DNA from: Kutzneria buriramensis
GTDB taxonomy: Bacteria > Actinomycetota > Actinomycetes > Mycobacteriales > Pseudonocardiaceae
Length of the DNA stretch: 64,000 nt
Direction of reading: 5' to 3'
Assembly: GCF_003387475.1 (NCBI RefSeq)
Contig: NZ_QUNO01000010.1
Span: 124,001 to 188,000, forward strand
Position numbers and translations under genes: made by a program. The notes under the pieces were generated by a model that was not told the origin of the DNA, made no database searches, and saw nothing but the letters and a program-made list of their open reading frames with translations. Positions 1 through 64,000 of this stretch are shown here, in pieces. How positions within the stretch are numbered: position 1 is the stretch's first letter; the number at the start of each line of letters is the position of its first letter.

Positions 1-900
1 GGCCTGGACAAGGGCTTCTTCGCCAAGGAGCTCGGCAGCACCAAGCTGACCACCCAGCAGTACAACGCCGGTCCGGACGAGGTCGGCGCGCTGCTGGGCA
101 AGTCGCTGGACGCCGCGTTCATCGGCTCCGGCCCGGCCATCAACGCCTTCTCCAAGTCCGACGGGCAGGGCGTGCGGCTGGTCGCCGGGGCCACCTCCGG
201 CGGCGCGCAGCTGGTCGTCCGCGCGGGCATCACCTCGGCGGCCGACCTCAAGGGCAAGACGGTGGCCACCCCGCAGCTGGCCAACACTCAGGACATCGCG
301 CTGAAGAAGTGGTTGGCCGCCAACAACCTCAAGGTCGGCGACGGCGCAGGCGACGTCAAGGTGACCAACGCCGACAACGCCACCACGCTCGACCTGTTCA
401 AGAAGGGCAACATCGACGCGGCCTGGGCGCCGGCCCCGTGGTCGTCGCGGCTGGTCATCGAGGGCGGCGCGAAGGTGCTGGTGGACGAGCGCAGCCTGTG
501 GCCGAACGGCAAGTTCCCGACCACCGTGCTGGTGGTGCGCACCGAGTTCCTCCAGCAGCACCCGGCCACCGTGCAGGCGCTGCTCAAGGGCGAGCTGGAC
601 GCTGTGGACTACGCCGAGCAGAACAAGGCCGACGCCGAGACGGCGGTCAACAACCAGCTCAAGAAGCTGACCGGCAAGGCGTTGGCGCAGAACGTGATCG
701 ACGACTCTTGGGGCCAGATCCTGCTCACCACGGACCCGCTGGCGGCGCAGTTCCCGCAGCTGGCCAAGGACCAGGTGACCGCTGGCGTGGTCAAGTCCGC
801 GCCGAGCGTGCAGGGCTTCGCCGACTTCACGGTGCTGAACAAGGTCTTGCAGGCGGCGGGCAAGCCGACGGTGGACGCCGCCGGCCTTGACCACAAGTGA
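1..900 (+). CDS. ABC transporter substrate-binding protein, sulfonate/taurine type (5' end missing)
   Basis: The reading frame is open from base 1 and stops at 898-900, so the N-terminus (signal peptide and lipobox) lies outside the window. The 299 visible residues have the fold signatures of SsuA/TauA/NMT1-type periplasmic binding proteins: AAFIGSGPAINA near the start, then GVRLVAGATSGGAQLVV, DLKGKTVATPQ and the C-terminal segment AQFPQLAKDQVTAGVVKSAP. It should capture an aliphatic sulfonate, taurine or nitrate-like anion outside the membrane and hand it to the permease encoded two genes downstream. ATPase and permease genes follow in the same direction, and a chelatase-like gene of siroheme synthesis closes the operon, which favours a sulfur substrate. 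The exact ligand cannot be read from sequence. Confidence 0.85.
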   Translation, partial: GLDKGFFAKELGSTKLTTQQYNAGPDEVGALLGKSLDAAFIGSGPAINAFSKSDGQGVRLVAGATSGGAQLVVRAGITSAADLKGKTVATPQLANTQDIALKKWLAANNLKVGDGAGDVKVTNADNATTLDLFKKGNIDAAWAPAPWSSRLVIEGGAKVLVDERSLWPNGKFPTTVLVVRTEFLQQHPATVQALLKGELDAVDYAEQNKADAETAVNNQLKKLTGKALAQNVIDDSWGQILLTTDPLAAQFPQLAKDQVTAGVVKSAPSVQGFADFTVLNKVLQAAGKPTVDAAGLDHK

Positions 901-945
901 CCGGACCGATTCGATGCAGGCGACGGACCTAAGGCAGGCGAGGAC

Positions 946-1731
946 ATGACCGCGACGTTGGAGACCTCCGCCATGACCACTGCCGTGCGACTGACCGGCG
1001 TGCACAAGAGCTTCGGCGCCGGCCGCGGCGCGGTGTCCGCGCTGGAGGGGGTGGACCTGTCGGTCGCGCCGGGCGAGTTCGTGTGCCTGCTCGGCGCGTC
1101 CGGCTGCGGCAAGACGACGCTGCTCAACCTGGTCGCCGGCCTGGACCGGCCGACGGCGGGCGACATCGCGCTGAGCACGTCCCGCCCGGCGGTGATGTTC
1201 CAGGAGGCCGCGCTCATGCCGTGGCTGACCGCGTCCCGCAACGTGGAGCTGGCGCTGCGGTTCGCCGGTGTGCGGCGGACGCAGCGCCGCGAGCGGGCCG
1301 GCGAGCTGCTGGAGCTGGTGCGGCTGGGCGGTCTCGGCGACAAGCGTCCGCACGAGCTGTCCGGCGGCATGCGGCAGCGCGTCGCGCTGGCCCGCGCGCT
1401 GGCGTCGGCGGTGCAGGGCTCGCAGGACGGTTCGCCGGCGCTGCTGCTGATGGACGAGCCGTTCTCCGCGCTGGACGCGATCACCCGCGACGTGTTGCAG
1501 GGCGAGCTGCTGCGGGTGTGGCGGTCGACCAACACCGCCGTGCTGTTCGTGACGCACGACGTGCGCGAGGCGGTCCGGCTGGGGCAGCGCGTGGTGCTGC
1601 TGTCCTCGCGTCCCGGCCGTGTGGTGCGCGAGTGGCAGGTGGGCGACCTGGAGCCGAGCGCCGAGGCCGCGGCGATCGAGGAGATCAACACGAGCCTGCG
1701 CGAGGTGATCAGCAGCCATGCCGCAGCCTGA
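946..1731 (+). CDS. ABC transporter ATP-binding protein, sulfonate/taurine type
   Basis: 261-residue nucleotide-binding subunit of the SsuB/TauB/NrtD class. Walker A (GASGCGKTT) lies near residue 50, the Q-loop region (VMFQEAALMPW) near 85, the ABC signature LSGGMRQR near 140, Walker B (LLLMDEPFSALD) near 165 and the switch His in VTHDVREA near 205. It powers uptake of the ligand bound by the preceding protein. ATG at 946 follows the substrate-binding gene by 45 nt, and its end overlaps the permease start by 14 nt, so the two are translationally coupled. Length is normal for the family. Confidence 0.9.
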   Translation: MTATLETSAMTTAVRLTGVHKSFGAGRGAVSALEGVDLSVAPGEFVCLLGASGCGKTTLLNLVAGLDRPTAGDIALSTSRPAVMFQEAALMPWLTASRNVELALRFAGVRRTQRRERAGELLELVRLGGLGDKRPHELSGGMRQRVALARALASAVQGSQDGSPALLLMDEPFSALDAITRDVLQGELLRVWRSTNTAVLFVTHDVREAVRLGQRVVLLSSRPGRVVREWQVGDLEPSAEAAAIEEINTSLREVISSHAAA

Positions 1732-2602
1732 CGTCGTCGACGACGAGTCCGTCGCGGCGGTCGAAGCCGGCCTGGACGCGCTGGACACGCCGACCGAGCG
1801 GCGACGCCGGTTCACGTGGCGACGGGCGGCGGCCGTGGTGGCCCCGCCCGTGCTCGCCATCGTGCTGCTGATCGCGGTGTGGCAGGCGCTGTGGGCAGCC
1901 GCGTTCTGGCCGGAGTACCAACTGCCCGCGCCGGCCGCGGTGTGGCAGGTCATCACCGACAACGTGCAGACCGGCGTCGCCTTCGACGTGCTGTGGAACT
2001 CGGTGCACCGCGCGGTTCTCGGCTTCGCCGCCGGCGTGCTCATCGGCACGCCGCTGGGCCTGATCGTGGCCAAGGTGCGGATCGTGCGGGCGGCGATCGG
2101 GCCGCTGCTGTCCGGGTTGCAGAGCCTGCCGTCGGTGGCCTGGGTGCCGGCCGCGGTGCTCTGGTTCGGCGTGACGCCGTCCACGGTGTACTTCGTGGTG
2201 CTGATGGGTTCCGTGCCGTCGATCGCCAACGGCCTGGTGGCCGGCATCGACCAGATCCCGCCGATACTGCCCCGGGTGGGCACCGTGCTCGGCGCGTCCC
2301 GGCTGGGCTCGGCGCGGCACATCCTGCTGCCGGCCGCGCTGCCGGGCTATCTGGCCGGTTTGAAGCAGGGCTGGGCGTTCTCCTGGCGGTCGCTGATGGC
2401 GGCCGAGATCATCGCGGTCTCGCCGCAGCTGGGCAAGGGCCTGGGCGCCTTCCTCGAGGAGGGCCGCAACCTCAGCGACATGCCGACCGTGATCGCGGCG
2501 ATCTTCCTGATCCTGCTCGTGGGCATCGGCATCGAGCTGCTGGTGTTCCGCCCGCTGGAGCGCTCGGTGCTGCGGGCGCGTGGACTGAGCGGAGCGTTCT
2601 GA
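1718..2602 (+). CDS. ABC transporter permease, SsuC/TauC type
   Basis: 294-residue integral membrane subunit of the importer. A charged cytoplasmic N-terminus of about 40 residues is followed by about six hydrophobic segments. The BPD_transp_1 coupling (EAA) loop is visible in the stretch containing GASRLGSARHILLPAALPG (about 190-215), and the LPSVAWVPAAVLWFG segment typical of sulfonate/nitrate permeases sits near residue 140. It pairs with the preceding ATPase, whose 3' end it overlaps. Its stop is one base before the GTG of the next gene. Confidence 0.9.
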   Translation: MPQPDVVDDESVAAVEAGLDALDTPTERRRRFTWRRAAAVVAPPVLAIVLLIAVWQALWAAAFWPEYQLPAPAAVWQVITDNVQTGVAFDVLWNSVHRAVLGFAAGVLIGTPLGLIVAKVRIVRAAIGPLLSGLQSLPSVAWVPAAVLWFGVTPSTVYFVVLMGSVPSIANGLVAGIDQIPPILPRVGTVLGASRLGSARHILLPAALPGYLAGLKQGWAFSWRSLMAAEIIAVSPQLGKGLGAFLEEGRNLSDMPTVIAAIFLILLVGIGIELLVFRPLERSVLRARGLSGAF

Positions 2603-2603
2603 C

Positions 2604-3338
2604 GTGACACCACTGATCGCAGTCGCCCACGGCAGCCGGGATCCCCGTTCCGCCGCGACCGTCCACGAGCTACTGGACGTCGTGCGGGCGCTGCGGCCCG
2701 GCCTGGACGTGCGGGCGGCGTTCCTGGACCTTTCCGCGCCACGATTGACTGACGTGTTGTCGGCAGTGGCGTGGGACGGACACCGGGAGGCGGTCGTGGT
2801 GCCGTTGCTGCTCGGAAGTGCTTACCACGCAAAGGTTGACGTGCCGGCAGCCGCGCGGCACCCGCGACTGTCCATTCACATCGCCGACGTGCTGGGGCCG
2901 GATCCGCGGCTGGAATCGGCCGCACTGCGCCGTTTGGCCGCGGCCGGTGTACGCCATGACGACCCGGAAGTGGGCGTTGTCCTTGCCGCGGCGGGATCTT
3001 CGCACGCTCCGGCGAACGCACTCGTGCATTCCGTCGCACGGCGCTGGGCGCGCGGCTCCGGCTGGGCCAGTGCGACAGCGGCGTTCGCCGCAGCGGCGGA
3101 TCCCGGTGTGCCGGCTGCGATCGAGCGGCTGCGGGCCGCCGGCGCCAAGCACATCGCGCTCGGATCCTGGTTCCTGGCACCGGGTCTACTGCCGGACCGG
3201 GTCATCGCGCAGGCCCGTTCGGCCGCACCCGACGTGACGATCGCTCAGCCGCTGGGCGCGGACATCGACGTCGCGGAACTGGTGCTACAGCGCTATTCGG
3301 CGGCAGTGCCCGCCGCCATCGGCGCGCGATCGGCCTGA
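2604..3338 (+). CDS. Sirohydrochlorin chelatase-like protein (CbiX family)
   Basis: 244 residues made of two CbiX-like halves. The first begins with AVAHGSRDP, containing the conserved metal-binding His of the chelatase fold. The second begins at VVLAAAGSSHAPAN. Family members insert Fe2+ or Co2+ into sirohydrochlorin in the cytoplasm to make siroheme or cobalamin precursors. The GTG start lies one base after the permease stop, so it is the last gene of the transporter operon. In actinobacteria this arrangement sits beside assimilatory sulfite reductase genes, where siroheme is the cofactor, so iron chelation is the likelier role. The metal is not proven by sequence. Confidence 0.82.
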   Translation: MTPLIAVAHGSRDPRSAATVHELLDVVRALRPGLDVRAAFLDLSAPRLTDVLSAVAWDGHREAVVVPLLLGSAYHAKVDVPAAARHPRLSIHIADVLGPDPRLESAALRRLAAAGVRHDDPEVGVVLAAAGSSHAPANALVHSVARRWARGSGWASATAAFAAAADPGVPAAIERLRAAGAKHIALGSWFLAPGLLPDRVIAQARSAAPDVTIAQPLGADIDVAELVLQRYSAAVPAAIGARSA

Positions 3339-3425
3339 TCGTTGTTCCCGCCGGCCAACCGGCGCGGCGTGACTTGTCTTGTGCGACAGCGGGTTTCGCT
3401 GTGAACGGTTAACCCTTGTCGCCCT

Positions 3426-3441
3426 GTTACCCGCGGGTAAC
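3426..3441. promoter_or_regulatory. 16-bp perfect palindrome upstream of the secreted protein gene
   Basis: GTTACCCGCGGGTAAC is a perfect palindrome 57 nt before the GTG at 3499, in the 160-bp gap that must hold this gene's promoter. The GTTAC-N6-GTAAC layout resembles GlnR-type boxes, and the GTTACC element also resembles motifs of envelope-stress response regulators. Neither protein can be assigned from sequence. Confidence 0.45.
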
Positions 3442-3498
3442 GCTGTGAGCGCAAACACTTTTCACGTTGTCCCTGCAACCACAGCGAGGTGGCTCCAC

Positions 3499-4125
3499 GT
3501 GATCAAGACCAGCTCACGCCTGCTGGCCGGTGCGGCCCTGGCGATCGTGCCGCTGCTGGGGCTGGCCGGCGTGGCCTCGGCCGACACCCAGTCCGTGAAC
3601 TACTCCTGTCAGGGCAAGGCGGCCGGGCAGACGACCAACACGAGCCTGTCCCAGAACGTCGACTCCACCGCGCCCGCGACGGTGGCTCCCGGCGGCGCGC
3701 TGACCATCACGCTGGCTCCCGAGGTGAACACCGTGCCGACCCAGGCCGGCTCGTTCAGCGTCAAGTCGGTCAAGAACCTCACCCTGGCCGTGCCGATCCC
3801 GGCGAACGCCACCCTGGTGTCGTTCAGCCTGTCCGGCGGCTCGGGCATCGGCAGCGCGAGCGTCGCCCAGGTCGGCAACAACATCGTCACCTCGGTGACC
3901 GGGCCGATCAACGGCGGCGCGCAGTTCCAGCTGCCGGCCCTGACGCTCAACCTGACCGCCGGCGACTCCGGCACGATCACCACCACGCTGGCCGGCACCA
4001 GCTTCACCGACGCCGGCCTGAAGTTCACCACCACGGTCTCGGTGTTCGGCTTCCCGATCGACGCCCCGACCAGCTGCTTCCCCAGCCCGGCCCCGACGCT
4101 GACGAGCACGACCATCGGTAGCTGA
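3499..4125 (+). CDS. Secreted protein of unknown function
   Basis: 208 residues from GTG 3499, chosen because it places a classic signal peptide at the N-terminus: basic MIKTSSR, a hydrophobic core, then the cleavage site VASA-DT at about residue 30. An AGCGAGG-like ribosome site precedes it, and longer in-frame starts would bury the signal. The mature part is rich in Ser, Thr, Ala and Gly, probably all-beta, with two Cys (YSCQG near the start, PTSCFP near the end) that may form one disulfide. It contains no catalytic motif I recognise. It resembles small exported beta-sandwich proteins common in actinomycetes but I cannot assign a function. A strong terminator follows. Confidence 0.75.
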   Translation: MIKTSSRLLAGAALAIVPLLGLAGVASADTQSVNYSCQGKAAGQTTNTSLSQNVDSTAPATVAPGGALTITLAPEVNTVPTQAGSFSVKSVKNLTLAVPIPANATLVSFSLSGGSGIGSASVAQVGNNIVTSVTGPINGGAQFQLPALTLNLTAGDSGTITTTLAGTSFTDAGLKFTTTVSVFGFPIDAPTSCFPSPAPTLTSTTIGS

Positions 4126-4139
4126 CGGAGTCCGAATAC

Positions 4140-4184
4140 AGCGTGTGCCCGGCCATCGTGCGGAGGCCGGGCACACGCTTTTTC
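4140..4184 (+). terminator. Rho-independent terminator after the secreted protein gene
   Basis: A perfect 15-bp inverted repeat (arms 4140-4154 and 4165-4179, 10-nt loop) is followed by five T residues. It ends the transcript of the preceding gene just before the promoter of the crotonase gene. Confidence 0.88.
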
Positions 4185-4191
4185 GTGTGGT

Positions 4192-4197
4192 TAGAGT
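4192..4197 (+). promoter_or_regulatory. Probable -10 box of a leaderless promoter (TAGAGT)
   Basis: TAGAGT fits the actinobacterial -10 consensus TANNNT and lies 7 nt before the ATG at 4205, with no ribosome-binding sequence between them. This spacing predicts transcription starting at or next to the start codon. Confidence 0.5.
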
Positions 4198-4204
4198 GCG
4201 GGGC

Positions 4205-4978
4205 ATGGCTGACGAGCTGGTGCACTACGAGGTGCGGCGCGGCATCGCGACGATCACCCTCGACTCCCCGCACAACCGCAACGCCCTGTCCGCGCAGCTG
4301 CGGCGCGAGCTGCGCGACCACCTGACGACCGCGATCGCCGACGACGCCGTGCGGGTGGTGGTGCTCGCGCACACCGGCAGCGTGTTCTGCGCCGGCATGG
4401 ACCTCAAGGAAGCCGGCGGGGCCAGCACCGAGCAGCAGGGTGTCAACGAGTTCCCGGCCATCCTGGAGCAGCTGTGGACCAGCCCGAAGCCGGTGGTGGC
4501 CAAGCTGGCCGGCCCGGCGCGGGCCGGCGGCGTCGGCATCGTGGCGGCCTGTGACATCGCCGTCGCGGCGGACACGGCGACCTTCGCGTTCTCCGAGGTG
4601 CGCATCGGTGTCGTGCCGGCGGTGATCTCCGTGACGGTCCTGCCCCGGCTGCTGCCGCGGGCGGCGCACGAGCTGTTCCTCACCGGCGAGACCTTCGACG
4701 CGGACCGGGCCGTGCGGATCGGCCTGCTCAACGCCTCGGTGCCGGCCGACGGCCTGGACGCCGAGGTGGACCGCTACGCGGGCATGCTGGCGCTGGGCGC
4801 GCCGAACGCGCTGGCGGCGACCAAGGAGATGCTGCGCGAGCCGCGCACCGGCGACATGGGCCAGGACTTCGAGGACATGCTGGAGCTGTCGGCCAAGCAC
4901 TTCGCCGGCGAGGAGGGCCAGGAGGGCATCGCTTCCTTCGTGCAGAAGCGCAAGCCGTACTGGGTGCCCCAAGACTGA
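4205..4978 (+). CDS. Enoyl-CoA hydratase/isomerase family protein
   Basis: 257-residue crotonase-fold enzyme. The N-terminal strand ITLDSPHNRNALSAQL, the oxyanion-hole segment FCAGMDLKE near residue 60, and the second CoA-site segment AGGVGIVAACDIAVAADTATFAFSEVRIGVVPA (about 100-135, second half carrying the acidic SEVR) are all present. Family members hydrate, isomerise or cleave acyl-CoA thioesters in the cytoplasm. ATG 4205 is preferred over an upstream in-frame start because that start lies inside the terminator. The gene is monocistronic, so its pathway is not indicated by neighbours. Confidence 0.85.
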   Translation: MADELVHYEVRRGIATITLDSPHNRNALSAQLRRELRDHLTTAIADDAVRVVVLAHTGSVFCAGMDLKEAGGASTEQQGVNEFPAILEQLWTSPKPVVAKLAGPARAGGVGIVAACDIAVAADTATFAFSEVRIGVVPAVISVTVLPRLLPRAAHELFLTGETFDADRAVRIGLLNASVPADGLDAEVDRYAGMLALGAPNALAATKEMLREPRTGDMGQDFEDMLELSAKHFAGEEGQEGIASFVQKRKPYWVPQD

Positions 4979-4983
4979 TTTAT

Positions 4984-5271
4984 TCAGGACAACTGATAGC
5001 GGAAGTCGCCGTTGTCCTCGGCCGCCTGGCCGAGCACGGCGACGATCCGCTCGTACGCGGTCGGGTCGTCGCCTCGCAGCACCTCGTGGTGCTGCCACAC
5101 CAGCAGGTGCTCGCCGGCCGGCTGCCAGGACAGGTCGGCCAGGCAGTCCCGCAGCGCGTCCAGGTTGCGGCCGAAGTAGTCGGGGAAGTCCAGCAGCGCC
5201 GCGATGGCGTCCAGCGTGGACGCCTGGTCGTGCAGGGCCGTGCCGTCCAGGACGTGTCGCATGACGCTCAC
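4984..5271 (-). CDS. Barstar-like ribonuclease inhibitor (immunity protein)
   Basis: 95-residue barstar-family protein. The hallmark FPDYFGRNLDALRDCLADL (about 29-47) contains the inhibitory helix and loop, with acidic residues that plug the RNase active site. The beta segment EHLLVWQHH follows. It should bind and neutralise in the cytoplasm the RNase Sa-like enzyme encoded directly upstream. Its start overlaps the RNase stop by 4 nt, so toxin and inhibitor are translated together. Confidence 0.88.
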   Translation of the reverse strand: MSVMRHVLDGTALHDQASTLDAIAALLDFPDYFGRNLDALRDCLADLSWQPAGEHLLVWQHHEVLRGDDPTAYERIVAVLGQAAEDNGDFRYQLS

Positions 5272-5714
5272 TTCGTCGGGTCCACCACGACGAACGAGTC
5301 GTAGTGGTCGTCGGTGTAGTAAAGCTCACGTTGGGAGCCGGTGATCAGCCGCCGAGTCGCGCGGTTCTTCGCGCCCGGCGTGTCCACCGTGTACTCGTGG
5401 TAGTAGCCGTCCTTGTTGCGCGGCAGCACGTTCCCGTTGTTGTGGAAGACCACGCCGTCGTTGTTCGGGTACGGGTAGGGACCGCCCTGCTGGATCAGCT
5501 TCCACGTCGCGGCCGCCTCCTTGGGCAGGGAGGACAGCGGTTTGACCGGCAGGCCCGAGGAGGCGCCCGGCACCGTGCCCGAGGACGCGGATACCGAGGT
5601 CGTCGTCGCGGGCCTGGCCGAGCCGCTGCTGGTGAGGTCCTTGGCCAGCCAGCCGCCGAGCACCAGCACGACGAGGCCGACCAGGGCGATGGTGATGCGT
5701 CGGCGCGATGTCAC
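5268..5714 (-). CDS. Membrane-anchored guanyl-specific ribonuclease (RNase Sa/barnase superfamily)
   Basis: 148 residues. Residues 1-26 are a basic stretch followed by one hydrophobic helix (ITIALVGLVVLVLGGWLA), then a Ser/Thr/Pro-rich linker to about residue 60. The C-terminal 90 residues align closely with streptomycete RNase Sa: GGPYPYPNNDGVVF, GYYHEYTVDTPGAKNRATRR and TDDHYDSFVVVD. The catalytic Glu (in HEYTV), Arg (in RATRR) and His (in DDHY) are all kept. The enzyme would cleave single-stranded RNA after G outside the cell. Unlike RNase Sa, the whole protein has no cysteine, so the family disulfide is missing. The hydrophobic segment lacks an obvious AXA cleavage site, so it may stay anchored. 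Next gene downstream is its inhibitor. Confidence 0.88.
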   Translation of the reverse strand: MTSRRRITIALVGLVVLVLGGWLAKDLTSSGSARPATTTSVSASSGTVPGASSGLPVKPLSSLPKEAAATWKLIQQGGPYPYPNNDGVVFHNNGNVLPRNKDGYYHEYTVDTPGAKNRATRRLITGSQRELYYTDDHYDSFVVVDPTK

Positions 5715-5723
5715 GCCGTGAGC

Positions 5724-5975
5724 CTACGAAGGGCGTCGCGCGTCCGCCTCGGCGGCCCGCTCCTTGTCCTCGATGCCCCACAGCGTCGGCTCGGCCCGGT
5801 AGCGCGGCGCCAGCCAGGCCGCCAGCTTGTCCACCACCCGTTCGATCAGCCAGGCCACCGCCCGCAGGATCGGCAGCAGGACCACCATCACCATGGCGAA
5901 CTGGACCGGGAACCACAGCTGCGCGACCCACAGCTCGATGCCGTCCCAGGTGTTGGCGATCCAGTCGAACACCAT
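5724..5975 (-). CDS. Small membrane protein of unknown function
   Basis: 83 residues from ATG 5975. It has an amphipathic N-terminus (MVFDWIANTWDG), one clear transmembrane helix (about 20-45, WFPVQFAMVMVVLLPILRAV) and a charged C-terminal tail. It is the first gene of a three-gene unit, 9 nt upstream of the RNase Sa-like gene and then the barstar gene, so it may help export, anchor or regulate the nuclease. No family recognised. Confidence 0.65.
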   Translation of the reverse strand: MVFDWIANTWDGIELWVAQLWFPVQFAMVMVVLLPILRAVAWLIERVVDKLAAWLAPRYRAEPTLWGIEDKERAAEADARRPS

Positions 5976-5984
5976 CCCAGGGTA

Positions 5985-5990
5985 TAGGTT
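5985..5990 (+). promoter_or_regulatory. Probable -10 box of a leaderless promoter (TAGGTT)
   Basis: Only 21 nt separate the divergent starts at 5975 and 5997. TAGGTT (TANNNT) lies 6 nt before the ATG at 5997, leaving no room for a ribosome-binding site. A leaderless transcript is the simplest reading. Confidence 0.5.
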
Positions 5991-5996
5991 CGGGGC

Positions 5997-6971
5997 ATGT
6001 TCGCCGTCTACGCCTCCGAGCCGAACCCGTCCGACCCGCTCGCGTCGCTGGTGGTCGGCGAGCGCGAGACCCCGACGTCGCCGGCCGGCTGGGTCAGCGT
6101 GTCCGTGCGGGCCGCCAGCCTCAACATGCACGACCTGTGGACGCTGCGCGGCGTCGGCATCAAGCCCGAGCAGTTCCCGATGATCCTGGGCTGCGACGGG
6201 GCCGGCGTGCTGGAGGACGGCACCGAGGTGGTGCTGCACTCCGTGATCGGCGACCCGGACTGGGGCGGCGACGAGACGCTGGACCCCAAGCGGACGCTGC
6301 TCACCGAGAAGCACCAGGGCACCTTCGCCGAGACGGTCATCGTGCCGCGGCGCAACGCGCTGCCCAAGCCGGCGGGGCTGACCTTCGCCGAGGCCGCGTG
6401 CATGGGGACGGCGTGGCTCACGGCGTACCGGATGCTGTTCGTGAAGTCGGGTCTGCGGCCGGGGCAGACCATCCTCGTGCAGGGCGCCTCCGGCGGCGTG
6501 GCCACCGCCCTGATCCAGCTCGGCGTCGCCGCCGGGTACCGGGTGTGGGTCACCGGCCGCAGCGAGGAGAAGCGCGCCCTGGCCAAGCAGCTCGGCGCCC
6601 ACGAGGCGTTCGAGTCCGGCGCGCGGCTGCCCGAGCGGGTGGACGGCGTGTTCGAGACCGTCGGCAAGGCCACGTGGTCGCACAGCATGAAGTCGCTCAA
6701 GCCCGGCGGCGTGGTCGTCATCTCCGGCGCCACCACCGGCGACGCCTCGGCCGCCGAGCTCCAGCGGCTGTTCTTCCTCCAGCTGCGGGTGGTCGGCTCG
6801 ACCATGGGCACCCGCGAGGAGCTCGGCGACCTGCTCGAGTTCTGCGACCTGGCCGGCGTCCGCCCGCAGATCGGCGCGGAGCTCCCGTTCGAGCGGGCCG
6901 CCGAGGGCCTCAAGGCGATGCTGGACGGCGACGTGGCCGGCAAGATCGTGCTCAGCCGAAACGCCGACTGA
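5997..6971 (+). CDS. Zinc-type alcohol dehydrogenase-like oxidoreductase (MDR superfamily)
   Basis: 324-residue medium-chain dehydrogenase/reductase. The GroES-like N-terminal domain contains ASLNMHDLWTLRG and MILGCDGAGVL. The Rossmann domain has the nucleotide-binding stretch ILVQGASGGVATALIQLG near residue 160 and VWVTGRSEEKR near 185. The catalytic and structural zinc cysteines of true alcohol dehydrogenases are absent, so it is closer to the quinone oxidoreductase / enoyl reductase branch that uses NADPH without zinc. Substrate unknown. Its 3' end overlaps the convergent nitronate monooxygenase gene by 20 bp. Confidence 0.83.
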   Translation: MFAVYASEPNPSDPLASLVVGERETPTSPAGWVSVSVRAASLNMHDLWTLRGVGIKPEQFPMILGCDGAGVLEDGTEVVLHSVIGDPDWGGDETLDPKRTLLTEKHQGTFAETVIVPRRNALPKPAGLTFAEAACMGTAWLTAYRMLFVKSGLRPGQTILVQGASGGVATALIQLGVAAGYRVWVTGRSEEKRALAKQLGAHEAFESGARLPERVDGVFETVGKATWSHSMKSLKPGGVVVISGATTGDASAAELQRLFFLQLRVVGSTMGTREELGDLLEFCDLAGVRPQIGAELPFERAAEGLKAMLDGDVAGKIVLSRNAD

Positions 6972-8013
6972 CTCTCTCTATTGCTTGCCTGGCCTCCTGG
7001 TCCAGCCGGGCCACCAGTTCGGCCGCCGGCACCTCGTCGGCCAGCGAATACGTCTGGCCGGCCCAGAGGTGCACCAGGTCCGTCTCCCCTGCCTTGGCCG
7101 CCGCCGCGCGCATCGGCCGGGTCAGGTGGTGCACCTGCGGATAGCCGACCGGAGCATCCGCCGTGTTCTCGGTGAGGAACCGGTTGACCAGGCCGCGGGC
7201 CGGTCGGCCGGTGAAGGCCCGGGTGATCGCCGTCCGCCGGCCACCGGCGGCCAGCGCCGCGCGGTGCGTCGCGGACGTGCCGGCCTCGGGGCAGCGCAGG
7301 AAGGCCGTGCCGAGCTGGGCGGCCACCGCGCCGGCGGTCAGCACCGCCGCCACGTCCGCGCCGTACACCAGACCGCCGGCGGCGATCACCGGCAGATCCG
7401 TGACGGCCGTGACCAGGCGGATCAGCGCCAGCAGGCCGAACTCCTCGCCGCCGCCCGGCGAGACACCGTCGTCCGTCAACGTGCCCCGGTGCGCGCCGGC
7501 CTCGAAGCCCTGCACCGCGAGCGCGTCTACGCCGAGCTGAGCCGCGTGCTGGGCCTCGGCGGGCGTCGTCACCGTGGCGACGATCTCCGTGCCGGCTGCA
7601 TGCAGCCGGCCCACGTCGGCCGCGGACGGCAACCCGAACGTGAACGACACCACCGGCACCCGCTGGGCCAGCACGATCTCCAGCTTGGCCGGGTACTGGT
7701 CGTCCTCCCAGCGGGGTTCACCCGGCTCGGCGCCCACCTTCGCCGCCTCCGCCGCCACCCGGCGGGTGTAGTCGGCGAGGTCGGGCCGGGCGTTCGTACC
7801 CGGCACGAACAGGTTGACGCCGTACCGGCCGTCGGTGAGTGCGCTGGTCCGCACGATCTGCTCGGCCAACGCCTCGGCGGCCAGGTAGCCGCCCGGGGTG
7901 AAGCCGAAGCCGCCCGCGGCCACGACCGCGGCGACCAGTTCGGGGGTGGACCCGCCGCCCGCCATCGGGGCGACGATCACGGGAACGCGCAGCTGCTCGA
8001 TCACCACACTCAC
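6952..8013 (-). CDS. Nitronate monooxygenase (NPD/2-nitropropane dioxygenase family)
   Basis: 353 residues from GTG 8013, which starts the family's typical first strand (IEQLRVPVIVAPMAGGGSTPELVAAV). It is an FMN-dependent TIM barrel. The phosphate-binding and substrate loop ALAVQGFEAGAHRGT near residue 170 carries the His used in nitronate oxidation, and PVIAAGGLVYGADVAAVL lies near 215. It oxidises alkyl nitronates such as propionate-3-nitronate to aldehydes and nitrite. The longer open frame upstream runs through the next gene's antiparallel sequence and is not used. It overlaps the upstream M50-like gene by 4 nt and is probably co-transcribed with it. Confidence 0.85.
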   Translation of the reverse strand: MSVVIEQLRVPVIVAPMAGGGSTPELVAAVVAAGGFGFTPGGYLAAEALAEQIVRTSALTDGRYGVNLFVPGTNARPDLADYTRRVAAEAAKVGAEPGEPRWEDDQYPAKLEIVLAQRVPVVSFTFGLPSAADVGRLHAAGTEIVATVTTPAEAQHAAQLGVDALAVQGFEAGAHRGTLTDDGVSPGGGEEFGLLALIRLVTAVTDLPVIAAGGLVYGADVAAVLTAGAVAAQLGTAFLRCPEAGTSATHRAALAAGGRRTAITRAFTGRPARGLVNRFLTENTADAPVGYPQVHHLTRPMRAAAAKAGETDLVHLWAGQTYSLADEVPAAELVARLDQEARQAIERVSRRFG

Positions 8014-8720
8014 GGTAGTGCCGGCAGCAGCAGGGTGGAGCCGATCACCAGCGAGGCGATGCTCACCAGCGCGAACAGCGTCACCCACAGGCCGCCGGCC
8101 ACGCCGGTGATCTTGGCCAGCTGGTCGGCGTCCGAGTCCGGGGCGCGGCCGCGCCAGCGCTTGCGTTGCAGCTCGAAGACCGGCCGGACGCCGCCGAGCA
8201 GCAGGAACCAGGCGAACACGTAGCCGAAGACCGCCTGGATGTTGCTCGGGGCGTACCATGAGACCGCGAACACGATGCCGCCCGTGACCAGCACCGACAG
8301 CACACCGAAGGCGTTGCGGATCATCACCAGCATGGCCGCGAGCAGCACGATCGTGACCCACAGCAGCAGGGTGATCTTGCCCGCGCCGAGCAGCGCCGCG
8401 ACGCCCAGGCCCAGCAGCGACGGCGTCACGTAGCCGGCCGCCGCCGTCAGCACCATGCCGGGGCCGCGCGGCCGGCCCTTCGTCAGGGTCAGGCCCGAGG
8501 TGTCGGAGTGCAGCTGGATGCCGGTCAGCCGGCGGCCCGTCAGCACCGCGACCAGGGCGTGGCCGCCCTCGTGGGCGATCGTCACGACGTTGCGGGTGAT
8601 CCGCCACACCCGCCACGGCAGGACCGCGAGCAGCGCCACCGCGCCCGCGATCAGCACCAGCTCCCACTGCGGGCTCGGCTGGCCGCCGAGCACCCGGTTC
8701 CACACGTCGTTCAGGTCCAT
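8010..8720 (-). CDS. M50B-like membrane metalloprotease
   Basis: 236 residues from ATG 8720. The zinc site HEGGH (near residue 50, in IAHEGGHALVAVLTGRR) lies in a membrane-associated helix, and further helices follow. This matches the peptidase M50B-like family related to site-2 proteases. A start at 8774 is possible but would overlap the divergent HD gene. With 8720 the two are 43 nt apart. Four-nt overlap with the downstream monooxygenase gene. Substrate unknown. Confidence 0.78.
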   Translation of the reverse strand: MDLNDVWNRVLGGQPSPQWELVLIAGAVALLAVLPWRVWRITRNVVTIAHEGGHALVAVLTGRRLTGIQLHSDTSGLTLTKGRPRGPGMVLTAAAGYVTPSLLGLGVAALLGAGKITLLLWVTIVLLAAMLVMIRNAFGVLSVLVTGGIVFAVSWYAPSNIQAVFGYVFAWFLLLGGVRPVFELQRKRWRGRAPDSDADQLAKITGVAGGLWVTLFALVSIASLVIGSTLLLPALP

Positions 8721-8763
8721 CGCAATGGTGGACGCTCCAGTCGCGATCACGTTGACTCCGGAC

Positions 8764-9201
8764 ATGGCCTTCACAGTTCAGGACGCGGTGCGGATCGCCA
8801 CCGACGCGCACGACGGTCAGATCGACAAGAGCGGCAAACCCTACATCGGGCACCCGGTGCGGGTCATGAACCGGGTCGACGGCGAGCAGGAGCGGATGGC
8901 CGCCGTGCTGCACGACGTGATCGAGGACACCCCTGTCACCGCCGACGACCTGCGGGCCGCCGGCTGCCCCGAGCGGGTCGTCACCGCCGTCGTCGCCCTG
9001 AGCCACCTCCCCGGCGAGCCGCAGGCCGACTACCTCGCGCGGGTCGCCGCCGACCCCATCGCCGTGGTCGTCAAGCACGCGGACATCGCCGACAACATGT
9101 CGCCCGCCCGGTTCGCCGCGCTCGACGAGGCCACCCAGGCCCGGCTGCGGGTCAAGTACGACACCGCCCTGCGACTGCTCGACGAGCTCGCCGGTACCTG
9201 A
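8764..9201 (+). CDS. HD-domain phosphohydrolase (RelA/SpoT hydrolase-like, MESH1 type)
   Basis: 145 residues. The metal ligands of the (p)ppGpp hydrolase fold are visible: AHDGQIDKSGKPYIGHPVRVM (about 11-31), then AAVLHDVIEDT near 45 with the HD pair and catalytic ED, and KHADIADN near 100. There is no synthetase domain, so it is a stand-alone small hydrolase that may lower alarmone or a similar nucleotide 3'-pyrophosphate. ATG 8764 gives the usual N-terminus for the family. Confidence 0.82.
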   Translation: MAFTVQDAVRIATDAHDGQIDKSGKPYIGHPVRVMNRVDGEQERMAAVLHDVIEDTPVTADDLRAAGCPERVVTAVVALSHLPGEPQADYLARVAADPIAVVVKHADIADNMSPARFAALDEATQARLRVKYDTALRLLDELAGT

Positions 9202-9236
9202 CAGAAGATGGCAGGAATGGCCGTCAGACTGGAGCC

Positions 9237-9629
9237 ATGACCACAGTTCAGGGCACCTTCGACATCGAGCGCTGGGACGACGAGACGTATCTGGACGCCG
9301 ACGGCATCCAGCTCGGTGCCGTCGCCGTCACCAAGGCCTTCCGCGGCGGGCTGGAGGGCACCAGCACCGCGCGGCTGCTCACCGCCGGCGGTCCCGTGCC
9401 GACCTCCGCCGCGTACGTGGCGATCGAGCGCTTCGTCGGCAGTCTGGACGGGGTGGCGGGCTCCTTCGTGCTCCAGCACTCCGCCGTGATGGCCGGCGGG
9501 TCCGGCGACATGAGCGTGCGGATCGTGCCCGACTCCGGCACCGGCAAGCTCACCGGCATCACCGGCACGCTCCGTATCGACCGACACGCCGACGGCACGC
9601 ACAGTTACCAGCTCGACTATGAGGTCTGA
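9237..9629 (+). CDS. DUF3224 family protein
   Basis: 130 residues matching the DUF3224 beta-barrel family: FDIERWDDETYLDADG at the N-terminus, TKAFRGGLEGTSTARLL in the middle, and GTGKLTGITGTLRI with SYQLDYEV at the end. These are soluble, allene-oxide-cyclase-like barrels of unknown biochemical role. It starts 35 nt after the HD gene in the same direction and may be co-transcribed. Confidence 0.8.
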   Translation: MTTVQGTFDIERWDDETYLDADGIQLGAVAVTKAFRGGLEGTSTARLLTAGGPVPTSAAYVAIERFVGSLDGVAGSFVLQHSAVMAGGSGDMSVRIVPDSGTGKLTGITGTLRIDRHADGTHSYQLDYEV

Positions 9630-9686
9630 ACCAATCGCGTGACCCACCCAATGGCCGTATTCCCCATTTGCGCTGGTCCACGGCAC

Positions 9687-9715
9687 GATCGAGGAGCCGC
9701 CCCTCGATCGAGGAG
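9687..9715. promoter_or_regulatory. Inverted and direct repeat in front of the SLOG-like gene
   Basis: GATCGAGG (9687-9694) and CCTCGATC (9702-9709) form an 8-bp inverted repeat with a 7-nt spacer. GATCGAGGAG occurs a second time at 9706-9715, so the right arm runs into the ribosome-binding site (AGGAG, 9711-9715) of the next gene. It could be an operator or an RNA hairpin limiting ribosome access. Confidence 0.4.
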
Positions 9716-9723
9716 AAGACGTG

Positions 9724-10203
9724 ATGACCAGGATCGCCATCACCGGACACCGAGGGCTCCCGGCCCACACCGTCGCGCTGGTCGACGCCGCGCTGCGGGC
9801 CGAGCTGCGTAGACACGGCGAGGCCCCGCTCGTCGGCGTCAGCTGTCTCGCCGACGGGGCCGACGCCCTGTTCGCCCAGGCCGTGCTCGACTCCGGCGGT
9901 TCCCTCGTCGCCGTGCTACCGGCCCAGCGCTACCGCGAGCGGCTTCCCGCCGACTACCACCCCACGTTCGACTCGTTACTCGAACGCGCCGCTGAGATCG
10001 TCACCCTCGACTACGACCGGCCCGGCCGCGAGGCCTACATGGCAGCCAGCGTCCGCATGGTTGACGGCGCGGACAGATTGGTGGCCGTCTGGGACGGCCA
10101 ACCCGCCGCCGGCCTCGGCGGCACCGCCGACGTCGTCACCCACGCCCGCGACCACGGCGTCCCCGTCACCGTGATCTGGCCCGACGGCTGTCAGCGGGGT
10201 TGA
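9724..10203 (+). CDS. SLOG-family nucleotide-binding-like protein
   Basis: 159 residues from ATG 9724, which stands 8 nt after AGGAG; the GTG at 9721 is the alternative. MTRIAITGHRGLPA and VGVSCLADGADALFAQAVL give a Rossmann-like fold typical of the SLOG/DprA-LOG group, and the C-terminal DRLVAVWDGQPAAGLGGTADVV completes the nucleotide-sensing pattern. Related proteins bind or cleave nucleotide-derived ligands, but the role here is unknown. Its last 13 bp overlap the end of the convergent Uma2 gene. Confidence 0.68.
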   Translation: MTRIAITGHRGLPAHTVALVDAALRAELRRHGEAPLVGVSCLADGADALFAQAVLDSGGSLVAVLPAQRYRERLPADYHPTFDSLLERAAEIVTLDYDRPGREAYMAASVRMVDGADRLVAVWDGQPAAGLGGTADVVTHARDHGVPVTVIWPDGCQRG

Positions 10204-10742
10204 TTCAGTTCAGCGGGCACCACCCGTACCGGGAACGGTCGCTCGGCGTCGAAGGCAACGTCGCCTTTGACGTCCGCGGCAGTCCTGTATCGACGATGGT
10301 CATCGAGTTCGAAGACGGTCAGCCGTGGCTCAGCAGGGTCGACGATCCAGAAACTCGGGGTGCCGGCCCGTTCACAGGCGGCTTTCTTCGTGTGGCGGTC
10401 GAGCAGCTCGGTGTTCGGCGTCAGGACTTCGACCGCGAGGGCAGGCGCGACCGGCAGGCCTTTCTCGGTCAGGTCCTCATCGCGGGCCACGACCGCATCC
10501 GGCCGCAACTCGGTGTCGTCGGACAACCGGACCGCCAGCGGGCCGAGCAGCACGTGCATACCGTCCGGACAGCAGCGGTCGAGCGTGATCAGCAGCTTCA
10601 TCACAGCCTGCTGATGAGCCGAGTCCGGCACGGGAGTCACGTAGAGGACGCCGTCGATGAGCTCGTGACGCCGGCCGTGCTCGGGCATCGCGTCAAGGTC
10701 ATCGACGGTGAACGGGACGGCCGGCGGGTGCATGAGAGCCAC
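10191..10742 (-). CDS. Uma2 family endonuclease-like protein (PD-(D/E)XK fold)
   Basis: 183 residues of the Uma2/DUF820 family. FTVDDLDAMPEHGRRHELIDGVLYV at the N-terminus, ELRPDAVVARDEDL near residue 80 with the conserved Asp, ALAVEVLTPNT near 100 with the catalytic Glu, and ERAGTPSFWIVDPAEPRL near 125 give the restriction-endonuclease-like core. Members are expanded in actinobacteria and cyanobacteria. No target or partner is known. Confidence 0.85.
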   Translation of the reverse strand: MALMHPPAVPFTVDDLDAMPEHGRRHELIDGVLYVTPVPDSAHQQAVMKLLITLDRCCPDGMHVLLGPLAVRLSDDTELRPDAVVARDEDLTEKGLPVAPALAVEVLTPNTELLDRHTKKAACERAGTPSFWIVDPAEPRLTVFELDDHRRYRTAADVKGDVAFDAERPFPVRVVPAELNQPR

Positions 10743-10902
10743 CCCACCAGGGACCCCTGACAGTTCGGACCACCGGTCCGCCGTTCGGGGCGGGCTTCAC
10801 CACATCAGGCGGAACCCGACCACCGACAGCAGGCCACAAGATCCACCGGTTCGGGGACAAAGCCCGGCACGTTCGGGACGCTACTTGCCCAGCCCCGCGC
10901 CC

Positions 10903-12744
10903 CTACTTCTTGCCCTTGCCGCCCGAATCCTCCGTCGACAAAGCGGCCACGAATGCCTCCTGGGGGACCTCGACGCGGCCCACCATCTTCATCCGCTTCT
11001 TGCCTTCCTTCTGCTTCTCCAGCAGCTTGCGCTTACGGGTGATGTCACCGCCGTAGCACTTGGCCAGCACGTCCTTGCGGATGGCGCGGATGGTCTCGCG
11101 GGCGATCACCCGGGAGCCGATGGCGGCCTGGATGGGCACCTCGAACTGCTGGCGGGGGATGAGCTCGCGCAGCTTGGTGGCCATCTTGGTGCCGTAGCCG
11201 TACGCGGCGTCGCGGTGCACGATCGCGCTGAAGGCGTCGACGGCCTCGCCCTGGAGCAGGATGTCGACCTTGACGAGGTCGGCGGACTGCTCGCCGGCCT
11301 CCTCGTAGTCCAGCGAGGCGTAGCCACGGGTCCGCGACTTCAGGGAGTCGAAGAAGTCGAAGATGATCTCGGCCAGCGGCATGGTGTACCGCAGCTCGAC
11401 GCGGTCCTCGGACAGGTAGTCCATGCCGAGGAGCTGGCCGCGCTTGCTCTGGCAGAGCTCCATGATCGCGCCGATGAAGTCGCTGGGCGCGATGATGGTG
11501 CACTTGGTGATCGGCTCGTAGACCTCGGAGATCTTGCCGTTGACCCAGTCGGACGGGTTGGTGACGATGTGCTCCCCGCCGTCGTCGGAGATCACCCGGT
11601 ACACCACGTTGGGCGCGGTGGAGATCAGGTCCAGGCCGAACTCCCGCTCCAGCCGGTCGCGGGTGATCTCCAGGTGCAGCAGCCCGAGGAACCCGCACCG
11701 GAAGCCGAAGCCCAGCGCGGCCGACGTCTCCGGCTCGAAGGTCAGGGCGGCGTCGTTGAGCTGGAGCTTGTCCAGCGCCTCGCGCAGGTCCGGGTAGTCG
11801 GAGCCGTCCATCGGGTACAGCCCGGAGTAGACCATCGGCTTCGGGTCGCGGTACCCGGCCAGCGGCTCGGCGGCGCCGTGCCGCTCGGACGTCACGGTGT
11901 CGCCGACCTTGGACTGCCGCACGTCCTTCACGCCGGTGATCAGGTAGCCGACCTCGCCGACCCCCAGCCCGGCCGACGGCTTGGGCTCGGGGCTGATGAT
12001 GCCGACCTCGAGCAGCTCGTGGGTGGCGCCGGTGGACATCATCCGGATCCGCTGCCGGGGCGTGATCTTGCCGTCGACCACCCGGATGTAGGTGACCACG
12101 CCGCGGTAGGTGTCGTAGACCGAGTCGAAGATCATCGCCCGCGGCGGCGCGTCCGCCTCGCCGACCGGGGCCGGCACCTTGCGGACGACCTCGTCCAGCA
12201 GCTCCTTGACGCCCAGGCCGGTCTTGGCCGACACCCGCAGCACGTCCTCGGGCTCGCAGCCGATGATGTGTGCGAGCTCCTTGGAGTACTTGTCCGGGTC
12301 CGCCGCCGGCAGGTCGATCTTGTTCAGCACCGGGATGATGGTGAGGTCGTTCTCCAGCGCCAGGTACAGGTTGGCCAGCGTCTGCGCCTCGATGCCCTGC
12401 GCCGCGTCCACCAGCAGGATCGCGCCCTCGCACGCCTCCAGCGCCCGCGACACCTCGTAGGTGAAGTCCACGTGGCCGGGGGTGTCGATCATGTGCAGCA
12501 CGTGGTCCTGGCCGTCCAGCTGCCACGGCAGCCGCACGTTCTGCGCCTTGATCGTGATGCCGCGCTCGCGCTCGATGTCCATCCGGTCCAGGTACTGGGC
12601 CCGCATCGCGCGCGCGTCGACCACGCCCGTCAGTTGCAGCATCCGGTCGGCCAGGGTGGACTTGCCGTGGTCGATGTGGGCGATGATGCAGAAGTTCCGG
12701 ATCAGCTCCGGCGACGTGAACGTGCTGTCGGCGAACGTGCTCAC
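10903..12744 (-). CDS. lepA: Elongation factor 4 (ribosomal back-translocase)
   Basis: 613 residues from GTG 12744, the start that gives the usual short N-terminus before [15 protein letters not shown]. The GTPase motifs are G1 (AHIDHGKST), G3 (DTPGHVDF) and G4 (NKID). EF-G-like domains follow, with the LepA-specific C-terminal domain carrying [17 protein letters not shown] near the end. The protein binds stalled or misplaced 70S ribosomes and promotes back-translocation or subunit maturation. The region 10743-10902 between it and the Uma2 gene shows no gene. Confidence 0.97.
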
Positions 12745-12819
12745 TGGGGCGGTTCCTCGGGAAAGCGGACGGGGGACACTCACAATGGTCCCATGTGCCC
12801 GGGGGTGGTCCGTACAGAA

Positions 12820-12825
12820 TAGGGT
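12820..12825 (+). promoter_or_regulatory. Probable -10 box of a leaderless promoter (TAGGGT)
   Basis: TAGGGT (TANNNT) lies 6 nt before the GTG at 12832, again with no ribosome-binding site between. It serves the PemK-like gene divergent from lepA. Confidence 0.48.
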
Positions 12826-12831
12826 GCGACC

Positions 12832-13257
12832 GTGTCCGATCATGGTCCGGTTGCCCGTCCCGCGCACGGCGCGGTGACCCAGGTGCACGGCGTCGAGCGC
12901 CTGGCCCGGCTCGACTACTCCCCCGATCTGGACGGCCTGGCCGACCCCGGCGAGGTGGTCTGGGCCTGGGTGCCGTTCGAGGACGACCCGGCCGTCGGCA
13001 AGGACCGCCCGCTGCTCGTGGTGGGCCGCGCCGGCCGCTTCCTGCTGGCCCTGATGCTGTCCAGCAAGCCGCACGACTCGGCGGACTGGCTCGACCTGGG
13101 CTCCGGCGCCTGGGACCACGACGGCCGCCCGTCCTGGCTGCGTCTGGACCGGGTGTACGAGCTGCACGAGAACGACCTGCGCCGGGAAGGGGCGGTGCTC
13201 GCCCCCGAGCGCTTCGGCCGGGTCGTCGACGCGCTCCGCGCCCGTGGCTGGCGCTGA
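12832..13257 (+). CDS. PemK/MazF-like toxin-family protein without adjacent antitoxin
   Basis: 141 residues with the small SH3-like barrel of the PemK/MazF endoribonuclease family: [29 protein letters not shown] (about 38-66, containing the family G-D/V-W and KDRP positions), then LSSKPH. Toxins of this family cleave mRNA, but actinobacterial chromosomal relatives near lepA may have another role. No antitoxin-sized gene lies next to it: lepA is divergent, and the transglutaminase gene is convergent 16 nt away. Confidence 0.75.
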
Positions 13258-13273
13258 GTGAGCACGATCACAG

Positions 13274-14116
13274 CTACGCCAACCGGGTGAGCTCCACGGT
13301 GACGGTCAGGCCCGCGCCGGCGCCGCCGGTGTAGATGCCCTTGAACGGGACGACGTCGGCGTAGTCGCGGCCGACGGCGACCCAGACGTGGCGCTGGCCG
13401 ATGGGGATGGCGTTGGTGGGGTCGTACGCCCACCAGCCGCCGGTCCAGGCCTCGATCCACGCATGGCTCTCGCCGCGGACGGTCTCCTTGGCGGCGCCGT
13501 CGGCGCGGGTGTGCAGGTAGCCGGAGACGTACCGGGCGGGAATGCCCATGGCGCGCAACAAACCCAGGGTGAGGTGGGCGTAGTCCTGGCAGACGCCCTC
13601 CTTGGCCTGCCACGCGTCGACGCCGGTGCTGTGCACGCCGGTGCTGCCCCGCTTGTACGTCATCTGGGAATGCACCCAGGACGCGGCGGCGTGGACGGCG
13701 TCGACGGGGGCAAGGCCGCGACGGAGCTCCCGGGCCTTGGCGGCGAGCTCGCGATTCCTTGGCACGTAGTCGGTCCAGCCGAGGTACTCGGTGTAGCGGT
13801 CGACGACGGCGGCGTCGCGGAGGTCGGTCCACGTGGCCCCGCCGACGGGCGCCACGTCGCCGCCGGTTTCGACGACGGACGAGCCGGTGACGGTGAGCTC
13901 GGTGTGCGGGGCGTGCAGGTCGAACGAGGTGACGACGGTGCCCCAGTAGTCGGTGTACCGGTAGGCACGAGTGGCGGGATGGGTCTCCACCCGGCTGACG
14001 ACGACGTTCTGCCGGCGGTCGCTGCGCGGGGTGAGCCGGACCTCGTTGTACGACTGGGTGACCGGCGACGCGTACCGGTACTGCGTGGTGTGGGTGACCC
14101 GAAGTCGCCAGCTCAT
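13274..14116 (-). CDS. Transglutaminase-like domain protein of the ATP-grasp/alpha-E cluster
   Basis: 280 residues from ATG 14116. The N-terminal segment ([20 protein letters not shown]) is the bacterial transglutaminase N-domain with its beta barrel. The catalytic triad regions are [11 protein letters not shown] near residue 165 (Cys), [19 protein letters not shown] near 210 (His and Asp). Such proteins hydrolyse or transfer amide bonds in peptides. It is the third gene of an operon with an ATP-grasp ligase and an alpha-E protein, which together are thought to build and remodel a peptide-like product. It overlaps the alpha-E gene by 4 nt. Confidence 0.88.
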
Positions 14117-15060
14117 GCGCCCACCTCCGCGTTGGTCCAGGCGACCCACGGCACGGAGTGGAAGTACTGCTGCGACACGGCCTCGCCGACGTCACGAACG
14201 GTGGCCTGCAAGGACTTCAGCCGCCGGGGCAGGTCCTCCATCAGCTCGGAGATGCGCAGGAACTCCAGTTCGCTGCGGGCCTTCCCGAGCAACCGGGTGG
14301 CTTCCGCGGTGGCCCCGAGGCGTTTCGACGGCGAGTTCTCCAGATGTTCCAGGCACCGCTCGGCCTGCGAGAGGGCGTGGAACACGGAGCGAGGAAAGAG
14401 CCGGTCCAGCAACAGGAACTGCACCACGCGCGAGGCGTCCATGGCCCCGCGATACGTCCGCAGATACGTGTCGTGAGCGCCGGCGGAGCGGAGCACGGTG
14501 ATCCATCCGGGCGAGGAGGCCTTGTCGCCGGAACGGGAAAGCAGCAGTCGCACGATCATGTCGACGCGTTCGACGGACCGGCCGAGCACGAGGAACCGCC
14601 AGCCGTCGTCGCGGCTCATGGTGGAATCGGCGAGCCCGGCGAACATCGCGGCCCGCTCCTCCACGAAGGAGAAGAACGCGTGCGGCCCCACCTGCCGGGC
14701 GTAGCGCTGCCGCTCCGGCACGGCGTTCCACATGCTGTTCAGGCACTCCCACATCTCGGTCGACACGACCTCCCGCGCGCCACGGGTGTTCTCCCGCGCG
14801 CTGGTCACGGACGCGACGATGGAACCGGCGTTCGACGACGAGTACGCCACCAGCTCGGTCAGCGACCACACGTCGAGCGTGGCGCCCTCCGGCGGTGCGA
14901 TGCCCAGAACCGACAGCAGCTGCCGGCTTTCCGCGTCCGGATTGACGGTGGCGTCCTCGAGCAGTTGGTGCACGGACACGTCGAGGATGCGCGCGGTGTC
15001 GTCGGCACGCTCGACGTAACGTCCGATCCAGTACAGGGATTCCGCGTTCCTGGCCAGCAC
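14113..15060 (-). CDS. Alpha-E domain protein
   Basis: 315 residues, nearly all helical, with the family opening MLARNAESLYWIGRYVERADDTARILD and AVPERQRYARQVGPHAFFSFVEERAAMFAGLADSTMSRDDGWRF (partial motif, about 115-160). The alpha-E family (DUF403) always travels with the permuted ATP-grasp and transglutaminase genes, and it probably scaffolds or helps the ligase. Its own chemistry is unknown. The gene sits 10 nt after the ATP-grasp gene and overlaps the transglutaminase by 4 nt. Confidence 0.88.
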   Translation of the reverse strand: MLARNAESLYWIGRYVERADDTARILDVSVHQLLEDATVNPDAESRQLLSVLGIAPPEGATLDVWSLTELVAYSSSNAGSIVASVTSARENTRGAREVVSTEMWECLNSMWNAVPERQRYARQVGPHAFFSFVEERAAMFAGLADSTMSRDDGWRFLVLGRSVERVDMIVRLLLSRSGDKASSPGWITVLRSAGAHDTYLRTYRGAMDASRVVQFLLLDRLFPRSVFHALSQAERCLEHLENSPSKRLGATAEATRLLGKARSELEFLRISELMEDLPRRLKSLQATVRDVGEAVSQQYFHSVPWVAWTNAEVGA

Positions 15061-15070
15061 GACGCCTCCC

Positions 15071-16687
15071 TCACTGCTGCTGCTGTTGCTGCTGGACGGC
15101 GGTCAGCTCGGGCCCCTGCTCGGTGGCGACGCCGCCCAACTGCCCGGCGTGCACCAGCTCCGGCCCGGACAGCTCACTCTCCACAGTGGACGAGCGGGGC
15201 GCCAGCACCCAGGTGTCCTTGGAACCGCCGCCCTGCGAGGAGTTCACCACCAGGCTGCCCTCGGGCAGCGCGACCCGGGTCAGACCGCCGGGCAGCACGA
15301 ACACGAAGTTGCCGTCGTTGACCGCGAACGGCCGCAGGTCCACGTGCCGCGGCGAGAGCTGGTCGCCGATCTTGGTCGGCACGGTCGACAGCTGCACCAC
15401 CGGCTGGGCGATCCAGCCCCGTGGGTTGCCGCGAACCTTGCGCCGCAAAGCGTTCAGCTCCTTGGCGGACGTGTCCGGCCCGAACACGATGCCGTAGCCG
15501 CCGGAGCCCTCGACCGGCTTGACCACCAGCTCGGACATCCGGTCCAGCACCTGCGTCCGCTCGTCGTCCAGCCAGCACCGGAAGGTGTCCACGTTGGGCA
15601 GCAACGGTTTCTCGTTCAGGTAGTACTGCACGATCTCCGGCATGTAGGTGTACACGAGCTTGTCGTCGGCGACGCCGTTGCCCACCGCGTTGGCGATGAC
15701 GACGTTGCCGGCGCGGGCGGCGTTGGCCAGCCCGGCCACGCCCAGCACCGAATCGGGCCGGAAGTGCACGGGATCGAGGTAGGGATCGTCGATTCGGCGG
15801 TAGATCACGTCCACCTGCCGCTCGCCCTCGGTGGTGCGCAGGTAGATGGTGTGGTCGCGGCAGAACAGGTCCCGCCCCTCCACCAGTTCCACGCCCATCT
15901 GCCGAGCCAGCAGCGAATGCTCGAAGTACGCCGAGTTGTGCACGCCGGGCGTCAACACCACCACGTTGGGGTCGGCGACGTTGGGCGCGGCGGCGTTGCG
16001 CAGCGCCCGCAGCAGGTGCGCGGCGTAGTCGCCGACGGCGCGAACCCGGTGACGTGCGAAGAGATCCGGGAAGACCCGAGCCATGGTGCGGCGGTTCTCC
16101 ATCACGTACGACACCCCGGACGGGCAGCGCACGTTGTCCTCCAGCACCCGGAACGTCCCGGCCTCGTCGCGCACGATGTCGATGCCGGCGACGTGGATGC
16201 GCACCCCGTTGGGCGGCACGATGCCGGCCGCCTCGCGGTGGAAGTGCTCGCACGAGGTGATCAGCCGCCGCGGCAGCACGCCGTCGCGGACGATCTGCCC
16301 GTCGCCGTACACGTCGGCGAGGAACGCCTCCAGCGCCCGCACCCGCTGCACGATGCCGCGCTCCAGCTTGGACCACTCGGACGCGGTGATCACCCGCGGC
16401 ACCAGGTCCAGCGGGAACGGCCGCTCCTGGCCGGACAGCGAGAACGTGATGCCCTGGTCGACGAACGCCCGCCCGAGCGCGTCGGAGCGGGCGCTCAGAT
16501 CGGCCACATCGGACGGCGCCAGCACCTCGTGCAGCGCCCGGTAGGCGGACCGCACGGACGCATCGGACGAGAACATCTCGTCGTACGCGCCGGCGTGCGG
16601 CCGCGCCGGGTCGAGGTAGCCGCGGAACAACTCGCCCGGCACATGGCCGTTGCTTCGCGCGTTCCTCGCGGGACTCATGGTCGACAT
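15071..16687 (-). CDS. Circularly permuted ATP-grasp type 2 protein
   Basis: 538 residues from ATG 16687; GTG 16693 and ATG 16678 are alternatives. The DUF404/DUF407 core is clear: FRGYLDPARPHAGAYDEMF at the N-terminus, IVRDEAGTFRVLEDNVRCPSG near 180-200, and VVKPVEGSGGYGIVFGP near 390 with the ATP-binding Lys and Gly loop. It should ligate a carboxylate to an amine using ATP, probably making a peptide. First gene of the three-gene amidoligase operon. The extreme C-terminus is odd: ELTAVQ followed by a run of seven Gln encoded by a CAG/CAA-type repeat next to the stop. Confidence 0.88.
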   Translation of the reverse strand: MSTMSPARNARSNGHVPGELFRGYLDPARPHAGAYDEMFSSDASVRSAYRALHEVLAPSDVADLSARSDALGRAFVDQGITFSLSGQERPFPLDLVPRVITASEWSKLERGIVQRVRALEAFLADVYGDGQIVRDGVLPRRLITSCEHFHREAAGIVPPNGVRIHVAGIDIVRDEAGTFRVLEDNVRCPSGVSYVMENRRTMARVFPDLFARHRVRAVGDYAAHLLRALRNAAAPNVADPNVVVLTPGVHNSAYFEHSLLARQMGVELVEGRDLFCRDHTIYLRTTEGERQVDVIYRRIDDPYLDPVHFRPDSVLGVAGLANAARAGNVVIANAVGNGVADDKLVYTYMPEIVQYYLNEKPLLPNVDTFRCWLDDERTQVLDRMSELVVKPVEGSGGYGIVFGPDTSAKELNALRRKVRGNPRGWIAQPVVQLSTVPTKIGDQLSPRHVDLRPFAVNDGNFVFVLPGGLTRVALPEGSLVVNSSQGGGSKDTWVLAPRSSTVESELSGPELVHAGQLGGVATEQGPELTAVQQQQQQQ

Positions 16688-16774
16688 CTTCACCCAGTGG
16701 GGTGGCGAAAGGCACTACTCCAAACCACTGGTTACCTCAACGAAACACCAGCTGAACGCTACGGAGAGCGTTTT

Positions 16775-18349
16775 CTACGACGAGGCCTTCACCTGCGCCA
16801 GCAGCTCCGGGCCCCGATCCAGCAGGCGGTGCTCGGCGAGTCGGCCCAGCCACCACGCCGTCGCGGCCCCCGTGAGCACGCCGACGGGCACCGCGAGCCA
16901 GCTGAGCACCGGCAGTTTCTCGACCTGCCCGAAGATCAGCAGCGCCAGCGACGGCAGGGCGATGACCAGCAGAAACACCATCGACGCCAGCCGGACCAGG
17001 CCCCGGGTGCAGCCCGGCCGGTTGCCCGAGTTGAACGGGTTGCCGCCGCGCTGCACCGGCATCGGGAACGCCCAGTACACGGACAGCAGCAGCATGAAAC
17101 CGGCGCCGCCGCCGAGAATCGCCGGCAGCACGCCCAGCACCCACGGATACGTCCACCAGGCGCCGACGACGGCGGGCAGGACCAGCGCGGCCAGAATCGC
17201 GATCGGCCCGACGATGAGCCCCCACGCCCACTGCCGCCCGCGCACGTCCGCCCGAGCGGCGCCGGGGGTGACGATGGTCTGCCAGACCGAGGTGCCGTCG
17301 AAGCCGTACAGGTTGCTGACCTGGAGCATGGAGAAGCCGACGATCCACAGCGCCGCGAACGGCAGCATCACCGCGCCGCCGGTGCCGCTCCGACCGCCGG
17401 CGGCCGAGAACACCGGGATGAAGATGCCGATCAGCATCGACGTCAGCAGCATCGCGCGGCGGCGGGCATCCCGCCACCACAGCCGCAACTCCTTGCCGAG
17501 CACGGCGCCAGTCGGCGTCGCCGGCAGCAGTCCGCGCCGGACGCCGACGGCCTTGTTCTTGCGCGCCTTCGCCGGGCCGACATTGGTCTGCGGTGTGGTC
17601 AGCCGGTACTGGAGCAGCCGCGCCCAGGCGTAGAGCAGCCCACCGTCCACAACGGCCAAACCGAGCACGGCTCCGATCACCACGAGCCAGTTGCCGCTCG
17701 CGGCGCCCTCGACCGCCGACGGGGCCCAGCCGGTCGGCAGCCACCGCAGCGTGTCCCCGAGGCCGGGGTTGTTCTCCAGCAGCACGGGCACGAGCGCCGT
17801 CGCCACGTACCGCAGCGGCAGGTACGACAGGCCGGCCAGCGCCGCGAGCAGCACGCCGAGGTCCTTGCCGCGGCGGGAACCCAGCACCGCGCCGATCAGG
17901 CTGATGACCACTCGCGAGAGCAGCACTGTGAACGCCAGCGCCGGCAGGACCGTGATCACGGCGACGATCACCGGCAGCGGGCCCAGCAGGGCCGCGCCGA
18001 CCACCAGACCCACGAACGCGATGACCGTGGCGACCGGCGGCACGCCCGCGATGGACGCCCCCAGCAGGCCGAACGCGAGCTTGGTCGGGGACAGCGGCAA
18101 CAGCGCGAAGTTCTCCGGCCGCAGCGTCTCGTCGCCGCCGCCCATGATGATCGGTCCGATGAGCCAACCGATCGTCCACAGCAGGAACATCGCCGACGCG
18201 ATGGTCGTGCCGAGCGACAGCCCCTGGTGGAAGCCGGCGGCGACGAAGAACAGCGACAGCGCGCCGGCGGCCAGTCCGACCAACGCGCCGACGGCGAAGC
18301 TCGCCGCCCTGGCCCCGCCCAGCGAGTGCGAGAGCACCCGCAGTTTCAT
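16775..18349 (-). CDS. ABC-2-like exporter permease
   Basis: 524 residues from ATG 18349. About twelve hydrophobic segments are spread along the protein, with cytoplasmic stretches such as RLTTPQTNVGPAKARKNKAV and GKELRLWWRDARRR between membrane halves. It lies 5 nt downstream of the ATPase gene and should form the membrane channel of that exporter. The substrate is unknown. The open frame continues upstream through the ATPase gene in another frame and is not used. Confidence 0.83.
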   Translation of the reverse strand: MKLRVLSHSLGGARAASFAVGALVGLAAGALSLFFVAAGFHQGLSLGTTIASAMFLLWTIGWLIGPIIMGGGDETLRPENFALLPLSPTKLAFGLLGASIAGVPPVATVIAFVGLVVGAALLGPLPVIVAVITVLPALAFTVLLSRVVISLIGAVLGSRRGKDLGVLLAALAGLSYLPLRYVATALVPVLLENNPGLGDTLRWLPTGWAPSAVEGAASGNWLVVIGAVLGLAVVDGGLLYAWARLLQYRLTTPQTNVGPAKARKNKAVGVRRGLLPATPTGAVLGKELRLWWRDARRRAMLLTSMLIGIFIPVFSAAGGRSGTGGAVMLPFAALWIVGFSMLQVSNLYGFDGTSVWQTIVTPGAARADVRGRQWAWGLIVGPIAILAALVLPAVVGAWWTYPWVLGVLPAILGGGAGFMLLLSVYWAFPMPVQRGGNPFNSGNRPGCTRGLVRLASMVFLLVIALPSLALLIFGQVEKLPVLSWLAVPVGVLTGAATAWWLGRLAEHRLLDRGPELLAQVKASS

Positions 18350-18354
18350 GCGGA

Positions 18355-19197
<843 letters not shown>

Positions 19198-19282
19198 CCC
19201 ATCATGCTCCTCGGAACGCCGCCGCGTGGGCACTTCACCGTGGTAGAGTTCTGATATCACATTGATAGGCAAGGAGGGGGCC

Positions 19283-20158
19283 ATGACCACCGTCGTCACA
19301 CCGCAGCCCACGATCAGCGAACGCGCCGCCGGCCGGATGCCGGGCGGCCTGATGCTGCTGCTCGGGCTGGTCCTGTTGGTCGGCGGTGTGATCGTGACCG
19401 CCGGCCGCCAACAGCCGCTGTGGCTGCTGGTCGCGCTGCTCGGCCTGATCCTGCTGCGGGGCCTGATCATCCTCGCGCCGGGCGAGGCGCGGGTGGTGCA
19501 GTTCTTCGGGCGGTACGCCGGCACCGTCCGGGCGCCGGGCCTGCACTGGATCAACCCGCTGACCACCCGGACCAAGCTGTCCGTGCGGATCCGCAACCAC
19601 GAGACCGCCGTCGCCAAGGTCAACGACGCCGAGGGCAACCCGATCGAGATGGCGGTGGTCGTCGTCTGGCAGATCGAGGACACCGCCCGCGCGGTGTTCG
19701 AGGTGGACGACTTCGTCCGGTTCGTCGGCATCCAGACCGAGACGGCGGTGCGGCACATCGCCACCACCTACCCGTACGACAACCACAGCGAGGACGAGCG
19801 TCTGTCACTGCGGGAGAACGCCGAGGAGATCACCGGCAAGCTGTCGGCGGAGATCGCCGAGCGGGTGCAGTCGGCCGGCGTGAAGGTGGTCGAGTCCCGG
19901 CTGACGCACCTGGCGTACGCGCCGGAGATCGCCGGCGCGATGCTCCAGCGGCAGCAGGCCGGCGCGGTGGTAGCGGCCCGGCAGCGCATCGTCGAGGGCG
20001 CGGTGGGCATGGTGGAGCTGGCCCTGGCGCGGCTGGCCGAGCGCGACGTGGTCGAGCTGGACGAGGAGCGCAAGGCCGCCATGGTGAGCAACCTGCTGGT
20101 GGTGCTCTGCGGCGACCGGGCCACCCAACCTGTCGTCAACGCCGGCACCATCTACTGA
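19283..20158 (+). CDS. SPFH/Band 7 domain protein (stomatin/slipin-like)
   Basis: 291 residues from ATG 19283 with the strong ribosome site AAGGAGGGGG. Two hydrophobic helices lie near the N-terminus (about 22-62). The SPFH domain starts at [26 protein letters not shown], and a coiled-coil-prone segment ([24 protein letters not shown], about 170-195) leads to [19 protein letters not shown]. Such proteins form membrane rafts or scaffolds for proteases and stress responses. A TGATATCA-containing stretch at 19251-19272 lies in its promoter region and may be an operator. Confidence 0.86.
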
Positions 20159-20165
20159 GCTTTTC

Positions 20166-20220
20166 TGCCACATGCGCTTCCTATTTGCGTCCAGGCGACA
20201 AATAGGAAGCGCATGTGGCA
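20166..20220. terminator. Bidirectional terminator-like hairpin between convergent genes
   Basis: A perfect 22-bp inverted repeat (20166-20187 and 20199-20220) with an 11-nt loop fills the 69-bp gap between the SPFH gene and the convergent PNGase A-like gene. Symmetry and position suit a two-way terminator, although neither side has a clear T-run. Confidence 0.68.
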
Positions 20221-20227
20221 ACTACTA

Positions 20228-21838
20228 CTAGCTGGAGTGCACGTCCCGCGTCACGTAGCCGTGCGCGGTGTCGATGTCCCGGAAGTAGAACCGGCCGGTG
20301 TCGGCCAACCCGTGCCACTTCTCGGTCGACTGACCGTCGGCGAACGTCAGCACGCCGTTCGTACGGCCGAAGCCGCCGCTGGTGTCGATGCTGTCGTCGC
20401 TCAGCGCCGGCGCACCGCCGCCGACCGTCCACAAGCGACGTCCCTGGTGGACGGTCGCGGTGATCCGGTAGTTGTTGTCGTCCACGATGTTCTGGGTGAC
20501 GTCGGCCTTCAGCGCGAAGTCGAAGCCGTCCACACGGCCGTTCGAGCCGTAGCTGCCGAGCACGCGCTGGTCGGTGTTCTGCTTGTTCGCCGAGTCGGCC
20601 AGCGTCGTGGTGTTGTCGAAGGTCCACTGCCCGGACGAGCTCACCGGCACGATCCCGGCCGAGGTCCGCAGCACGCCCGAGGTGTGCCAGGAGCGGTTCA
20701 CCTGCGTGACGATCTTGTCGTCCAGGCCGCTGCCGGTGGTGGTCGTGTGCACGTCGGCCGCGGGGACGTCGTCGGACAGCAGGCTGCCGGTGACCCGCTT
20801 GGCGTGCGGATCGGTGGTGGCGAAGAGGTTCCCGCCGAGCGTCCAGAGGTCGACGATGCCCTTCGGCGGGATCAGCTGCACGGTGTGCGGCTTGCCGTCG
20901 GTGAGCAGCCCGATGAACGGGCTCAGGTCGATCGTGTACGGCAGCGTGACGATCGAGTCGATCGCGGTGATCGGCCGCCACAGCATCGGCGCCACACCGC
21001 CGGTGTAGATCACCGAGTACGGCGACACCACGCCCGCCGGCTTGCCGTCGACGGTCACCTCGACCTCACGGTAGGTGCCGCCGCCGCACAGGCCGGCGTT
21101 GGGATTGGCCTGCGCCAGCGCGGTCGGCACGTTCGACCACCAGAACTCCTCGCACCCGCCGCCCCGCGCGTAGATCTCGGCGGTCAGCTTCGCGGTGTTG
21201 GCCGGCACGGTGACCTGCGCGGTGTAGTTCTTGCCGTCGGACAGGTCCTGCCAGCCCGGCTTGGTCGCGTCGGAGGCCAGCGGCAGCACGGTGTCGGCCT
21301 GCTTCGGCGCGGGATGCGCCCGGTCGGCCTGGTAGTAGGTGACCGTGACGGTGATGTCGTACGGCCCGGTGTAGGTGTCGTTGACGATGTTGCCGAGGTC
21401 CACCACGAACGGCTGGGCCTGGTGCAGCAGCGGCGAGAACTCGGTGATGTCGCGGTCGAAGCTCCACGTGATGCCGGACGGGTCCGGCTCCGGCGTGGAC
21501 GTCCGCAGCACCTCCGCGCCGCCGATCCACAGCCCGGCCAGCCGGTCGAACTGGCGGCCCCGGCTCTTGCCGGTCCAGCTCAGCACCACCTTGTTCCACG
21601 GCCCGGCGCACGCGGCCGGCGGCGTGAGCGTGCCGACGAAGGGCTGGCCGTAGGAGTTGGCGAACACGTGCTGCATCGCGGTGACGGTGCAGTGCTGGGT
21701 CGGCGGTCTGCTGACCGGCGGCAGGGCGGTCAGCGGATCCTGGTAGTCGGTGACGACCGTGTCGGCGCTCGCGGGCGCGGCGGTCACCACGCTCAGCGCC
21801 GCGACGGCGGCGAACAGGGCGATCAGGTATCGGCGCAC
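20228..21838 (-). CDS. Secreted PNGase A-like peptide N-glycanase
   Basis: 536 residues. The signal peptide is MRRYLIALFAAVAALSVVTAAPASA with cleavage near residue 26. The mature protein matches the plant/fungal peptide-N4-asparagine amidase A domain: DPLTALPPVSRPPTQHCTV, PPAACAGPWNKVVLSWTG, RQFDRLAGLWIGGAEVLRTSTPEPDPSGITWSFDRD (about 95-130) and FWWSNVPTALAQ. These enzymes strip N-glycans from glycoproteins outside the cell. It is divergent from the GH3 gene, so the two may work on related polymers. Confidence 0.84.
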   Translation of the reverse strand: MRRYLIALFAAVAALSVVTAAPASADTVVTDYQDPLTALPPVSRPPTQHCTVTAMQHVFANSYGQPFVGTLTPPAACAGPWNKVVLSWTGKSRGRQFDRLAGLWIGGAEVLRTSTPEPDPSGITWSFDRDITEFSPLLHQAQPFVVDLGNIVNDTYTGPYDITVTVTYYQADRAHPAPKQADTVLPLASDATKPGWQDLSDGKNYTAQVTVPANTAKLTAEIYARGGGCEEFWWSNVPTALAQANPNAGLCGGGTYREVEVTVDGKPAGVVSPYSVIYTGGVAPMLWRPITAIDSIVTLPYTIDLSPFIGLLTDGKPHTVQLIPPKGIVDLWTLGGNLFATTDPHAKRVTGSLLSDDVPAADVHTTTTGSGLDDKIVTQVNRSWHTSGVLRTSAGIVPVSSSGQWTFDNTTTLADSANKQNTDQRVLGSYGSNGRVDGFDFALKADVTQNIVDDNNYRITATVHQGRRLWTVGGGAPALSDDSIDTSGGFGRTNGVLTFADGQSTEKWHGLADTGRFYFRDIDTAHGYVTRDVHSS

Positions 21839-22133
21839 CTCCGGACGCTAGCGCCCGAGCGGGTGTCGGCGTGACCCCCCGGACGGCGGTAATCGTTCAC
21901 AACCGTGGACGTCTCAGCCGAGGCGGATTCACATCCGTGACCAGATGCTGGGACGTCCAGGCATCGTGGCCGAACCCGCTTCGAGCTGCGGAGATCCGCC
22001 CCCTTCCGGCACCGCTCACGGGCTCCCACGTGACGATCACACGTGTTGTCCGGACCAGCGACGAACGAGCGAAGACGTTGGCAGCACTGAAAAAACGCTG
22101 AAACACGTCACTGTGCGTGCCCAGATCCCGGGA

Positions 22134-22147
22134 TGAGAGCGCTTCCA
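22134..22147. promoter_or_regulatory. CebR/LacI-type operator-like site before the GH3 gene
   Basis: TGAGAGCGCTTCCA differs at two positions from the actinomycete CebR-type 14-mer TGGGAGCGCTCCCA and keeps the AGCGCT core. It lies about 82 nt before the GH3 start in the divergent gap with the PNGase A-like gene. A LacI-family repressor released by a sugar oligomer would fit a glycosidase. Confidence 0.6.
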
Positions 22148-22228
22148 AATCGCCCGATCGGGGCTACTGGTCACGGCCTCTCCCGGACAAAGGTGACAAC
22201 TGCGTTACCTGCGAGAACAGGAGGCACT

Positions 22229-24550
22229 GTGGCCCGAATCCGCCCCGGTTTACGCGCTGCCCTCGCGGTGGGCGCGGCCATCGCGCTCACCACCGGCCTG
22301 GTCCAGTCCAGCGGCCAGGCGTCCCCCAGCGGCCCGGCCGGCTCCGACGACTACGGCAGACCCATCTACCTCAACCCGGCGGTGCCCACCCAGTACCGCG
22401 TCAACGACCTGCTGCGCCGGATGACGCTGGCCGAGAAGGTCGGCCAGATGGCGCAGATCCGGGTCGGCAAGCTCCGCGGGGACTGCAACTTCGCCAACGG
22501 CCCGCTGGTCGCGTCCTGCGAGCAGCAGGTGCTGGTGGACGCCCACGTCGGCTCCATCCTGTCCGGCGGCGGCGACTACCCGGTCGACAACACTGCCAAG
22601 GGCTGGGCCCAGATCACCAACGGCATCCAGCACTACACGCTGGACAACAGCCGCCTCAAGATCCCCGTGCTGTACGGCGCCGACGGCGTGCACGGCGACA
22701 ACAACCTCGTGACGGCGACGATGTTCCCCCAGCAGATCGGCGTCGGCGCCACCTGGGACCCGGCGCTGGCCGAGAAGATGGGCGAGTCCACCTCCTCGAC
22801 GATGCGCGCCACCGGCGTGTTCTGGGACTTCGCGCCCGTCTCCGACATCTCCCGCGACACCCGCTGGGGCCGGTACTACGAGACGCTGAGCGAGGACCCG
22901 ACGCTGGCCGGCACCCTGGCCGGGTCGCTGGTCACGGGTCTGCAGGCCTACGACGGCAAGGGTGCCACCGCGAAGCTGACCGCCACCGCCAAGCACTTCG
23001 CTGGATACTCCGAGCCGATCAACGGCCACGACCGCGTGCCGGCGCAGATCCCCGTCCGCGAACTCCAGGACGTGTTCCTGCCCGCCTTCCAGCCGCAGAT
23101 CGACGCCGGCGCCAGGACGGCGATGGCGAATTCCGGCGCGATCAACGGCGTTCCTGTGCACGCCTCGAAGTTCATGCTCACCACCGAGCTGCGGCAGCGC
23201 ATGGGCTTCACCGGCGTGACCGTCAGCGACTGGTCGGACATGGCCAGCCTGGTCACCAAGTACCACATGGCCCCGGACTACCCGACCGCGATCGCGATGA
23301 GCGTGAACGCCGGCGTGGACATGGCCATGGAGCCCAGCGACGCCGCCGGCTACACCAATGCCCTGCTCGCGGACGTCCAGAACGGACTGATCAGCCAGCG
23401 ACGGATCGACGAGGCCGTGGGCCGGATCCTCAAGCTCAAGTTCGACCTGGGCCTGTTCGAGAAGCCGTTCGTGGACGAGAACGCGGCCGACGGCATCGTC
23501 AACGGCGCCGGCACCGACCTCGCGCGGCAGGCCGCCACCGAGTCGACCGTGTTGCTGCGCAACGACAACAAGACGCTGCCGCTGTCCACCGGCGTGCACA
23601 AGATCGTGCTCGCCGGTGACAGCGCGAACAACCCGGCCCAGCAGTTCGGCGGCTGGACCGTGAACTGGCAGGGCGTCACGCCGGGCGGCCCCACGCCGCC
23701 GGTCGTCACGCCGTTGCAGGGCATCCAGCAGGCCGTGCCGAACGCGACCGTGGTCGCCGCGCCCGACCAGGCGAGCGCCGTCGCCCAGGCGGCCGACGCC
23801 GACGCGGTTGTGGTGGTGCTGGGCGAGAAGGCCGGCGCCGAAGGCCCCAACGACAACGAGAACCCGGCGCTGACCGCCGCGCAGCAGTCCCTGGTGGACT
23901 CGCTCAAGGCGACCGGCAAGCCCGTGGTCGTGGTGCTGATGACCGGCCGGCCGCTGGTGCTGGGCTCCGTGGCGAGCGCGCCCACCCTGCTCGCCGACTG
24001 GCTGCCCGGCTCGCAGGGCGGCACCGCGCTGGCCGACATCCTGTTCGGCAAGGCCAACCCCAGCGGTCGGCTGCCGGTGTCCTGGCCGAAGACCGTCGGC
24101 GACGAGCCGATGTCCTACGACCAGCTGCCCGGCACCAACGGCGGCACCAGCTCCAACTACGACCCGCTGTTCCCGTTCGGCTTCGGCCTGTCCTACTCGA
24201 CGTTCACCACCTCCACGCCGACCGTGAGCGCCGCCACCGTGCGGGCCGACGGCAAGGAGACGGTGTCCGTGACGGTCACCAACACCGGCACGGTCGCAGG
24301 CGACCAGGTGGTGCCGGTGTACGTGCACCAGCCGGTGAGCCAGGTGCTCGTGCCGGACAAACGGCTGGTCGGCTTCACCCGGGTGGCGGGGCTGAAGCCG
24401 GGCGAGGCGCGGACCGTGCAGGTGACCTTCGACGTCGGCAAGCTCGCGGTGACCGTCGGCGACGTGGACGCCAGCGGCCGGCGCGAGGTGGAGAAGGGCG
24501 CGTACGCCGTGGTCGTGGGCACCGCACAGACGCCGTTCACGGTGCGTTAG
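22229..24550 (+). CDS. Secreted glycoside hydrolase family 3 protein (beta-glucosidase-like)
   Basis: 773 residues from GTG 22229, preceded by GGAGG. The signal peptide (ARIRPGLRAALAVGAAIALTTGLVQ) is followed by the GH3 N-domain: NDLLRRMTLAEKVGQMAQI, LYGADGVHGDN near 165, TAKHFAGYSEPINGHDR near 270, and the catalytic nucleophile Asp in VTVSDWSDM near 345. The C-domain shows VVVLGEKAGAEGPNDNENP, and a fibronectin-III-like tail starts near 680. It is expected to release glucose or xylose units from oligosaccharides outside the cell. Confidence 0.92.
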   Translation: MARIRPGLRAALAVGAAIALTTGLVQSSGQASPSGPAGSDDYGRPIYLNPAVPTQYRVNDLLRRMTLAEKVGQMAQIRVGKLRGDCNFANGPLVASCEQQVLVDAHVGSILSGGGDYPVDNTAKGWAQITNGIQHYTLDNSRLKIPVLYGADGVHGDNNLVTATMFPQQIGVGATWDPALAEKMGESTSSTMRATGVFWDFAPVSDISRDTRWGRYYETLSEDPTLAGTLAGSLVTGLQAYDGKGATAKLTATAKHFAGYSEPINGHDRVPAQIPVRELQDVFLPAFQPQIDAGARTAMANSGAINGVPVHASKFMLTTELRQRMGFTGVTVSDWSDMASLVTKYHMAPDYPTAIAMSVNAGVDMAMEPSDAAGYTNALLADVQNGLISQRRIDEAVGRILKLKFDLGLFEKPFVDENAADGIVNGAGTDLARQAATESTVLLRNDNKTLPLSTGVHKIVLAGDSANNPAQQFGGWTVNWQGVTPGGPTPPVVTPLQGIQQAVPNATVVAAPDQASAVAQAADADAVVVVLGEKAGAEGPNDNENPALTAAQQSLVDSLKATGKPVVVVLMTGRPLVLGSVASAPTLLADWLPGSQGGTALADILFGKANPSGRLPVSWPKTVGDEPMSYDQLPGTNGGTSSNYDPLFPFGFGLSYSTFTTSTPTVSAATVRADGKETVSVTVTNTGTVAGDQVVPVYVHQPVSQVLVPDKRLVGFTRVAGLKPGEARTVQVTFDVGKLAVTVGDVDASGRREVEKGAYAVVVGTAQTPFTVR

Positions 24551-24667
24551 ACTGGTTGCTCGTGTCGTGCGGCGTTCCGTCGTGGAGGAAGACCCGATGC
24601 TCGTCCGGTCGGGTGCCGTGTGAAGTGCGACACGACAAAGCCGTAGTGAACTGAGAGGTAGACACGC

Positions 24668-24931
24668 GTGGCGAACATCAAGTCGCAGCAGAAGCGGATC
24701 AAGACCAACGAGGCCGCCAGGCTGCGCAACAAGGCGGTCAAGTCCGGTGTGAAGACCGCCATCCGCAAGGTCCGCGAGGCCGTCGCCGCCGGTGACAAGG
24801 ACAAGGCCCTCGAGCTGGCCCGTGCCGCCTCTCGCAGCCTGGACAAGGCCGCCAGCAAGGGCGTCATCCACGCCAACCAGGCGGCCAACAAGAAGTCCGC
24901 GCTCGCCGTGGCCGTGAACAAGATCGGCTGA
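24668..24931 (+). CDS. rpsT: 30S ribosomal protein S20
   Basis: 87 residues from GTG 24668 with a GAGAGG ribosome site. Typical opening [38 protein letters not shown] and closing [22 protein letters not shown]. It binds 16S rRNA early in small-subunit assembly. The 117-nt leader after the GH3 gene should hold its own promoter and the region where S20 autoregulates. Length normal. Confidence 0.97.
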
Positions 24932-24948
24932 GCACGCTTCGTCTCGGA

Positions 24949-24977
24949 AAGGCCCCCGGCGCCGCCGGGGGCCTTTT
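24949..24977. terminator. Bidirectional terminator between rpsT and holA
   Basis: A perfect 12-bp stem (24949-24960 and 24964-24975) with a 3-nt loop is followed by TTTT on the plus strand and preceded by AA on the other. It separates the convergent rpsT and holA genes. Confidence 0.88.
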
Positions 24978-24982
24978 CTCGT

Positions 24983-25954
24983 TCAGCCCATCTGGTGCGC
25001 GGCGACGACCTTGAGCACGGCCCGCTCCAACGCGTAGTCGGCGTCGGCGGCCACGCCCTTCACGTCGGCGTTCAGCGCCGCCACGACCTGCATCGCCTCG
25101 GCCAGCCCGGTCGGCGACCAGCCGCGGGCCTGGCCCTGCGCCCGCTTCACCTTCCACGGCGGCATGCCCAGGTCGCCGGCCATCCGGAAGGGGTCGCCCC
25201 GGCCGGCCGAGGCCACCTTGGCCACCGTGCGCACGCCCTCGGCCAGCGCGTCGGCGACGAGCACGTGCGGCACCCCGAGCTGCATCGCCCAGCGCAGCGC
25301 CTCCATCGCGCCGGCCCGGTCGCCCACGACGGCCAGGTCCGCCACCGCGAACCCGGTCACCTCGGCCTTGCCCTGGTGGTAGCGGCGCACCGCCGCCTCG
25401 TCGACCTTGCCGTCGTTGTCGGTGACCAGCTGCGAGGCGGCCGCTGCCAGCTCCCGCAGGTCGTTGCCGACCGTTTCGATCAGCGCGGCCAGCCCGGCCG
25501 GGTCGATCTTGCCGCCGGCCCGCCGCACCTCGTCCTTCACGAACGCGTCCCGGTCGGCCGGCTTGGTGATCTTCGAGCACTCCACCACCGCCGCGCCGGC
25601 CTTCTTCAGCGCGCCCGGCAGGTCCTTGGCCACCTTGGCCCGGCCGCCGCCGGTGTGCAGCACGATCAGCACGATGCCGTCGGCCGGTTCCTTGGCGTAG
25701 GACAGCACCGCGTCGGCGACCTCCTTGCCGACCTCCTGCGCGCCCTCCAGCACCACCACCCGGCCCTCCGCGAACAGCGACGGGCTCAGCAGTTCGGCCA
25801 GCTCCGGAGGGGTGAGGTCAGTCACCCGCACGCGCGTCAGGTCGGCCGACGGATCCGCCTTGCGCGCCGTCTCCAGCGCGGTCCGCACGGCCCGTTCGAC
25901 CAGCAGTTCCTCGTCGCCGAGCACGAGCAGCAGCGGTTCGGGGGCGGCACTCAC
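24983..25954 (-). CDS. holA: DNA polymerase III subunit delta
   Basis: 323 residues from GTG 25954. The N-domain opens with EPLLLVLGDEELLVERAV, followed by RVVVLEGAQEVGKEVADAVLSYA, IVLIVLHTGGGRAKVAKDL and the helical C-domain with YHQGKAEVTGFAVADLAVVGDRAGAM. It is the clamp-loader subunit that opens the beta sliding clamp. Position beside rpsT is conserved in actinobacteria. The gap 25955-26065 should hold its promoter. Confidence 0.93.
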   Translation of the reverse strand: MSAAPEPLLLVLGDEELLVERAVRTALETARKADPSADLTRVRVTDLTPPELAELLSPSLFAEGRVVVLEGAQEVGKEVADAVLSYAKEPADGIVLIVLHTGGGRAKVAKDLPGALKKAGAAVVECSKITKPADRDAFVKDEVRRAGGKIDPAGLAALIETVGNDLRELAAAASQLVTDNDGKVDEAAVRRYHQGKAEVTGFAVADLAVVGDRAGAMEALRWAMQLGVPHVLVADALAEGVRTVAKVASAGRGDPFRMAGDLGMPPWKVKRAQGQARGWSPTGLAEAMQVVAALNADVKGVAADADYALERAVLKVVAAHQMG

Positions 25955-26065
25955 GCCGTCATCCTTCCACGTCCCCCTGACAGCCCATGCGGTCCCGCAT
26001 GGTGGGCGGCCAACTGGCCACGGCCGCTCGGGGTGCCGTACCGTGCTTGTCACAACTGAACACCG

Positions 26066-26179
26066 CTCATCCAGAGGGGCAGAGGGAACGGCCCGTTGAA
26101 GCCCCGGCAACCGGCGACGCACTTTTTCGTGCGTCGATCACGGTGCCAATTCCGACCCACACGTGGGAAAGATGAGGAG
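26066..26179 (+). ncRNA. SAM-I type (S-box) riboswitch upstream of threonine synthase
   Basis: The consensus elements of the S-adenosylmethionine riboswitch appear in order: P1 5' strand CTCATC (26066-26071), the CAGAGGGGCAGAGGGA segment, GGCCCGTTGAAGCC then CGGCAACC, a P3 hairpin GACGCAC/GTGCGTC, the GGTGCCAATTCC block, a P4 hairpin, and P1 3' strand GATGAG (26171-26176). The latter overlaps the ribosome-binding site GAGGAG (26174-26179), 9 nt before ATG 26189. Binding of SAM should stabilise P1 and hide the ribosome site, lowering translation. Confidence 0.88.
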
Positions 26180-26188
26180 ACACCTCCC

Positions 26189-27451
26189 ATGACGACGACC
26201 GTCGACGCCCGTACCTCCGCCGCCTTCGACCTGGGGCCCGCGCGCGCCCTGTCCTGTCGGGAGTGCGGACACCAGATCCCGCTCGCCGCGGAATTCGCCT
26301 GTAGCGAGTGTTTCGGCCCCCTCGAGGTCGCCTACGACTTCGGCCCGGTCCGTCGCGAGGACATCGAGGCCGGCCCCAAGTCCATCTGGCGCTACCGGAA
26401 CCTGCTGCCGGTGCCCACCGACGTGCAGTCCCACCCCAACACCGAGCCGGGCCTGACCCGCCTGGTCAAGGCCGACCGCCTCGCCGCCGCGCTGGGTGTG
26501 CGCAGCCTGTGGGTGAAGGACGACACCGGCAACCCCACGCACTCGTTCAAGGACCGCGTCGTCGCCGTCGCCCTGGCCGCCGCCCGCCAGCTCGGCTTCA
26601 AGGTGCTGGCCTGCCCGTCCACCGGCAACCTGGCCAACGCCGTCGCCGCCGCGGCCGCCCGCGCCGGTTGGGAGTCGGTGGTGCTGATCCCGTCGTCGCT
26701 GGAGCAGGCCAAGATCCTCACCACCGCGGTCTACGACGGCGCGCTGATCGCCGTCGAGGGCAACTACGACGACGTGAACCGCCTGGCCACCCAGCTCGCC
26801 GCCGAGCACGAGGACTGGGCGTTCGTGAACGTCAACGTCCGCCCGTACTACGCGGAGGGCTCCAAGACCCTGGCCTACGAGGTCGCCGAGCAGCTCGGCT
26901 GGCGGCTGCCCGACCAGATCGTGGTGCCGGTCGCCTCCGGCTCCCAGCTGACCAAGGTGGACAAGGGCTTCCGCGAACTCGGCGAGCTCGGCCTGGTCGA
27001 CGCCACGCCCTACCGGGTGTTCGGCGCCCAGGCCACCGGCTGCTCGCCGGTGGCCACCGCGTACAAGGGAGGCACCGACGTGGTGACGCCGGTCCGCCCG
27101 GACACCATCGCCCGCTCGCTGGCCATCGGCGCCCCCGCCGACGGCCCGTACGTGCTGGACACCGTGCGCCGCACCGGCGGCGCCGTCGAGGACGTCACCG
27201 ACGAGGAGGTCGTCGAGGGCATCCGGCTGCTCGCCCGCACCGAGGGCATCTTCGCCGAGACCGCCGGCGGCGTGACCGTCGCGACCGCGAAGAAGCTCAT
27301 CGAGACCGGCCAGCTCGACCCGGACGCCGACACGGTGCTGCTGATCACCGGCGACGGCCTGAAGACGCTGGACGCCGTGTCCGATCGCATCGGCCCGAAG
27401 GCGGTCGTGCCCCCGAACGCCGCCGCCGTCACCGAGGCCCTCGGCCTCTGA
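26189..27451 (+). CDS. thrC: Threonine synthase, zinc-ribbon type
   Basis: 420 residues from ATG 26189. It starts with an atypical zinc ribbon (SCRECGHQIPLAAEFACSECF: two Cys pairs). PLP enzyme fold type II follows, with the Schiff-base Lys in NPTHSFKDRVV near 125, the phosphate loop ACPSTGNLANAV near 155 and the IFAETAGGVTVA stretch near 350. It converts O-phosphohomoserine to threonine in the aspartate pathway. The S-box riboswitch ahead of it ties expression to SAM. This is the COG0498 form that often exists beside a second thrC in the thrA-thrC-thrB operon, so it may be the SAM-controlled paralogue or act on a related substrate. Confidence 0.9.
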   Translation: MTTTVDARTSAAFDLGPARALSCRECGHQIPLAAEFACSECFGPLEVAYDFGPVRREDIEAGPKSIWRYRNLLPVPTDVQSHPNTEPGLTRLVKADRLAAALGVRSLWVKDDTGNPTHSFKDRVVAVALAAARQLGFKVLACPSTGNLANAVAAAAARAGWESVVLIPSSLEQAKILTTAVYDGALIAVEGNYDDVNRLATQLAAEHEDWAFVNVNVRPYYAEGSKTLAYEVAEQLGWRLPDQIVVPVASGSQLTKVDKGFRELGELGLVDATPYRVFGAQATGCSPVATAYKGGTDVVTPVRPDTIARSLAIGAPADGPYVLDTVRRTGGAVEDVTDEEVVEGIRLLARTEGIFAETAGGVTVATAKKLIETGQLDPDADTVLLITGDGLKTLDAVSDRIGPKAVVPPNAAAVTEALGL

Positions 27452-27476
27452 CCGGAGCTTCCAGTCCTCTCGGAGT

Positions 27477-27500
27477 GGGCAGGCCTTTCCCGGCCTGTCC
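27477..27500 (+). terminator. Weak hairpin terminator after thrC
   Basis: GGGCAGGCC (27477-27485) and GGCCTGTCC (27492-27500) pair at 8 of 9 positions around a 6-nt loop. No clear T-run follows. It lies 26 nt after the stop of thrC. Confidence 0.45.
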
Positions 27501-27579
27501 GCTCTGCTGTGTGGTAGCTCTTCCTCCTTTCGTGTAACGGAGAGCGCTCAAGCGGCTACCCGGTGGTGACGACAACCCC

Positions 27580-28821
27580 TTGGTGATCGTCACTCACGAC
27601 CGGAACTCCAGGTTCCATGGTCGACGAAACAAGGCTCTGCTGACCGGCCTGCTCGCGGCCACACTGGCGCTCACCGCGTGCGGCACCGCCGGCGGCAACC
27701 CGGTGCCCTCCGTCGGCTACCAGGGCTTCACCCCGCCCTCGCTGCCCGCGCTGGGCCGGCTCGGACAACCGGAGGGCCGGCTGTCGGTGCTGGCCTGGCC
27801 CGGCTACGCGGAGGACGGCTCCGACGACCCCAAGGTCGACTGGGTGACGCCGTTCGAGCAGCAGTCCGGCTGCAAGGTCGACGTCAAGGCGTTCGGCACC
27901 TCCGACGACGCGATCAGCCTGATGAAGACCGGGCAGTACGACGTGGTCTCGGCCTCCGGCGACGCCTCCCTGCGGTTGATCGCCGCCGGCGACGTGGAAC
28001 CGGTGAACACCTCCCTCGTGCCGAACTACGCGGACGTTTTCGGCTTCCTCAAGAACCAACCGTGGAACAGCGTCGACGGCACTCCCTACGGCATCCCGCA
28101 CGGCTGGGGTGCGAACCTGCTCACCTGGCGCACCGACAAGGTGAGCCCGGCGCCGACCTCGTGGTCGGTCCTGTTCGACCCGAACTCGAAGTACAAGGGC
28201 AGGATCACCGCCTACGACTCGCCGATCTACATCGCCGACGCCGCCCTGTACCTGCGGGCGCACCGGCCCGACCTGGGCATCAAGAACCCCTATGCGCTGG
28301 ACAGCACCCAGTTCCAGGCGGCCGTCGACCTGCTCAAGAAGCAGCGCCCCCTGGTCAGCGACTACTGGTCGGACTACCTCACCGAGAGCCGGTCGCTGAC
28401 CACCGCCGGCGCCGTCGTCGGCACCGCGTGGCAGATGACGGTCAACGTCACCAAGGACGACGGCGTACCGCTGGAGTCGACGGTGCCGTCCGAGGGCGCC
28501 ACCGGCTGGTCGGACACCTGGATGGTGGCCTCCCGATCCCAACACAAGACCTGCGCCTACCTGTGGCTGAACTACATCGTCAGCCCCAAGGTCAACGCCC
28601 AGGTCGCCGAGTACTTCGGCGAGGCCCCGGCCAACGCCAAGGCGTGTGCGGCGACCGTGGACCCCACGCACTGCGCCACCTACCACGCCGCCGATGCCGC
28701 GTACGCGTCGAAGATCGCCTACTGGACGACGCCGATCTCCCAGTGCCTGGACGGCCGCACCGACGTCAAGTGCGAGGACTACGGCGCGTGGACTCAGGCG
28801 TGGGCCGACATCAAGGGGTGA
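27580..28821 (+). CDS. Spermidine/putrescine-type extracellular solute-binding lipoprotein
   Basis: 413 residues from GTG 27580. A lipoprotein signal peptide (RRNKALLTGLLAATLALTACG) ends in the lipobox LTAC, with the lipidated Cys near residue 33. The mature protein looks PotD-like: RLSVLAWPGYAEDG, QSGCKVDVKAFGTSDDAISLM, PYGIPHGWGANLLTWR and SDTWMVASRSQHK. It would bind polyamines or a similar cation. No ATPase or permease gene adjoins it, which is unusual. A GGAGAGCGCTCA stretch at 27540-27551 upstream has a GAGCGCTC core like LacI-type operators. The ribosome site is poor. Confidence 0.84.
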   Translation: MVIVTHDRNSRFHGRRNKALLTGLLAATLALTACGTAGGNPVPSVGYQGFTPPSLPALGRLGQPEGRLSVLAWPGYAEDGSDDPKVDWVTPFEQQSGCKVDVKAFGTSDDAISLMKTGQYDVVSASGDASLRLIAAGDVEPVNTSLVPNYADVFGFLKNQPWNSVDGTPYGIPHGWGANLLTWRTDKVSPAPTSWSVLFDPNSKYKGRITAYDSPIYIADAALYLRAHRPDLGIKNPYALDSTQFQAAVDLLKKQRPLVSDYWSDYLTESRSLTTAGAVVGTAWQMTVNVTKDDGVPLESTVPSEGATGWSDTWMVASRSQHKTCAYLWLNYIVSPKVNAQVAEYFGEAPANAKACAATVDPTHCATYHAADAAYASKIAYWTTPISQCLDGRTDVKCEDYGAWTQAWADIKG

Positions 28822-28828
28822 TCCGTCG

Positions 28829-31123
28829 CTAGTGGACGGTCCGTGGCGAACCCCGCCGGGCGATCAGCGGACCGTCCCGGCTCGCCACGACCGCCGAGTC
28901 GCCGTCCTCATCGGTACGCAACACCGTTGCCCCTTCCTGTCTCAGCGCGTCCAGGATCATCGAACTGGGATGCCCGAACGGATTGCCCGCGCCGACGCTG
29001 ACCAGCGCCACCCGCGGACGCACCCGTTCCAGGAAGCGCGGCAGCGAGTACCGGCTGCCGTGGTGCGGCACCTTGAGCACGTCGGCGGCGAGATCCTGGT
29101 TGGTGCTCAGCAGATCGGCCTGCCCCTCCAACTCGATATCGCCGGTCAGCAGGATCCGTCCGGCGGCGGTGTCGGCGCGCAGCACCAGCGAGGCGTCGTT
29201 CACCGGCGTGCCCTCGGCGTCCGGGCCCAGGTGACTGGGCACATCCCTCGGCGCGATCACGTCCAGGCTCAGCCCCGGTAACTCGAACCGTTGTCCCGCA
29301 ACGACATCCACCTCCTGGACGTTGGCGGCGGCGGTGAGCCGGCGGACCTGGTCCCACGCCCACGCCGGCTCGTGCAGCGGCCCGACACCGACCGCGCCGA
29401 CCGGGTAGTCGTCGAGCACCGAGGCCAACCCGCCGACGTGATCCGCGTGCAGGTGGCTGAGCAGGATCAGCGGGATGCTGACCACGTCGAGCCGGTGCAG
29501 GCAGCCCACGATCGAGCTGAGGTCCGGCCCGGTGTCGATCAACACCACCCGGCCGGGCTGGGACGTCGACAGCACGTGCGCGTCGCCCTGCCCCACATCG
29601 CAACTCACCATCGCCCACCCTGTCGGCGGCCAGCCGGATCCGGTCAGCCGTGCCGGTATGAACACCAGCACCGCGCCGACCACGACAACCCCGGCGACCA
29701 CTCGCAGCCACCGTGAACGCAGCACCGCCCATCCGGCGACAAGTACCGCTGCTAGCAGCACCGCGCCGAGCAGCCCGCTCGGCCACCGCACGGTCGCCAA
29801 CGGCATCGACGACGTGTAGCGGGCGACGTGAATCAGCCACCACGCCTCCGGACTCGTCGCCCGCGCCAACCACTCCCCCAGCCACTGGCTGGCGGGCGTG
29901 GCCACGGTGGCGAGCACTCCGATCACGGTGGCGGGCGCGACGACCGGCTCGGCGACGACGTTGGCGACCACCGCGACCACGCTGACCTTGCCGGACAGGC
30001 CGGCGATCACCGGCGCGGTCACCAGGTGCGCGGCGAGCGGCGCTGCCACCGCCTCCGCGACGCCCGGCGGCACTCCCTTTGCCCGCAGCTTGGCCGCCCA
30101 GTTCGGCGCGACCAGCACCAGGGCCCCGGTCGCAAGCACCGACAGCGCGAATCCGGCGTTCATGCCGAGTGAGGGGTCGATCGGCATCAACACCAGCACC
30201 GACCAGGCCAGCGCCGGCAGCAGCGATCTCTCCCGGCCCATGACCAGGGCCAGCAGCGCAAGGCCGCCCATCACCGCCGCCCGCAGCACGCTCGGCTGCG
30301 GCCCGGCGAGGATGACAAAGCCGATCACCGCCAGGCCCGCGCCGACGCCGGCGACACGAGGTCCCCAGCCCAGCAACCGGATCGTGAACAGCACCGCACC
30401 CGCGACGATCGCCAGGTTGGCACCGCTGACGGCGAGCAAGTGCGTCATGCCGGCGACCGTGAACTCGTCCGACACCCGTGGCGACAGATTCGTCGTGTCA
30501 CCGACGACCAGCCCCGGCACCAGCCCGGCCTGTTCCTCCGGCAGCACCGCCGACGCCCGACGCAGGCCGCTTCGCAACGCCGCAGCGACCCATTGCCACA
30601 CCGGGGCCGGCGTCACCTCGGAAGGCGATCCTCGCGCCTGCACCACCGCGACCGTGAGGTCGCCGCCACGTGCGGGGGCCGCCCGTCCGGTGACGGTCGC
30701 AGACTGGCCCGGCAGCAGGTCGGCCCAGCCGGACGCCTGGGCCAGCACGACGATGTCGCCCGCCGGCACGAGGACCCGGTCCGCGCCGCCCTGCCGACTG
30801 CCGAACCCCTGTGTTCGCAAGGGTTTCGGCCGTTCCGACACCTCGACGCGCAGCGTGACGATCGCCCCGTGCTCGGCCTGCTGCCGCAGCGGATCCGACG
30901 CCGAGGCGTGAATCACCATGGCGATCCAACAGGTCGCCAGCGACCCGAGCGCCACCACCAGCACCGCGTGCGGACGCCAGCGGAGGGACCGGAACGCCAG
31001 AACCAACGCCGTGGCGACGGCGAGGACACCGAGCAGCCAGCTGAACTGCCAGCCCCAGGCGAGGCCGACGGTCGCGACCGCCCACACCACGAGGGCGACC
31101 GGCAGCATCCGTGTGTCAGTCAT
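28829..31123 (-). CDS. ComEC/Rec2 competence family protein
   Basis: 764 residues. An N-terminal DUF4131-like domain is followed by the multi-helix Competence domain (GVAGMTHLLAVSGANLAIVAG-like segment near 230: TVAGMTHLLAVSGANLAI), and a C-terminal metallo-beta-lactamase domain with the zinc motif LSHLHADHVGGL near 555 and LKVPHHGSRY near 690. ComEC moves single-stranded DNA across the membrane in naturally competent bacteria. In filamentous actinomycetes its use is unproven. Last gene of the comEA unit. It ends 7 nt from the convergent lipoprotein gene. Confidence 0.9.
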   Translation of the reverse strand: MTDTRMLPVALVVWAVATVGLAWGWQFSWLLGVLAVATALVLAFRSLRWRPHAVLVVALGSLATCWIAMVIHASASDPLRQQAEHGAIVTLRVEVSERPKPLRTQGFGSRQGGADRVLVPAGDIVVLAQASGWADLLPGQSATVTGRAAPARGGDLTVAVVQARGSPSEVTPAPVWQWVAAALRSGLRRASAVLPEEQAGLVPGLVVGDTTNLSPRVSDEFTVAGMTHLLAVSGANLAIVAGAVLFTIRLLGWGPRVAGVGAGLAVIGFVILAGPQPSVLRAAVMGGLALLALVMGRERSLLPALAWSVLVLMPIDPSLGMNAGFALSVLATGALVLVAPNWAAKLRAKGVPPGVAEAVAAPLAAHLVTAPVIAGLSGKVSVVAVVANVVAEPVVAPATVIGVLATVATPASQWLGEWLARATSPEAWWLIHVARYTSSMPLATVRWPSGLLGAVLLAAVLVAGWAVLRSRWLRVVAGVVVVGAVLVFIPARLTGSGWPPTGWAMVSCDVGQGDAHVLSTSQPGRVVLIDTGPDLSSIVGCLHRLDVVSIPLILLSHLHADHVGGLASVLDDYPVGAVGVGPLHEPAWAWDQVRRLTAAANVQEVDVVAGQRFELPGLSLDVIAPRDVPSHLGPDAEGTPVNDASLVLRADTAAGRILLTGDIELEGQADLLSTNQDLAADVLKVPHHGSRYSLPRFLERVRPRVALVSVGAGNPFGHPSSMILDALRQEGATVLRTDEDGDSAVVASRDGPLIARRGSPRTVH

Positions 31124-31310
31124 GGCGGCGTCTGAGTTCCTTCTCGAACGCCCGTGGCAGCGCCCGTCTGAAGCGGATCACCTCGAACGCCGCCAGCACG
31201 GCGGCGGCGCACAGCGGCCACCAGAAGCGCTGTCCGCACACGAAGGCCAGCGAGCCGGCCGGCAGCGCGGGATGCGGCCGGCACGAACGCGGGAACCGAG
31301 CTTTGGTCAT
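31116..31310 (-). CDS. Small membrane protein between comEA and comEC
   Basis: 64 residues. It starts with ATG 31310 overlapping the comEA stop by 4 nt and its stop overlaps the comEC start by 8 nt, so it is coupled on both sides. Basic N-terminus, then one hydrophobic helix (RFWWPLCAAAVLAAFEVIRF, about 29-48), then a very basic tail ending KELRRRHD. The tight coupling suggests translation and a possible partner role in the competence-like complex. No family recognised. Confidence 0.55.
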   Translation of the reverse strand: MTKARFPRSCRPHPALPAGSLAFVCGQRFWWPLCAAAVLAAFEVIRFRRALPRAFEKELRRRHD

Positions 31311-32041
31311 GTCTGCACCAAGTCCTTCAAGCGGTCGAATCTGGTGGCGCCGATGCCGTCCACCTCGCGGAGCTGGTCCACCGACTGGAAGCGGCCGTTC
31401 TTGGCCCGCCACTGGAGAATCCGTTGCGCCATCGTGGGTCCGACGCCGGGCAGCGTCTCCAGGTCCGTCTCGGCGGCGGTGTTGAGGTTGACCTTGCCCG
31501 GCGGCTGGCCCGGCACGGGCGCGGGCTGCGGCACGCCGACGGCGACCTGCTCGCCGTCGGACAGCTTGCGGGCCAGGTTGAGTTGGGTCAGGTCGGCGTC
31601 GGGCAGCGCGCCGCCGGCGGCGCGCAGGGCGTCCGCCACACGTGAGCCGTCCGGCAGCGTCACCAGGCCCGGCTTGGCGACCTTGCCGACGACGCTGACC
31701 ACCAGCGGCCCGGCCTTGCCCGTCCCCGCGGTGTGCGCGGTGGTTGGGGACGCGGAGACGGGCAGGGCGGGTGGCTGTTCCAGCACGGGCCGGCTCAGCC
31801 ACATGCCCAGGGCAGCGGCCAGCGCGGCGAGCAACGCCACGCCGGCAAGGGCGAGTACCACCGTTCGGGGACGGCGGACCCGGGCGCCTCCGGGCAGCCA
31901 GCGCTCGACCGACGGTCCCTCCCGGCTCGCGGGCGGATCCTGCTCCTGCGGTTCGGGCACGGCGCCGCCGAGCACCTCGGCCAGGCGTCGCCGCACCTGT
32001 TCCGCGTGGTTGGAGGCGCCTGGGCGCAGTCGATCGAGCAC
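31307..32041 (-). CDS. ComEA family DNA-binding protein
   Basis: 244 residues from GTG 32041. The start is not certain because no clear ribosome site is visible and the frame stays open upstream through repeats. A cytoplasmic N-terminus, one membrane helix (TVVLALAGVALLAALAAALG, about 75-95), a SLBB-like domain (LVVSVVGKVAKPGLVTLPDGSRVADALRAAGG, about 125-155), and a C-terminal helix-hairpin-helix (VNLNTAAETDLETLPGVGPTMAQRI, about 185-210) match ComEA. It binds DNA outside the membrane for delivery to ComEC. A 561-bp repeat-rich gap lies upstream. Confidence 0.85.
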   Translation of the reverse strand: MLDRLRPGASNHAEQVRRRLAEVLGGAVPEPQEQDPPASREGPSVERWLPGGARVRRPRTVVLALAGVALLAALAAALGMWLSRPVLEQPPALPVSASPTTAHTAGTGKAGPLVVSVVGKVAKPGLVTLPDGSRVADALRAAGGALPDADLTQLNLARKLSDGEQVAVGVPQPAPVPGQPPGKVNLNTAAETDLETLPGVGPTMAQRILQWRAKNGRFQSVDQLREVDGIGATRFDRLKDLVQT

Positions 32042-32602
32042 GCCGTCGACGCTAGGGCGCGGCGGCCGCGCCCGAGGCCGCGTCAAGATCGAGATGTGGA
32101 CAAGTCGGGGGCTGTGGACAACTCGGCCGGTGATGATCTTCGGGCGGCCCGGTGGTGTGGTCGAGGTGTCATGCTGGAAGGTTGGGCCGCGGCACGGCGG
32201 TGGCGCGGCCGAGCAGGCGGCGGGGCTGGTCCGGGGCAGGGCAGATGGCGAGCCGGGGCAGGTGGCGAGGTCGGTCCGCGTCCGGGCGGGTGGCAATGCC
32301 TGGCAGGTTGCGGCAGCGGCCTGGCCGACCAGGTCGCGAGGCTGGCCAGATCGCGAGGCTGGCCAGATCGCGAGGCTGGCCAGATCGCGAGGCTGGTCCG
32401 CGGCCGAGCAGGTCGCAAGCCCGGCAACGTGGCAAGGCCGGCCAATTGGCCAGGCCGGCCTGCGGCCGAGCAGGTGACAATGCCTGGACAGGTTCCAGGC
32501 CGGGGCAGGTGGCTCGGCAGAGAAGGTCGCGAGCCCGGCAGGCGGCAAGGCCGGTCAGGCCGCGCAACCGGGTCGGGGCCGAGGCTGGTCCGCGGCCGAA
32601 TC
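32042..32602. repeat. Repeat-rich intergenic region between degV and comEA
   Basis: No gene is supported here. A 17-bp unit (TCGCGAGGCTGGCCAGA) is repeated perfectly three times at 32334-32384, with a fourth partial copy to 32400. Degenerate copies of related words (GGTCGCGAGCCCGGCA, CGGCCGAGCAGGT, GAGGCTGGTCCGCGGCCGA) fill much of the rest. Several frames stay open, which is caused by the repeats rather than coding. Confidence 0.75.
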
Positions 32603-33463
32603 TCAGGCGGGTGGGTTCATCCCGCCCGGAACCACCACCACACCGAGCACGCCGGTGCCGGTGTGGGCACCAATCACCGCGCCGACCTCCGAGATCAGGC
32701 AGCCGGGCGAGTTGGGCAGTCGGGACTCCAGCTTCGCGGCCAGCTCGGCAGCGCGTTCGGGGGCAGCGAGGTGGTGCACGGCGAGCTCCACCGGCCCGCG
32801 CCCGGCGGCGTTCGCGGCGAGATCAACGAGCCGGGCAATGGCCCGACTGGTGGTGCGAACCTTCTCCAGCGGCACGATCCGGCCGTCTTCGACGTGCAGG
32901 AGGGGTTTGACGGACAGCGCGGTGCCGACGAGGGCCGCAGTCGTGCCGATCCGGCCGCCCCGCCGCAGGTGCTCCAGCGTTTCCACGGAGAAGAACGCCC
33001 GGGTCCGCGCGGCCACCCTGGTCGCGGCCCGCTCGACCTCGGCGGGCGGCGCGCCGGCGGCCGCGGCGTCGGCGGCGGCCAGGACGGCGAAGCCGAGGCC
33101 CATGGCGGTGGACCGCGAGTCGACGATCCGCACCCGGTCCGGCCCGACCTCCTCGGCGGCCATCCACGCCGCGTTCCACGTGCCGGAAAGCTCACCGGAC
33201 AGGTGTACGGCCACCACTGCCTCGGCGCCGCCGTCCAGGGCCTTGCGGTACTCGGCGGCCAACTCGGCGGGGTTGGCCCGAGAGGTGGTGACGGTTCGCC
33301 GGTCACCGAGGGCACCGGCCAGCTCCACCGGTCCGAAGTCCACGCCGTCGAGCCGCTCGGTGCCGTCGACCAGGACGTGCAGCGGGATCACCCGTACCGA
33401 GCGACGCTCGGCGAAGCCTTCCGGCAGGTACGCGGTGGAGTCGGTGACGACTGCGACGGACAC
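32603..33463 (-). CDS. DegV family fatty-acid-binding protein
   Basis: 286 residues of the DegV family: MSVAVVTDSTAYLPEGFAERR at the N-terminus, VTTSRANPAELAAEYRKAL near 60, HLSGELSGTWNAAW near 85, and VRIVDSRSTAMGLGFAVLAA near 110. The family binds fatty acids and supplies them to kinases or lipid synthesis. Its position next to the octT-like and gpgP-like genes is the same as in mycobacteria, where lipidated polysaccharides are made. Stop at 32603. Confidence 0.9.
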   Translation of the reverse strand: MSVAVVTDSTAYLPEGFAERRSVRVIPLHVLVDGTERLDGVDFGPVELAGALGDRRTVTTSRANPAELAAEYRKALDGGAEAVVAVHLSGELSGTWNAAWMAAEEVGPDRVRIVDSRSTAMGLGFAVLAAADAAAAGAPPAEVERAATRVAARTRAFFSVETLEHLRRGGRIGTTAALVGTALSVKPLLHVEDGRIVPLEKVRTTSRAIARLVDLAANAAGRGPVELAVHHLAAPERAAELAAKLESRLPNSPGCLISEVGAVIGAHTGTGVLGVVVVPGGMNPPA

Positions 33464-33474
33464 GGCCGCCCAGC

Positions 33475-34191
33475 CTACGTGTTCACGCGGTCCACGTGGC
33501 GGACCATGTCCGCCAACGCCTGCCCCACGGCCCGGTGCGCCTCGAATCCCCAGTGGATGCCGTCCGGGTTGCCATGCCCGCCGCGCACATGATCACCGGT
33601 CAGCGCTGGCACGTCCAGCAGCGGCACGTCGTACCGCGCCGCCCACCGCCGCACCGCCGCCTCCCCCGCCGCACGGCCGGTGTGGACGTAGCCGTACACA
33701 GCGGCACGGTGCACGGGCGGTACGAAGCCGACCACGGGCAGCCCCGGCCGCAACGCACGCACGGCCCGGACACAGTCGCCCAGATAGCGCTCGGTCAGCC
33801 GCGGGGGCAGCGCCACGGGCCGTCCATCGAGCAGCCGGGACAGGTACGGCTGGGCCGCCAGATACGCCCCGCGCACACGCCGACGCAGACCGTCCGGGCG
33901 CAGGAACCGCAGCCCCTCCCGCAGGTACGTCGGCAGCGGCGACGGCAGCGTGTCCATGCCCCCGACTGCCAGCACCAGCACGTCGGCACGGGCCAGCGCC
34001 GCCCAGAACCGAGGATCCCCCGTCACCGCCCACCATGCGTCGCGCGCCGTCCACCCGAAGCCGGCAATGAGCTCCGGTACGCCACCCAGCGACGAGGCCG
34101 CCACCGACGGCCACAGCCGCGGATCGTCGGCGGCCAGCGGCCCGACCGGCCCGTGGAAACAGAGCGAGTCGCCGACGACGAGCAGGTTCAC
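33475..34191 (-). CDS. SGNH/GDSL-type acyltransferase-like protein (OctT-like)
   Basis: 238 residues from GTG 34191, chosen because it gives VNLLVVGDSLCFHG at the N-terminus. The SGNH blocks are GDS (block I), GGMDTLPS (block III, with Asp in the usual Asn-Asp place) and DGIHWG (block V His). In mycobacteria the gene in this position encodes OctT, which octanoylates diglucosylglycerate in methylglucose lipopolysaccharide synthesis. Position and fold suggest the same here. The GTG overlaps the gpgP-like stop by 4 nt. Confidence 0.72.
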   Translation of the reverse strand: MNLLVVGDSLCFHGPVGPLAADDPRLWPSVAASSLGGVPELIAGFGWTARDAWWAVTGDPRFWAALARADVLVLAVGGMDTLPSPLPTYLREGLRFLRPDGLRRRVRGAYLAAQPYLSRLLDGRPVALPPRLTERYLGDCVRAVRALRPGLPVVGFVPPVHRAAVYGYVHTGRAAGEAAVRRWAARYDVPLLDVPALTGDHVRGGHGNPDGIHWGFEAHRAVGQALADMVRHVDRVNT

Positions 34192-34796
34192 GCGCCGGCG
34201 TTGTACGTGAGCAGCCGCCAGCGGCCGTCGCCGCCGGGACGCCGCGCCAGCACCGCCCAGTGGCAGTTGCTCAGGCCGCCCAGCTGCGGCCAGATCGGCA
34301 CCGGCATGGTCAGCAGCTGCGCGGTCAGCGCCGTGATCAGGCCGCCGTGCGCGCACAGCAGCACGGTGCCGGACTGCTCCTCGTCCAGCTCGTTCACGAG
34401 CTCATGGGCCCGTGTCGCCACCTCGACCCGGGACTCGCCGCTCGGCGGCGCCCACGTGGGGTCGGCCTGCCAGGTGCGGATGCCGCCGGGGTAGCGGACG
34501 TCCACCTCGGCGGAGGTGAGTCCCTGCCAGTCGCCGATGTCGGTCTCCCGCAGCCGCTTGTCCAGCCGCAGCGGCAGCCCGCTCGCCTCGGTGAGGATCT
34601 TCGCGGTGTCGGTGGCGCGCCGCAGGTCGGAGGCGACCACCAGGTGCGGCTCGTACGCGAGCAGCGCCGGCACGGCGGCCCGCGCCTGCTCCCGGCCCAT
34701 CTCCGTGAGCGGGGAGTCGAGGTGTCCCTGCCAGTGGCCGCTGGCGTTGTGCTCGGTCTGCCCGTGCCGCCACAGCAGGATTCTGCTCAGGGTCAT
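34188..34796 (-). CDS. Histidine phosphatase (glucosyl-3-phosphoglycerate phosphatase-like)
   Basis: 202 residues. The catalytic RHG motif is LWRHGQTEHN near residue 10, the second His is in LCAHGGLITAL near 150, and the ERETDIGDWQG-type loop appears as RETDIGDWQGL near 83. The closest known functional analogue by gene order is mycobacterial GpgP, which makes glucosylglycerate for methylglucose lipopolysaccharide. It is 4-nt coupled with rsfS upstream and with the OctT-like gene downstream. Confidence 0.82.
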   Translation of the reverse strand: MTLSRILLWRHGQTEHNASGHWQGHLDSPLTEMGREQARAAVPALLAYEPHLVVASDLRRATDTAKILTEASGLPLRLDKRLRETDIGDWQGLTSAEVDVRYPGGIRTWQADPTWAPPSGESRVEVATRAHELVNELDEEQSGTVLLCAHGGLITALTAQLLTMPVPIWPQLGGLSNCHWAVLARRPGGDGRWRLLTYNAGA

Positions 34797-35173
34797 GAAC
34801 CGTCCTCACTGGACGAACCGTCGTCGAAGGGGATCTCCGGGCAGTCCTTCCACAGCCGCTCCAGGCCGTAGAAGACCCGCTCCTCGGTGTGCTGGACGTG
34901 CACCACGACGTCGACGAAGTCGAGCAGCACCCAGCGCCCCTCGCGGGCGCCCTCGCGGCGCACCGGCTTGGTGCCGGCCTCGCGCATCTTCTCCTCGACG
35001 GCGTCCACGATGGCGCCGACCTGACGCTCGTTGGGCGCCGACGCGATCACGAAGCAGTCCGTGATCACCAGCTGGCCGGAGACGTCCAGCACCTTGATGT
35101 CGTGCGCCTTCTTGTCGGCGGCCGCGCTCGCGGCCACCAGCGCCAGCCGTCGTGCCTCGTCGGTGGCTGCCAC
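34793..35173 (-). CDS. rsfS: Ribosomal silencing factor RsfS
   Basis: 126 residues from GTG 35173, just after AAGGAG. The family core KAHDIKVLDVSGQLVITDCFVIASAPNERQVGAIVDAVEEK (about 21-61) and EGRWVLLDFVDVVVHVQH (about 81-98) are complete. An acidic tail (DDGSSSEDGS) closes it. RsfS binds L14 and stops subunit joining in starvation. It precedes gpgP and is separated from nadD by a gap holding a small opposite-strand frame. Confidence 0.94.
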   Translation of the reverse strand: MAATDEARRLALVAASAAADKKAHDIKVLDVSGQLVITDCFVIASAPNERQVGAIVDAVEEKMREAGTKPVRREGAREGRWVLLDFVDVVVHVQHTEERVFYGLERLWKDCPEIPFDDGSSSEDGS

Positions 35174-35321
35174 GTCACTCCTTGCGGTTTTGTCCAGAGG
35201 GTCGGGTGCAAAGGGTACCGTCCCCGGTCTCGCGAAAAACCCGTTGACCAGGCGGGCGCCGTCGCGATCAGATATCGGCACACGGCCGCAAGGGGTGGCC
35301 CAACCGAAGGGAGGTGTGCGA

Positions 35322-35378
35322 ATGCTCGGGAAGTCTCTCGGCGCGCTCGCGCTTCGTCCCGTCGGGCGTACGCGATAG
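35322..35378 (+). CDS. Possible 18-residue peptide gene in the nadD-rsfS gap
   Basis: ATG 35322 follows GAAGGGAGG at ideal spacing, and the frame (MLGKSLGALALRPVGRTR) stops at 35376-35378. A strong hairpin at 35404-35432 follows. GTG 35316 is an alternative start. The ribosome site is stronger than that of many genes here, so a small basic peptide or a leader may be made. No function suggested. Confidence 0.4.
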   Translation: MLGKSLGALALRPVGRTR

Positions 35379-35403
35379 CGCGCCAGGACTGACGAGTACG
35401 GGT

Positions 35404-35432
35404 CCCCCGATCCAGGCGCCGGATCGGGGGAT
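35404..35432. terminator. Hairpin terminator between the small frame and nadD
   Basis: A perfect 11-bp inverted repeat (TCCCCCGATCC at 35404-35414, GGATCGGGGGA at 35422-35432) with a 7-nt loop. It can end the short plus-strand transcript and the minus-strand nadD transcript. Confidence 0.65.
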
Positions 35433-35440
35433 TCCCGTCT

Positions 35441-36031
35441 TCAGCACTGGTAGAGGCCGCGCTTGGAGATGTACTGCACCACCCCGTCCGGCACCAGGTA
35501 CCAGACCGGCAGGCCCGCGCACACGCGGTCGCGGCAGGCGGTGGACGAGATCGCCATGGCCGGCACCTCGATCAGGCTCACCGAGCCCTGCGGCAGGTGG
35601 TGGCCGTCGAGCCGGAATCCCGGCCGGGTGACGCCGATGAAGTGCGCCTTGGTGAACAGCTCGTCGACCCGCTTCCAGGACACGATCTGCGACAGCGCGT
35701 CCGCGCCGGTGATGAAGAACAGGTCGTCGTCGGGGAACCGGTCGGCCAGGTCGCTGAGCGTGTCGGCGGTGTAGGTGGGGCCGCCGCGGTCGATGTCCAC
35801 GCGGCTGACCGAGAAGCGCGGGTTGGACGCCGTCGCGATCACGGTCATCAGGTAGCGGTCCTCGGCCGGGCTGACGCCGCTGCCCGACTTCTGCCAGGGC
35901 TGGCCGGTCGGCACGAAGATGACTTCGTCCAGCTCGAACTTGGCCTGGACCTCGCTGGCCGCCACCAGGTGGCCGTGGTGGATCGGGTCGAAGGTGCCGC
36001 CCATGACCCCGATCCGGCGCTTGTCGGTCAT
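35441..36031 (-). CDS. nadD: Nicotinate-nucleotide adenylyltransferase
   Basis: 196 residues. The nucleotidyltransferase motif [17 protein letters not shown] is near the N-terminus, SPAEDRYLM near 53, GPTYTADTL near 83, FFITGADAL near 102, and the ISSTACRDR motif near 168. It makes deamido-NAD from nicotinate mononucleotide and ATP. Usually paired with rsfS; here a terminator and a 270-bp gap separate them. Confidence 0.95.
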
Positions 36032-36155
36032 AACGGTCCAGCGTAGGCAGCCATCACCCGGACGGCCGCCGCGCGCGCCGAAGTGTGAGGAACGGCTAAT
36101 CCCGCGGCCGAGGTGAACCGGGGCGCCCGCCGGCAGCGGGCGCCCCGGGCGACTC

Positions 36156-36386
36156 TCAGTCCAGCGGCGCGATCACCTTGTCGGTGCCGACCTCGCGCAC
36201 CAGGATCGCCTCCATCGGGCACGACTCGGCGGCGGTGACCACCTCGTCGTCGGCGTCGACCTCGTCGGCGACCGGCGTGCCGTAGCCGCCGTCGAGCTTG
36301 AAGTACTTCGGCGAGGTGCCGGCGCACACGCCGGAGCCGATGCACGTGCCCGAGTCGATCGCAACATTCCAGCGGCCGTCTGCCAC
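36156..36386 (-). CDS. [3Fe-4S]-type ferredoxin, P450 partner
   Basis: 76 residues. Cluster ligands are in CIGSGVCAG (Cys at about 15 and 21) and [10 protein letters not shown] (Cys about 56), and the fourth usual Cys is replaced, which is the actinomycete [3Fe-4S] P450-ferredoxin pattern. It should deliver electrons to the P450 encoded 42 nt upstream in the same operon. Confidence 0.9.
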
Positions 36387-36428
36387 CGTGTCCTCCTCCA
36401 GCCAGTTCAGGAACGCCTCAATCTTCCA

Positions 36429-37631
36429 TCACCAGGTGACGGGCAGTGCCCGCAGGCCGCGGATGAGCCGCCCGGTCTTGAACGGCACCTCCTCGACCGG
36501 CACGGCGAACCGCAGGTCGGGGAAGCGGTTCAGCACCGAGCCGACGGCGACCTGGAGCTCCAGCCGAGCCAGCTGGGCGCCGAGGCAGTGGTGGACGCCG
36601 TGGCCGAAGGCGATGTGCGGGTTGTTCTCGCGGTGGAAGTCGATCTCGTCGCCGTGGTCGAACACCCCGCCGTCGCGGTTGGCCGACGCCAGCTGTGTCA
36701 TCACGGCCTCGCCCGCCCGGACCAGGGTGCCGCTGAGCACGACGTCCTCGGTGGCGATGCGCGGGAAGCCGGCGGCGGTGCCCAGCGGGGTCATCCGCAG
36801 CATCTCCTCGATCGCCGGGTTCAGCAGCTCCGGGTTCTCCCGCAGGTCGCGCAGCAGGTGCGGGGTGCTGAGCAGCGTGAAGAGGAAGTTGCCGGTCTGG
36901 TTGGCGGTCGTCTCGTGCCCGGCGACCAGCAGGGTGACGCCGAACTGGACCAGCTCGGCCTCCGACAGCCGGTCCTCCTCGTCACGGGCCTGCACCAGCA
37001 CGCCGAGCAGGTCGTCGGTGGGCTGCTCGCGGCGCTGGGCGACCAGGCCGGCCAGATACTCCCGCAGGCCGTCGCGGCCGGCCTGGATCTCCTCAAGGGT
37101 GAACGCGTTGAACGCCAGCGCCGCGTCCGACCAGGCGCGGAACTTGTCGCGGTCCTCGTAGGGCACGCCGAGCAGCTCGCAGATCATGGTGATCGGCAGC
37201 GGCAGCGCGAGGCCCTCGACCAGGTCGGCCGGCGGGCCCTGGGCCTCGATGTCGTCGAGCAGGCCGTCCACGACCTCCTGCGCCCGCGGCCGCAGCATCT
37301 CGATGCGCCGCATGGTGAACGCCTTGGCCACCAGCTTGCGCAGGCGGCTGTGGTCCGGCGGATCCATGGTGAGCAGGTTGGTCTCGTTCTGGATGAGCGG
37401 CATCATCCGCGGCACGTCGGCGCCGAGCGTGGCGGCGCGGCTGAACCGCGGGTCGCCCAGCACGGTCTTGACGTCCTCGTAGCTGGTGGCCATCCAGGCC
37501 TCGCCGCCGTAGGGCATCCGCACCCGGGCCAGCTCGCCGTTGTCACGCAGCCGGCCGTACTCCGGGTCGAGCTCCAGCCCCTGGGCCTCGCTGAACGGGT
37601 ACGGACACGCGCCGCGGTCGACTGTCGTCAT
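36429..37631 (-). CDS. Cytochrome P450
   Basis: 400 residues, soluble bacterial class I. The I-helix oxygen-binding motif is LLVAGHETTANQ (near 235), the K-helix ExxR is in AIEEMLR (near 280), and the heme loop is FGHGVHHCLGAQLAR with the axial Cys near 347. Upstream MDPPDHSRLRKLV is normal. Its ferredoxin follows, and a TetR gene precedes. The set resembles CYP105/107-type xenobiotic or secondary-metabolite hydroxylases. Substrate unknown. Confidence 0.93.
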   Translation of the reverse strand: MTTVDRGACPYPFSEAQGLELDPEYGRLRDNGELARVRMPYGGEAWMATSYEDVKTVLGDPRFSRAATLGADVPRMMPLIQNETNLLTMDPPDHSRLRKLVAKAFTMRRIEMLRPRAQEVVDGLLDDIEAQGPPADLVEGLALPLPITMICELLGVPYEDRDKFRAWSDAALAFNAFTLEEIQAGRDGLREYLAGLVAQRREQPTDDLLGVLVQARDEEDRLSEAELVQFGVTLLVAGHETTANQTGNFLFTLLSTPHLLRDLRENPELLNPAIEEMLRMTPLGTAAGFPRIATEDVVLSGTLVRAGEAVMTQLASANRDGGVFDHGDEIDFHRENNPHIAFGHGVHHCLGAQLARLELQVAVGSVLNRFPDLRFAVPVEEVPFKTGRLIRGLRALPVTW

Positions 37632-37656
37632 GTCGGGCTCCCCAAAGCCGAACTGA

Positions 37657-37678
37657 GATGTAAGCCTCCGCTTACATC
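37657..37678. promoter_or_regulatory. TetR-type operator at the P450 promoter
   Basis: GATGTAAGC and GCTTACATC form a perfect 9-bp inverted repeat with a 4-nt spacer, 25 nt upstream of the P450 ATG and 31 nt downstream of the TetR stop. The size and place are right for the neighbouring TetR regulator. Confidence 0.7.
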
Positions 37679-37708
37679 ACCGAACGATAGGCAGTTGGTT
37701 ATCAGGCG

Positions 37709-38299
37709 TCAACAGTCCGGTTCGGTCTCGGCCCGTTCGAGCAGCACGGACATCGCGCGCAGCACGAGCCGCGCCACGGCCCCGGGATCGGCGCTGACCA
37801 GCGGCTCCTTGCGGACGACGGTGCGCAGCATGCCGAGGCCGACGATCCAGGCCAGCACCAGGTCGACGCGCAGGTCGGCGTCCTCGGCGTCGGTCAGCGA
37901 GCCCAGCACCCGGGTGTAGTCCTCCCCCAGCTGTTTACGGATGGCGTCGGCCGCGCTGTCGTGACCGCTGGAGCGCAGCGCGGCCAGCCACACACCGTCC
38001 TGGGCCGCGTCCATGTCCCGGCTGAGCATCTTCGCCAGTGTCCGGGCCAGCACTTGCTCGGCCGGCGACTCGGCGATCAGCACCCGGCTCTCGGTGGCCA
38101 GCACGACGTGGAAGAGCTCTTCCTTGGTGCCGAAGTAGCGGAACAACAGCGCCTGGTTCACGCCCGCGCGGTCGGCGATGTCGCGGACGGTCGTCCGCTC
38201 GTAGCCGCGCTCGGTGAACAGCTCCTGTGCCGCGCGCAGCAAGGCCGCCTTGGTGGCGGACGCGTCGCGTCTGCGGTGTTCGGGCGCTTCTGAAGTCAC
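37709..38299 (-). CDS. TetR family transcriptional regulator
   Basis: 196 residues. The DNA-binding domain is in residues 10-60: DASATKAALLRAAQELFTERGYERTTVRDIADRAGVNQALLFRYFGTKEELF (given only in part). The C-terminal ligand domain is poorly conserved, as usual. It is transcribed towards the P450 operon with a palindrome in between, so it probably represses P450 and ferredoxin. Confidence 0.9.
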   Translation of the reverse strand: MTSEAPEHRRRDASATKAALLRAAQELFTERGYERTTVRDIADRAGVNQALLFRYFGTKEELFHVVLATESRVLIAESPAEQVLARTLAKMLSRDMDAAQDGVWLAALRSSGHDSAADAIRKQLGEDYTRVLGSLTDAEDADLRVDLVLAWIVGLGMLRTVVRKEPLVSADPGAVARLVLRAMSVLLERAETEPDC

Positions 38300-38321
38300 G
38301 CCCGTGAACGTACCGGCGGTG

Positions 38322-39587
38322 TCAGGAGGAGGGGCGGACGTGGCCGTCGCCCCACACCACCCACTTGGTCGAGGTCAGCTCGGCCAGCCCCATCGGCCCG
38401 CGCGCGTGCAGCTTCTGCGTGGAGATGCCGATCTCCGCGCCGAGGCCGAACTCGCCGCCGTCGGTGAAGGAGGTCGCCGCGTTCACCATGACCGCCGCCG
38501 CGTCCACACGGGCGACGAAGTCCCGGGCCGCGCGCACGTCGTCGGAGACGATGGCCTCGGTGTGACCGCTGCCGTGCTGGCCGATGTGCTCCACGGCCTC
38601 GTCCAGCGAGTCCACGACCCGCATGGCGATGTCCAGCGACAGGTACTCGGTGTCCCAGTCGGCGTCGACGGCCGGCACCACGTCGGCCAGCTCCGCCGCA
38701 CGCTTGTCGCCGTGCACGGTGACGCCGTGGGCCGCGAGCTGACGGACCGCCTCCGGCACGAAGTTCTCGGCGACGTCCGCGTGCACCAGCACCGTCTCAG
38801 CCGCGTTGCACACACTCGGCCGCCGCGCCTTGGAGTTGATCAGAATCCGGTGCGCCATGTCGAGGTCGGCGTTGCGGTCCACGTAGACGTGGCAGTTGCC
38901 GACACCGGTCTCGATCGTCGGCACCGTCGCCTGCTGCACGACCGCCGAGATCAGGCCGGCGCCACCGCGCGGAATGACCAGGTCGACCAGGCCGCGAGCG
39001 GTGATGAGGTACTGCACGGAGGCACGGTCGTGACACGGCAGCAGCTGCACGGCGTCGGCCGGGAAGTCGTTGTCCGCCAACACTTCGCGGAGCACCTTCA
39101 CCAGCGCGATGTTGGACTGCTCAGCGCTGGAGGAGCCCCGCAGCAGGACCGCGTTGCCGGACTTGAGCGCGAGGCCGGCGGCGTCGACCGTGACGTTGGG
39201 ACGCCCCTCGTAGATCATGCCGACGACGCCCAGCGGGACCTGGACCTGGCGCAGCTCAAGACCGTTGGGCAGGGTCGAGCCGCGGCGGACGTCGCCGACC
39301 GGGTCCGGCAGGCCGGCGACCGAGCGCAGGCCGTCGGCGATGCCGCCGATGCGCTTCTCGTTCAGGGCGAGCCGGTCGAGCAGCGCGTCGCCGATGTTCG
39401 CCTCGCGGCCGGCGGCCAGGTCGCGCTCGTTGGCGGCCATGATGTCGTCGGCGTTGGCTTCGAGGGCGTCGGCCATGGCCAGCAGCAAGGTGTTCTTGCG
39501 CTGGGTGTTGGCCGTGGCCAGTACCTTGGCAGCGACTCGGGCCCGCCTGGCGGCCTCGTGAACCTGTTCCCGCAGGTCGTCGGTCAT
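38322..39587 (-). CDS. proA: Gamma-glutamyl phosphate reductase
   Basis: 421 residues from ATG 39587. The aldehyde dehydrogenase fold holds [32 protein letters not shown] (about 115-145), [11 protein letters not shown] near 200, and the catalytic Cys in [15 protein letters not shown] near 265. It reduces gamma-glutamyl phosphate with NADPH in proline synthesis, working with the proB product encoded about 4.4 kb away. They are separated here by recQ and others. Confidence 0.95.
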
Positions 39588-39642
39588 TGTCGGATTGTAG
39601 AACAATCTCGCTCGACAGAGAACAGCTGGTGCCCCGAAGCGC

Positions 39643-39740
39643 TCGGCCGCCGCCGATGCCTGGACCGCGGCAGTTGTCGATCGAGTCTGTCCATCGATCG
39701 ACAACTGACAAGGGAAGGCATCGGCCTCGTGGGCGGCCGA
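39643..39740. repeat. Dispersed palindromic repeat, copy 1
   Basis: Nested inverted repeats: outer TCGGCCGCC/GGCGGCCGA (39643-39651, 39732-39740), middle GCCGATGCCT/AGGCATCGGC (39652-39661, 39716-39725), and a core centred on CAGTTGTCGATCGA pairing with TCGATCGACAACTG. It lies between the divergent proA and recQ genes. The core matches copy 2 at 57722-57842, in inverted orientation. Confidence 0.8.
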
Positions 39741-39798
39741 TGCCCGCCCGGCATGGGCGGCGAAGATACTGTCAGGGTGCTGGTGTAGGCATGGGGGC

Positions 39799-41886
39799 AT
39801 GGACGACCTGGCCTTGCGCGAGCAGGCAGAGGAGCACCTCCGATCCCTCGCCGGACCGGAGGCGAAACTCCGTGACGACCAGTGGACGGCGATCAGCGCA
39901 CTGGTGTCGCAGCGTCGGCGCGCGCTGGTCGTGCAGCGCACGGGGTGGGGCAAGTCGGCGGTGTACTTCATCGCGACGGCGCTGCTGCGTTCCCTCGGCG
40001 AGGGCCCGACGGTGATCGTCTCGCCGTTGCTGGCCCTGATGCGCAACCAGGTGGAGGCGGCGGCCCGCGCGGGGGTCCGGGCGGCGACCATCAACTCCGC
40101 CAACCTCGGCAAGTGGCAGGAGGTCCAGGACGCCGTCACGGCCGGCGACGTGGACGTGCTGCTGGTCAGCCCGGAACGGCTGAACAACCCGGACTTCCGC
40201 GACAACGTGCTGCCGAGTCTGACCGCGAGCGCCGGCCTGCTCGTGGTGGACGAGGCCCACTGCATCTCCGACTGGGGCCACGACTTCCGTCCCGACTACC
40301 GCCGCCTCCGCACACTTCTGGGTGAACTGCCGGAAGGTGTGCCGGTGTTGGCGACGACGGCGACCGCGAACGACCGCGTGGTCCGGGACGTCGCCGACCA
40401 GTTGGGCATCGGCGGCACGCAGACGTTGGTGCTGCGCGGCCCGCTGGACCGGGAGAGCCTGCACCTGGCCGTCGTCACGCTGCCGAGCCCGGCGGCCCGG
40501 CTGGGGTGGCTGGCGGAGAAGCTGACGGAGCTCCCCGGCTCCGGCATCATCTACACGCTGACGGTGTCAGCGGCCGAGGACGTGGCCTCGTTCCTGCGCG
40601 AGCGCGGCTTCGAGGTGGCGGCGTACTCCGGCAAGACCGACCCGGCCGAACGCGAACGTGCCGAGGCGGACCTGCTGGCGAACCGGGTGAAGGCGCTGGT
40701 GGCGACCTCGGCGCTGGGCATGGGTTTCGACAAGCCGGACCTGGGATTCGTGGTGCACCTGGGCGCGCCGCAGTCGCCGATCGCGTACTACCAGCAGATC
40801 GGCCGCGCCGGCCGGGGCGTGCAGCGCGCGGAGGTGCTGCTGCTGCCGGGACGCGAGGACCGGGACATCTGGCAGTACTTCGCGTCGCTGGCCTTCCCGC
40901 CGGAACACATTGTGCGGCAAGTGTTGGACGCCCTCGCGGGCAGCGACCGTCCACTGTCGACAGCGGCACTGGAACCGATGGTGGAGCTGTCGCGGAGCCG
41001 GCTCGAAGTCGTGCTCAAGGTGTTGGATGTGGACGGCGCGGTGCACCGGGTGCGCGGCGGCTGGGTGTCGACGGGCGGGCCGTGGCACTACGACGGGGAG
41101 CGCTACGGCCGGCTCGGCGAAGCGCGGCGGGCCGAGCAGCAGGCGATGCTCGACTATCAGGCGACCGACGGCTGCCGCATGGAATTCCTGTTGCGGCAGC
41201 TGGACGATCCGACGGCGGCGCCGTGCGGGCGGTGCGACAACTGCACGGGCCGGCGGTGGAGCGTCGAGGTGTCCGGGCAGGCATCGACGGCGGCGCAGGA
41301 CCGGCTCAACCGGCCGGGCGTGGAGATCGCGCCGCGCCGGATGTGGCCGAGCGGCATGTCGGGCCTGGGCGTTCCGCTGTCGGGAAAGATCCCGGCGGGC
41401 CAGCAGGCCGAGGAGGGTCGGGCCCTGGGCCGGCTGACCGACATCGGCTGGGGCAATCGCCTGCGCGACCTGCTCGCGGAGAACACCCCGGATCAGCCGG
41501 TGCCGGACGACGTGTTCCAGGCGTGCGTGCAGGTGCTCGCCGCCTGGAAGTGGTCGCAACGGCCGTCGGGCGTGGTGACGATCGGCTCGCGCCGGCGGCC
41601 GAAACTCGTCGCCAGCCTGGGTGAGAGGCTGGCGTCGATCGGCCGGCTGACCTACCTCGGCGAGGTCACCTCGGCCGGCGAGGGCAGCCGGCGCAGCAAC
41701 AGCGCGCAGCGGCTGGCCGGTCTGTGGCAGGGGCTGCGCGCGCCGGAGTCGCTCGCCGCCGACGGGCCGGTGTTGCTGGTGGACGATCTGGTGGACAGCG
41801 GCTGGACGATGACGCTCGCCGCACGACTGCTCCGGGAAGGAGGCGCGCCCGCGGTGCTGCCGTTCGCCCTGGCGGTCACGAACTAG
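39799..41886 (+). CDS. RecQ-family DNA helicase with C-terminal phosphoribosyltransferase-like domain
   Basis: 695 residues. Helicase core: [20 protein letters not shown], motif [13 protein letters not shown] (near 48), DEAH-like box [15 protein letters not shown] (near 150), ATTAT, and motif [11 protein letters not shown] near 330. The zinc-binding domain has CGRCDNC near 470. The final 60 residues contain [22 protein letters not shown], the PRPP-binding motif of type I phosphoribosyltransferases. So a RecQ helicase is fused to a ComFC-like PRTase domain. It unwinds DNA 3' to 5' in repair; the PRTase role is unknown. Confidence 0.88.
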
Positions 41887-41948
41887 GTGTAACGCGAGGA
41901 ACCCCCGGGAGCGATCTCACCACAATCCGCTCATCACGGAGGAGAGTC

Positions 41949-42980
41949 GTGAGCACTCTGGGGAAGGCCGACCGGCAGGAGCTCCTGCTGGTCCGGGCCG
42001 AGCAATTCGCGAAGGTCATTCTGGTCAACGTGCGCCGGGAGTTCCCGAACGACATCAGGCACATGATGAAGGGGCCCGGTGAGCTGCCGAACCGGCCCAA
42101 GGACGTGTTTCCGGCGTTCTACGGCTGTCTCGACTGGCACTCGTGCGTGGAGATGCACTGGGCGGTCGTGCGCCTGCTGCGCACGGTGCCCGACAGCGTC
42201 CCGGCGGACGAGATCCGAGCGGTGCTCGACGAGCACCTGACAGCCGACAACATCGCCGTGGAGACCCGCAGTTTCCACGAGTTCGACCGGCACTCCCGGC
42301 CCTACGCGTGGGCCTGGGAGCACATGCTGCACCACGAGTTGTCCACCTGGGACGACCCGGACGCGCGGCGCTGGGCGGCGAATCTGACGCCGCTGACGGA
42401 GACGATCACGGACGCGTTTCTCAGCTGGCTGCCCAAGGCCACCTACCCGGACCGGCAGGGCATGCACTACAACGGCGCGTTCGGGCTGTCCCGGGCGTTG
42501 CCGCACGCCCGCGCGCTGGCCGACCGGGGCGAGCCGGCGCTGCTGGCCGCCGTCATCGACGCCGCACACCGCTGGTTCGACGACGACACCGACTATCCGG
42601 CCCGGTACGAGCCGGGCGGCGCCGATTTCCTGTCGGCCGCGCTCTGCGAGGCGGAACTGATGGCGAACCTGTTCGGTCCAACCGAGTTCACCCGATGGTT
42701 CGATCGATTCCTGCCGGACATCACGAACAGCGGGCTGTTTACGCCGGCCGTCGTTTCCGACGACTCCGACGGCCAGATCGCACATCTGCACGGATTGAAT
42801 CTGAGCCGCGCGTGGTGCCTGCTCCGACTGGCCGCAGCCCTTCCGCCGACCGATGTCCGCATCCCCGCGATGCGCGAGGCCGCGGCCGCCCACGCGGTGC
42901 CGGAACTGGACCTGACCAGCGGCACCGACTACATGGTCGAGCACTGGCTCGCGACCTACGCGGTGCTGCTGCTCACCTGA
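41949..42980 (+). CDS. DUF2891 family protein
   Basis: 343 residues from GTG 41949, after GGAGGAGA. Predicted to be an alpha/alpha barrel of the DUF2891 type: FPAFYGCLDWHSCVEMHWAVVRLLR, SRPYAWAWEHMLHHELSTWDDP, and HWLATYAVLLL at the C-terminus. Function unknown; a carbohydrate-active or sugar isomerase role has been guessed for the fold. A hairpin terminator follows. Confidence 0.8.
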   Translation: MSTLGKADRQELLLVRAEQFAKVILVNVRREFPNDIRHMMKGPGELPNRPKDVFPAFYGCLDWHSCVEMHWAVVRLLRTVPDSVPADEIRAVLDEHLTADNIAVETRSFHEFDRHSRPYAWAWEHMLHHELSTWDDPDARRWAANLTPLTETITDAFLSWLPKATYPDRQGMHYNGAFGLSRALPHARALADRGEPALLAAVIDAAHRWFDDDTDYPARYEPGGADFLSAALCEAELMANLFGPTEFTRWFDRFLPDITNSGLFTPAVVSDDSDGQIAHLHGLNLSRAWCLLRLAAALPPTDVRIPAMREAAAAHAVPELDLTSGTDYMVEHWLATYAVLLLT

Positions 42981-43072
42981 CGACAAGCCGTGCAAAAGGG
43001 ATCAATCACCGGCGGGAACCCCCCGAAAGTAGCTACCGCCGCGCTGTTGCCCCGTTGAAAGATCAGTACGGG

Positions 43073-43107
43073 TTCCGCCGGGGAATCTGATCAGTTCCCC
43101 GGCGGAA
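43073..43107. terminator. Hairpin after the DUF2891 gene
   Basis: Perfect 13-bp inverted repeat TTCCGCCGGGGAA/TTCCCCGGCGGAA (43073-43085, 43095-43107), 9-nt loop. It lies in the 206-bp gap before the peptidase gene and may terminate the first transcript or act in the leader of the next. Confidence 0.6.
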
Positions 43108-43201
43108 TTCCGGGAATTGACGCCTGTCCCTCCACCACCCCTGCAAGGCGCTCCCCGCATCGCCGATCAGCGAACGGGAGGCGCCGGTGAAAGGATCGGA
43201 A

Positions 43202-43921
43202 ATGCACGCCACTCGTCTCACCCGTGCCCTGGTCGCGGCGGCCCTGGCGGCCGCCAGCCTCGCCGGCACGGCTGTCGCCGCCACCGGCCCGGCCTCCTTC
43301 GGCCCCCAGCTGAAGTTCGGCCACGGCGCGGGCAGTGCCTTCTCCGGCGGCAACTGGGGCGGCTACGCCAGCTTCGGCAGCTGGACGACGGCGACCGCCA
43401 GCTGGACCGAACCCTCGGTCACCTGCCGGTCCACCAACGACCTGTTCGCGCCGTGGGTGGGCATCGACGGCGACGGCTCCTCGACGGTCGAGCAGACCGG
43501 TGTCGCCACCGACTGCTCCAGCGGCCACGCGGTCTACCAGGCGTGGTACGAGATGTACCCGGCCGCGCCGGTGTACTACAGCAACGCCGTCAGCGCCGGC
43601 GACCACTTCACCGCCACGGTGACCCGCTCCAGCAACAGCTACAAGCTGACCATCAGCGACACCACCAAGGGCTGGACCAAGACCACCACCAAGTCGCTGA
43701 ACGCCAAGCACTCCTCGGCCGAGGCGATCATCGAGTCGCCCACCGACTCGTACCCGTCGATCGCCGGCAACACCATCTCGTTCACCGGCGTGAAGTTCGA
43801 CGGCAAGACGCTGAAGGCCACCAACCCGTCCGCGCTGGACGCGGACGACCGCGGCACCAACACCTGGATCCCCGGCGCGATCAGCTCCGACGGCACCGGG
43901 TTCTCGATCACCAGGCACTGA
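43202..43921 (+). CDS. Secreted G1 family (eqolisin-like) glutamic peptidase
   Basis: 239 residues from ATG 43202, six nt after AAAGGA; GTG 43187, after GGGAGG, is the alternative. A signal peptide ends near VAAT. The mature part matches eqolisins: SGGNWGGYA, WTEPSVTC, FAPWVGIDGDGSSTVEQTGV (about 85-104, with the family Gln in EQTG), and AWYEMYP near 120 (catalytic Glu). Acid-active glutamic peptidases of this family are mostly fungal, with scattered bacterial members. Probably an extracellular protease. Confidence 0.85.
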   Translation: MHATRLTRALVAAALAAASLAGTAVAATGPASFGPQLKFGHGAGSAFSGGNWGGYASFGSWTTATASWTEPSVTCRSTNDLFAPWVGIDGDGSSTVEQTGVATDCSSGHAVYQAWYEMYPAAPVYYSNAVSAGDHFTATVTRSSNSYKLTISDTTKGWTKTTTKSLNAKHSSAEAIIESPTDSYPSIAGNTISFTGVKFDGKTLKATNPSALDADDRGTNTWIPGAISSDGTGFSITRH

Positions 43922-43942
43922 CCCAGCGCCTGCGGTAGGCAG

Positions 43943-43984
43943 CCGCACCCGTCACGGGCGATCCCTGTGGCGGGTGCGGTTCTC
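43943..43984. terminator. Hairpin terminator between the G1 peptidase and proB
   Basis: CCGCACCCG (43943-43951) pairs with CGGGTGCGG (43971-43979), extended inward by imperfect pairs. Convergent genes flank it, and TTCTCATTT follows on the plus strand. Confidence 0.7.
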
Positions 43985-44007
43985 ATTTCCGGGGATTGAA
44001 ATCCCGG

Positions 44008-45126
44008 TCAGGTCCGGTGCGGCAGCGGCACCAGGTCGTCGGCGTGCACGACTTCGCGGCGCTGTTCCGGCGCGAGGTGCGCGCTGGATCGGCCGATCAT
44101 CGCCGGCAGCTCGACGGCGTCGAAGGCGACGACACCGCGGGCGACCACCCTGCCGGTCAGGTCGGTGAGGTCGACGACGTCGCCGGCGTCGAAATCGCCG
44201 GCCACGTCGGCGATGCCTGCCGCGAGCAGTGAACGGCGGCGGGTCACGACGGCGGCGACGGCCCCGTCGTCCAACTTGAGGCTGCCGGCGGAATCGGCGG
44301 CGTGGGCGAGCCAGAACCGGCGAGCCGACAGCCGCGAACCGGTGGCGGCGAAGGCAGTGCCCACGTCAGCGGCGGACAGAGCCGTGGCGGCATCGGCGGC
44401 GGACGCCAGCAGCACCGGCACGCCGGCGGACGACGCCAGGCGGGCGGCGGCGAGCTTGGACGCCATGCCGCCGGTGCCGACGCCGGAGGCGCCGGTCGTG
44501 CCGGCGATGACGTCGGCCAGGTCGGACTCGTCGGCGACCTCGGTGATGCGCCTTGCCCCGCCCCGCCGGGGATCCCCGTCGTACAGGGCGTCCACATCGG
44601 ACAGCAGCACCAGCGCGTCGGCCCCGATCAGGTGCGCCACCAACGCGGCGAGCCGGTCGTTGTCACCGAAACGAATCTCGTCGGTGGCCACGGTGTCGTT
44701 CTCGTTGACGACCGGCACCACGCCCAGCGCCAGCAGCCGGGAGAAGGTGCGCTGCGCGTTCCGGTAGTGGGAGCGACGCACGACGTCGTCGGCGGTGAGC
44801 AGCAGCTGGCCGACGGTCAGGTCGTAGCGGGCGAACGAGGTGGCGTAGGCGTGGACCAGTTCCAGCTGGCCGACGCTGGCCGCGGCCTGCTGGGTGGCGA
44901 GGTCCTTGGGGCGCTTGCCGATGCCCAGCGGCGCCAGGCCCGCCGCGATCGCGCCGGACGACACCAGCACCACCTGGCTGCCGGCCTTCGACCGCGCGGC
45001 GAGCGCGTCGACCAACGCGTCCAACCGGCTCGGGTCCAGGCCCCCGATCGCGGTGGTCAGTGAGGAAGATCCGACCTTGACCACGATCCGCTTCGCGGCG
45101 GCCACCGACTGGCGGGCCTGCGACAC
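44008..45126 (-). CDS. proB: Glutamate 5-kinase
   Basis: 372 residues. The amino-acid kinase domain starts [14 protein letters not shown] and has [16 protein letters not shown] near 60, [29 protein letters not shown] (about 140-170) and [15 protein letters not shown] near 220. A C-terminal PUA domain begins near 280. It phosphorylates glutamate in the first step of proline synthesis and supplies the proA enzyme. It lies 3 nt downstream of obg in the same unit. Confidence 0.95.
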
Positions 45127-45129
45127 GAC

Positions 45130-46611
45130 CTACTCCTCGGAGTCTTCGCCCGATTCATCGAGCACAGCGTCGTCGAATTCCGGCCACTCGCCCGGGGTCC
45201 GCCGGGCCTTGCGGGCCGCCTTGCGCTCGGCCGCGCCGACGCGGTTGTTGGTCTCCAACCGGACGTCGGTGCCGCGACCCGTCATCAGTACCGCGATGCC
45301 GGCCGGCGTGGACGGTTCCCAGTCGAACGTCACGTCGCCGATGGTGACCGGGCAGCCCGGCACCGCGCCGGCCTTGGCCAGCGCCTCCTCCACACCCAGC
45401 CGGGCGAGCCGGTCGGCGAGGTAGCCGACGGCCTCGTCGTTGGAGAACTGGGTCTGGCGGATCCACCGCTCCGGCCGGCTGCCGCGCACCACGAAGCCGC
45501 CCTCGTTCTCCGGGTCCGGCTCGACGGTGAAGCCCTGGTCGTCGACCGCGACCGGCCTCAGCACAATGCGGGTCGGCTCGAGGATCGGCTGCGCCGCCCG
45601 GTGCTCCTCGACGGCCTTGGCCAGGGCGAAACTCAGCTCCCGCAGGCCGGTCCGGGTCACCGTGGAGATCTCGAACACCGGCAGGCCGCGGGCCTCGATC
45701 TCGGGCCGCACCAGCTCGGCGAGATCCTTGCCGTCCGGCACGTCGGTCTTGTTCAGCACCACCAGCCGCGGCCGCCCGGCCAGCTCGCCACCCAGCGACG
45801 GCGTGTACCGGCCGAGTTCGGCCTCCAGCGCGTCGATGTCGGACAGCGGGTCGCGGCCGGGCTCGTAGGTGGCGCAGTCGACGACGTGCACCAGCACGGC
45901 GCAGCGCTCGATGTGGCGCAGGAAGTCCAGGCCGAGGCCCTTGCCCTCGCTCGCGCCGGGGATCAGGCCGGGCACGTCGGCCATGGTGAAGACCGACTCG
46001 CCCGCGGTGACCACGCCGAGGTTGGGCACCAGCGTGGTGAACGGGTAGTCGGCGATCTTGGGCCGCGCCGCCGACAGCACGGCGATCAGCGACGACTTGC
46101 CGGCGGACGGGAAGCCGACCAGGCCGACGTCGGCGACCGACTTGAGCTCCAGGACCAGGTCCCGGGTCTCGCCGTCCTCGCCCAGCAGCGCGAAGCCGGG
46201 GGCGCGGCGGGCCTTGGAGGCCAGCGCGGCGTTGCCGAGGCCGCCGCGGCCGCCCTGGGCCGCGACCAGCCGGGTGCCGGCGCCGACCAGGTCGGCCAGC
46301 ACCTCGCCGCTCGGGCTGAGCACCACGGTGCCGTCGGGGACGCGCAGCTCCAGGTCCTCGCCCTGGGCGCCGTCGCGGTTCGCGCCCTGGCCCTGGCGGC
46401 CGTTGGTGGCGCGGGCGTGCGGGCGGAAGTGGAAGTCCAGCAGGGTGTGCACGCTGGGGTCGACGACCAGCACGACGTCGCCGCCGCGACCGCCGTTGCC
46501 GCCGTCCGGGCCGCCCAGCGGCTTGAACTTCTCGCGGTGCACCGAGGCGCAGCCGTTCCCGCCGTTACCGGCCGCCACGTGGATGGTCACGCGGTCAACG
46601 AAGCGAGACAC
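45130..46611 (-). CDS. obg: GTPase ObgE/CgtA
   Basis: 493 residues from GTG 46611, 8 nt after GGAAG. Obg Gly-rich domain: [26 protein letters not shown] and [16 protein letters not shown]. GTPase domain: [33 protein letters not shown] and [13 protein letters not shown]-terminal OCT domain follows, then an acidic/basic tail ending GEDSEE. Helps 50S assembly and the stress response. Confidence 0.96.
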
Positions 46612-46636
46612 GAGAAGAACTTCCTTCCGGAGCATG

Positions 46637-46680
46637 AAAAAACGAGGGGTGAACCGGTTGTACGCCGGTCACCCCTCGTC
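46637..46680 (-). terminator. Rho-independent terminator after rplU-rpmA
   Basis: On the minus strand, a 15-bp stem (46665-46679 with 46642-46657, one bulged A) is followed by a run of six T (complement of 46637-46642). It lies 13 nt after the rpmA stop, so it ends or attenuates the ribosomal protein transcript before obg. Confidence 0.88.
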
Positions 46681-46692
46681 AGAAATCGATCC

Positions 46693-46962
46693 TCAGGCGG
46701 AGACGGCAGCCTCGACCGGGACGATGTTGACGGTCTTGCGACCGCGCTTGATGCCGAACTCGACGGCGCCGGCCGACAGCGCGAACAGCGTGTCGTCCTT
46801 GCCGCGGCCCACGTTCACCCCGGGGTGGAACTTGGTGCCGCGCTGGCGGATCAGGATCTCGCCGGCCTTGACGACCTGACCGCCGTAACGCTTGACCCCG
46901 AGGTACTGAGCGTTGGAGTCACGGCCGTTGCGGGAGCTGGATGCACCCTTTTTGTGTGCCAT
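46693..46962 (-). CDS. rpmA: 50S ribosomal protein L27
   Basis: 89 residues. It opens [31 protein letters not shown] with the flexible N-terminal tail that reaches the peptidyl transferase centre, and has the [15 protein letters not shown] core. Follows rplU by 14 nt. Confidence 0.97.
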
Positions 46963-46976
46963 GGCTGGTCAGGTCC

Positions 46977-47285
46977 TCACTTAGTGATGGCGGTGACCTC
47001 GACGCGGGTCAGCTTCTGGCGGTGACCCTGGCGCTTGTGGTAACCGGTCTTGTTCTTGAACTTGTGGATGCGGATCTTGGGGCCCTTGGTGTGCTCGACG
47101 ACCTTGGCGGTCACCGAAACCTTGCCCAGGGCGTCGGCGTCAGCGATGACATCGCTGCCATCGACGACGAGCAGCGCTGGGAAGCTGACTTCGGCGCCCG
47201 GTCCACCGTCGAGCTTCTCGACCTGGACGATGTCGCCGACGGCAACCTTGTACTGCTTGCCGCCAGTCTTGACGATCGCGTACAT
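46977..47285 (-). CDS. rplU: 50S ribosomal protein L21
   Basis: 102 residues: [30 protein letters not shown], then [23 protein letters not shown]. First gene of the rplU-rpmA unit. The 272-bp gap upstream holds GGCCCTC/GAGGGCC (near 47402-47420), which may be a leader hairpin or rne-related terminator, besides the stem listed for rne. Confidence 0.97.
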
Positions 47286-47515
47286 CGGGACGGAAGTCTC
47301 CTGCTACTCGACGTTGACGGGGCACGCACGGTCCAAGGGCAGGGAACATTCCCCAAGGAATCCAACGCAGCGAATTCCGACCAGCTTGGACTGGCGCACG
47401 ACGGGGCCCTCCGGATGAGGGCCAAACAAGAGGTTACGGGCCGGGTGGACGGGAGGTCAAACCGGGGTCCCCGTAGCCGGGCCGGGGTGACGGTGGTCAC
47501 TCCAGGCGTGCCGCA

Positions 47516-47545
47516 CCGGCCCGTGGACGGATGCCCACGGGCCGG
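47516..47545. terminator. Hairpin after rne
   Basis: CCGGCCCGTGG and CCACGGGCCGG form a perfect 11-bp stem with an 8-nt loop, 12 nt after the rne stop. It has no T-run. Confidence 0.55.
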
Positions 47546-47557
47546 CGAAACACCAGG

Positions 47558-50368
47558 TCAGTCCTGCGTCACCGTGCTGGCCGGCGGGCCCGCGGGCCGG
47601 GACGCTGCGCGCCGCGGACGACGCCGTGTGGCGGACACCACGGGCTCGGCCGCCGGCTCCGGCGTGTGGTGGCCGTTGGCCTCGGCGACGCTCGGCTGCT
47701 CCGGCACCTCGTAGGCCACCGACACGGCGGCCGGGCCGGTCACCGCGGCCGCGGCGACCGCCGGGGCGGCCTCCTCGGCGACGGGCTCGGCCGGCGCCTC
47801 GACGGCGACGACCGGTTCCGCGACCTCGGCCACGGCCGGCTCGGCCGGGGCCTGGGCTGCCTCGACGGGAGCCTGCTCGGCCTCGACGACCTCGGCAGCC
47901 AGAACCTCGGAAGCCGGCGCCTCGACAGCCGCAACCTCGGCAGCCGGCGCTTCGGCCGCGACCTCCGCCGCCGGCTCCTCGCCGCGGTGCCGGTTGCGGT
48001 TGCGCTTGCGGCCCGACTTCTCCGCCGGCTTGTCGGCCTGGGCCTGCTGCTGCCCGCCCTGGCCGTTGCCGCCCTGCCCGTTGCCGTTGCCGCCCGACTG
48101 GCCGTTGCCGTGGTTGTGGCTGATCGGCTCGGTGGTCACGACCACGCCCCGCCCGCGGCAGTGCTCGCAGGTGGTGCTGAACGCCTCCAGCAGGCCGGTG
48201 CCGACCCGCTTGCGGGTCATCTGCACCAGGCCCAGCGAGGTGACCTCGGCGACCTGGTGGCGGGTGCGGTCCCGGCCCAGGCACTCGGTCAGCCGGCGCA
48301 GCACCAGGTCGCGGTTGGACTCCAGCACCATGTCGATGAAGTCGATGACGATGATGCCGCCGATGTCGCGCAGCCGGAGCTGGCGGACGATCTCCTCGGC
48401 CGACTCCAGGTTGTTCCTGGTGACCGTCTCCTCCAGGTTGCCACCCGATCCGGTGAACTTCCCGGTGTTGACGTCGATGACGGTCATCGCCTCGGTGCGG
48501 TCGATCACCAGATAGCCGCCCGAGGGCAGCCACACCTTGCGGTCCAGCGCCTTGGTGATCTGCTCGTCGATGCGCTGCTCGGTGAACACGTCGTTGAGCC
48601 CGACGTGCTTGCGCAGCCGCTCGGCCAGGTCGGGGGCGACGTGCCGGACGTACCCGTCGATGGTGTCCCAGGCCTGCTCGCCCTGCACGATCAGCTCGGA
48701 GAAGTCCTCGGTGAACAGGTCGCGCACGACCTTCACCAGCAGGTCCGGCTCCTCGTAGAGCAGCTGCGGAGCCTGCGCCCTAGGCGCGTCGGCCTTCTCC
48801 TTGATGACGTCCCAGGTGGCCTGGAGGCGTCGCACGTCGCGGCCCAGCTCCTCCTCGGCGATGCCCTCCGAGGCGGTGCGGATGATCACGCCGGCGTCCT
48901 CGGGCACGACGCGCTTGAGGATGTCCTTGAGGCGCTTGCGCTCGTTGTCCGGCAGCTTGCGGCTGATGCCCGTGGCGCCGCCGCCCGGCACGTACACCAG
49001 GAACCGGCCCGGCAGGCTGATCTGCGTGGTCAGCCGGGCGCCCTTGTGCCCGACCGGGTCCTTGGTCACCTGGACCAGCACGCTGTCGCCGGTGGACAGC
49101 GCCTGCTCGATCTTGCGGGCCTTGCCCTCCAGGCCGGCGGCGTCCCAGTCCACCTCGCCGGCGTAGAGCACGGCGTTGCGGCCGCGGCCGATGTCCACGA
49201 ACGCCGCCTCCATGCTGGGCAGCACGTTCTGCACCCGGCCGAGGTAGACGTTGCCGACCAGCGAACCCGTGCCGGCCGAGGTCACGAAGTGCTCGACGAG
49301 CACCCCGTCCTCGAGGACGGCGATCTGGGTGCGGTCGCCGCGCTCGCGCACGACCATCTTGCGGGCCACGGCCTCGCGGCGGGCCAGGAACTCGGCCTCG
49401 GACAGGATCGGCACACGGCGGCGGCCGGCCTCCCGGCCGTCCCGGCGGCGCTGGCGCTTGGCCTCCAGCCGGGTCGAGCCGCGCACGCTGCGCACCTCGT
49501 CCTTGGCCGCCTCGGAGCGCTCCTCGTCCCGGGCCGGGGCGGCGTTGCGCACGTGCACGACGGTGTTCGGCGGGTCGTCGTCGGACGCGGCGACGTCGTC
49601 GTCCGCGCCGCCCTTGCGGCGACGGCGGCGGCGACGGCGGCGGTTCCCCGCACCGTCCTCGGACTCGGCGTCCTCACCGGACTCGGCGTCGGCCGACTCC
49701 TCCGGCTCGCCCTCGGCGGCCGCCTCGGCGTCCTCGTCACCCTCGCCCTCGGCGGTGGCGTCCTCGGGACCGCCCTTGCCACGGCCACGGCCGCGACGGC
49801 CGCGACGGCGGCGGCGACGGGTGGCGCTGTCGTCGTCGTCCTCGGCGTCCTCGACGACGGCCTCGGCCTGGACGGGCTCGTCCTCGTCTTCCGCGACGGG
49901 CTCCTCGACCACCGGCTCGGCGGCGCGACGGCGGCGCGACGGGCGTGGCTCGGCGGTGGCGGCGCTCGGCGGCAGGAAGACCACCGACGGCGGCGCGAAG
50001 ACCGGGGCCAGCGCGACCGCCACGGCGTCGTCCTCGTCCTCGGCGACGGGCTCGTCGTCCTCGGCGCGCTCGGCCAGCACGTCCGCCAGCTCGTCGTGCG
50101 CGACCAGCACCTCGTCGGTGTCGTCGTCCACGTCCTGGTCGCCGACGGCCAGCAGGGACTTGGCGACCTGCTCGGCGACCTCGCGGCTCACGCTCGACTG
50201 GGGGCTGCGCACGACCTCGCCGAGGTCGCCCAGCGCGGCGAGCACCTCGCGGCTGCTGGCGCCCAGCGCCTTGGCCAGCGCGTGCACCCGCAGCTTGGGA
50301 GGGAACTCGGGAATGGGTGTGGTGCCATCCCCGCCGGGCCCGCCGGCGGGGATCTTCTTCTTCGACAT
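47558..50368 (-). CDS. rne: Ribonuclease E/G family protein
   Basis: 936 residues from ATG 50368, following GGAGGAG. An IF2N-like helical segment (KLRVHALAKALGASSREVLAALG, about 25-47) and a long acidic/Arg-rich disordered part (to about 370) precede the catalytic half. The S1 domain is at VYLGRVQNVLPSMEAAFVDIG (about 395-415). The metal-binding catalytic Asp are in VIDVNTGKF and VIDFIDM (near 640-690), and the Zn-link is CEHCRGRG near 750. The tail is rich in Ala, Glu, Pro and Val. It cuts rRNA and mRNA and scaffolds the degradosome. Confidence 0.95.
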   Translation of the reverse strand: MSKKKIPAGGPGGDGTTPIPEFPPKLRVHALAKALGASSREVLAALGDLGEVVRSPQSSVSREVAEQVAKSLLAVGDQDVDDDTDEVLVAHDELADVLAERAEDDEPVAEDEDDAVAVALAPVFAPPSVVFLPPSAATAEPRPSRRRRAAEPVVEEPVAEDEDEPVQAEAVVEDAEDDDDSATRRRRRRGRRGRGRGKGGPEDATAEGEGDEDAEAAAEGEPEESADAESGEDAESEDGAGNRRRRRRRRRKGGADDDVAASDDDPPNTVVHVRNAAPARDEERSEAAKDEVRSVRGSTRLEAKRQRRRDGREAGRRRVPILSEAEFLARREAVARKMVVRERGDRTQIAVLEDGVLVEHFVTSAGTGSLVGNVYLGRVQNVLPSMEAAFVDIGRGRNAVLYAGEVDWDAAGLEGKARKIEQALSTGDSVLVQVTKDPVGHKGARLTTQISLPGRFLVYVPGGGATGISRKLPDNERKRLKDILKRVVPEDAGVIIRTASEGIAEEELGRDVRRLQATWDVIKEKADAPRAQAPQLLYEEPDLLVKVVRDLFTEDFSELIVQGEQAWDTIDGYVRHVAPDLAERLRKHVGLNDVFTEQRIDEQITKALDRKVWLPSGGYLVIDRTEAMTVIDVNTGKFTGSGGNLEETVTRNNLESAEEIVRQLRLRDIGGIIVIDFIDMVLESNRDLVLRRLTECLGRDRTRHQVAEVTSLGLVQMTRKRVGTGLLEAFSTTCEHCRGRGVVVTTEPISHNHGNGQSGGNGNGQGGNGQGGQQQAQADKPAEKSGRKRNRNRHRGEEPAAEVAAEAPAAEVAAVEAPASEVLAAEVVEAEQAPVEAAQAPAEPAVAEVAEPVVAVEAPAEPVAEEAAPAVAAAAVTGPAAVSVAYEVPEQPSVAEANGHHTPEPAAEPVVSATRRRPRRAASRPAGPPASTVTQD

Positions 50369-50389
50369 GTAGCTCCTCCGCCCCCGGGC

Positions 50390-50458
50390 GCGTCCAGTGT
50401 CTGGACGCGGCCACACAGGGGCCCGTTCTTGTTCTGTCTCCGTCGCCGTCGGCGACGG
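50390..50458. promoter_or_regulatory. Two hairpins in the rne leader
   Basis: GCGTCCAG/CTGGACGC (50390-50397, 50401-50408) and CCGTCGCC/GGCGACGG (50440-50447, 50451-50458) lie in the 147-bp gap just upstream of rne. Such stems are suitable for RNase E autoregulation of its own mRNA, or the distal one may end the transcript of the preceding gene. Confidence 0.4.
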
Positions 50459-50515
50459 GAAACCTTGCCTGGCGCCGCCCGGCTTCCTGGCGTGGCCAGG
50501 CCTGCGGGCAGCAGG

Positions 50516-51391
50516 TCAATCGACGGCGGGCTGGTCCGGCTCCTGCTCCCTGGCCGGGTCCGCCGCCCCGCGCCCCTCGGGGGCGAACGGGTCGGCGAGC
50601 CCACCCGCGTCGTCGAGCCGGCCCTGCGCCAACCGGGTCGCCTTCGCGGGTACCGGGGGTTGGAGTCCGGCGACGACGCGGAGCGCACTCAGCACGTCAT
50701 CGGGTCGCACCGCAGGGGTCAGCTGCCGTACCACCATCACGAGTATCCCATACGGACGGGACGCGGCCGTGTCGTCGTCCTTACGCGGAAGCGGCGCGTC
50801 CGCCAAATCACCCGTTGCGCCCACTCCTTGATCACTAAGCGTCGCCGTGAGAGAGGTCACATCACCCACCTCGGCGGTGACCACCCCCGGCCGCACGTCC
50901 ATGATCCGCCGGCCGTCCTTGGTCAGGCGCTCGACCTCGACGGACTCGGCCGCGAGCAGCGCGTCGACCGCCGCGCGCAGCTCGTCGGGGTCCACCCCGG
51001 GCAGCTCGACCAGCCAGCGGCTGGCGTCGATCCGGTCGGCCAGCGACCCCTGCTCCGCCTGCACCGCGTCGACCACGTCCAGGCCGGGCGGCAGGGCCTC
51101 GTCCAGCGCGCGGCGCAGCGCCTCGGCGTCGATCCGGTCGACCACGCCGATCTCGACGTACTCCGCCTCGCTGGCCACCCCGGTCGGCGCGGCGCCGATC
51201 CAGGAGATCTTCGGGTGCGGGCTGAAGCCCTGCGAGTACGCCATCGGCACGCCGGCGCGCCGCAGCGCCCGCTCGAAGGTGCGGGCCACGTCCCGGTGCG
51301 AGGTGAACCGGAGCCGTCCCCGCTTGGTGTAGCGCAGCCTGAGCTTCTGCACCGCGGCGGCGGACGGGTTGGGCGAGTCTTGGCGGCTCAG
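50516..51391 (-). CDS. TIGR03936 family radical-SAM-associated protein (DUF2344)
   Basis: 291 residues if the CTG at 51391 is the start. AAGGAG stands 7 nt before it and no ATG, GTG or TTG fits; the next candidate is GTG 51352, inside the conserved region. The core is KLRLRYTKRGRLRFTSHRDVARTFERALRRAGVPMAYSQGFSPHPKISW (about 15-63). The family often sits next to, or is fused with, the TIGR03960 radical SAM enzyme. Function is unknown; a tRNA/RNA modification link is suspected. In this genome a subtilase separates the pair. Confidence 0.82.
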   Translation of the reverse strand: MSRQDSPNPSAAAVQKLRLRYTKRGRLRFTSHRDVARTFERALRRAGVPMAYSQGFSPHPKISWIGAAPTGVASEAEYVEIGVVDRIDAEALRRALDEALPPGLDVVDAVQAEQGSLADRIDASRWLVELPGVDPDELRAAVDALLAAESVEVERLTKDGRRIMDVRPGVVTAEVGDVTSLTATLSDQGVGATGDLADAPLPRKDDDTAASRPYGILVMVVRQLTPAVRPDDVLSALRVVAGLQPPVPAKATRLAQGRLDDAGGLADPFAPEGRGAADPAREQEPDQPAVD

Positions 51392-51562
51392 GACTACTCT
51401 CCTTGGCTGGTTCGACGGGTCCGGTAGGACGGTACCCGGCGGGCTCCGAGCACACTGACGTCGACCGCCGGGCTTGTCCGACGGCCGGGGGGTGGCTACC
51501 GTCCGGCTGATCGCTGACGTGGGCGACCCCCGAAACGCCCACCACAGAGATGGAGGTCTTCC

Positions 51563-53167
51563 GTGCCTCTGCTCCGCCGGGCGCCGCTGGCGGCTCTGGG
51601 TGCTGCCCTCCTGGTGGCGGCGTGCCTCGGCGCGCCCGTGGCCGGCGCGGACGAGCAGGCGCCGGGGGGCTGCGTCCAGCCCGGGCCCACCCTGCGCTAC
51701 CTGGTCGTCTTCGACAAGGGCACCACCGAGCCGGACGCCGACGCGCAGATCGCCGCGGCCTGCGGCACCGCGACCGTGTACTACGCGCAGATCGCGGTGG
51801 CCGTGGCCACCTCGCCGGACCCCGGGTTCGGCGACAAGATCGGCCCGGACCGGGCGTACAGCGCGCAGGGCGAGACCTGGACCTCGAACGGGCGGGCGAC
51901 CCGCAAGAAGGCCGATGAGACCGGCGCCGCCGCGTCGACCAGCACCGAGTCGGTGCCGACCACGGACCGTAGCGGCGAGCAGTGGGACATGCGGATGATC
52001 GACGCCGCGCAGGCGCACCAGATCACCGAGGGCGACCCGCGGGTCGTGGTCGGCGTGCTGGACTCCGGCATCGACCCCCGCCACCCCGACCTGAAGCCCG
52101 CGCTGGACCCGCAGCTGTCCGTCGGCTGCCTGAGCGGCAAGCCCGACCCCAGCGTGGCAGCGTGGGCCCCGACGACGTCACCGCACGGCACGCACGTGGC
52201 CGGCATCATCGCCGCCGCCGACGACGGCAAGGGCGTCACCGGCGTGGCCCCGGGCGTGCGCATCGCGTCCGTGAAGGTCGTCGACGACGACGGGTACATC
52301 TACCCCGAGTACGCGGTGTGCGGCTTCATGTGGGCGGCCACGCACGGCTTCACGGTCACCAACAACAGCTACTACGTGGACCCGTGGGAGTACACCTGCG
52401 CCAACCAGCCGGGGCAGCGCGTGGTCACAGAGGCAATGAAGCGGGCCGTGGACTACGCGACGGCGCAGGGCGTGCTGACGGTCGCGGCGGTCACCAACTC
52501 GGCGGCCGACCTCACGCAGCCCGGCACCGACACGCACAGCCCCGACAACGCGCCCAACCGCACCGTGCGCAGCGTCGGCAGCGACTGTTCGGTGTTGCCG
52601 GCACAGGAACACAACGTGGTGGCGGTGTCGTCCGTGGGCGCGCGCCAGGTGAAGGCCAGCTACAGCTCGTACGGGCTGGGTGCTGTCGATGTCACGGCGC
52701 CCGGCGGTGACTCGCGGCAGCAACCGTCCAACGGCGACAACGCGTGCGTGCTGTCCACTGTGCCCGGTGGCTACGGCACCTTCTGCGGCGCCTCCATGGC
52801 GGCCCCGCACGTGACCGGTGTCGCGGCGCTGCTGGCGTCCACGCACCCCGGCGACACGCCCGCGCAGTTGACGAAGTTGTTGAACCAGCAGGCGAAGCCG
52901 GTGCAGTGTCCCAGCGACTACGACCTCAACGACACCGGCGTGCAGGACGCGTACTGCTCGGGCTACGCCTCGTACAACGGCTTCTACGGCCACGGCATGG
53001 TGAACGCGCTGGCCGCGGTCGCCAGCGGCACCGCGCCGCAGACGCCCGTGGCCGACGCACCTGTAAGCAACGGCTCGACGCCGACCGACTCCGGCTCGTC
53101 CGCGACGACGTCGTCGCGGACGAAGCCGCAGCCGGTCGGCCCGGAGCAGCTAGCCGCCGGCCAGTGA
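51563..53167 (+). CDS. Secreted S8 family serine peptidase (subtilase)
   Basis: 534 residues from GTG 51563 after TGGAGG. Signal peptide with a possible lipobox-like CL. The catalytic triad is Asp in VVGVLDSGIDPRHPDL (near 165), His in TSPHGTHVAGII (near 215) and Ser in FCGASMAAPHVTG (near 410). The usual GTSMAAPH is GASMAAPH here. A low-complexity Ser/Thr/Pro tail of about 60 residues closes it. Probably exported and cell-associated. It splits the usual pair of radical-SAM-type genes, on the opposite strand. Confidence 0.92.
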   Translation: MPLLRRAPLAALGAALLVAACLGAPVAGADEQAPGGCVQPGPTLRYLVVFDKGTTEPDADAQIAAACGTATVYYAQIAVAVATSPDPGFGDKIGPDRAYSAQGETWTSNGRATRKKADETGAAASTSTESVPTTDRSGEQWDMRMIDAAQAHQITEGDPRVVVGVLDSGIDPRHPDLKPALDPQLSVGCLSGKPDPSVAAWAPTTSPHGTHVAGIIAAADDGKGVTGVAPGVRIASVKVVDDDGYIYPEYAVCGFMWAATHGFTVTNNSYYVDPWEYTCANQPGQRVVTEAMKRAVDYATAQGVLTVAAVTNSAADLTQPGTDTHSPDNAPNRTVRSVGSDCSVLPAQEHNVVAVSSVGARQVKASYSSYGLGAVDVTAPGGDSRQQPSNGDNACVLSTVPGGYGTFCGASMAAPHVTGVAALLASTHPGDTPAQLTKLLNQQAKPVQCPSDYDLNDTGVQDAYCSGYASYNGFYGHGMVNALAAVASGTAPQTPVADAPVSNGSTPTDSGSSATTSSRTKPQPVGPEQLAAGQ

Positions 53168-55114
53168 CGGGTTCCTGACCGGGGATCCCTTGCCCACCGG
53201 GGAGATCGGCAGCAGCGTGCGGCCGCTGGGACCGACCTGGATGTCGGTGCCCATGGCCGGGCAGACGCCGCAGTCGAAGCACGGCGTCCAGCGGCAGTCG
53301 TCCTGCTCCTGCTCGGACAGCGCGTCCTGCCAGTCCGCCCAGAGCCATTCCTTGTCCAGGCCCGAGTCCAGGTGGTCCCAGGGCAGGACCTCGGTCTCGT
53401 CCCGCTCGCGCGTGGTGAACCAGGCCAGGCTCACACCCAGCGGCTCCAGCTCGCTCGCCGCCGCGTTCACCCAGCGGTCGTAGGAGAAGTGCTCGCTCCA
53501 GCCGTCCAGTCGGCCGCCGTCGCGCCACACCCGCTCGACGACCCGGCCCACCCGGCGGTCGCCGCGGCTGAGCAGTCCCTCGATCAGCGACGGTTTGCCG
53601 TCGTGGTAGCGCATGCCGATGTTGCGGGCCATGCCGCGGTCCAGGTTCACCTCGGCGCGCAGCTTGCGCAGCCGGTCGTCCACCGTGTCCGGGTCGCACT
53701 GCGGGGCCCACTGGAACGGCGTGTGCGGCTTGGGCACGAAGCCGCCGATCGAGATCGTGCAGCGGATGTCCTTGCGGCCGCTGGCTTCCCGGCCCGCGCG
53801 GATGACCTCCTTGGCCATCCGGGCGATCTGGAGCACGTCCTCGTCGGTCTCGGTGGGCAGGCCGCACATGAAGTACAGCTTCACCTGCCGCCAGCCGTTG
53901 GAGAACGCCGCGCTGACGGTGCGGATGAGGTCCTCTTCGGACACCATCTTGTTGATGACGCGGCGGATCCGCTCGCTGCCGCCCTCCGGCGCGAAGGTCA
54001 GGCCGGACCGGCGGCCGTTGCGGGAGATCTCGTTGGCCAGGTCCACGTTGAACGCGTCGACCCGGGTGCTGGGCAGGGAGAGCCCGGTGTTCGTGCCCTC
54101 GTAGCGGTCGGCCAGTCCGCGGGTGATCTCGGCGATCTCCGAGTGGTCCGCGCTGGACAGCGACAGCAGGCCGACCTCCTCGAAGCCGGTCGCCTCCAGG
54201 CCCCGCTGCACCATCGCGCCGATGCCCTCGATCGAGCGCTCCCGCACCGGACGGGTGATCATGCCCGCCTGGCAGAACCGGCAGCCCCGGGTGCAGCCGC
54301 GGAAGATCTCCACGCTCATCCGCTCGTGCACGCTCTCCGCCAGCGGCACCAGCGGCTGCTTCGGGTAGGGCCACTCGTCCAGTTCCATGGTGGTGCGCTT
54401 GAACACCCGGTACGGCACGCGGTCGGTGTTGGGCACCACCCGCTGGATCCGGCCGTCGGCCAGGTACTCCACGTCGTAGAAGCGCGGGATGTAGACGCCG
54501 CCGGTCTCCGCCAGCCGGGTCAGCAACTCGTCGCGGCCGCCGGGGCGGCCCTGCGCCTTCCACTCGCGGATGATGTCGGTGACCTCGAGCACGGCTTCCT
54601 CGCCGTCGCCGAGCACCGCCGCGTCGATGAAGTCCGCGATCGGCTCCGGGTTGAACGCGGCGTGCCCGCCGGCCAGCACGATCGGGTCGTCCTCGGTGCG
54701 GTCCGCCGCGTGCAGCGGGATGCCGGCCAGGTCCAGCGCCGTGAGCATGTTCGTGTAGCCCAGCTCGGTGGCGAAGCTCAGACCCAGCACGTCGAACGCC
54801 TTGACCGGGCGGTGCGCGTCCACCGTGAACTGCGGGACGCCGTGCTCCCGCATCAGCGCCTCCAGGTCCGGCCACACCGTGTAGGTGCGCTCGGCCAGCA
54901 CGTCCTCGAGCTCGTTGAGGATCTCGTAGAGGATCATGACGCCCTGGTTGGGCAGACCCACCTCGTAGGCGTCCGGGTACATGAGACACCAGCGCACGGC
55001 GGTCGAGTCCCAGTCCTTGACCGTCGCGTTCAGTTCGCCGCCGACGTACTGGACCGGCTTGGACACCCTCGGCAGCAGAGGCTCCAACGCGGGGAAGACC
55101 GACTCGACACTCAC
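53150..55114 (-). CDS. TIGR03960 family B12-binding radical SAM protein
   Basis: 654 residues. The N-terminal B12-binding-like domain contains GHAAFNPEPIADFIDAAVLGDGEEAV (about 155-180). The radical SAM domain has the CX3CX2C cluster motif in IFRGCTRGCRFCQAGMI (near 275). GGSERIRRVINK lies near 370 and a Cys-rich C-terminal motif (CFDCGVCPAMG near 620) may hold a second iron-sulfur cluster. Forms a functional pair with the TIGR03936 protein. Its 3' end overlaps the subtilase by 18 bp. Substrate unknown. Confidence 0.9.
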   Translation of the reverse strand: MSVESVFPALEPLLPRVSKPVQYVGGELNATVKDWDSTAVRWCLMYPDAYEVGLPNQGVMILYEILNELEDVLAERTYTVWPDLEALMREHGVPQFTVDAHRPVKAFDVLGLSFATELGYTNMLTALDLAGIPLHAADRTEDDPIVLAGGHAAFNPEPIADFIDAAVLGDGEEAVLEVTDIIREWKAQGRPGGRDELLTRLAETGGVYIPRFYDVEYLADGRIQRVVPNTDRVPYRVFKRTTMELDEWPYPKQPLVPLAESVHERMSVEIFRGCTRGCRFCQAGMITRPVRERSIEGIGAMVQRGLEATGFEEVGLLSLSSADHSEIAEITRGLADRYEGTNTGLSLPSTRVDAFNVDLANEISRNGRRSGLTFAPEGGSERIRRVINKMVSEEDLIRTVSAAFSNGWRQVKLYFMCGLPTETDEDVLQIARMAKEVIRAGREASGRKDIRCTISIGGFVPKPHTPFQWAPQCDPDTVDDRLRKLRAEVNLDRGMARNIGMRYHDGKPSLIEGLLSRGDRRVGRVVERVWRDGGRLDGWSEHFSYDRWVNAAASELEPLGVSLAWFTTRERDETEVLPWDHLDSGLDKEWLWADWQDALSEQEQDDCRWTPCFDCGVCPAMGTDIQVGPSGRTLLPISPVGKGSPVRNPSLAGG

Positions 55115-55130
55115 CCGTCAAGGGTAACGC

Positions 55131-55940
55131 TCAGGTCAGGAGCAGCTTGCCGAGGCGGCGGGTGGCGAACCAGCCACCCACCGCGACCATGGCCGCGAAG
55201 TAGGCGACGTGGCCCAGCGCGGACCAGCCCACGGCCCCGCTGGTGAGCTGCCGCATGAGCTCGATGCCGTGGTAGAGGGGCAAGCACTCGACAGCGACCC
55301 GGATGGCCGCCGGGTAGACGGTGATCGGGAAGAAGGTGGTGGAGAACAGGAACATCGGCATCACGACCAGCAGGATCAGGTCGAAGTCCTGCCACGAGCG
55401 CAGCAGCGTGGCCGCCGCCATGCCGACGGACGCGAAGCCGAAGGCGACCAGCAGCGCGGCGGGCAGCGCCAGCAGCGCCCACGGGCTGGTGATCAGGCCC
55501 AGCGCGCCCATCACGGCCAGGAAACCGGCGGCGTAGATGCCGCCGCGCAGCAGGGACCAGGAGATCTCCCCCAGCGCCACGTCCATCGGCCCGAGCGGGG
55601 TGGCCAGCATGGCGTCGTACACCCTGGCGTACTTGAGCTTCATAAACACGTTGAAGGTGGAGTCGTGCACGGCCCCGTTCATCGCCGAGGCGGCGAGCAG
55701 GCCCGGCGCCACGTACGCGGCGTAACTGATCGGGTGACCGTCGGGAGCGGTCAGGTTCCCGATGATGCCGCCGAAGCCGATGCCCAGCGCGAACAGGTAG
55801 AACAGCGGCTCCACCACGCCGGACACCACCAGCAGCCAGTTCCGGCGGTTGACCAGCGCGGAGCGTTCCACCACGGCCCGTGCGCGGCCGGCGTAGCTGC
55901 CGACGGGCACGATCCGCAGCACCAACCCGTGAGTCGTCAT
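55131..55940 (-). CDS. ABC-2 type exporter permease (downstream)
   Basis: 269 residues from ATG 55940. Six hydrophobic segments and the ABC-2 signature GIGFGGIIGNL, ALPAALLVAFGFASVGMA and PMFLFSTTFFPITVYP. It is the second of two permeases of the exporter, 5 nt after the first. Likely DrrB/NodJ-like. Substrate unknown. Confidence 0.88.
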   Translation of the reverse strand: MTTHGLVLRIVPVGSYAGRARAVVERSALVNRRNWLLVVSGVVEPLFYLFALGIGFGGIIGNLTAPDGHPISYAAYVAPGLLAASAMNGAVHDSTFNVFMKLKYARVYDAMLATPLGPMDVALGEISWSLLRGGIYAAGFLAVMGALGLITSPWALLALPAALLVAFGFASVGMAAATLLRSWQDFDLILLVVMPMFLFSTTFFPITVYPAAIRVAVECLPLYHGIELMRQLTSGAVGWSALGHVAYFAAMVAVGGWFATRRLGKLLLT

Positions 55941-55945
55941 GCCCC

Positions 55946-56743
55946 TCACACCTTCAGCCGCACGTGGAACCGCCAGCGGGCGGTGAGCACCCCGCCGGCG
56001 ACGAGAACCAGCAGGTAGGCCACGTGGCCGGCCGCCGTGAGCAGGCTCATGCCGCCGAACTCGGCGGCCCGGGCCAGCTCGTTGCCGTGCCACAGCGGCG
56101 TCACCCAGGCGAGTGGTCGACTCCACGCCGGCAGCTGGCTGATCGGGTAGTACGTGCCGGCGAACAGCGTCATCGGCACCACCACGAACCGGAACGCGTT
56201 GCCGAAGGCGTTGCCCTCGTCGTTGACGGTCGCCGCCAGCGCCACCACCCAGGTGCCGAAGGCCAGGCCGGCCAGCATCGAGATCGGCACCGCGAGCAGG
56301 GCGCCGGCGTTGACGAACGCCCCGAACAGGGCGGCGACCAGCACGTAGGCGAGGCCGGAGACGAACACCCGCAGCGCCACCCACACGACCTGCGCGGCGA
56401 GCAGCTGGTCCACCGTGACCGGGGTGGCGGTGATCGCGTAGTACCGCTGGTCCCACTTGAAGGAGCCCAGCACCGGGAACGACGACTCGCCGGTCGACAC
56501 CTGCACCGCCAGCCCCACCAGCACCGCCGGCGCGAGGTAGACGACGTAGGGCAGGTTGTCGGTCGCCGGGCCCGGCCTGATCTGGCTGCCCAGCCCGAAA
56601 CCCATGGCGGTCAGGAACATCAGCGGCGTCAGGAAGCTGGACACGGCCGTGGACCGCCAGTTGCGGCGGTACCAGGTCCACAGACCCTCCAGCACGAACC
56701 CGATCGCCGCGACCGGGTGCACGGTCCGTCCGGTGGCGGCCAT
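55946..56743 (-). CDS. ABC-2 type exporter permease (upstream)
   Basis: 265 residues from ATG 56743. Six-helix ABC-2 membrane protein: FLTPLMFLTAMGFGLGSQI, YVVYLAPAVLVGLAV and LPAWSRPLAWVTPLWHGNELAR. It overlaps the ATPase stop by 1 nt and pairs with the second permease as a heterodimer. A NodI/NodJ or daunorubicin-type exporter is plausible. Confidence 0.88.
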   Translation of the reverse strand: MAATGRTVHPVAAIGFVLEGLWTWYRRNWRSTAVSSFLTPLMFLTAMGFGLGSQIRPGPATDNLPYVVYLAPAVLVGLAVQVSTGESSFPVLGSFKWDQRYYAITATPVTVDQLLAAQVVWVALRVFVSGLAYVLVAALFGAFVNAGALLAVPISMLAGLAFGTWVVALAATVNDEGNAFGNAFRFVVVPMTLFAGTYYPISQLPAWSRPLAWVTPLWHGNELARAAEFGGMSLLTAAGHVAYLLVLVAGGVLTARWRFHVRLKV

Positions 56744-57675
56744 CAGTCCACCAACGTCCGGCCGGTCAGGCGCAGGAAGACGTCCTCCAGCGTGGACCGT
56801 CGCACCAGGCTCGAGGTCGGCCGCACGCCCCGCCGGCTCGCCTGCGCCAGCACCGACTCGCCGTCGTCGGTGTAGATCAGCAACCGGTCCGGCAGCACCT
56901 CGACGCGCTCGGCCAGGTCGTGCAGCAGCGGCACGTTGGCCTGCTGCTGGTCGATCGGGAACCGCAGCTCCAGCACCTCGCGGCTGGAGTGCTCGGCGAT
57001 CAGTCCCGCCGGCGAGCCCTCCGCGACGATCCGGCCGCCGTCCATCACCACGAGCCGGTCGCAGAGCTGCTCCGCCTCGTCCATGTAGTGCGTGGTCACG
57101 ATCAGCGTGACGCCCGACTGTTTGAGCCGGAACAGCCTGTCCCACAACAGATGTCGCGCCTGCGGGTCCAGGCCGGTGGTCGGCTCGTCGAGCAGCAGCA
57201 GCTCCGGCTCGTTCACCAGCGAGCGGGCGATCGTCAGGCGTCGCTTCATGCCGCCGGACAGCGGGTCGACCTGGTCGTCGGCGCGATCGGTGAGCTGCGC
57301 GAACCGCAGCAGCTCCGTCGCGCGGTCCCGGACCTGGGCGCGGGACAGGCCGAAATACCGGCCGTACACCTGGAGGTTCTGCCGGACCGTCAGCTCGTTG
57401 TCGAGGTTGTCCTGCTGCGGCACCACCCCGAGCCGCGCTCGGATCCGCGGGCCCTGCCGGTCCGGGTCCATGCCCAGCACCCGCAGCTCGCCGGCCGTCC
57501 GCGGCGACGTGCAGGCGATCATGCGCATCGTCGACGACTTGCCCGCGCCGTTCGGGCCGAGGAAGCCGAACGCCTCGCCGCGCCGGACCTTCACGTCGAT
57601 GCCGCGCACGGCCTCGAAGTCGCCGAACCGTTTGACCAGGCCGTCCGCCTGCACCAGGACCGCGTCGTCACTCAC
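56743..57675 (-). CDS. ABC exporter ATP-binding protein (DrrA/NodI type)
   Basis: 310 residues from GTG 57675. Walker A FLGPNGAGKSSTM, Q-loop GVVPQQDNLD, signature PLSGGMKRRL, Walker B LLLLDEPTTGLDP and switch His TTHYMDEAEQL. A C-terminal DUF4162-like tail ends in TLEDVFLRLTGRTLVD. It energises the two ABC-2 permeases that follow. A palindromic repeat lies upstream. Confidence 0.92.
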   Translation of the reverse strand: MSDDAVLVQADGLVKRFGDFEAVRGIDVKVRRGEAFGFLGPNGAGKSSTMRMIACTSPRTAGELRVLGMDPDRQGPRIRARLGVVPQQDNLDNELTVRQNLQVYGRYFGLSRAQVRDRATELLRFAQLTDRADDQVDPLSGGMKRRLTIARSLVNEPELLLLDEPTTGLDPQARHLLWDRLFRLKQSGVTLIVTTHYMDEAEQLCDRLVVMDGGRIVAEGSPAGLIAEHSSREVLELRFPIDQQQANVPLLHDLAERVEVLPDRLLIYTDDGESVLAQASRRGVRPTSSLVRRSTLEDVFLRLTGRTLVD

Positions 57676-57721
57676 AGCACCGACGCTAGCGCCGACCCCC
57701 GACAATTACATGCCGCGCGTT

Positions 57722-57842
57722 CCGTGCGGGGCGAGGTCGCCCACGAGGCCGGTGCCTTCCCTTGTCAGTTGTCGATCGATGGACGGACTCGATCGACAAC
57801 TGCCCGCGGTCCAGGCACCGGCGGCGACCTCGCCCCGCACGG
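57722..57842. repeat. Dispersed palindromic repeat, copy 2
   Basis: Outer arms 57722-57741 and 57823-57842 pair perfectly over 20 bp. Middle arms GCCGGTGCCT/AGGCACCGGC (57748-57757, 57813-57822) and the core arms CAGTTGTCGATCGA/TCGATCGACAACTG (57766-57779, 57789-57802) nest inside. Copy 1 has the same middle and core, with an A-T pair where this has G-C. Confidence 0.8.
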
Positions 57843-57858
57843 CTCCGATGCAGACGCG

Positions 57859-58104
57859 TCAGAGGTTCGGGAACCAGATCTTGATCTCCCGGTCGGCCGA
57901 CTCCGGCGAGTCCGAGCCGTGCACCAGGTTGAACTGGACCTCGAGGCCGAAGTCGCCGCGGATGGTGCCCGGGGTCGCCTTCTCGACGGGGTCGGTGCCG
58001 CCGGCCAGCTGCCGGAACGCCGAGATCGCGCGCGTGCCCTCGACCACGATCGCCACCAGCGGGCCGCCGGTGATGAACTCGACCAGGTCGTTGTAGAAGC
58101 CCTT
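57859..58104 (-). pseudogene. Truncated ndk copy (C-terminal 81 codons)
   Basis: The segment codes for [14 protein letters not shown] through [17 protein letters not shown] to IWFPNL, the last 81 codons of nucleoside diphosphate kinase, including the catalytic His in NLVHGSD. No start or first 55 codons are present; homology ends at 58104, 1 bp before a palindrome. Compared with the full copy at 58154 there are about 18 mismatches in 246 nt, most at third codon positions. This copy has the GC-rich choices of the rest of the chromosome. Confidence 0.88.
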
Positions 58105-58105
58105 A

Positions 58106-58140
58106 GTCAAGTACCCACAGGGGCACTGTGGGTACTTGAC
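58106..58140. repeat. 35-bp palindrome at the ndk junction
   Basis: GTCAAGTACCCACAG and CTGTGGGTACTTGAC form a perfect 15-bp inverted repeat with a GGGCA loop, lying between the truncated ndk and the full ndk (13 nt from its stop). There is no T-run on either strand. It could be the terminator of the full copy or the end of the inserted element. Confidence 0.75.
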
Positions 58141-58153
58141 CCGTTTCCGCAGC

Positions 58154-58564
58154 TCAGAGGCTAGGGAACCAAATCTTGATCTCCCGGTCGGCCGACTCCG
58201 GCGAGTCCGAACCGTGCACCAGGTTGAACTGAACCTCCAGGCCGAAGTCGCCCCGGATGGTGCCCGGGGTCGCCTTCTCCACCGGGTCCGTGCCGCCGGC
58301 CAGCTGCCGGAACGCCGAGATCGCGCGCGTGCCCTCGACCACGATCGCCACCAGCGGACCACCAGTGATGAACTCGACCAAGTCGCCGTAAAAGCTCTTG
58401 CCGGCATGCTCGGCATAGTGCTCCTCGGCCACGGCACGGTCCGCCGTGCGCAGCTCCAGCGCAGCCAGCTTCAGGCCCTTGCGCTCGATACGGGCGATGA
58501 CCTCGCCAACAAGGCCGCGGCTGACGCCGTCCGGCTTGACCAGCACCAGGGTGCGCTCGCTCAC
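58154..58564 (-). CDS. ndk: Nucleoside diphosphate kinase
   Basis: 136 residues from GTG 58564, preceded by AAGGAG at 9 nt. Opens [22 protein letters not shown] with the family KPD motif, has [35 protein letters not shown] with the phosphorylated His, and ends IKIWFPSL. It balances cellular NTP pools. Codon choices are less GC-rich than in the truncated copy. As the only complete copy visible, it should be the functional enzyme. Confidence 0.95.
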
Positions 58565-58729
58565 GACTGTCTTCTCCTTCATGGGGATCGGCCCTGCTAC
58601 ATGCCGCAGCACGGTTTGGACAGCAGCCTAACGAGCGGCATCCGGCATCTGGCCTTCAGGGCAGTCAACGTGAAGTCGCATCCGGACGGTCATCAACGCA
58701 CAGGCCGCCGTCGTAGAACGAGGCCGGAA

Positions 58730-59329
58730 CTAGCGGTCACGCCACGCCATGTGAGATGTCGACAGGGCTGCAATCGCTATGCGCTTCGCCGTGTCGGTGC
58801 GCAGCGCGTCTTGCGATGACTTGATCCAACCCTCGACACCTTGGTAGCCAGCGGCGCCGTACTCGACAGCCTGGATCAGGCACTCCAACTTGTCCGCGTC
58901 CTTGGCGCAGCGTGCTTCAAGGCTGGACTGCGATTCGTACTCGCCGACGGCCTCCTGCACGGTCTTGGCAGCGGCCTCGGGCATCCTCGCGACCTGGTCC
59001 TTGGTGATCGCTTCGTTGTCGCCACTACTCGGGATGTAGGGCTTTGCCGTGTGCGGGATGTCGCCAGTACGTGTCTCCTGCGAGTCATGCCAGATCGCCA
59101 TGAACGCAGCCCGCGCGGGGTCTGCACCTTCCTCAGCAGCAATCAAACCCGCGAGCTGCGCGACTCGGAGGCTGTGCTCAGCGACAGACTCTGGATCCCG
59201 TACTCCGACGTGCCACCAGCCGGCGCGACGCATCCGCTTCAACACACCCATCTCGAACGCGAAGGTCGCAATGCCAACCGCGTCGGTGTCCGTCTCTGTC
59301 GGCGAGACGGAGCTGGTGTCAGCAGCCAC
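58730..59329 (-). CDS. HD-domain 5'-nucleotidase-like protein (YfbR/HDDC2 type)
   Basis: 199 residues. HD motifs: WWHVGVRDPESVAEHSLRVAQLAGLIAAEEGADPARAAFMAIWHDSQETRTGDIPHTAK (part shown, about 35-95), with His in AEHSLR, the HD in IWHDSQE and ETRTGDI. Such enzymes dephosphorylate deoxynucleoside monophosphates. It is 12 nt downstream of the HTH regulator, likely one operon. The link with the RiPP genes is by location only. Confidence 0.78.
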   Translation of the reverse strand: MAADTSSVSPTETDTDAVGIATFAFEMGVLKRMRRAGWWHVGVRDPESVAEHSLRVAQLAGLIAAEEGADPARAAFMAIWHDSQETRTGDIPHTAKPYIPSSGDNEAITKDQVARMPEAAAKTVQEAVGEYESQSSLEARCAKDADKLECLIQAVEYGAAGYQGVEGWIKSSQDALRTDTAKRIAIAALSTSHMAWRDR

Positions 59330-59341
59330 GTGGAACCTTCC

Positions 59342-60469
59342 TCATCGGTCAGCAAGCCGGATCGCGTAGGCCACGCTAGCCAACTCCTGACGTGTCCGGG
59401 AGCCCAGGTCGGGATCGGCCTCGGTCTGCGCGATCTTGGTGAGCGCCAACCGCCGCAGGTCAGGTTGGTGATCAAGTACAGCGGGCCGGGCGAGAAGCAA
59501 AGTCCACAGGGTGTGGATGTTGAGGTCCGCGTGGTCCGACCCAGGACGCAGGCGGCCTAGCAGGTGTTCGATGACGCGTGTGCCGGCCCAGCGGTTGGGA
59601 TGCGCATCGATCATGAATCCGTCATCAGCTTGCGCTTCGGGAATCTCGCCCAACCAATATGCCCAGTAGTTGAGGTTTGCGGTCTGTTGCATGTCCGTAG
59701 ACAAGCCCGTCTCAACGAACCGCCGCAAGGGCTCCTTGTTTCCGTTGCGAGCAAGCGCAATCGCCGACGACCGTACAGCAACCCAAGAAGGGATGTCTCC
59801 AGCGCGACTCGCCGCACTAACGGACTTATTCTGCTCGTCCAGAAGCCATTGCGACGAGGTTTCACGGTCGTCGAATCCGAGGAGATAAATCGCCTGACGC
59901 CTCAACAAGACGTGTTCATCTTTACGAAACGCATCGGCAGACGTAAGAAGATGATCAAAGAATCGCGCCCGTTCATCAGCATGCAAAACGGGGCGGTCCG
60001 AAACAGGCCCTCGTCGCACTGGTCGACCAGTTGCAAGGTTGGCCAGCTGTGTAGGCGTGACGCCTGTGACAGGCCAGGTGATCAGGTTCGTGAGGTCACG
60101 GCGATGCACTACCGCAGCCAGAGGGTGGCTTACTGGATCAGCCACCCGCGCGCCGGCCTCGACGGCGTCGGCGATGACGAGATCTGCCTCGAACGCGTCC
60201 GACAGCAGCTCGAACAAGCTCGGCTGCACGCCAAGACCGGTCATCTTCATACGCAACCGTGCGAGATCCAAGGCACGCATGGATGTCAGCGGTCGACGCC
60301 CGAGCTCCCATCCCTGGACTGTGTTCAGGTCGACGGCAAGTCGTTCGGCGAGCTCGACCTGCGTCATCGGGATCGACTCACGAATCAACTTGAACAGGTA
60401 GCCGGACACCACGCCCAGGCAACGCGGAGAACCCGTACCAGTGGTACGCGTTCGCCTTCCTCGGTCCAT
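59342..60469 (-). CDS. HTH (XRE-like) regulator with helical repeat C-terminus
   Basis: 375 residues from ATG 60469; GTG 60412 would start at VVSGYLFKLIRESIP and leave the palindrome at 60435 in the promoter. The helix-turn-helix is in MTQVELAERLAVDLNTVQGWELGRR (about 36-60 from ATG 60469). The rest is helical and resembles TPR-like tails of streptomycete regulators located beside ATP-grasp RiPP clusters. It probably controls the divergent small genes and the cluster. Confidence 0.75.
   Translation of the reverse strand: MDRGRRTRTTGTGSPRCLGVVSGYLFKLIRESIPMTQVELAERLAVDLNTVQGWELGRRPLTSMRALDLARLRMKMTGLGVQPSLFELLSDAFEADLVIADAVEAGARVADPVSHPLAAVVHRRDLTNLITWPVTGVTPTQLANLATGRPVRRGPVSDRPVLHADERARFFDHLLTSADAFRKDEHVLLRRQAIYLLGFDDRETSSQWLLDEQNKSVSAASRAGDIPSWVAVRSSAIALARNGNKEPLRRFVETGLSTDMQQTANLNYWAYWLGEIPEAQADDGFMIDAHPNRWAGTRVIEHLLGRLRPGSDHADLNIHTLWTLLLARPAVLDHQPDLRRLALTKIAQTEADPDLGSRTRQELASVAYAIRLADR
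60435..60447. promoter_or_regulatory. GTACCA-G-TGGTAC palindrome near the regulator start
   Basis: A perfect 6-bp inverted repeat around one base, 23 nt before the GTG 60412 start. Could be the autoregulatory operator of the HTH protein if that start is used. Confidence 0.45.
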
Positions 60470-60622
60470 CTCCGGCCCCCAACGGTTCAGCCTTGACCAG
60501 CTGAAACCCGTACTCGCAGTCAGTCCAAGTGCAGGACAAACAAGCCTAGCGTCTACTACGTGACGGTCAACCAACACGCAGAGTCACTGCCGAGGTCGTC
60601 ACCTGACTGGAGGTGCGCCGCC

Positions 60623-60952
60623 ATGCATGACTCGCTTGCCGCGACGCCAGTCGCCCAGGACGTCGCGGTCTACTCGCTTGCAACGCTGTACTTGCTCTTG
60701 ACCGTCGCATCCGTATGGGTTCGAGTGCACTGTCCTGCCGCACACCGCCCAGGAGACAAAAGGCGGTACGTCGCGACGACGTGGCGATCGTGGTGCCGCC
60801 GCTGGCGGAACGATCTGTCGGCGCCGTCGAACTGTCCGGTCTCGTTGACCTCCCGCACACAGCTCAGCGGACGGTGCGCCTCCAGCTCGGCTGAGGTGCG
60901 CATGACGACATCTTGCCTGCGCATCTCAGCCGCACCACAGATCAAGGAATGA
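60623..60952 (+). CDS. Small membrane protein of unknown function, possibly frameshifted
   Basis: 109 residues from ATG 60623 with strong GGAGGT 9 nt before. N-terminus then one hydrophobic helix (VAVYSLATLYLLLTVASVWV, about 15-34). After about residue 48 the composition turns odd (many Ser, Cys and Trp). Another frame (60781-60894) there has the Val/Leu/Asp-rich, GC3-rich content of a real coding sequence (VAIVVPPLAERSVGAVELSG). A frameshift near 60750-60780 or an overlapping second gene would explain this. No family recognised. Confidence 0.45.
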   Translation: MHDSLAATPVAQDVAVYSLATLYLLLTVASVWVRVHCPAAHRPGDKRRYVATTWRSWCRRWRNDLSAPSNCPVSLTSRTQLSGRCASSSAEVRMTTSCLRISAAPQIKE

Positions 60953-61078
60953 CCGCGTATCAGCCGCTTTAGCGCCGAACGCAACTGTTGCGGGCACGAG
61001 CCGTTCCGGCGGCCCAGAACCTAATTTAACGTCCACATTTCACACGTACCCCACGCGAATTTAGGGCTCTGACACGCG

Positions 61079-61453
61079 ATGCATATCCCCCTGCGCCCTC
61101 CAGTACCGTTCGTTTTCGGTTACCTACGACTTCCGTCGCATCGGCCGTCCTACGTGTTTGCTGTCCGCCGACATCTCGCGTGGTATTGCCAGGATCACGG
61201 TCTGCGCGTCGGCCGTATGTTCTTCGACGAGGGTTACCCCGACACGTCTGTAAGCCGGCCCGACTTCGCCAACATGTGTTCTCGCATCCGCGAAGAAAAG
61301 CCTTACGGCGTGCTGGTGCTCCACCCCCGCGACTTGTCCACGGACGAGGCGATCAAGTCGCACCTCGCGTCCTTGGTGTGGAGGACTGGGGTGCAGCTCC
61401 TCACGGTGCGCGGCGAACTACCGACACGACCTGAGCACGTAATGCAGCCATGA
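61079..61453 (+). CDS. Resolvase-like domain protein lacking DNA-binding region
   Basis: 124 residues. Sequence FGYLRLPSH at the N-terminus corresponds to the serine recombinase opening Y-x-R-V-S, and DEGYPDTSVSRPDFANMCSRIRE followed by VLVLHPRDLSTDE matches the later conserved blocks. In place of the catalytic Ser there is Pro (LRLPS), the next residue being Ser, and no DNA-binding domain follows. It probably no longer cuts DNA and was taken over for another role near the RiPP genes. The gap 60953-61078 is AT-rich and holds its promoter. Confidence 0.6.
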   Translation: MHIPLRPPVPFVFGYLRLPSHRPSYVFAVRRHLAWYCQDHGLRVGRMFFDEGYPDTSVSRPDFANMCSRIREEKPYGVLVLHPRDLSTDEAIKSHLASLVWRTGVQLLTVRGELPTRPEHVMQP

Positions 61454-61528
61454 ACAACGTCCCAGCCGGGTGCCCAGCAACGCTTACCGTTGTGCGCCAA
61501 CGGCTCCTGGCGTCGATGAGGACCTGGC

Positions 61529-61888
61529 ATGGAGGTACTGGAGTGGATCGCCGTCGGGCTGTGTCTCGGCCTGGCGCTGTGCGGCGCCGGCTGGCTTGTA
61601 CTCGACAAGCGGCAGGAGGTACGGCGAGCGAAGGTCGCGAGGCAACTGGCTCTTCGTTACTCGGCACCGCAACAGACGTACCTTCAACAGGCCAGCGAGT
61701 ACACGTGGCCCATCGTGGCCCACCAACCAGCGGTCTTCTACGAGAACGCGCTCACCATCCCGATCCACTGCCTGCCTCCGCACCCGAACGCCAACGCACA
61801 GCGGTCGATGCCTGTACCTCATCCTCGGTACGCGCGCGAAGCGGAGGATGCCGTGACGGAGGTGCTTCCAGTCATCGAGACGACGTGA
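61529..61888 (+). CDS. Small single-helix membrane protein
   Basis: 119 residues. N-terminal helix WIAVGLCLGLALCGAGWLVL (about 6-25), then a basic stretch (DKRQEVRRAKVARQ), then a soluble part with Pro-rich PIPIHCLPPHPN-like segment (IPIHCLPPHPN). Unknown function; could be an accessory or export component of the RiPP cluster. 75 nt after the resolvase-like gene. Confidence 0.55.
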   Translation: MEVLEWIAVGLCLGLALCGAGWLVLDKRQEVRRAKVARQLALRYSAPQQTYLQQASEYTWPIVAHQPAVFYENALTIPIHCLPPHPNANAQRSMPVPHPRYAREAEDAVTEVLPVIETT

Positions 61889-61977
61889 GCCAGCCAGATG
61901 CCGTGACGTTCTACGACTTCCCGCAGTCAACGACTTCGGGGGTGCAGTGCTACCGACACATGCGAGAGGAAACCGTG

Positions 61978-62232
61978 GTGACTACCGCCTTGTTCGACGA
62001 GGTTCGTGAGCACTTCCCGATGGGCCGTCCCGGCGGTCGAATCGTTCCGACGGCGGAGTGCATCTCCGACGGAGCCTGTACGCCGCTGGGACTGTCGTTG
62101 CGGGTCGCTCCCGCCACGGTGACGCTGGTGGGCGCGGCGACGACGCAGGCCACCACCCAGACGACGGACGGCGACGAGGGCGACGGCAACGACGACGCGA
62201 ACCCGGATTCGTTCACCGACGAGACGTGGTAG
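61978..62232 (+). CDS. Graspetide (ATP-grasp RiPP) precursor peptide
   Basis: 84 residues from GTG 61978, 7 nt after GAGAGGA; GTG 61975 is an alternative. The leader includes a MGRPGGRIVPT segment, two Cys (28 and 34) and TPLGLSLR (35-42), similar to the P-x-G-L-x-x-R type leader motif recognised by ATP-grasp ligases. The core part has a Thr block (55-63, six Thr: TTQATTQTT) followed by an acidic part with nine Asp/Glu between 64 and 82, including DG pairs at 64-65 and 69-70. Thr hydroxyls joined to Asp/Glu side chains by ester bonds is the usual graspetide outcome. It ends 3 nt before the ligase gene. Confidence 0.8.
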   Translation: MTTALFDEVREHFPMGRPGGRIVPTAECISDGACTPLGLSLRVAPATVTLVGAATTQATTQTTDGDEGDGNDDANPDSFTDETW

Positions 62233-62235
62233 GAC

Positions 62236-63228
62236 GTGCACATCGTGGCCGCTCCCGATCTTCAGCCGCAACGTGACACCGTCGTTGTGCTCACGCGGGA
62301 GAACGACCTGACCGCTGACATGGTGGTCGAGGAGTTGCATTCTCGCAGCGTTCCCGTGTTTCGCTTCGACACAAGAGACTTCCCACTGTCGTTGACACTG
62401 AATGCCCAATTCGCCGACGGCTGGCGCGGCACGCTCGACAGTCCGAGCGGCTCAGTGAAGCTTGAGTCAATCCGTAGCATCTATTTTCGACGTCCGACAG
62501 GATTTTCATTCCCTGACGCCATGACGGACGCCGAGCGACGATTTGCGGGAAGTGAGGCGCGCAGGGGAATCGGCGGGCTTCTGATAAGCCTTCCATGTCT
62601 GTGGCTGAACCATCCCGCTCGTGTGGCGAATGCCGAATACAAGCCCTACCAACTGGCGGCGGCCGCCAGGTACGGGCTCGACGTGCCGGCGACGATGCTC
62701 ACCAACGACCCAACCGCAGAAGGCGAGGCGAGGGAGCTACTCGGGTCCCTCCTGGTCTACAAGCCATTGGCGTCTGCGTCAGTCGTCGATGGCGACAGAT
62801 TGTCGATGGTCTACGCAACCGAAGTGTCACCTGATTTCATCGCGGATGGGAGAATCGCGCTCACCGTTCACCAGTTTCAGGAGCGCCTACCGAAAGCCAG
62901 GGACGTTCGCGCTACCGTCGTCGGCGAACACGTATACGCGGCGAATCTCTATTCGGACTCGCCGAAGGGGCAACTCGACTGGCGGGCGGACTACTCGTCG
63001 ATACGCTACGAGAGAACTCAGCTACCGGCCGAGGTCGAACGTCGACTGCTCGCGCTCACACGCTGCCTGGAGCTGCGCTTCTGCGCCGCCGACTTCGTTG
63101 TCACCCCAGATGGCCGGTACTATTTCGTAGACCTCAACCCGAACGGCGAGTGGGGCTGGATTGAGCAAGAGACCGGACTACCCATCGCGGCGGCCGTGGC
63201 CGAACTGCTAGCCGAGGGGCAGGAATGA
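62236..63228 (+). CDS. ATP-grasp ribosomal peptide maturase (graspetide ligase)
   Basis: 330 residues from GTG 62236. N-terminal pre-ATP-grasp domain: TVVVLTRENDLTADMVVEEL and SIYFRRPTGFSFP with the RRP motif of the MvdC/MvdD/TIGR04187 type. ATP-grasp part: HPARVANAEYKPYQLAAAARYGLDVPATMLTN (about 130-162), LVYKPLA near 175, and the metal/phosphate region DFVVTPDGRYYFVDLNPNGEWGWIEQETG (about 285-313, with the D-N catalytic pair). It activates Asp/Glu carboxylates of the precursor by phosphorylation and couples them to Thr/Ser (or Lys). Stop overlaps the next start by 4 nt. Confidence 0.9.
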   Translation: MHIVAAPDLQPQRDTVVVLTRENDLTADMVVEELHSRSVPVFRFDTRDFPLSLTLNAQFADGWRGTLDSPSGSVKLESIRSIYFRRPTGFSFPDAMTDAERRFAGSEARRGIGGLLISLPCLWLNHPARVANAEYKPYQLAAAARYGLDVPATMLTNDPTAEGEARELLGSLLVYKPLASASVVDGDRLSMVYATEVSPDFIADGRIALTVHQFQERLPKARDVRATVVGEHVYAANLYSDSPKGQLDWRADYSSIRYERTQLPAEVERRLLALTRCLELRFCAADFVVTPDGRYYFVDLNPNGEWGWIEQETGLPIAAAVAELLAEGQE

Positions 63229-64000
63229 CGAGCTACGTGATGCTCGACGAGGCTGGAGAGGCCAAGGCTCGCCGATATTCGGCGCTGCTTATCGAGCAGC
63301 TTCTGACCAAGGGTCTACTGTCGTCGTCGGAATGGCAGGATGCATTCAAACGCGTTCCGCGACACCTGTTCGTTCCCGAGTTCCGATTGCCGGACAACTT
63401 CGGCGGTCACAAGCTGAACGGGCGGGACCCGAACCAGCAGGAGGGCTGGCTGCGGGCGGTATACGCCAACGAGGCGTTGCTGACTAGCGTCGGTGACGAC
63501 GGCACGGTACTGAGTACGTGTTCATCCCCCACCGTAGTTGCCCGCATGTTGGAGTCGTTGAACGTCGCCGACGGACACACCGTTCTGGAGATCGGGACGG
63601 GCACTGGATGGAACGCCGGCCTGCTATCTGCCCGGTTGGGGTCGGAAGCGGTGACGTCAATCGACGTCGATCCCGCATACATCGAGTCAGCACGGGAACG
63701 GCTTGCGGAGCTCGATCTCCACCCCACCTTGGACCTCGCCGACGGGTACGTGGGGTATCCCGATCGGGCGCAGTACGACCGGATCGTCGCCACCTGCTCG
63801 GTCCGCCGCTTTCCATCAGCATGGCTTGAGCAGGTGCGGGTCGGCGGCATCATCCTCGCGGATGTCCGGGGCAGCTTCGCCGGAGGTGTCGCGCGGATAA
63901 CCCGTACAGCAGAGCACGGAGCGTCTGGCGTCTTTCTGCCTGCCGGCGGCAGCTTCCTGCCTCTACACAGCCCTGACCACCACGTCCGTCCCGGCTCCGA
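63225..64000 (+). CDS. PIMT-like O-methyltransferase of the graspetide cluster (3' end missing)
   Basis: The frame starts at ATG 63225 and is open at the window end (258 residues seen). The segment RYSALLIEQLLTKGLLSSSEW, then VPRHLFVPEFRLP, matches the protein-isoaspartate methyltransferase group used in ATP-grasp RiPP clusters (TIGR04188). The SAM-binding motif is HTVLEIGTGTGWNAGLLSARLG near residue 110. Relatives methylate an Asp side chain of the graspetide, which then closes to an aspartimide. It is translationally coupled with the ligase. Confidence 0.85.
   Translation, partial: MTSYVMLDEAGEAKARRYSALLIEQLLTKGLLSSSEWQDAFKRVPRHLFVPEFRLPDNFGGHKLNGRDPNQQEGWLRAVYANEALLTSVGDDGTVLSTCSSPTVVARMLESLNVADGHTVLEIGTGTGWNAGLLSARLGSEAVTSIDVDPAYIESARERLAELDLHPTLDLADGYVGYPDRAQYDRIVATCSVRRFPSAWLEQVRVGGIILADVRGSFAGGVARITRTAEHGASGVFLPAGGSFLPLHSPDHHVRPGS

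Follow-up and report, generated by a model that had tools for sequence, protein, structure and literature searches.

Graspimiditides, the group 13 graspetides, are products of a three-gene class of clusters. In the systems described, a leader motif recruits the ligase, and the methyltransferase works on the cyclised core only, where a loop Asp is converted to an aspartimide (PMC13001092, PMC13003496). Four products are reported as characterised, and surveys have counted 1326 group 13 clusters, or 962 and 1432 when counting was done by methyltransferase (PMC13001092). Known members are reported to carry two to five cross-links, including four in amycolimiditide and five in SsfA (PMC13001092, PMC13003496, PMC10787088). 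Amycolimiditide, albusimiditide and SsfA share with the locus analysed here, by description only, the three-gene class, Thr-Asp esters and an Asp methylation site in the loop (PMC13001092, PMC10787088).

The closest described system is that of fuscimiditide (ThfABM) from Thermobifida fusca. Two esters, Thr3-Asp22 and Thr7-Asp18, link its stem segments TMRVT and DVEKD, and the loop has 10 residues; known loops are given as 10-12 aa (PMC12291112). According to the same source, the ligase ThfB does not take Glu in place of Asp but accepts Ser in place of Thr, mostly tolerates altered stem sizes poorly and accepts loops of 4 to 72 aa (PMC12291112). RPFG in the ThfA leader is described as the recognition motif (PMC13003496).

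Here we describe a three-gene set from Kutzneria buriramensis that very probably ties a small peptide into a ring-shaped product and is a new example of this known family. It lies at the end of the window, the whole analysed stretch of 64,000 nucleotides (bases 124001-188000 of contig C10 in a 12 Mb genome). In the limited literature covered, no paper was found on graspetides in Prauserella or on ATP-grasp graspetide systems in Kutzneria or Kibdelosporangium.

Table 1. Cluster features in window coordinates
Feature	Position	Strand	Remarks
Precursor peptide gene, 84 aa	61978..62232	+	GTG start, TAG stop; homologues precede related ligases
Leader segment TPLGLSLRV, aa 35-43	62080..62106	+	From alignment; putative counterpart of the ThfA RPFG recognition motif; TPFG in five relatives
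Thr stem pentad T55-TQA-T59, predicted ester donors	62140..62154	+	T55/T59 invariant in 4/4 aligned precursors; pattern in 6/6 subfamily members and the ThfA-like precursor
D64-G65, predicted methylation and aspartimide site in loop	62167..62172	+	Loop DG in 6/6 subfamily members and the ThfA-like precursor
Asp stem pentad D73-ANP-D77, predicted ester acceptors	62194..62208	+	D73/D77 invariant in 4/4 aligned precursors
C-terminal tail SFTDETW, aa 78-84	62209..62229	+	0 or 1 residue there in relatives
ATP-grasp graspetide ligase, 330 aa	62236..63228	+	TIGR04187 372.5 bits, cut-off 350; residues kept
PIMT-type (PAMT) methyltransferase, first 258 codons in window	63225..64000	+	393 aa in total; ends 406 bases past the window

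The ligase and methyltransferase genes

An earlier note on this DNA, made from the sequence alone, had proposed that genes for a precursor, an ATP-grasp ligase and a methyltransferase are coupled in one unit. This arrangement was confirmed (Table 1), with the ATG of the methyltransferase gene overlapping the ligase stop codon (ATGA). The complete methyltransferase gene spans L004:4226-5407. Alternative starts are present for the precursor (GTG at 61975, 3 bases upstream) and for the ligase (in-frame GTG at 62245); the precursor start in Table 1 is backed by five subfamily relatives, all with an MTT N-terminus.

The ligase passed the TIGR04187 cut-off, and other ligase models gave lower scores (MvdD, 188.7 bits; MvdC, 172.7; RimK, 44.4). 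A generic ATP-grasp identity, which the note had named as grounds for dropping its proposal, was thereby ruled out. The assignment as a graspetide cluster thus stands, and the word "new" applies to it only as a further member of a class with more than 1300 reported clusters. The window ligase is alone in the whole genome in scoring above the TIGR04187 cut-off. Two further ATP-grasp proteins of the same genome resemble TIGR04187 at sub-cut-off scores of 154 and 84.6 bits (G000:C7:71330-72172, L002, and G000:C11:159411-160292, L003).

The best solved-structure matches of the ligase were 9bou ("MvdD-like pre-ATP grasp domain-containing protein"), 5ig9 ("ATP grasp ligase"), AMdnB (7m4s) and CdnC (7mgv). 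The window ligase retains K136, K176, Q215, R225 and R250, residues listed as invariant across the 64 ligases compared. Position 305 is Glu in the window ligase and Gln in the other 63; in the structure alignments it is Glu in 5ig9, 7m4s and 7mgv and Gln in 9bou. E305 stands four residues past the conserved Asn301, which we take to be part of the ATP-grasp metal site.

The proposed PIMT-type nature of the methyltransferase was borne out. The protein scored 97.9 bits against PF01135 (Pfam PCMT; cut-off 20.3), and its best family was TIGR04188, matched over the full model (1-363 of 363) at 325.8 bits, below the cut-off of 380. An AlphaFold2 model based on 31 sequences (mean pLDDT 92.5) was used, and a four-sequence model (pLDDT 53.1) was discarded. 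Fold search with the 31-sequence model placed both chains of 1DL5 first, over 373-375 columns. The rmsd was 8.0-8.4 and the TM-score 0.51-0.52 on the query, and therefore domain placement differs. The model predicts what defines a PAMT, an extension at the C-terminus that exceeds 100 aa and has a TmPIMT-type fold. A C-terminal domain of the 1DL5 type is described as common to RiPP-associated PIMT homologues, and 1DL5 is, to the knowledge of Lee and others, the only solved enzyme of that PIMT clade (PMC10787088).

A PIMT homologue with a C-terminal domain beside an acidic peptide might also be expected of a pamtide- or imiditide-like system, in which the methyltransferase alone would act on the peptide and the ligase would serve otherwise. 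Clusters of the pamtide kind are described as having no enzyme for primary modification (PMC10787088). Here a graspetide ligase is present and sits between the precursor and methyltransferase genes; pamtide identity was rejected on this ground, and we give this reading next to no weight.

The precursor gene and its relatives

The features of the precursor core listed in the earlier note were all found in the sequence: six Thr in the block TTQATTQTT (positions 55, 56, 59, 60, 62 and 63), nine acidic residues after it (D64, D66, E67, D69, D72, D73, D77, D81 and E82) and two core DG sites (64-65 and 69-70). The leader, of 54 residues, has a third DG at 31-32 as well as Cys at 28 and 34; Trp84 is the final residue. 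The sole Pfam/NCBIfam match of the precursor was to an unrelated family (14.2 bits, cut-off 81), and a search of solved structures with the core of a relative's precursor found nothing.

As composition alone the core motif is weak. The T...T/D...D pattern was reproduced in 19% of 20,000 core shuffles, and an equal or stronger Thr-before-acid order was seen in 2.9% of as many. The evidence for a gene is conservation, not pattern. Homologues of the precursor were found by tblastn upstream of related ligases (E 9e-16, L009; 8e-9, L013; 1e-7, L008), and three Amycolatopsis copies gave uncorrected nonsynonymous/synonymous ratios of 0.09-0.14. A chance open reading frame, which the motif by itself does not exclude, was rejected because homologues occupy the same place and are under purifying selection.

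A contig scan with a single protein returned no relative, and an alignment query returned 33 loci. Of 297 genomes from the window's family, with its own genome counted, 81 had a ligase match at E <= 1e-40. At E <= 1e-85, six of 397 genomes in the order sample had one (the window, Prauserella shujinwangii and four at 50-52% identity), as did one of 396 in the phylum sample, the window itself. The nearest ligases, at 57-58% identity, are those of P. shujinwangii, Amycolatopsis vastitatis, A. dendrobii and genome G238 (L008); that of A. rubida matches in two pieces, at 55 and 59%, which place it in this group. Identity of the methyltransferase to those of the subfamily relatives is 46-53%. The ligase tree comprised 64 rows after removal of eight duplicate loci and seven matches that spanned under 280 query residues (from L062, L065, L067, L007 and L070), one of which was the A. 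rubida ligase. It grouped the window with P. shujinwangii, A. vastitatis, A. dendrobii and G238, all Pseudonocardiaceae, with support 99/99, and gave the window a long branch of 0.52.

The A. rubida ligase is frameshifted in its record (L062 4971-5246 and on); precursor and methyltransferase are open there. This frameshift, together with E305 and the long window branch, could point to a decayed cluster, whose enzymes no longer modify the window precursor. Against it, none of the three genes in the window is interrupted, they are tightly coupled, and the ligase keeps the residues listed as invariant; we judge decay improbable.

In all five relatives the precursor gene lies upstream and the methyltransferase gene downstream of the ligase gene. 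Three branch ligases tested pass TIGR04187 (372.5, 373 and 383.1 bits), and three branch methyltransferases tested all stay below the TIGR04188 cut-off of 380 (325.8, 346.9 and 359.5 bits). TIGR04186 matched neither the window precursor nor those of relatives L008, L009 and L013 (none of four branch precursors tested), nor those of L006 and L043 from other branches. Thus, of the three model searches the earlier note had suggested, the one with TIGR04187 alone gave a result above cut-off. We take the missed TIGR04186 and the sub-cut-off TIGR04188 as limits of single models and not as a definition of the class. From these comparisons we take the six-genome Pseudonocardiaceae group to be a divergent branch within the class already known.

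Alignment of the precursors, also suggested earlier, revealed a fuscimiditide-like stem and a conserved DG. In four aligned precursors, E67 and D69 are invariant in the core along with T55, T59, D64, G65, D73 and D77, and the leader retains P24, T25, E27, S30, D31, T35, P36, G38, L39, L41 and R42, for a subfamily pattern PTxExxSDxxxTPxGLxLR. All six subfamily precursors have TxxxT, a loop and DxxxD, with loops of 13 residues in the window, 14 in four members and 15 in G238, and in all six a DG stands at loop position 5. The leader motif is TPLG in the window and TPFG in the five relatives. Leu also occurs there in Streptomyces loci, as APLAF in six of 46 precursor candidates; these came from 71 loci by a crude rule that missed the window and ThfA-like precursors and includes doubtful picks.

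The Cys pair (C28/C34), the second core DG (D69-G70), the long tail SFTDETW and the last Trp are unique to the window among the six precursors, which differs from its five relatives also by the six-Thr block and the Leu in the leader motif. The relatives have fewer core Thr, no Cys and one core DG, and end at the last stem Asp or one residue after it. The view that the Cys pair and the terminal Trp are unusual therefore holds against the five relatives; it is weakened for Cys by the ThfA-like precursor, which also has one in its leader (C62). We saw nothing to suggest that the Cys pair has a special role.

This ThfA-like precursor, with its core DG at loop position 3, was recovered from a genome in the genus of Thermobifida cellulosilytica. 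The T. fusca-like set (L077) passes all three NCBIfam cut-offs, unlike the window set, with 57.9 bits for the precursor, 465.8 and 437.9. L077 is taken to be the fuscimiditide locus on the basis of its TMRVT/DVEKD stem and its 67+22 aa length. Compared with fuscimiditide, the window ligase is 42% and the methyltransferase 35% identical, and the precursors share the plan of TxxxT, a loop with DG and DxxxD as well as a P[F/L]G leader motif. They differ in loop (13 residues in the window versus 10), leader length (54 versus 67 aa), motif (TPLG versus RPFG), the C-terminal tail of the window precursor and gene order (A-B-M versus B-A-M in L077).

The observed gene order, families, homologues and residue conservation thus include a ligase of the TIGR04187 kind, an adjacent PIMT-homologue methyltransferase and a Thr/Asp core around a DG loop. 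Set against the class are the two NCBIfam shortfalls, TPLG in place of RPFG, E305 in the ligase and a core pattern that by itself is within chance. On balance, and by analogy with the characterised systems, we consider it highly probable that the three genes together direct the biosynthesis of a group 13 graspetide.

Genes beside the cluster

An HTH protein of about 400 aa is encoded upstream in five of six loci viewed (the window, L040, L041, L062 and L037); none was listed upstream in L042 with a rough ORF filter. Pfam HTH matches were below cut-off in the window and L040 and above it in L041, L062 and L037. The proteins look different and therefore may be a common actinomycete feature and not part of the system.

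A pair of genes for an HD-domain-like protein (sub-cut-off matches only) and an HTH protein is found at 58730-60577 (-) of the window, divergent beside the cluster. In G075 and Streptomyces sp. AV19 too (L103 1673-3342 and L063 2226-3879), such a divergent pair adjoins graspetide clusters, whose ligases belong to other branches. Its HTH protein is present in 45 of 297 family genomes; judged by eye, it lies within 2 kb of a ligase with E <= 1e-40 in the window and G075 only, and in G179 about 20 kb separates them. A shared insertion spot or a regulator are candidate explanations.

Upstream of the window and Prauserella clusters there is, in addition, a small protein resembling a resolvase N-terminal domain (window 61079-61453 (+); L040 3209-4033). 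The two are 31% identical, and their Pfam scores are below cut-off (17.7 and 21.2 versus 23.3).

Predicted cross-links and aspartimide site

The scheme proposed here takes its chemical steps, pairing, order of action and leader removal from the characterised relatives. The leader would bring the precursor to the ligase via the TPLGLSLR segment. The ligase would phosphorylate Asp side chains, and attack by Thr hydroxyls would yield esters. Since these residues are conserved, the pairs would most likely be T59-D73 (inner) and T55-D77 (outer), forming a stem with a 13-residue loop, with more rungs possible. The methyltransferase would recognise only the cyclised core and methylate D64 in the loop; attack of the G65 amide on methylated D64 would then produce an aspartimide, later partly opened to isoaspartate. 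The leader would be removed by a protease.

Two or more Thr-Asp esters together with an aspartimide at D64-G65 are our best reading. That T59-D73 and T55-D77 are both part of the product appears somewhat probable, and the pentads T55-T59 and D73-D77 fit the ThfB rules.

The extra Thr and Asp residues and the tail might instead serve a denser ladder of the same class, with three or four esters (e.g. T55-D77, T59-D73, T60-D72 and T63-D69, or T55-D81, T59-D77 and T63-D73). The 30-residue core holds eight Thr and seven Asp, and its best antiparallel register has four Thr-Asp pairs, a number within the range of cross-links reported for known members (PMC13001092, PMC13003496, PMC10787088). However, four pairs were also reached in 54% of shuffles with the Thr and acid parts kept apart (2.4% of full shuffles), so this register is no evidence, and across the four precursors aligned just one Thr pair is invariant. 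We consider such a ladder plausible, though short of an even chance. Because of these shuffles, and because other registers are open, the number of esters is not predicted with confidence.

Another pairing within the same class would make T63-D73 the inner rung, with D64 beside a cross-linked Thr and a loop of nine residues in the window; four of the five relatives would then have the fuscimiditide loop length of 10. A T...T-10 aa-D...D arrangement does occur in that register in P. shujinwangii and three Amycolatopsis, and loops of 10-12 aa are those reported (PMC12291112). But G238 (L008) has Ser at that site and, by count, a loop of 11; T55 would have no Asp partner in the relatives; and the DG would be at loop position 1, compared with 3 in the ThfA-like precursor. 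We regard this pairing as doubtful.

More tentatively, the window peptide may be the elaborated member of a separate graspimiditide branch, in which an ancestral two-rung fuscimiditide-like stem gained Thr, Asp and a tail. One ligase would then form at least three esters with four-residue rung spacing (T55/T59/T63 with D73/D77/D81), and E305 and TPLG would possibly be adapted to that ladder; we think this rather unlikely.

The window thus adds a divergent branch, represented by six genomes of Pseudonocardiaceae, to a class of which four products are characterised. The branch precursors tested escape the standard precursor model and therefore may be left unannotated. Loop length (13-15), Thr number and tail vary within the branch, which makes it a natural series for asking what sets how many rungs form and where the aspartimide lies.
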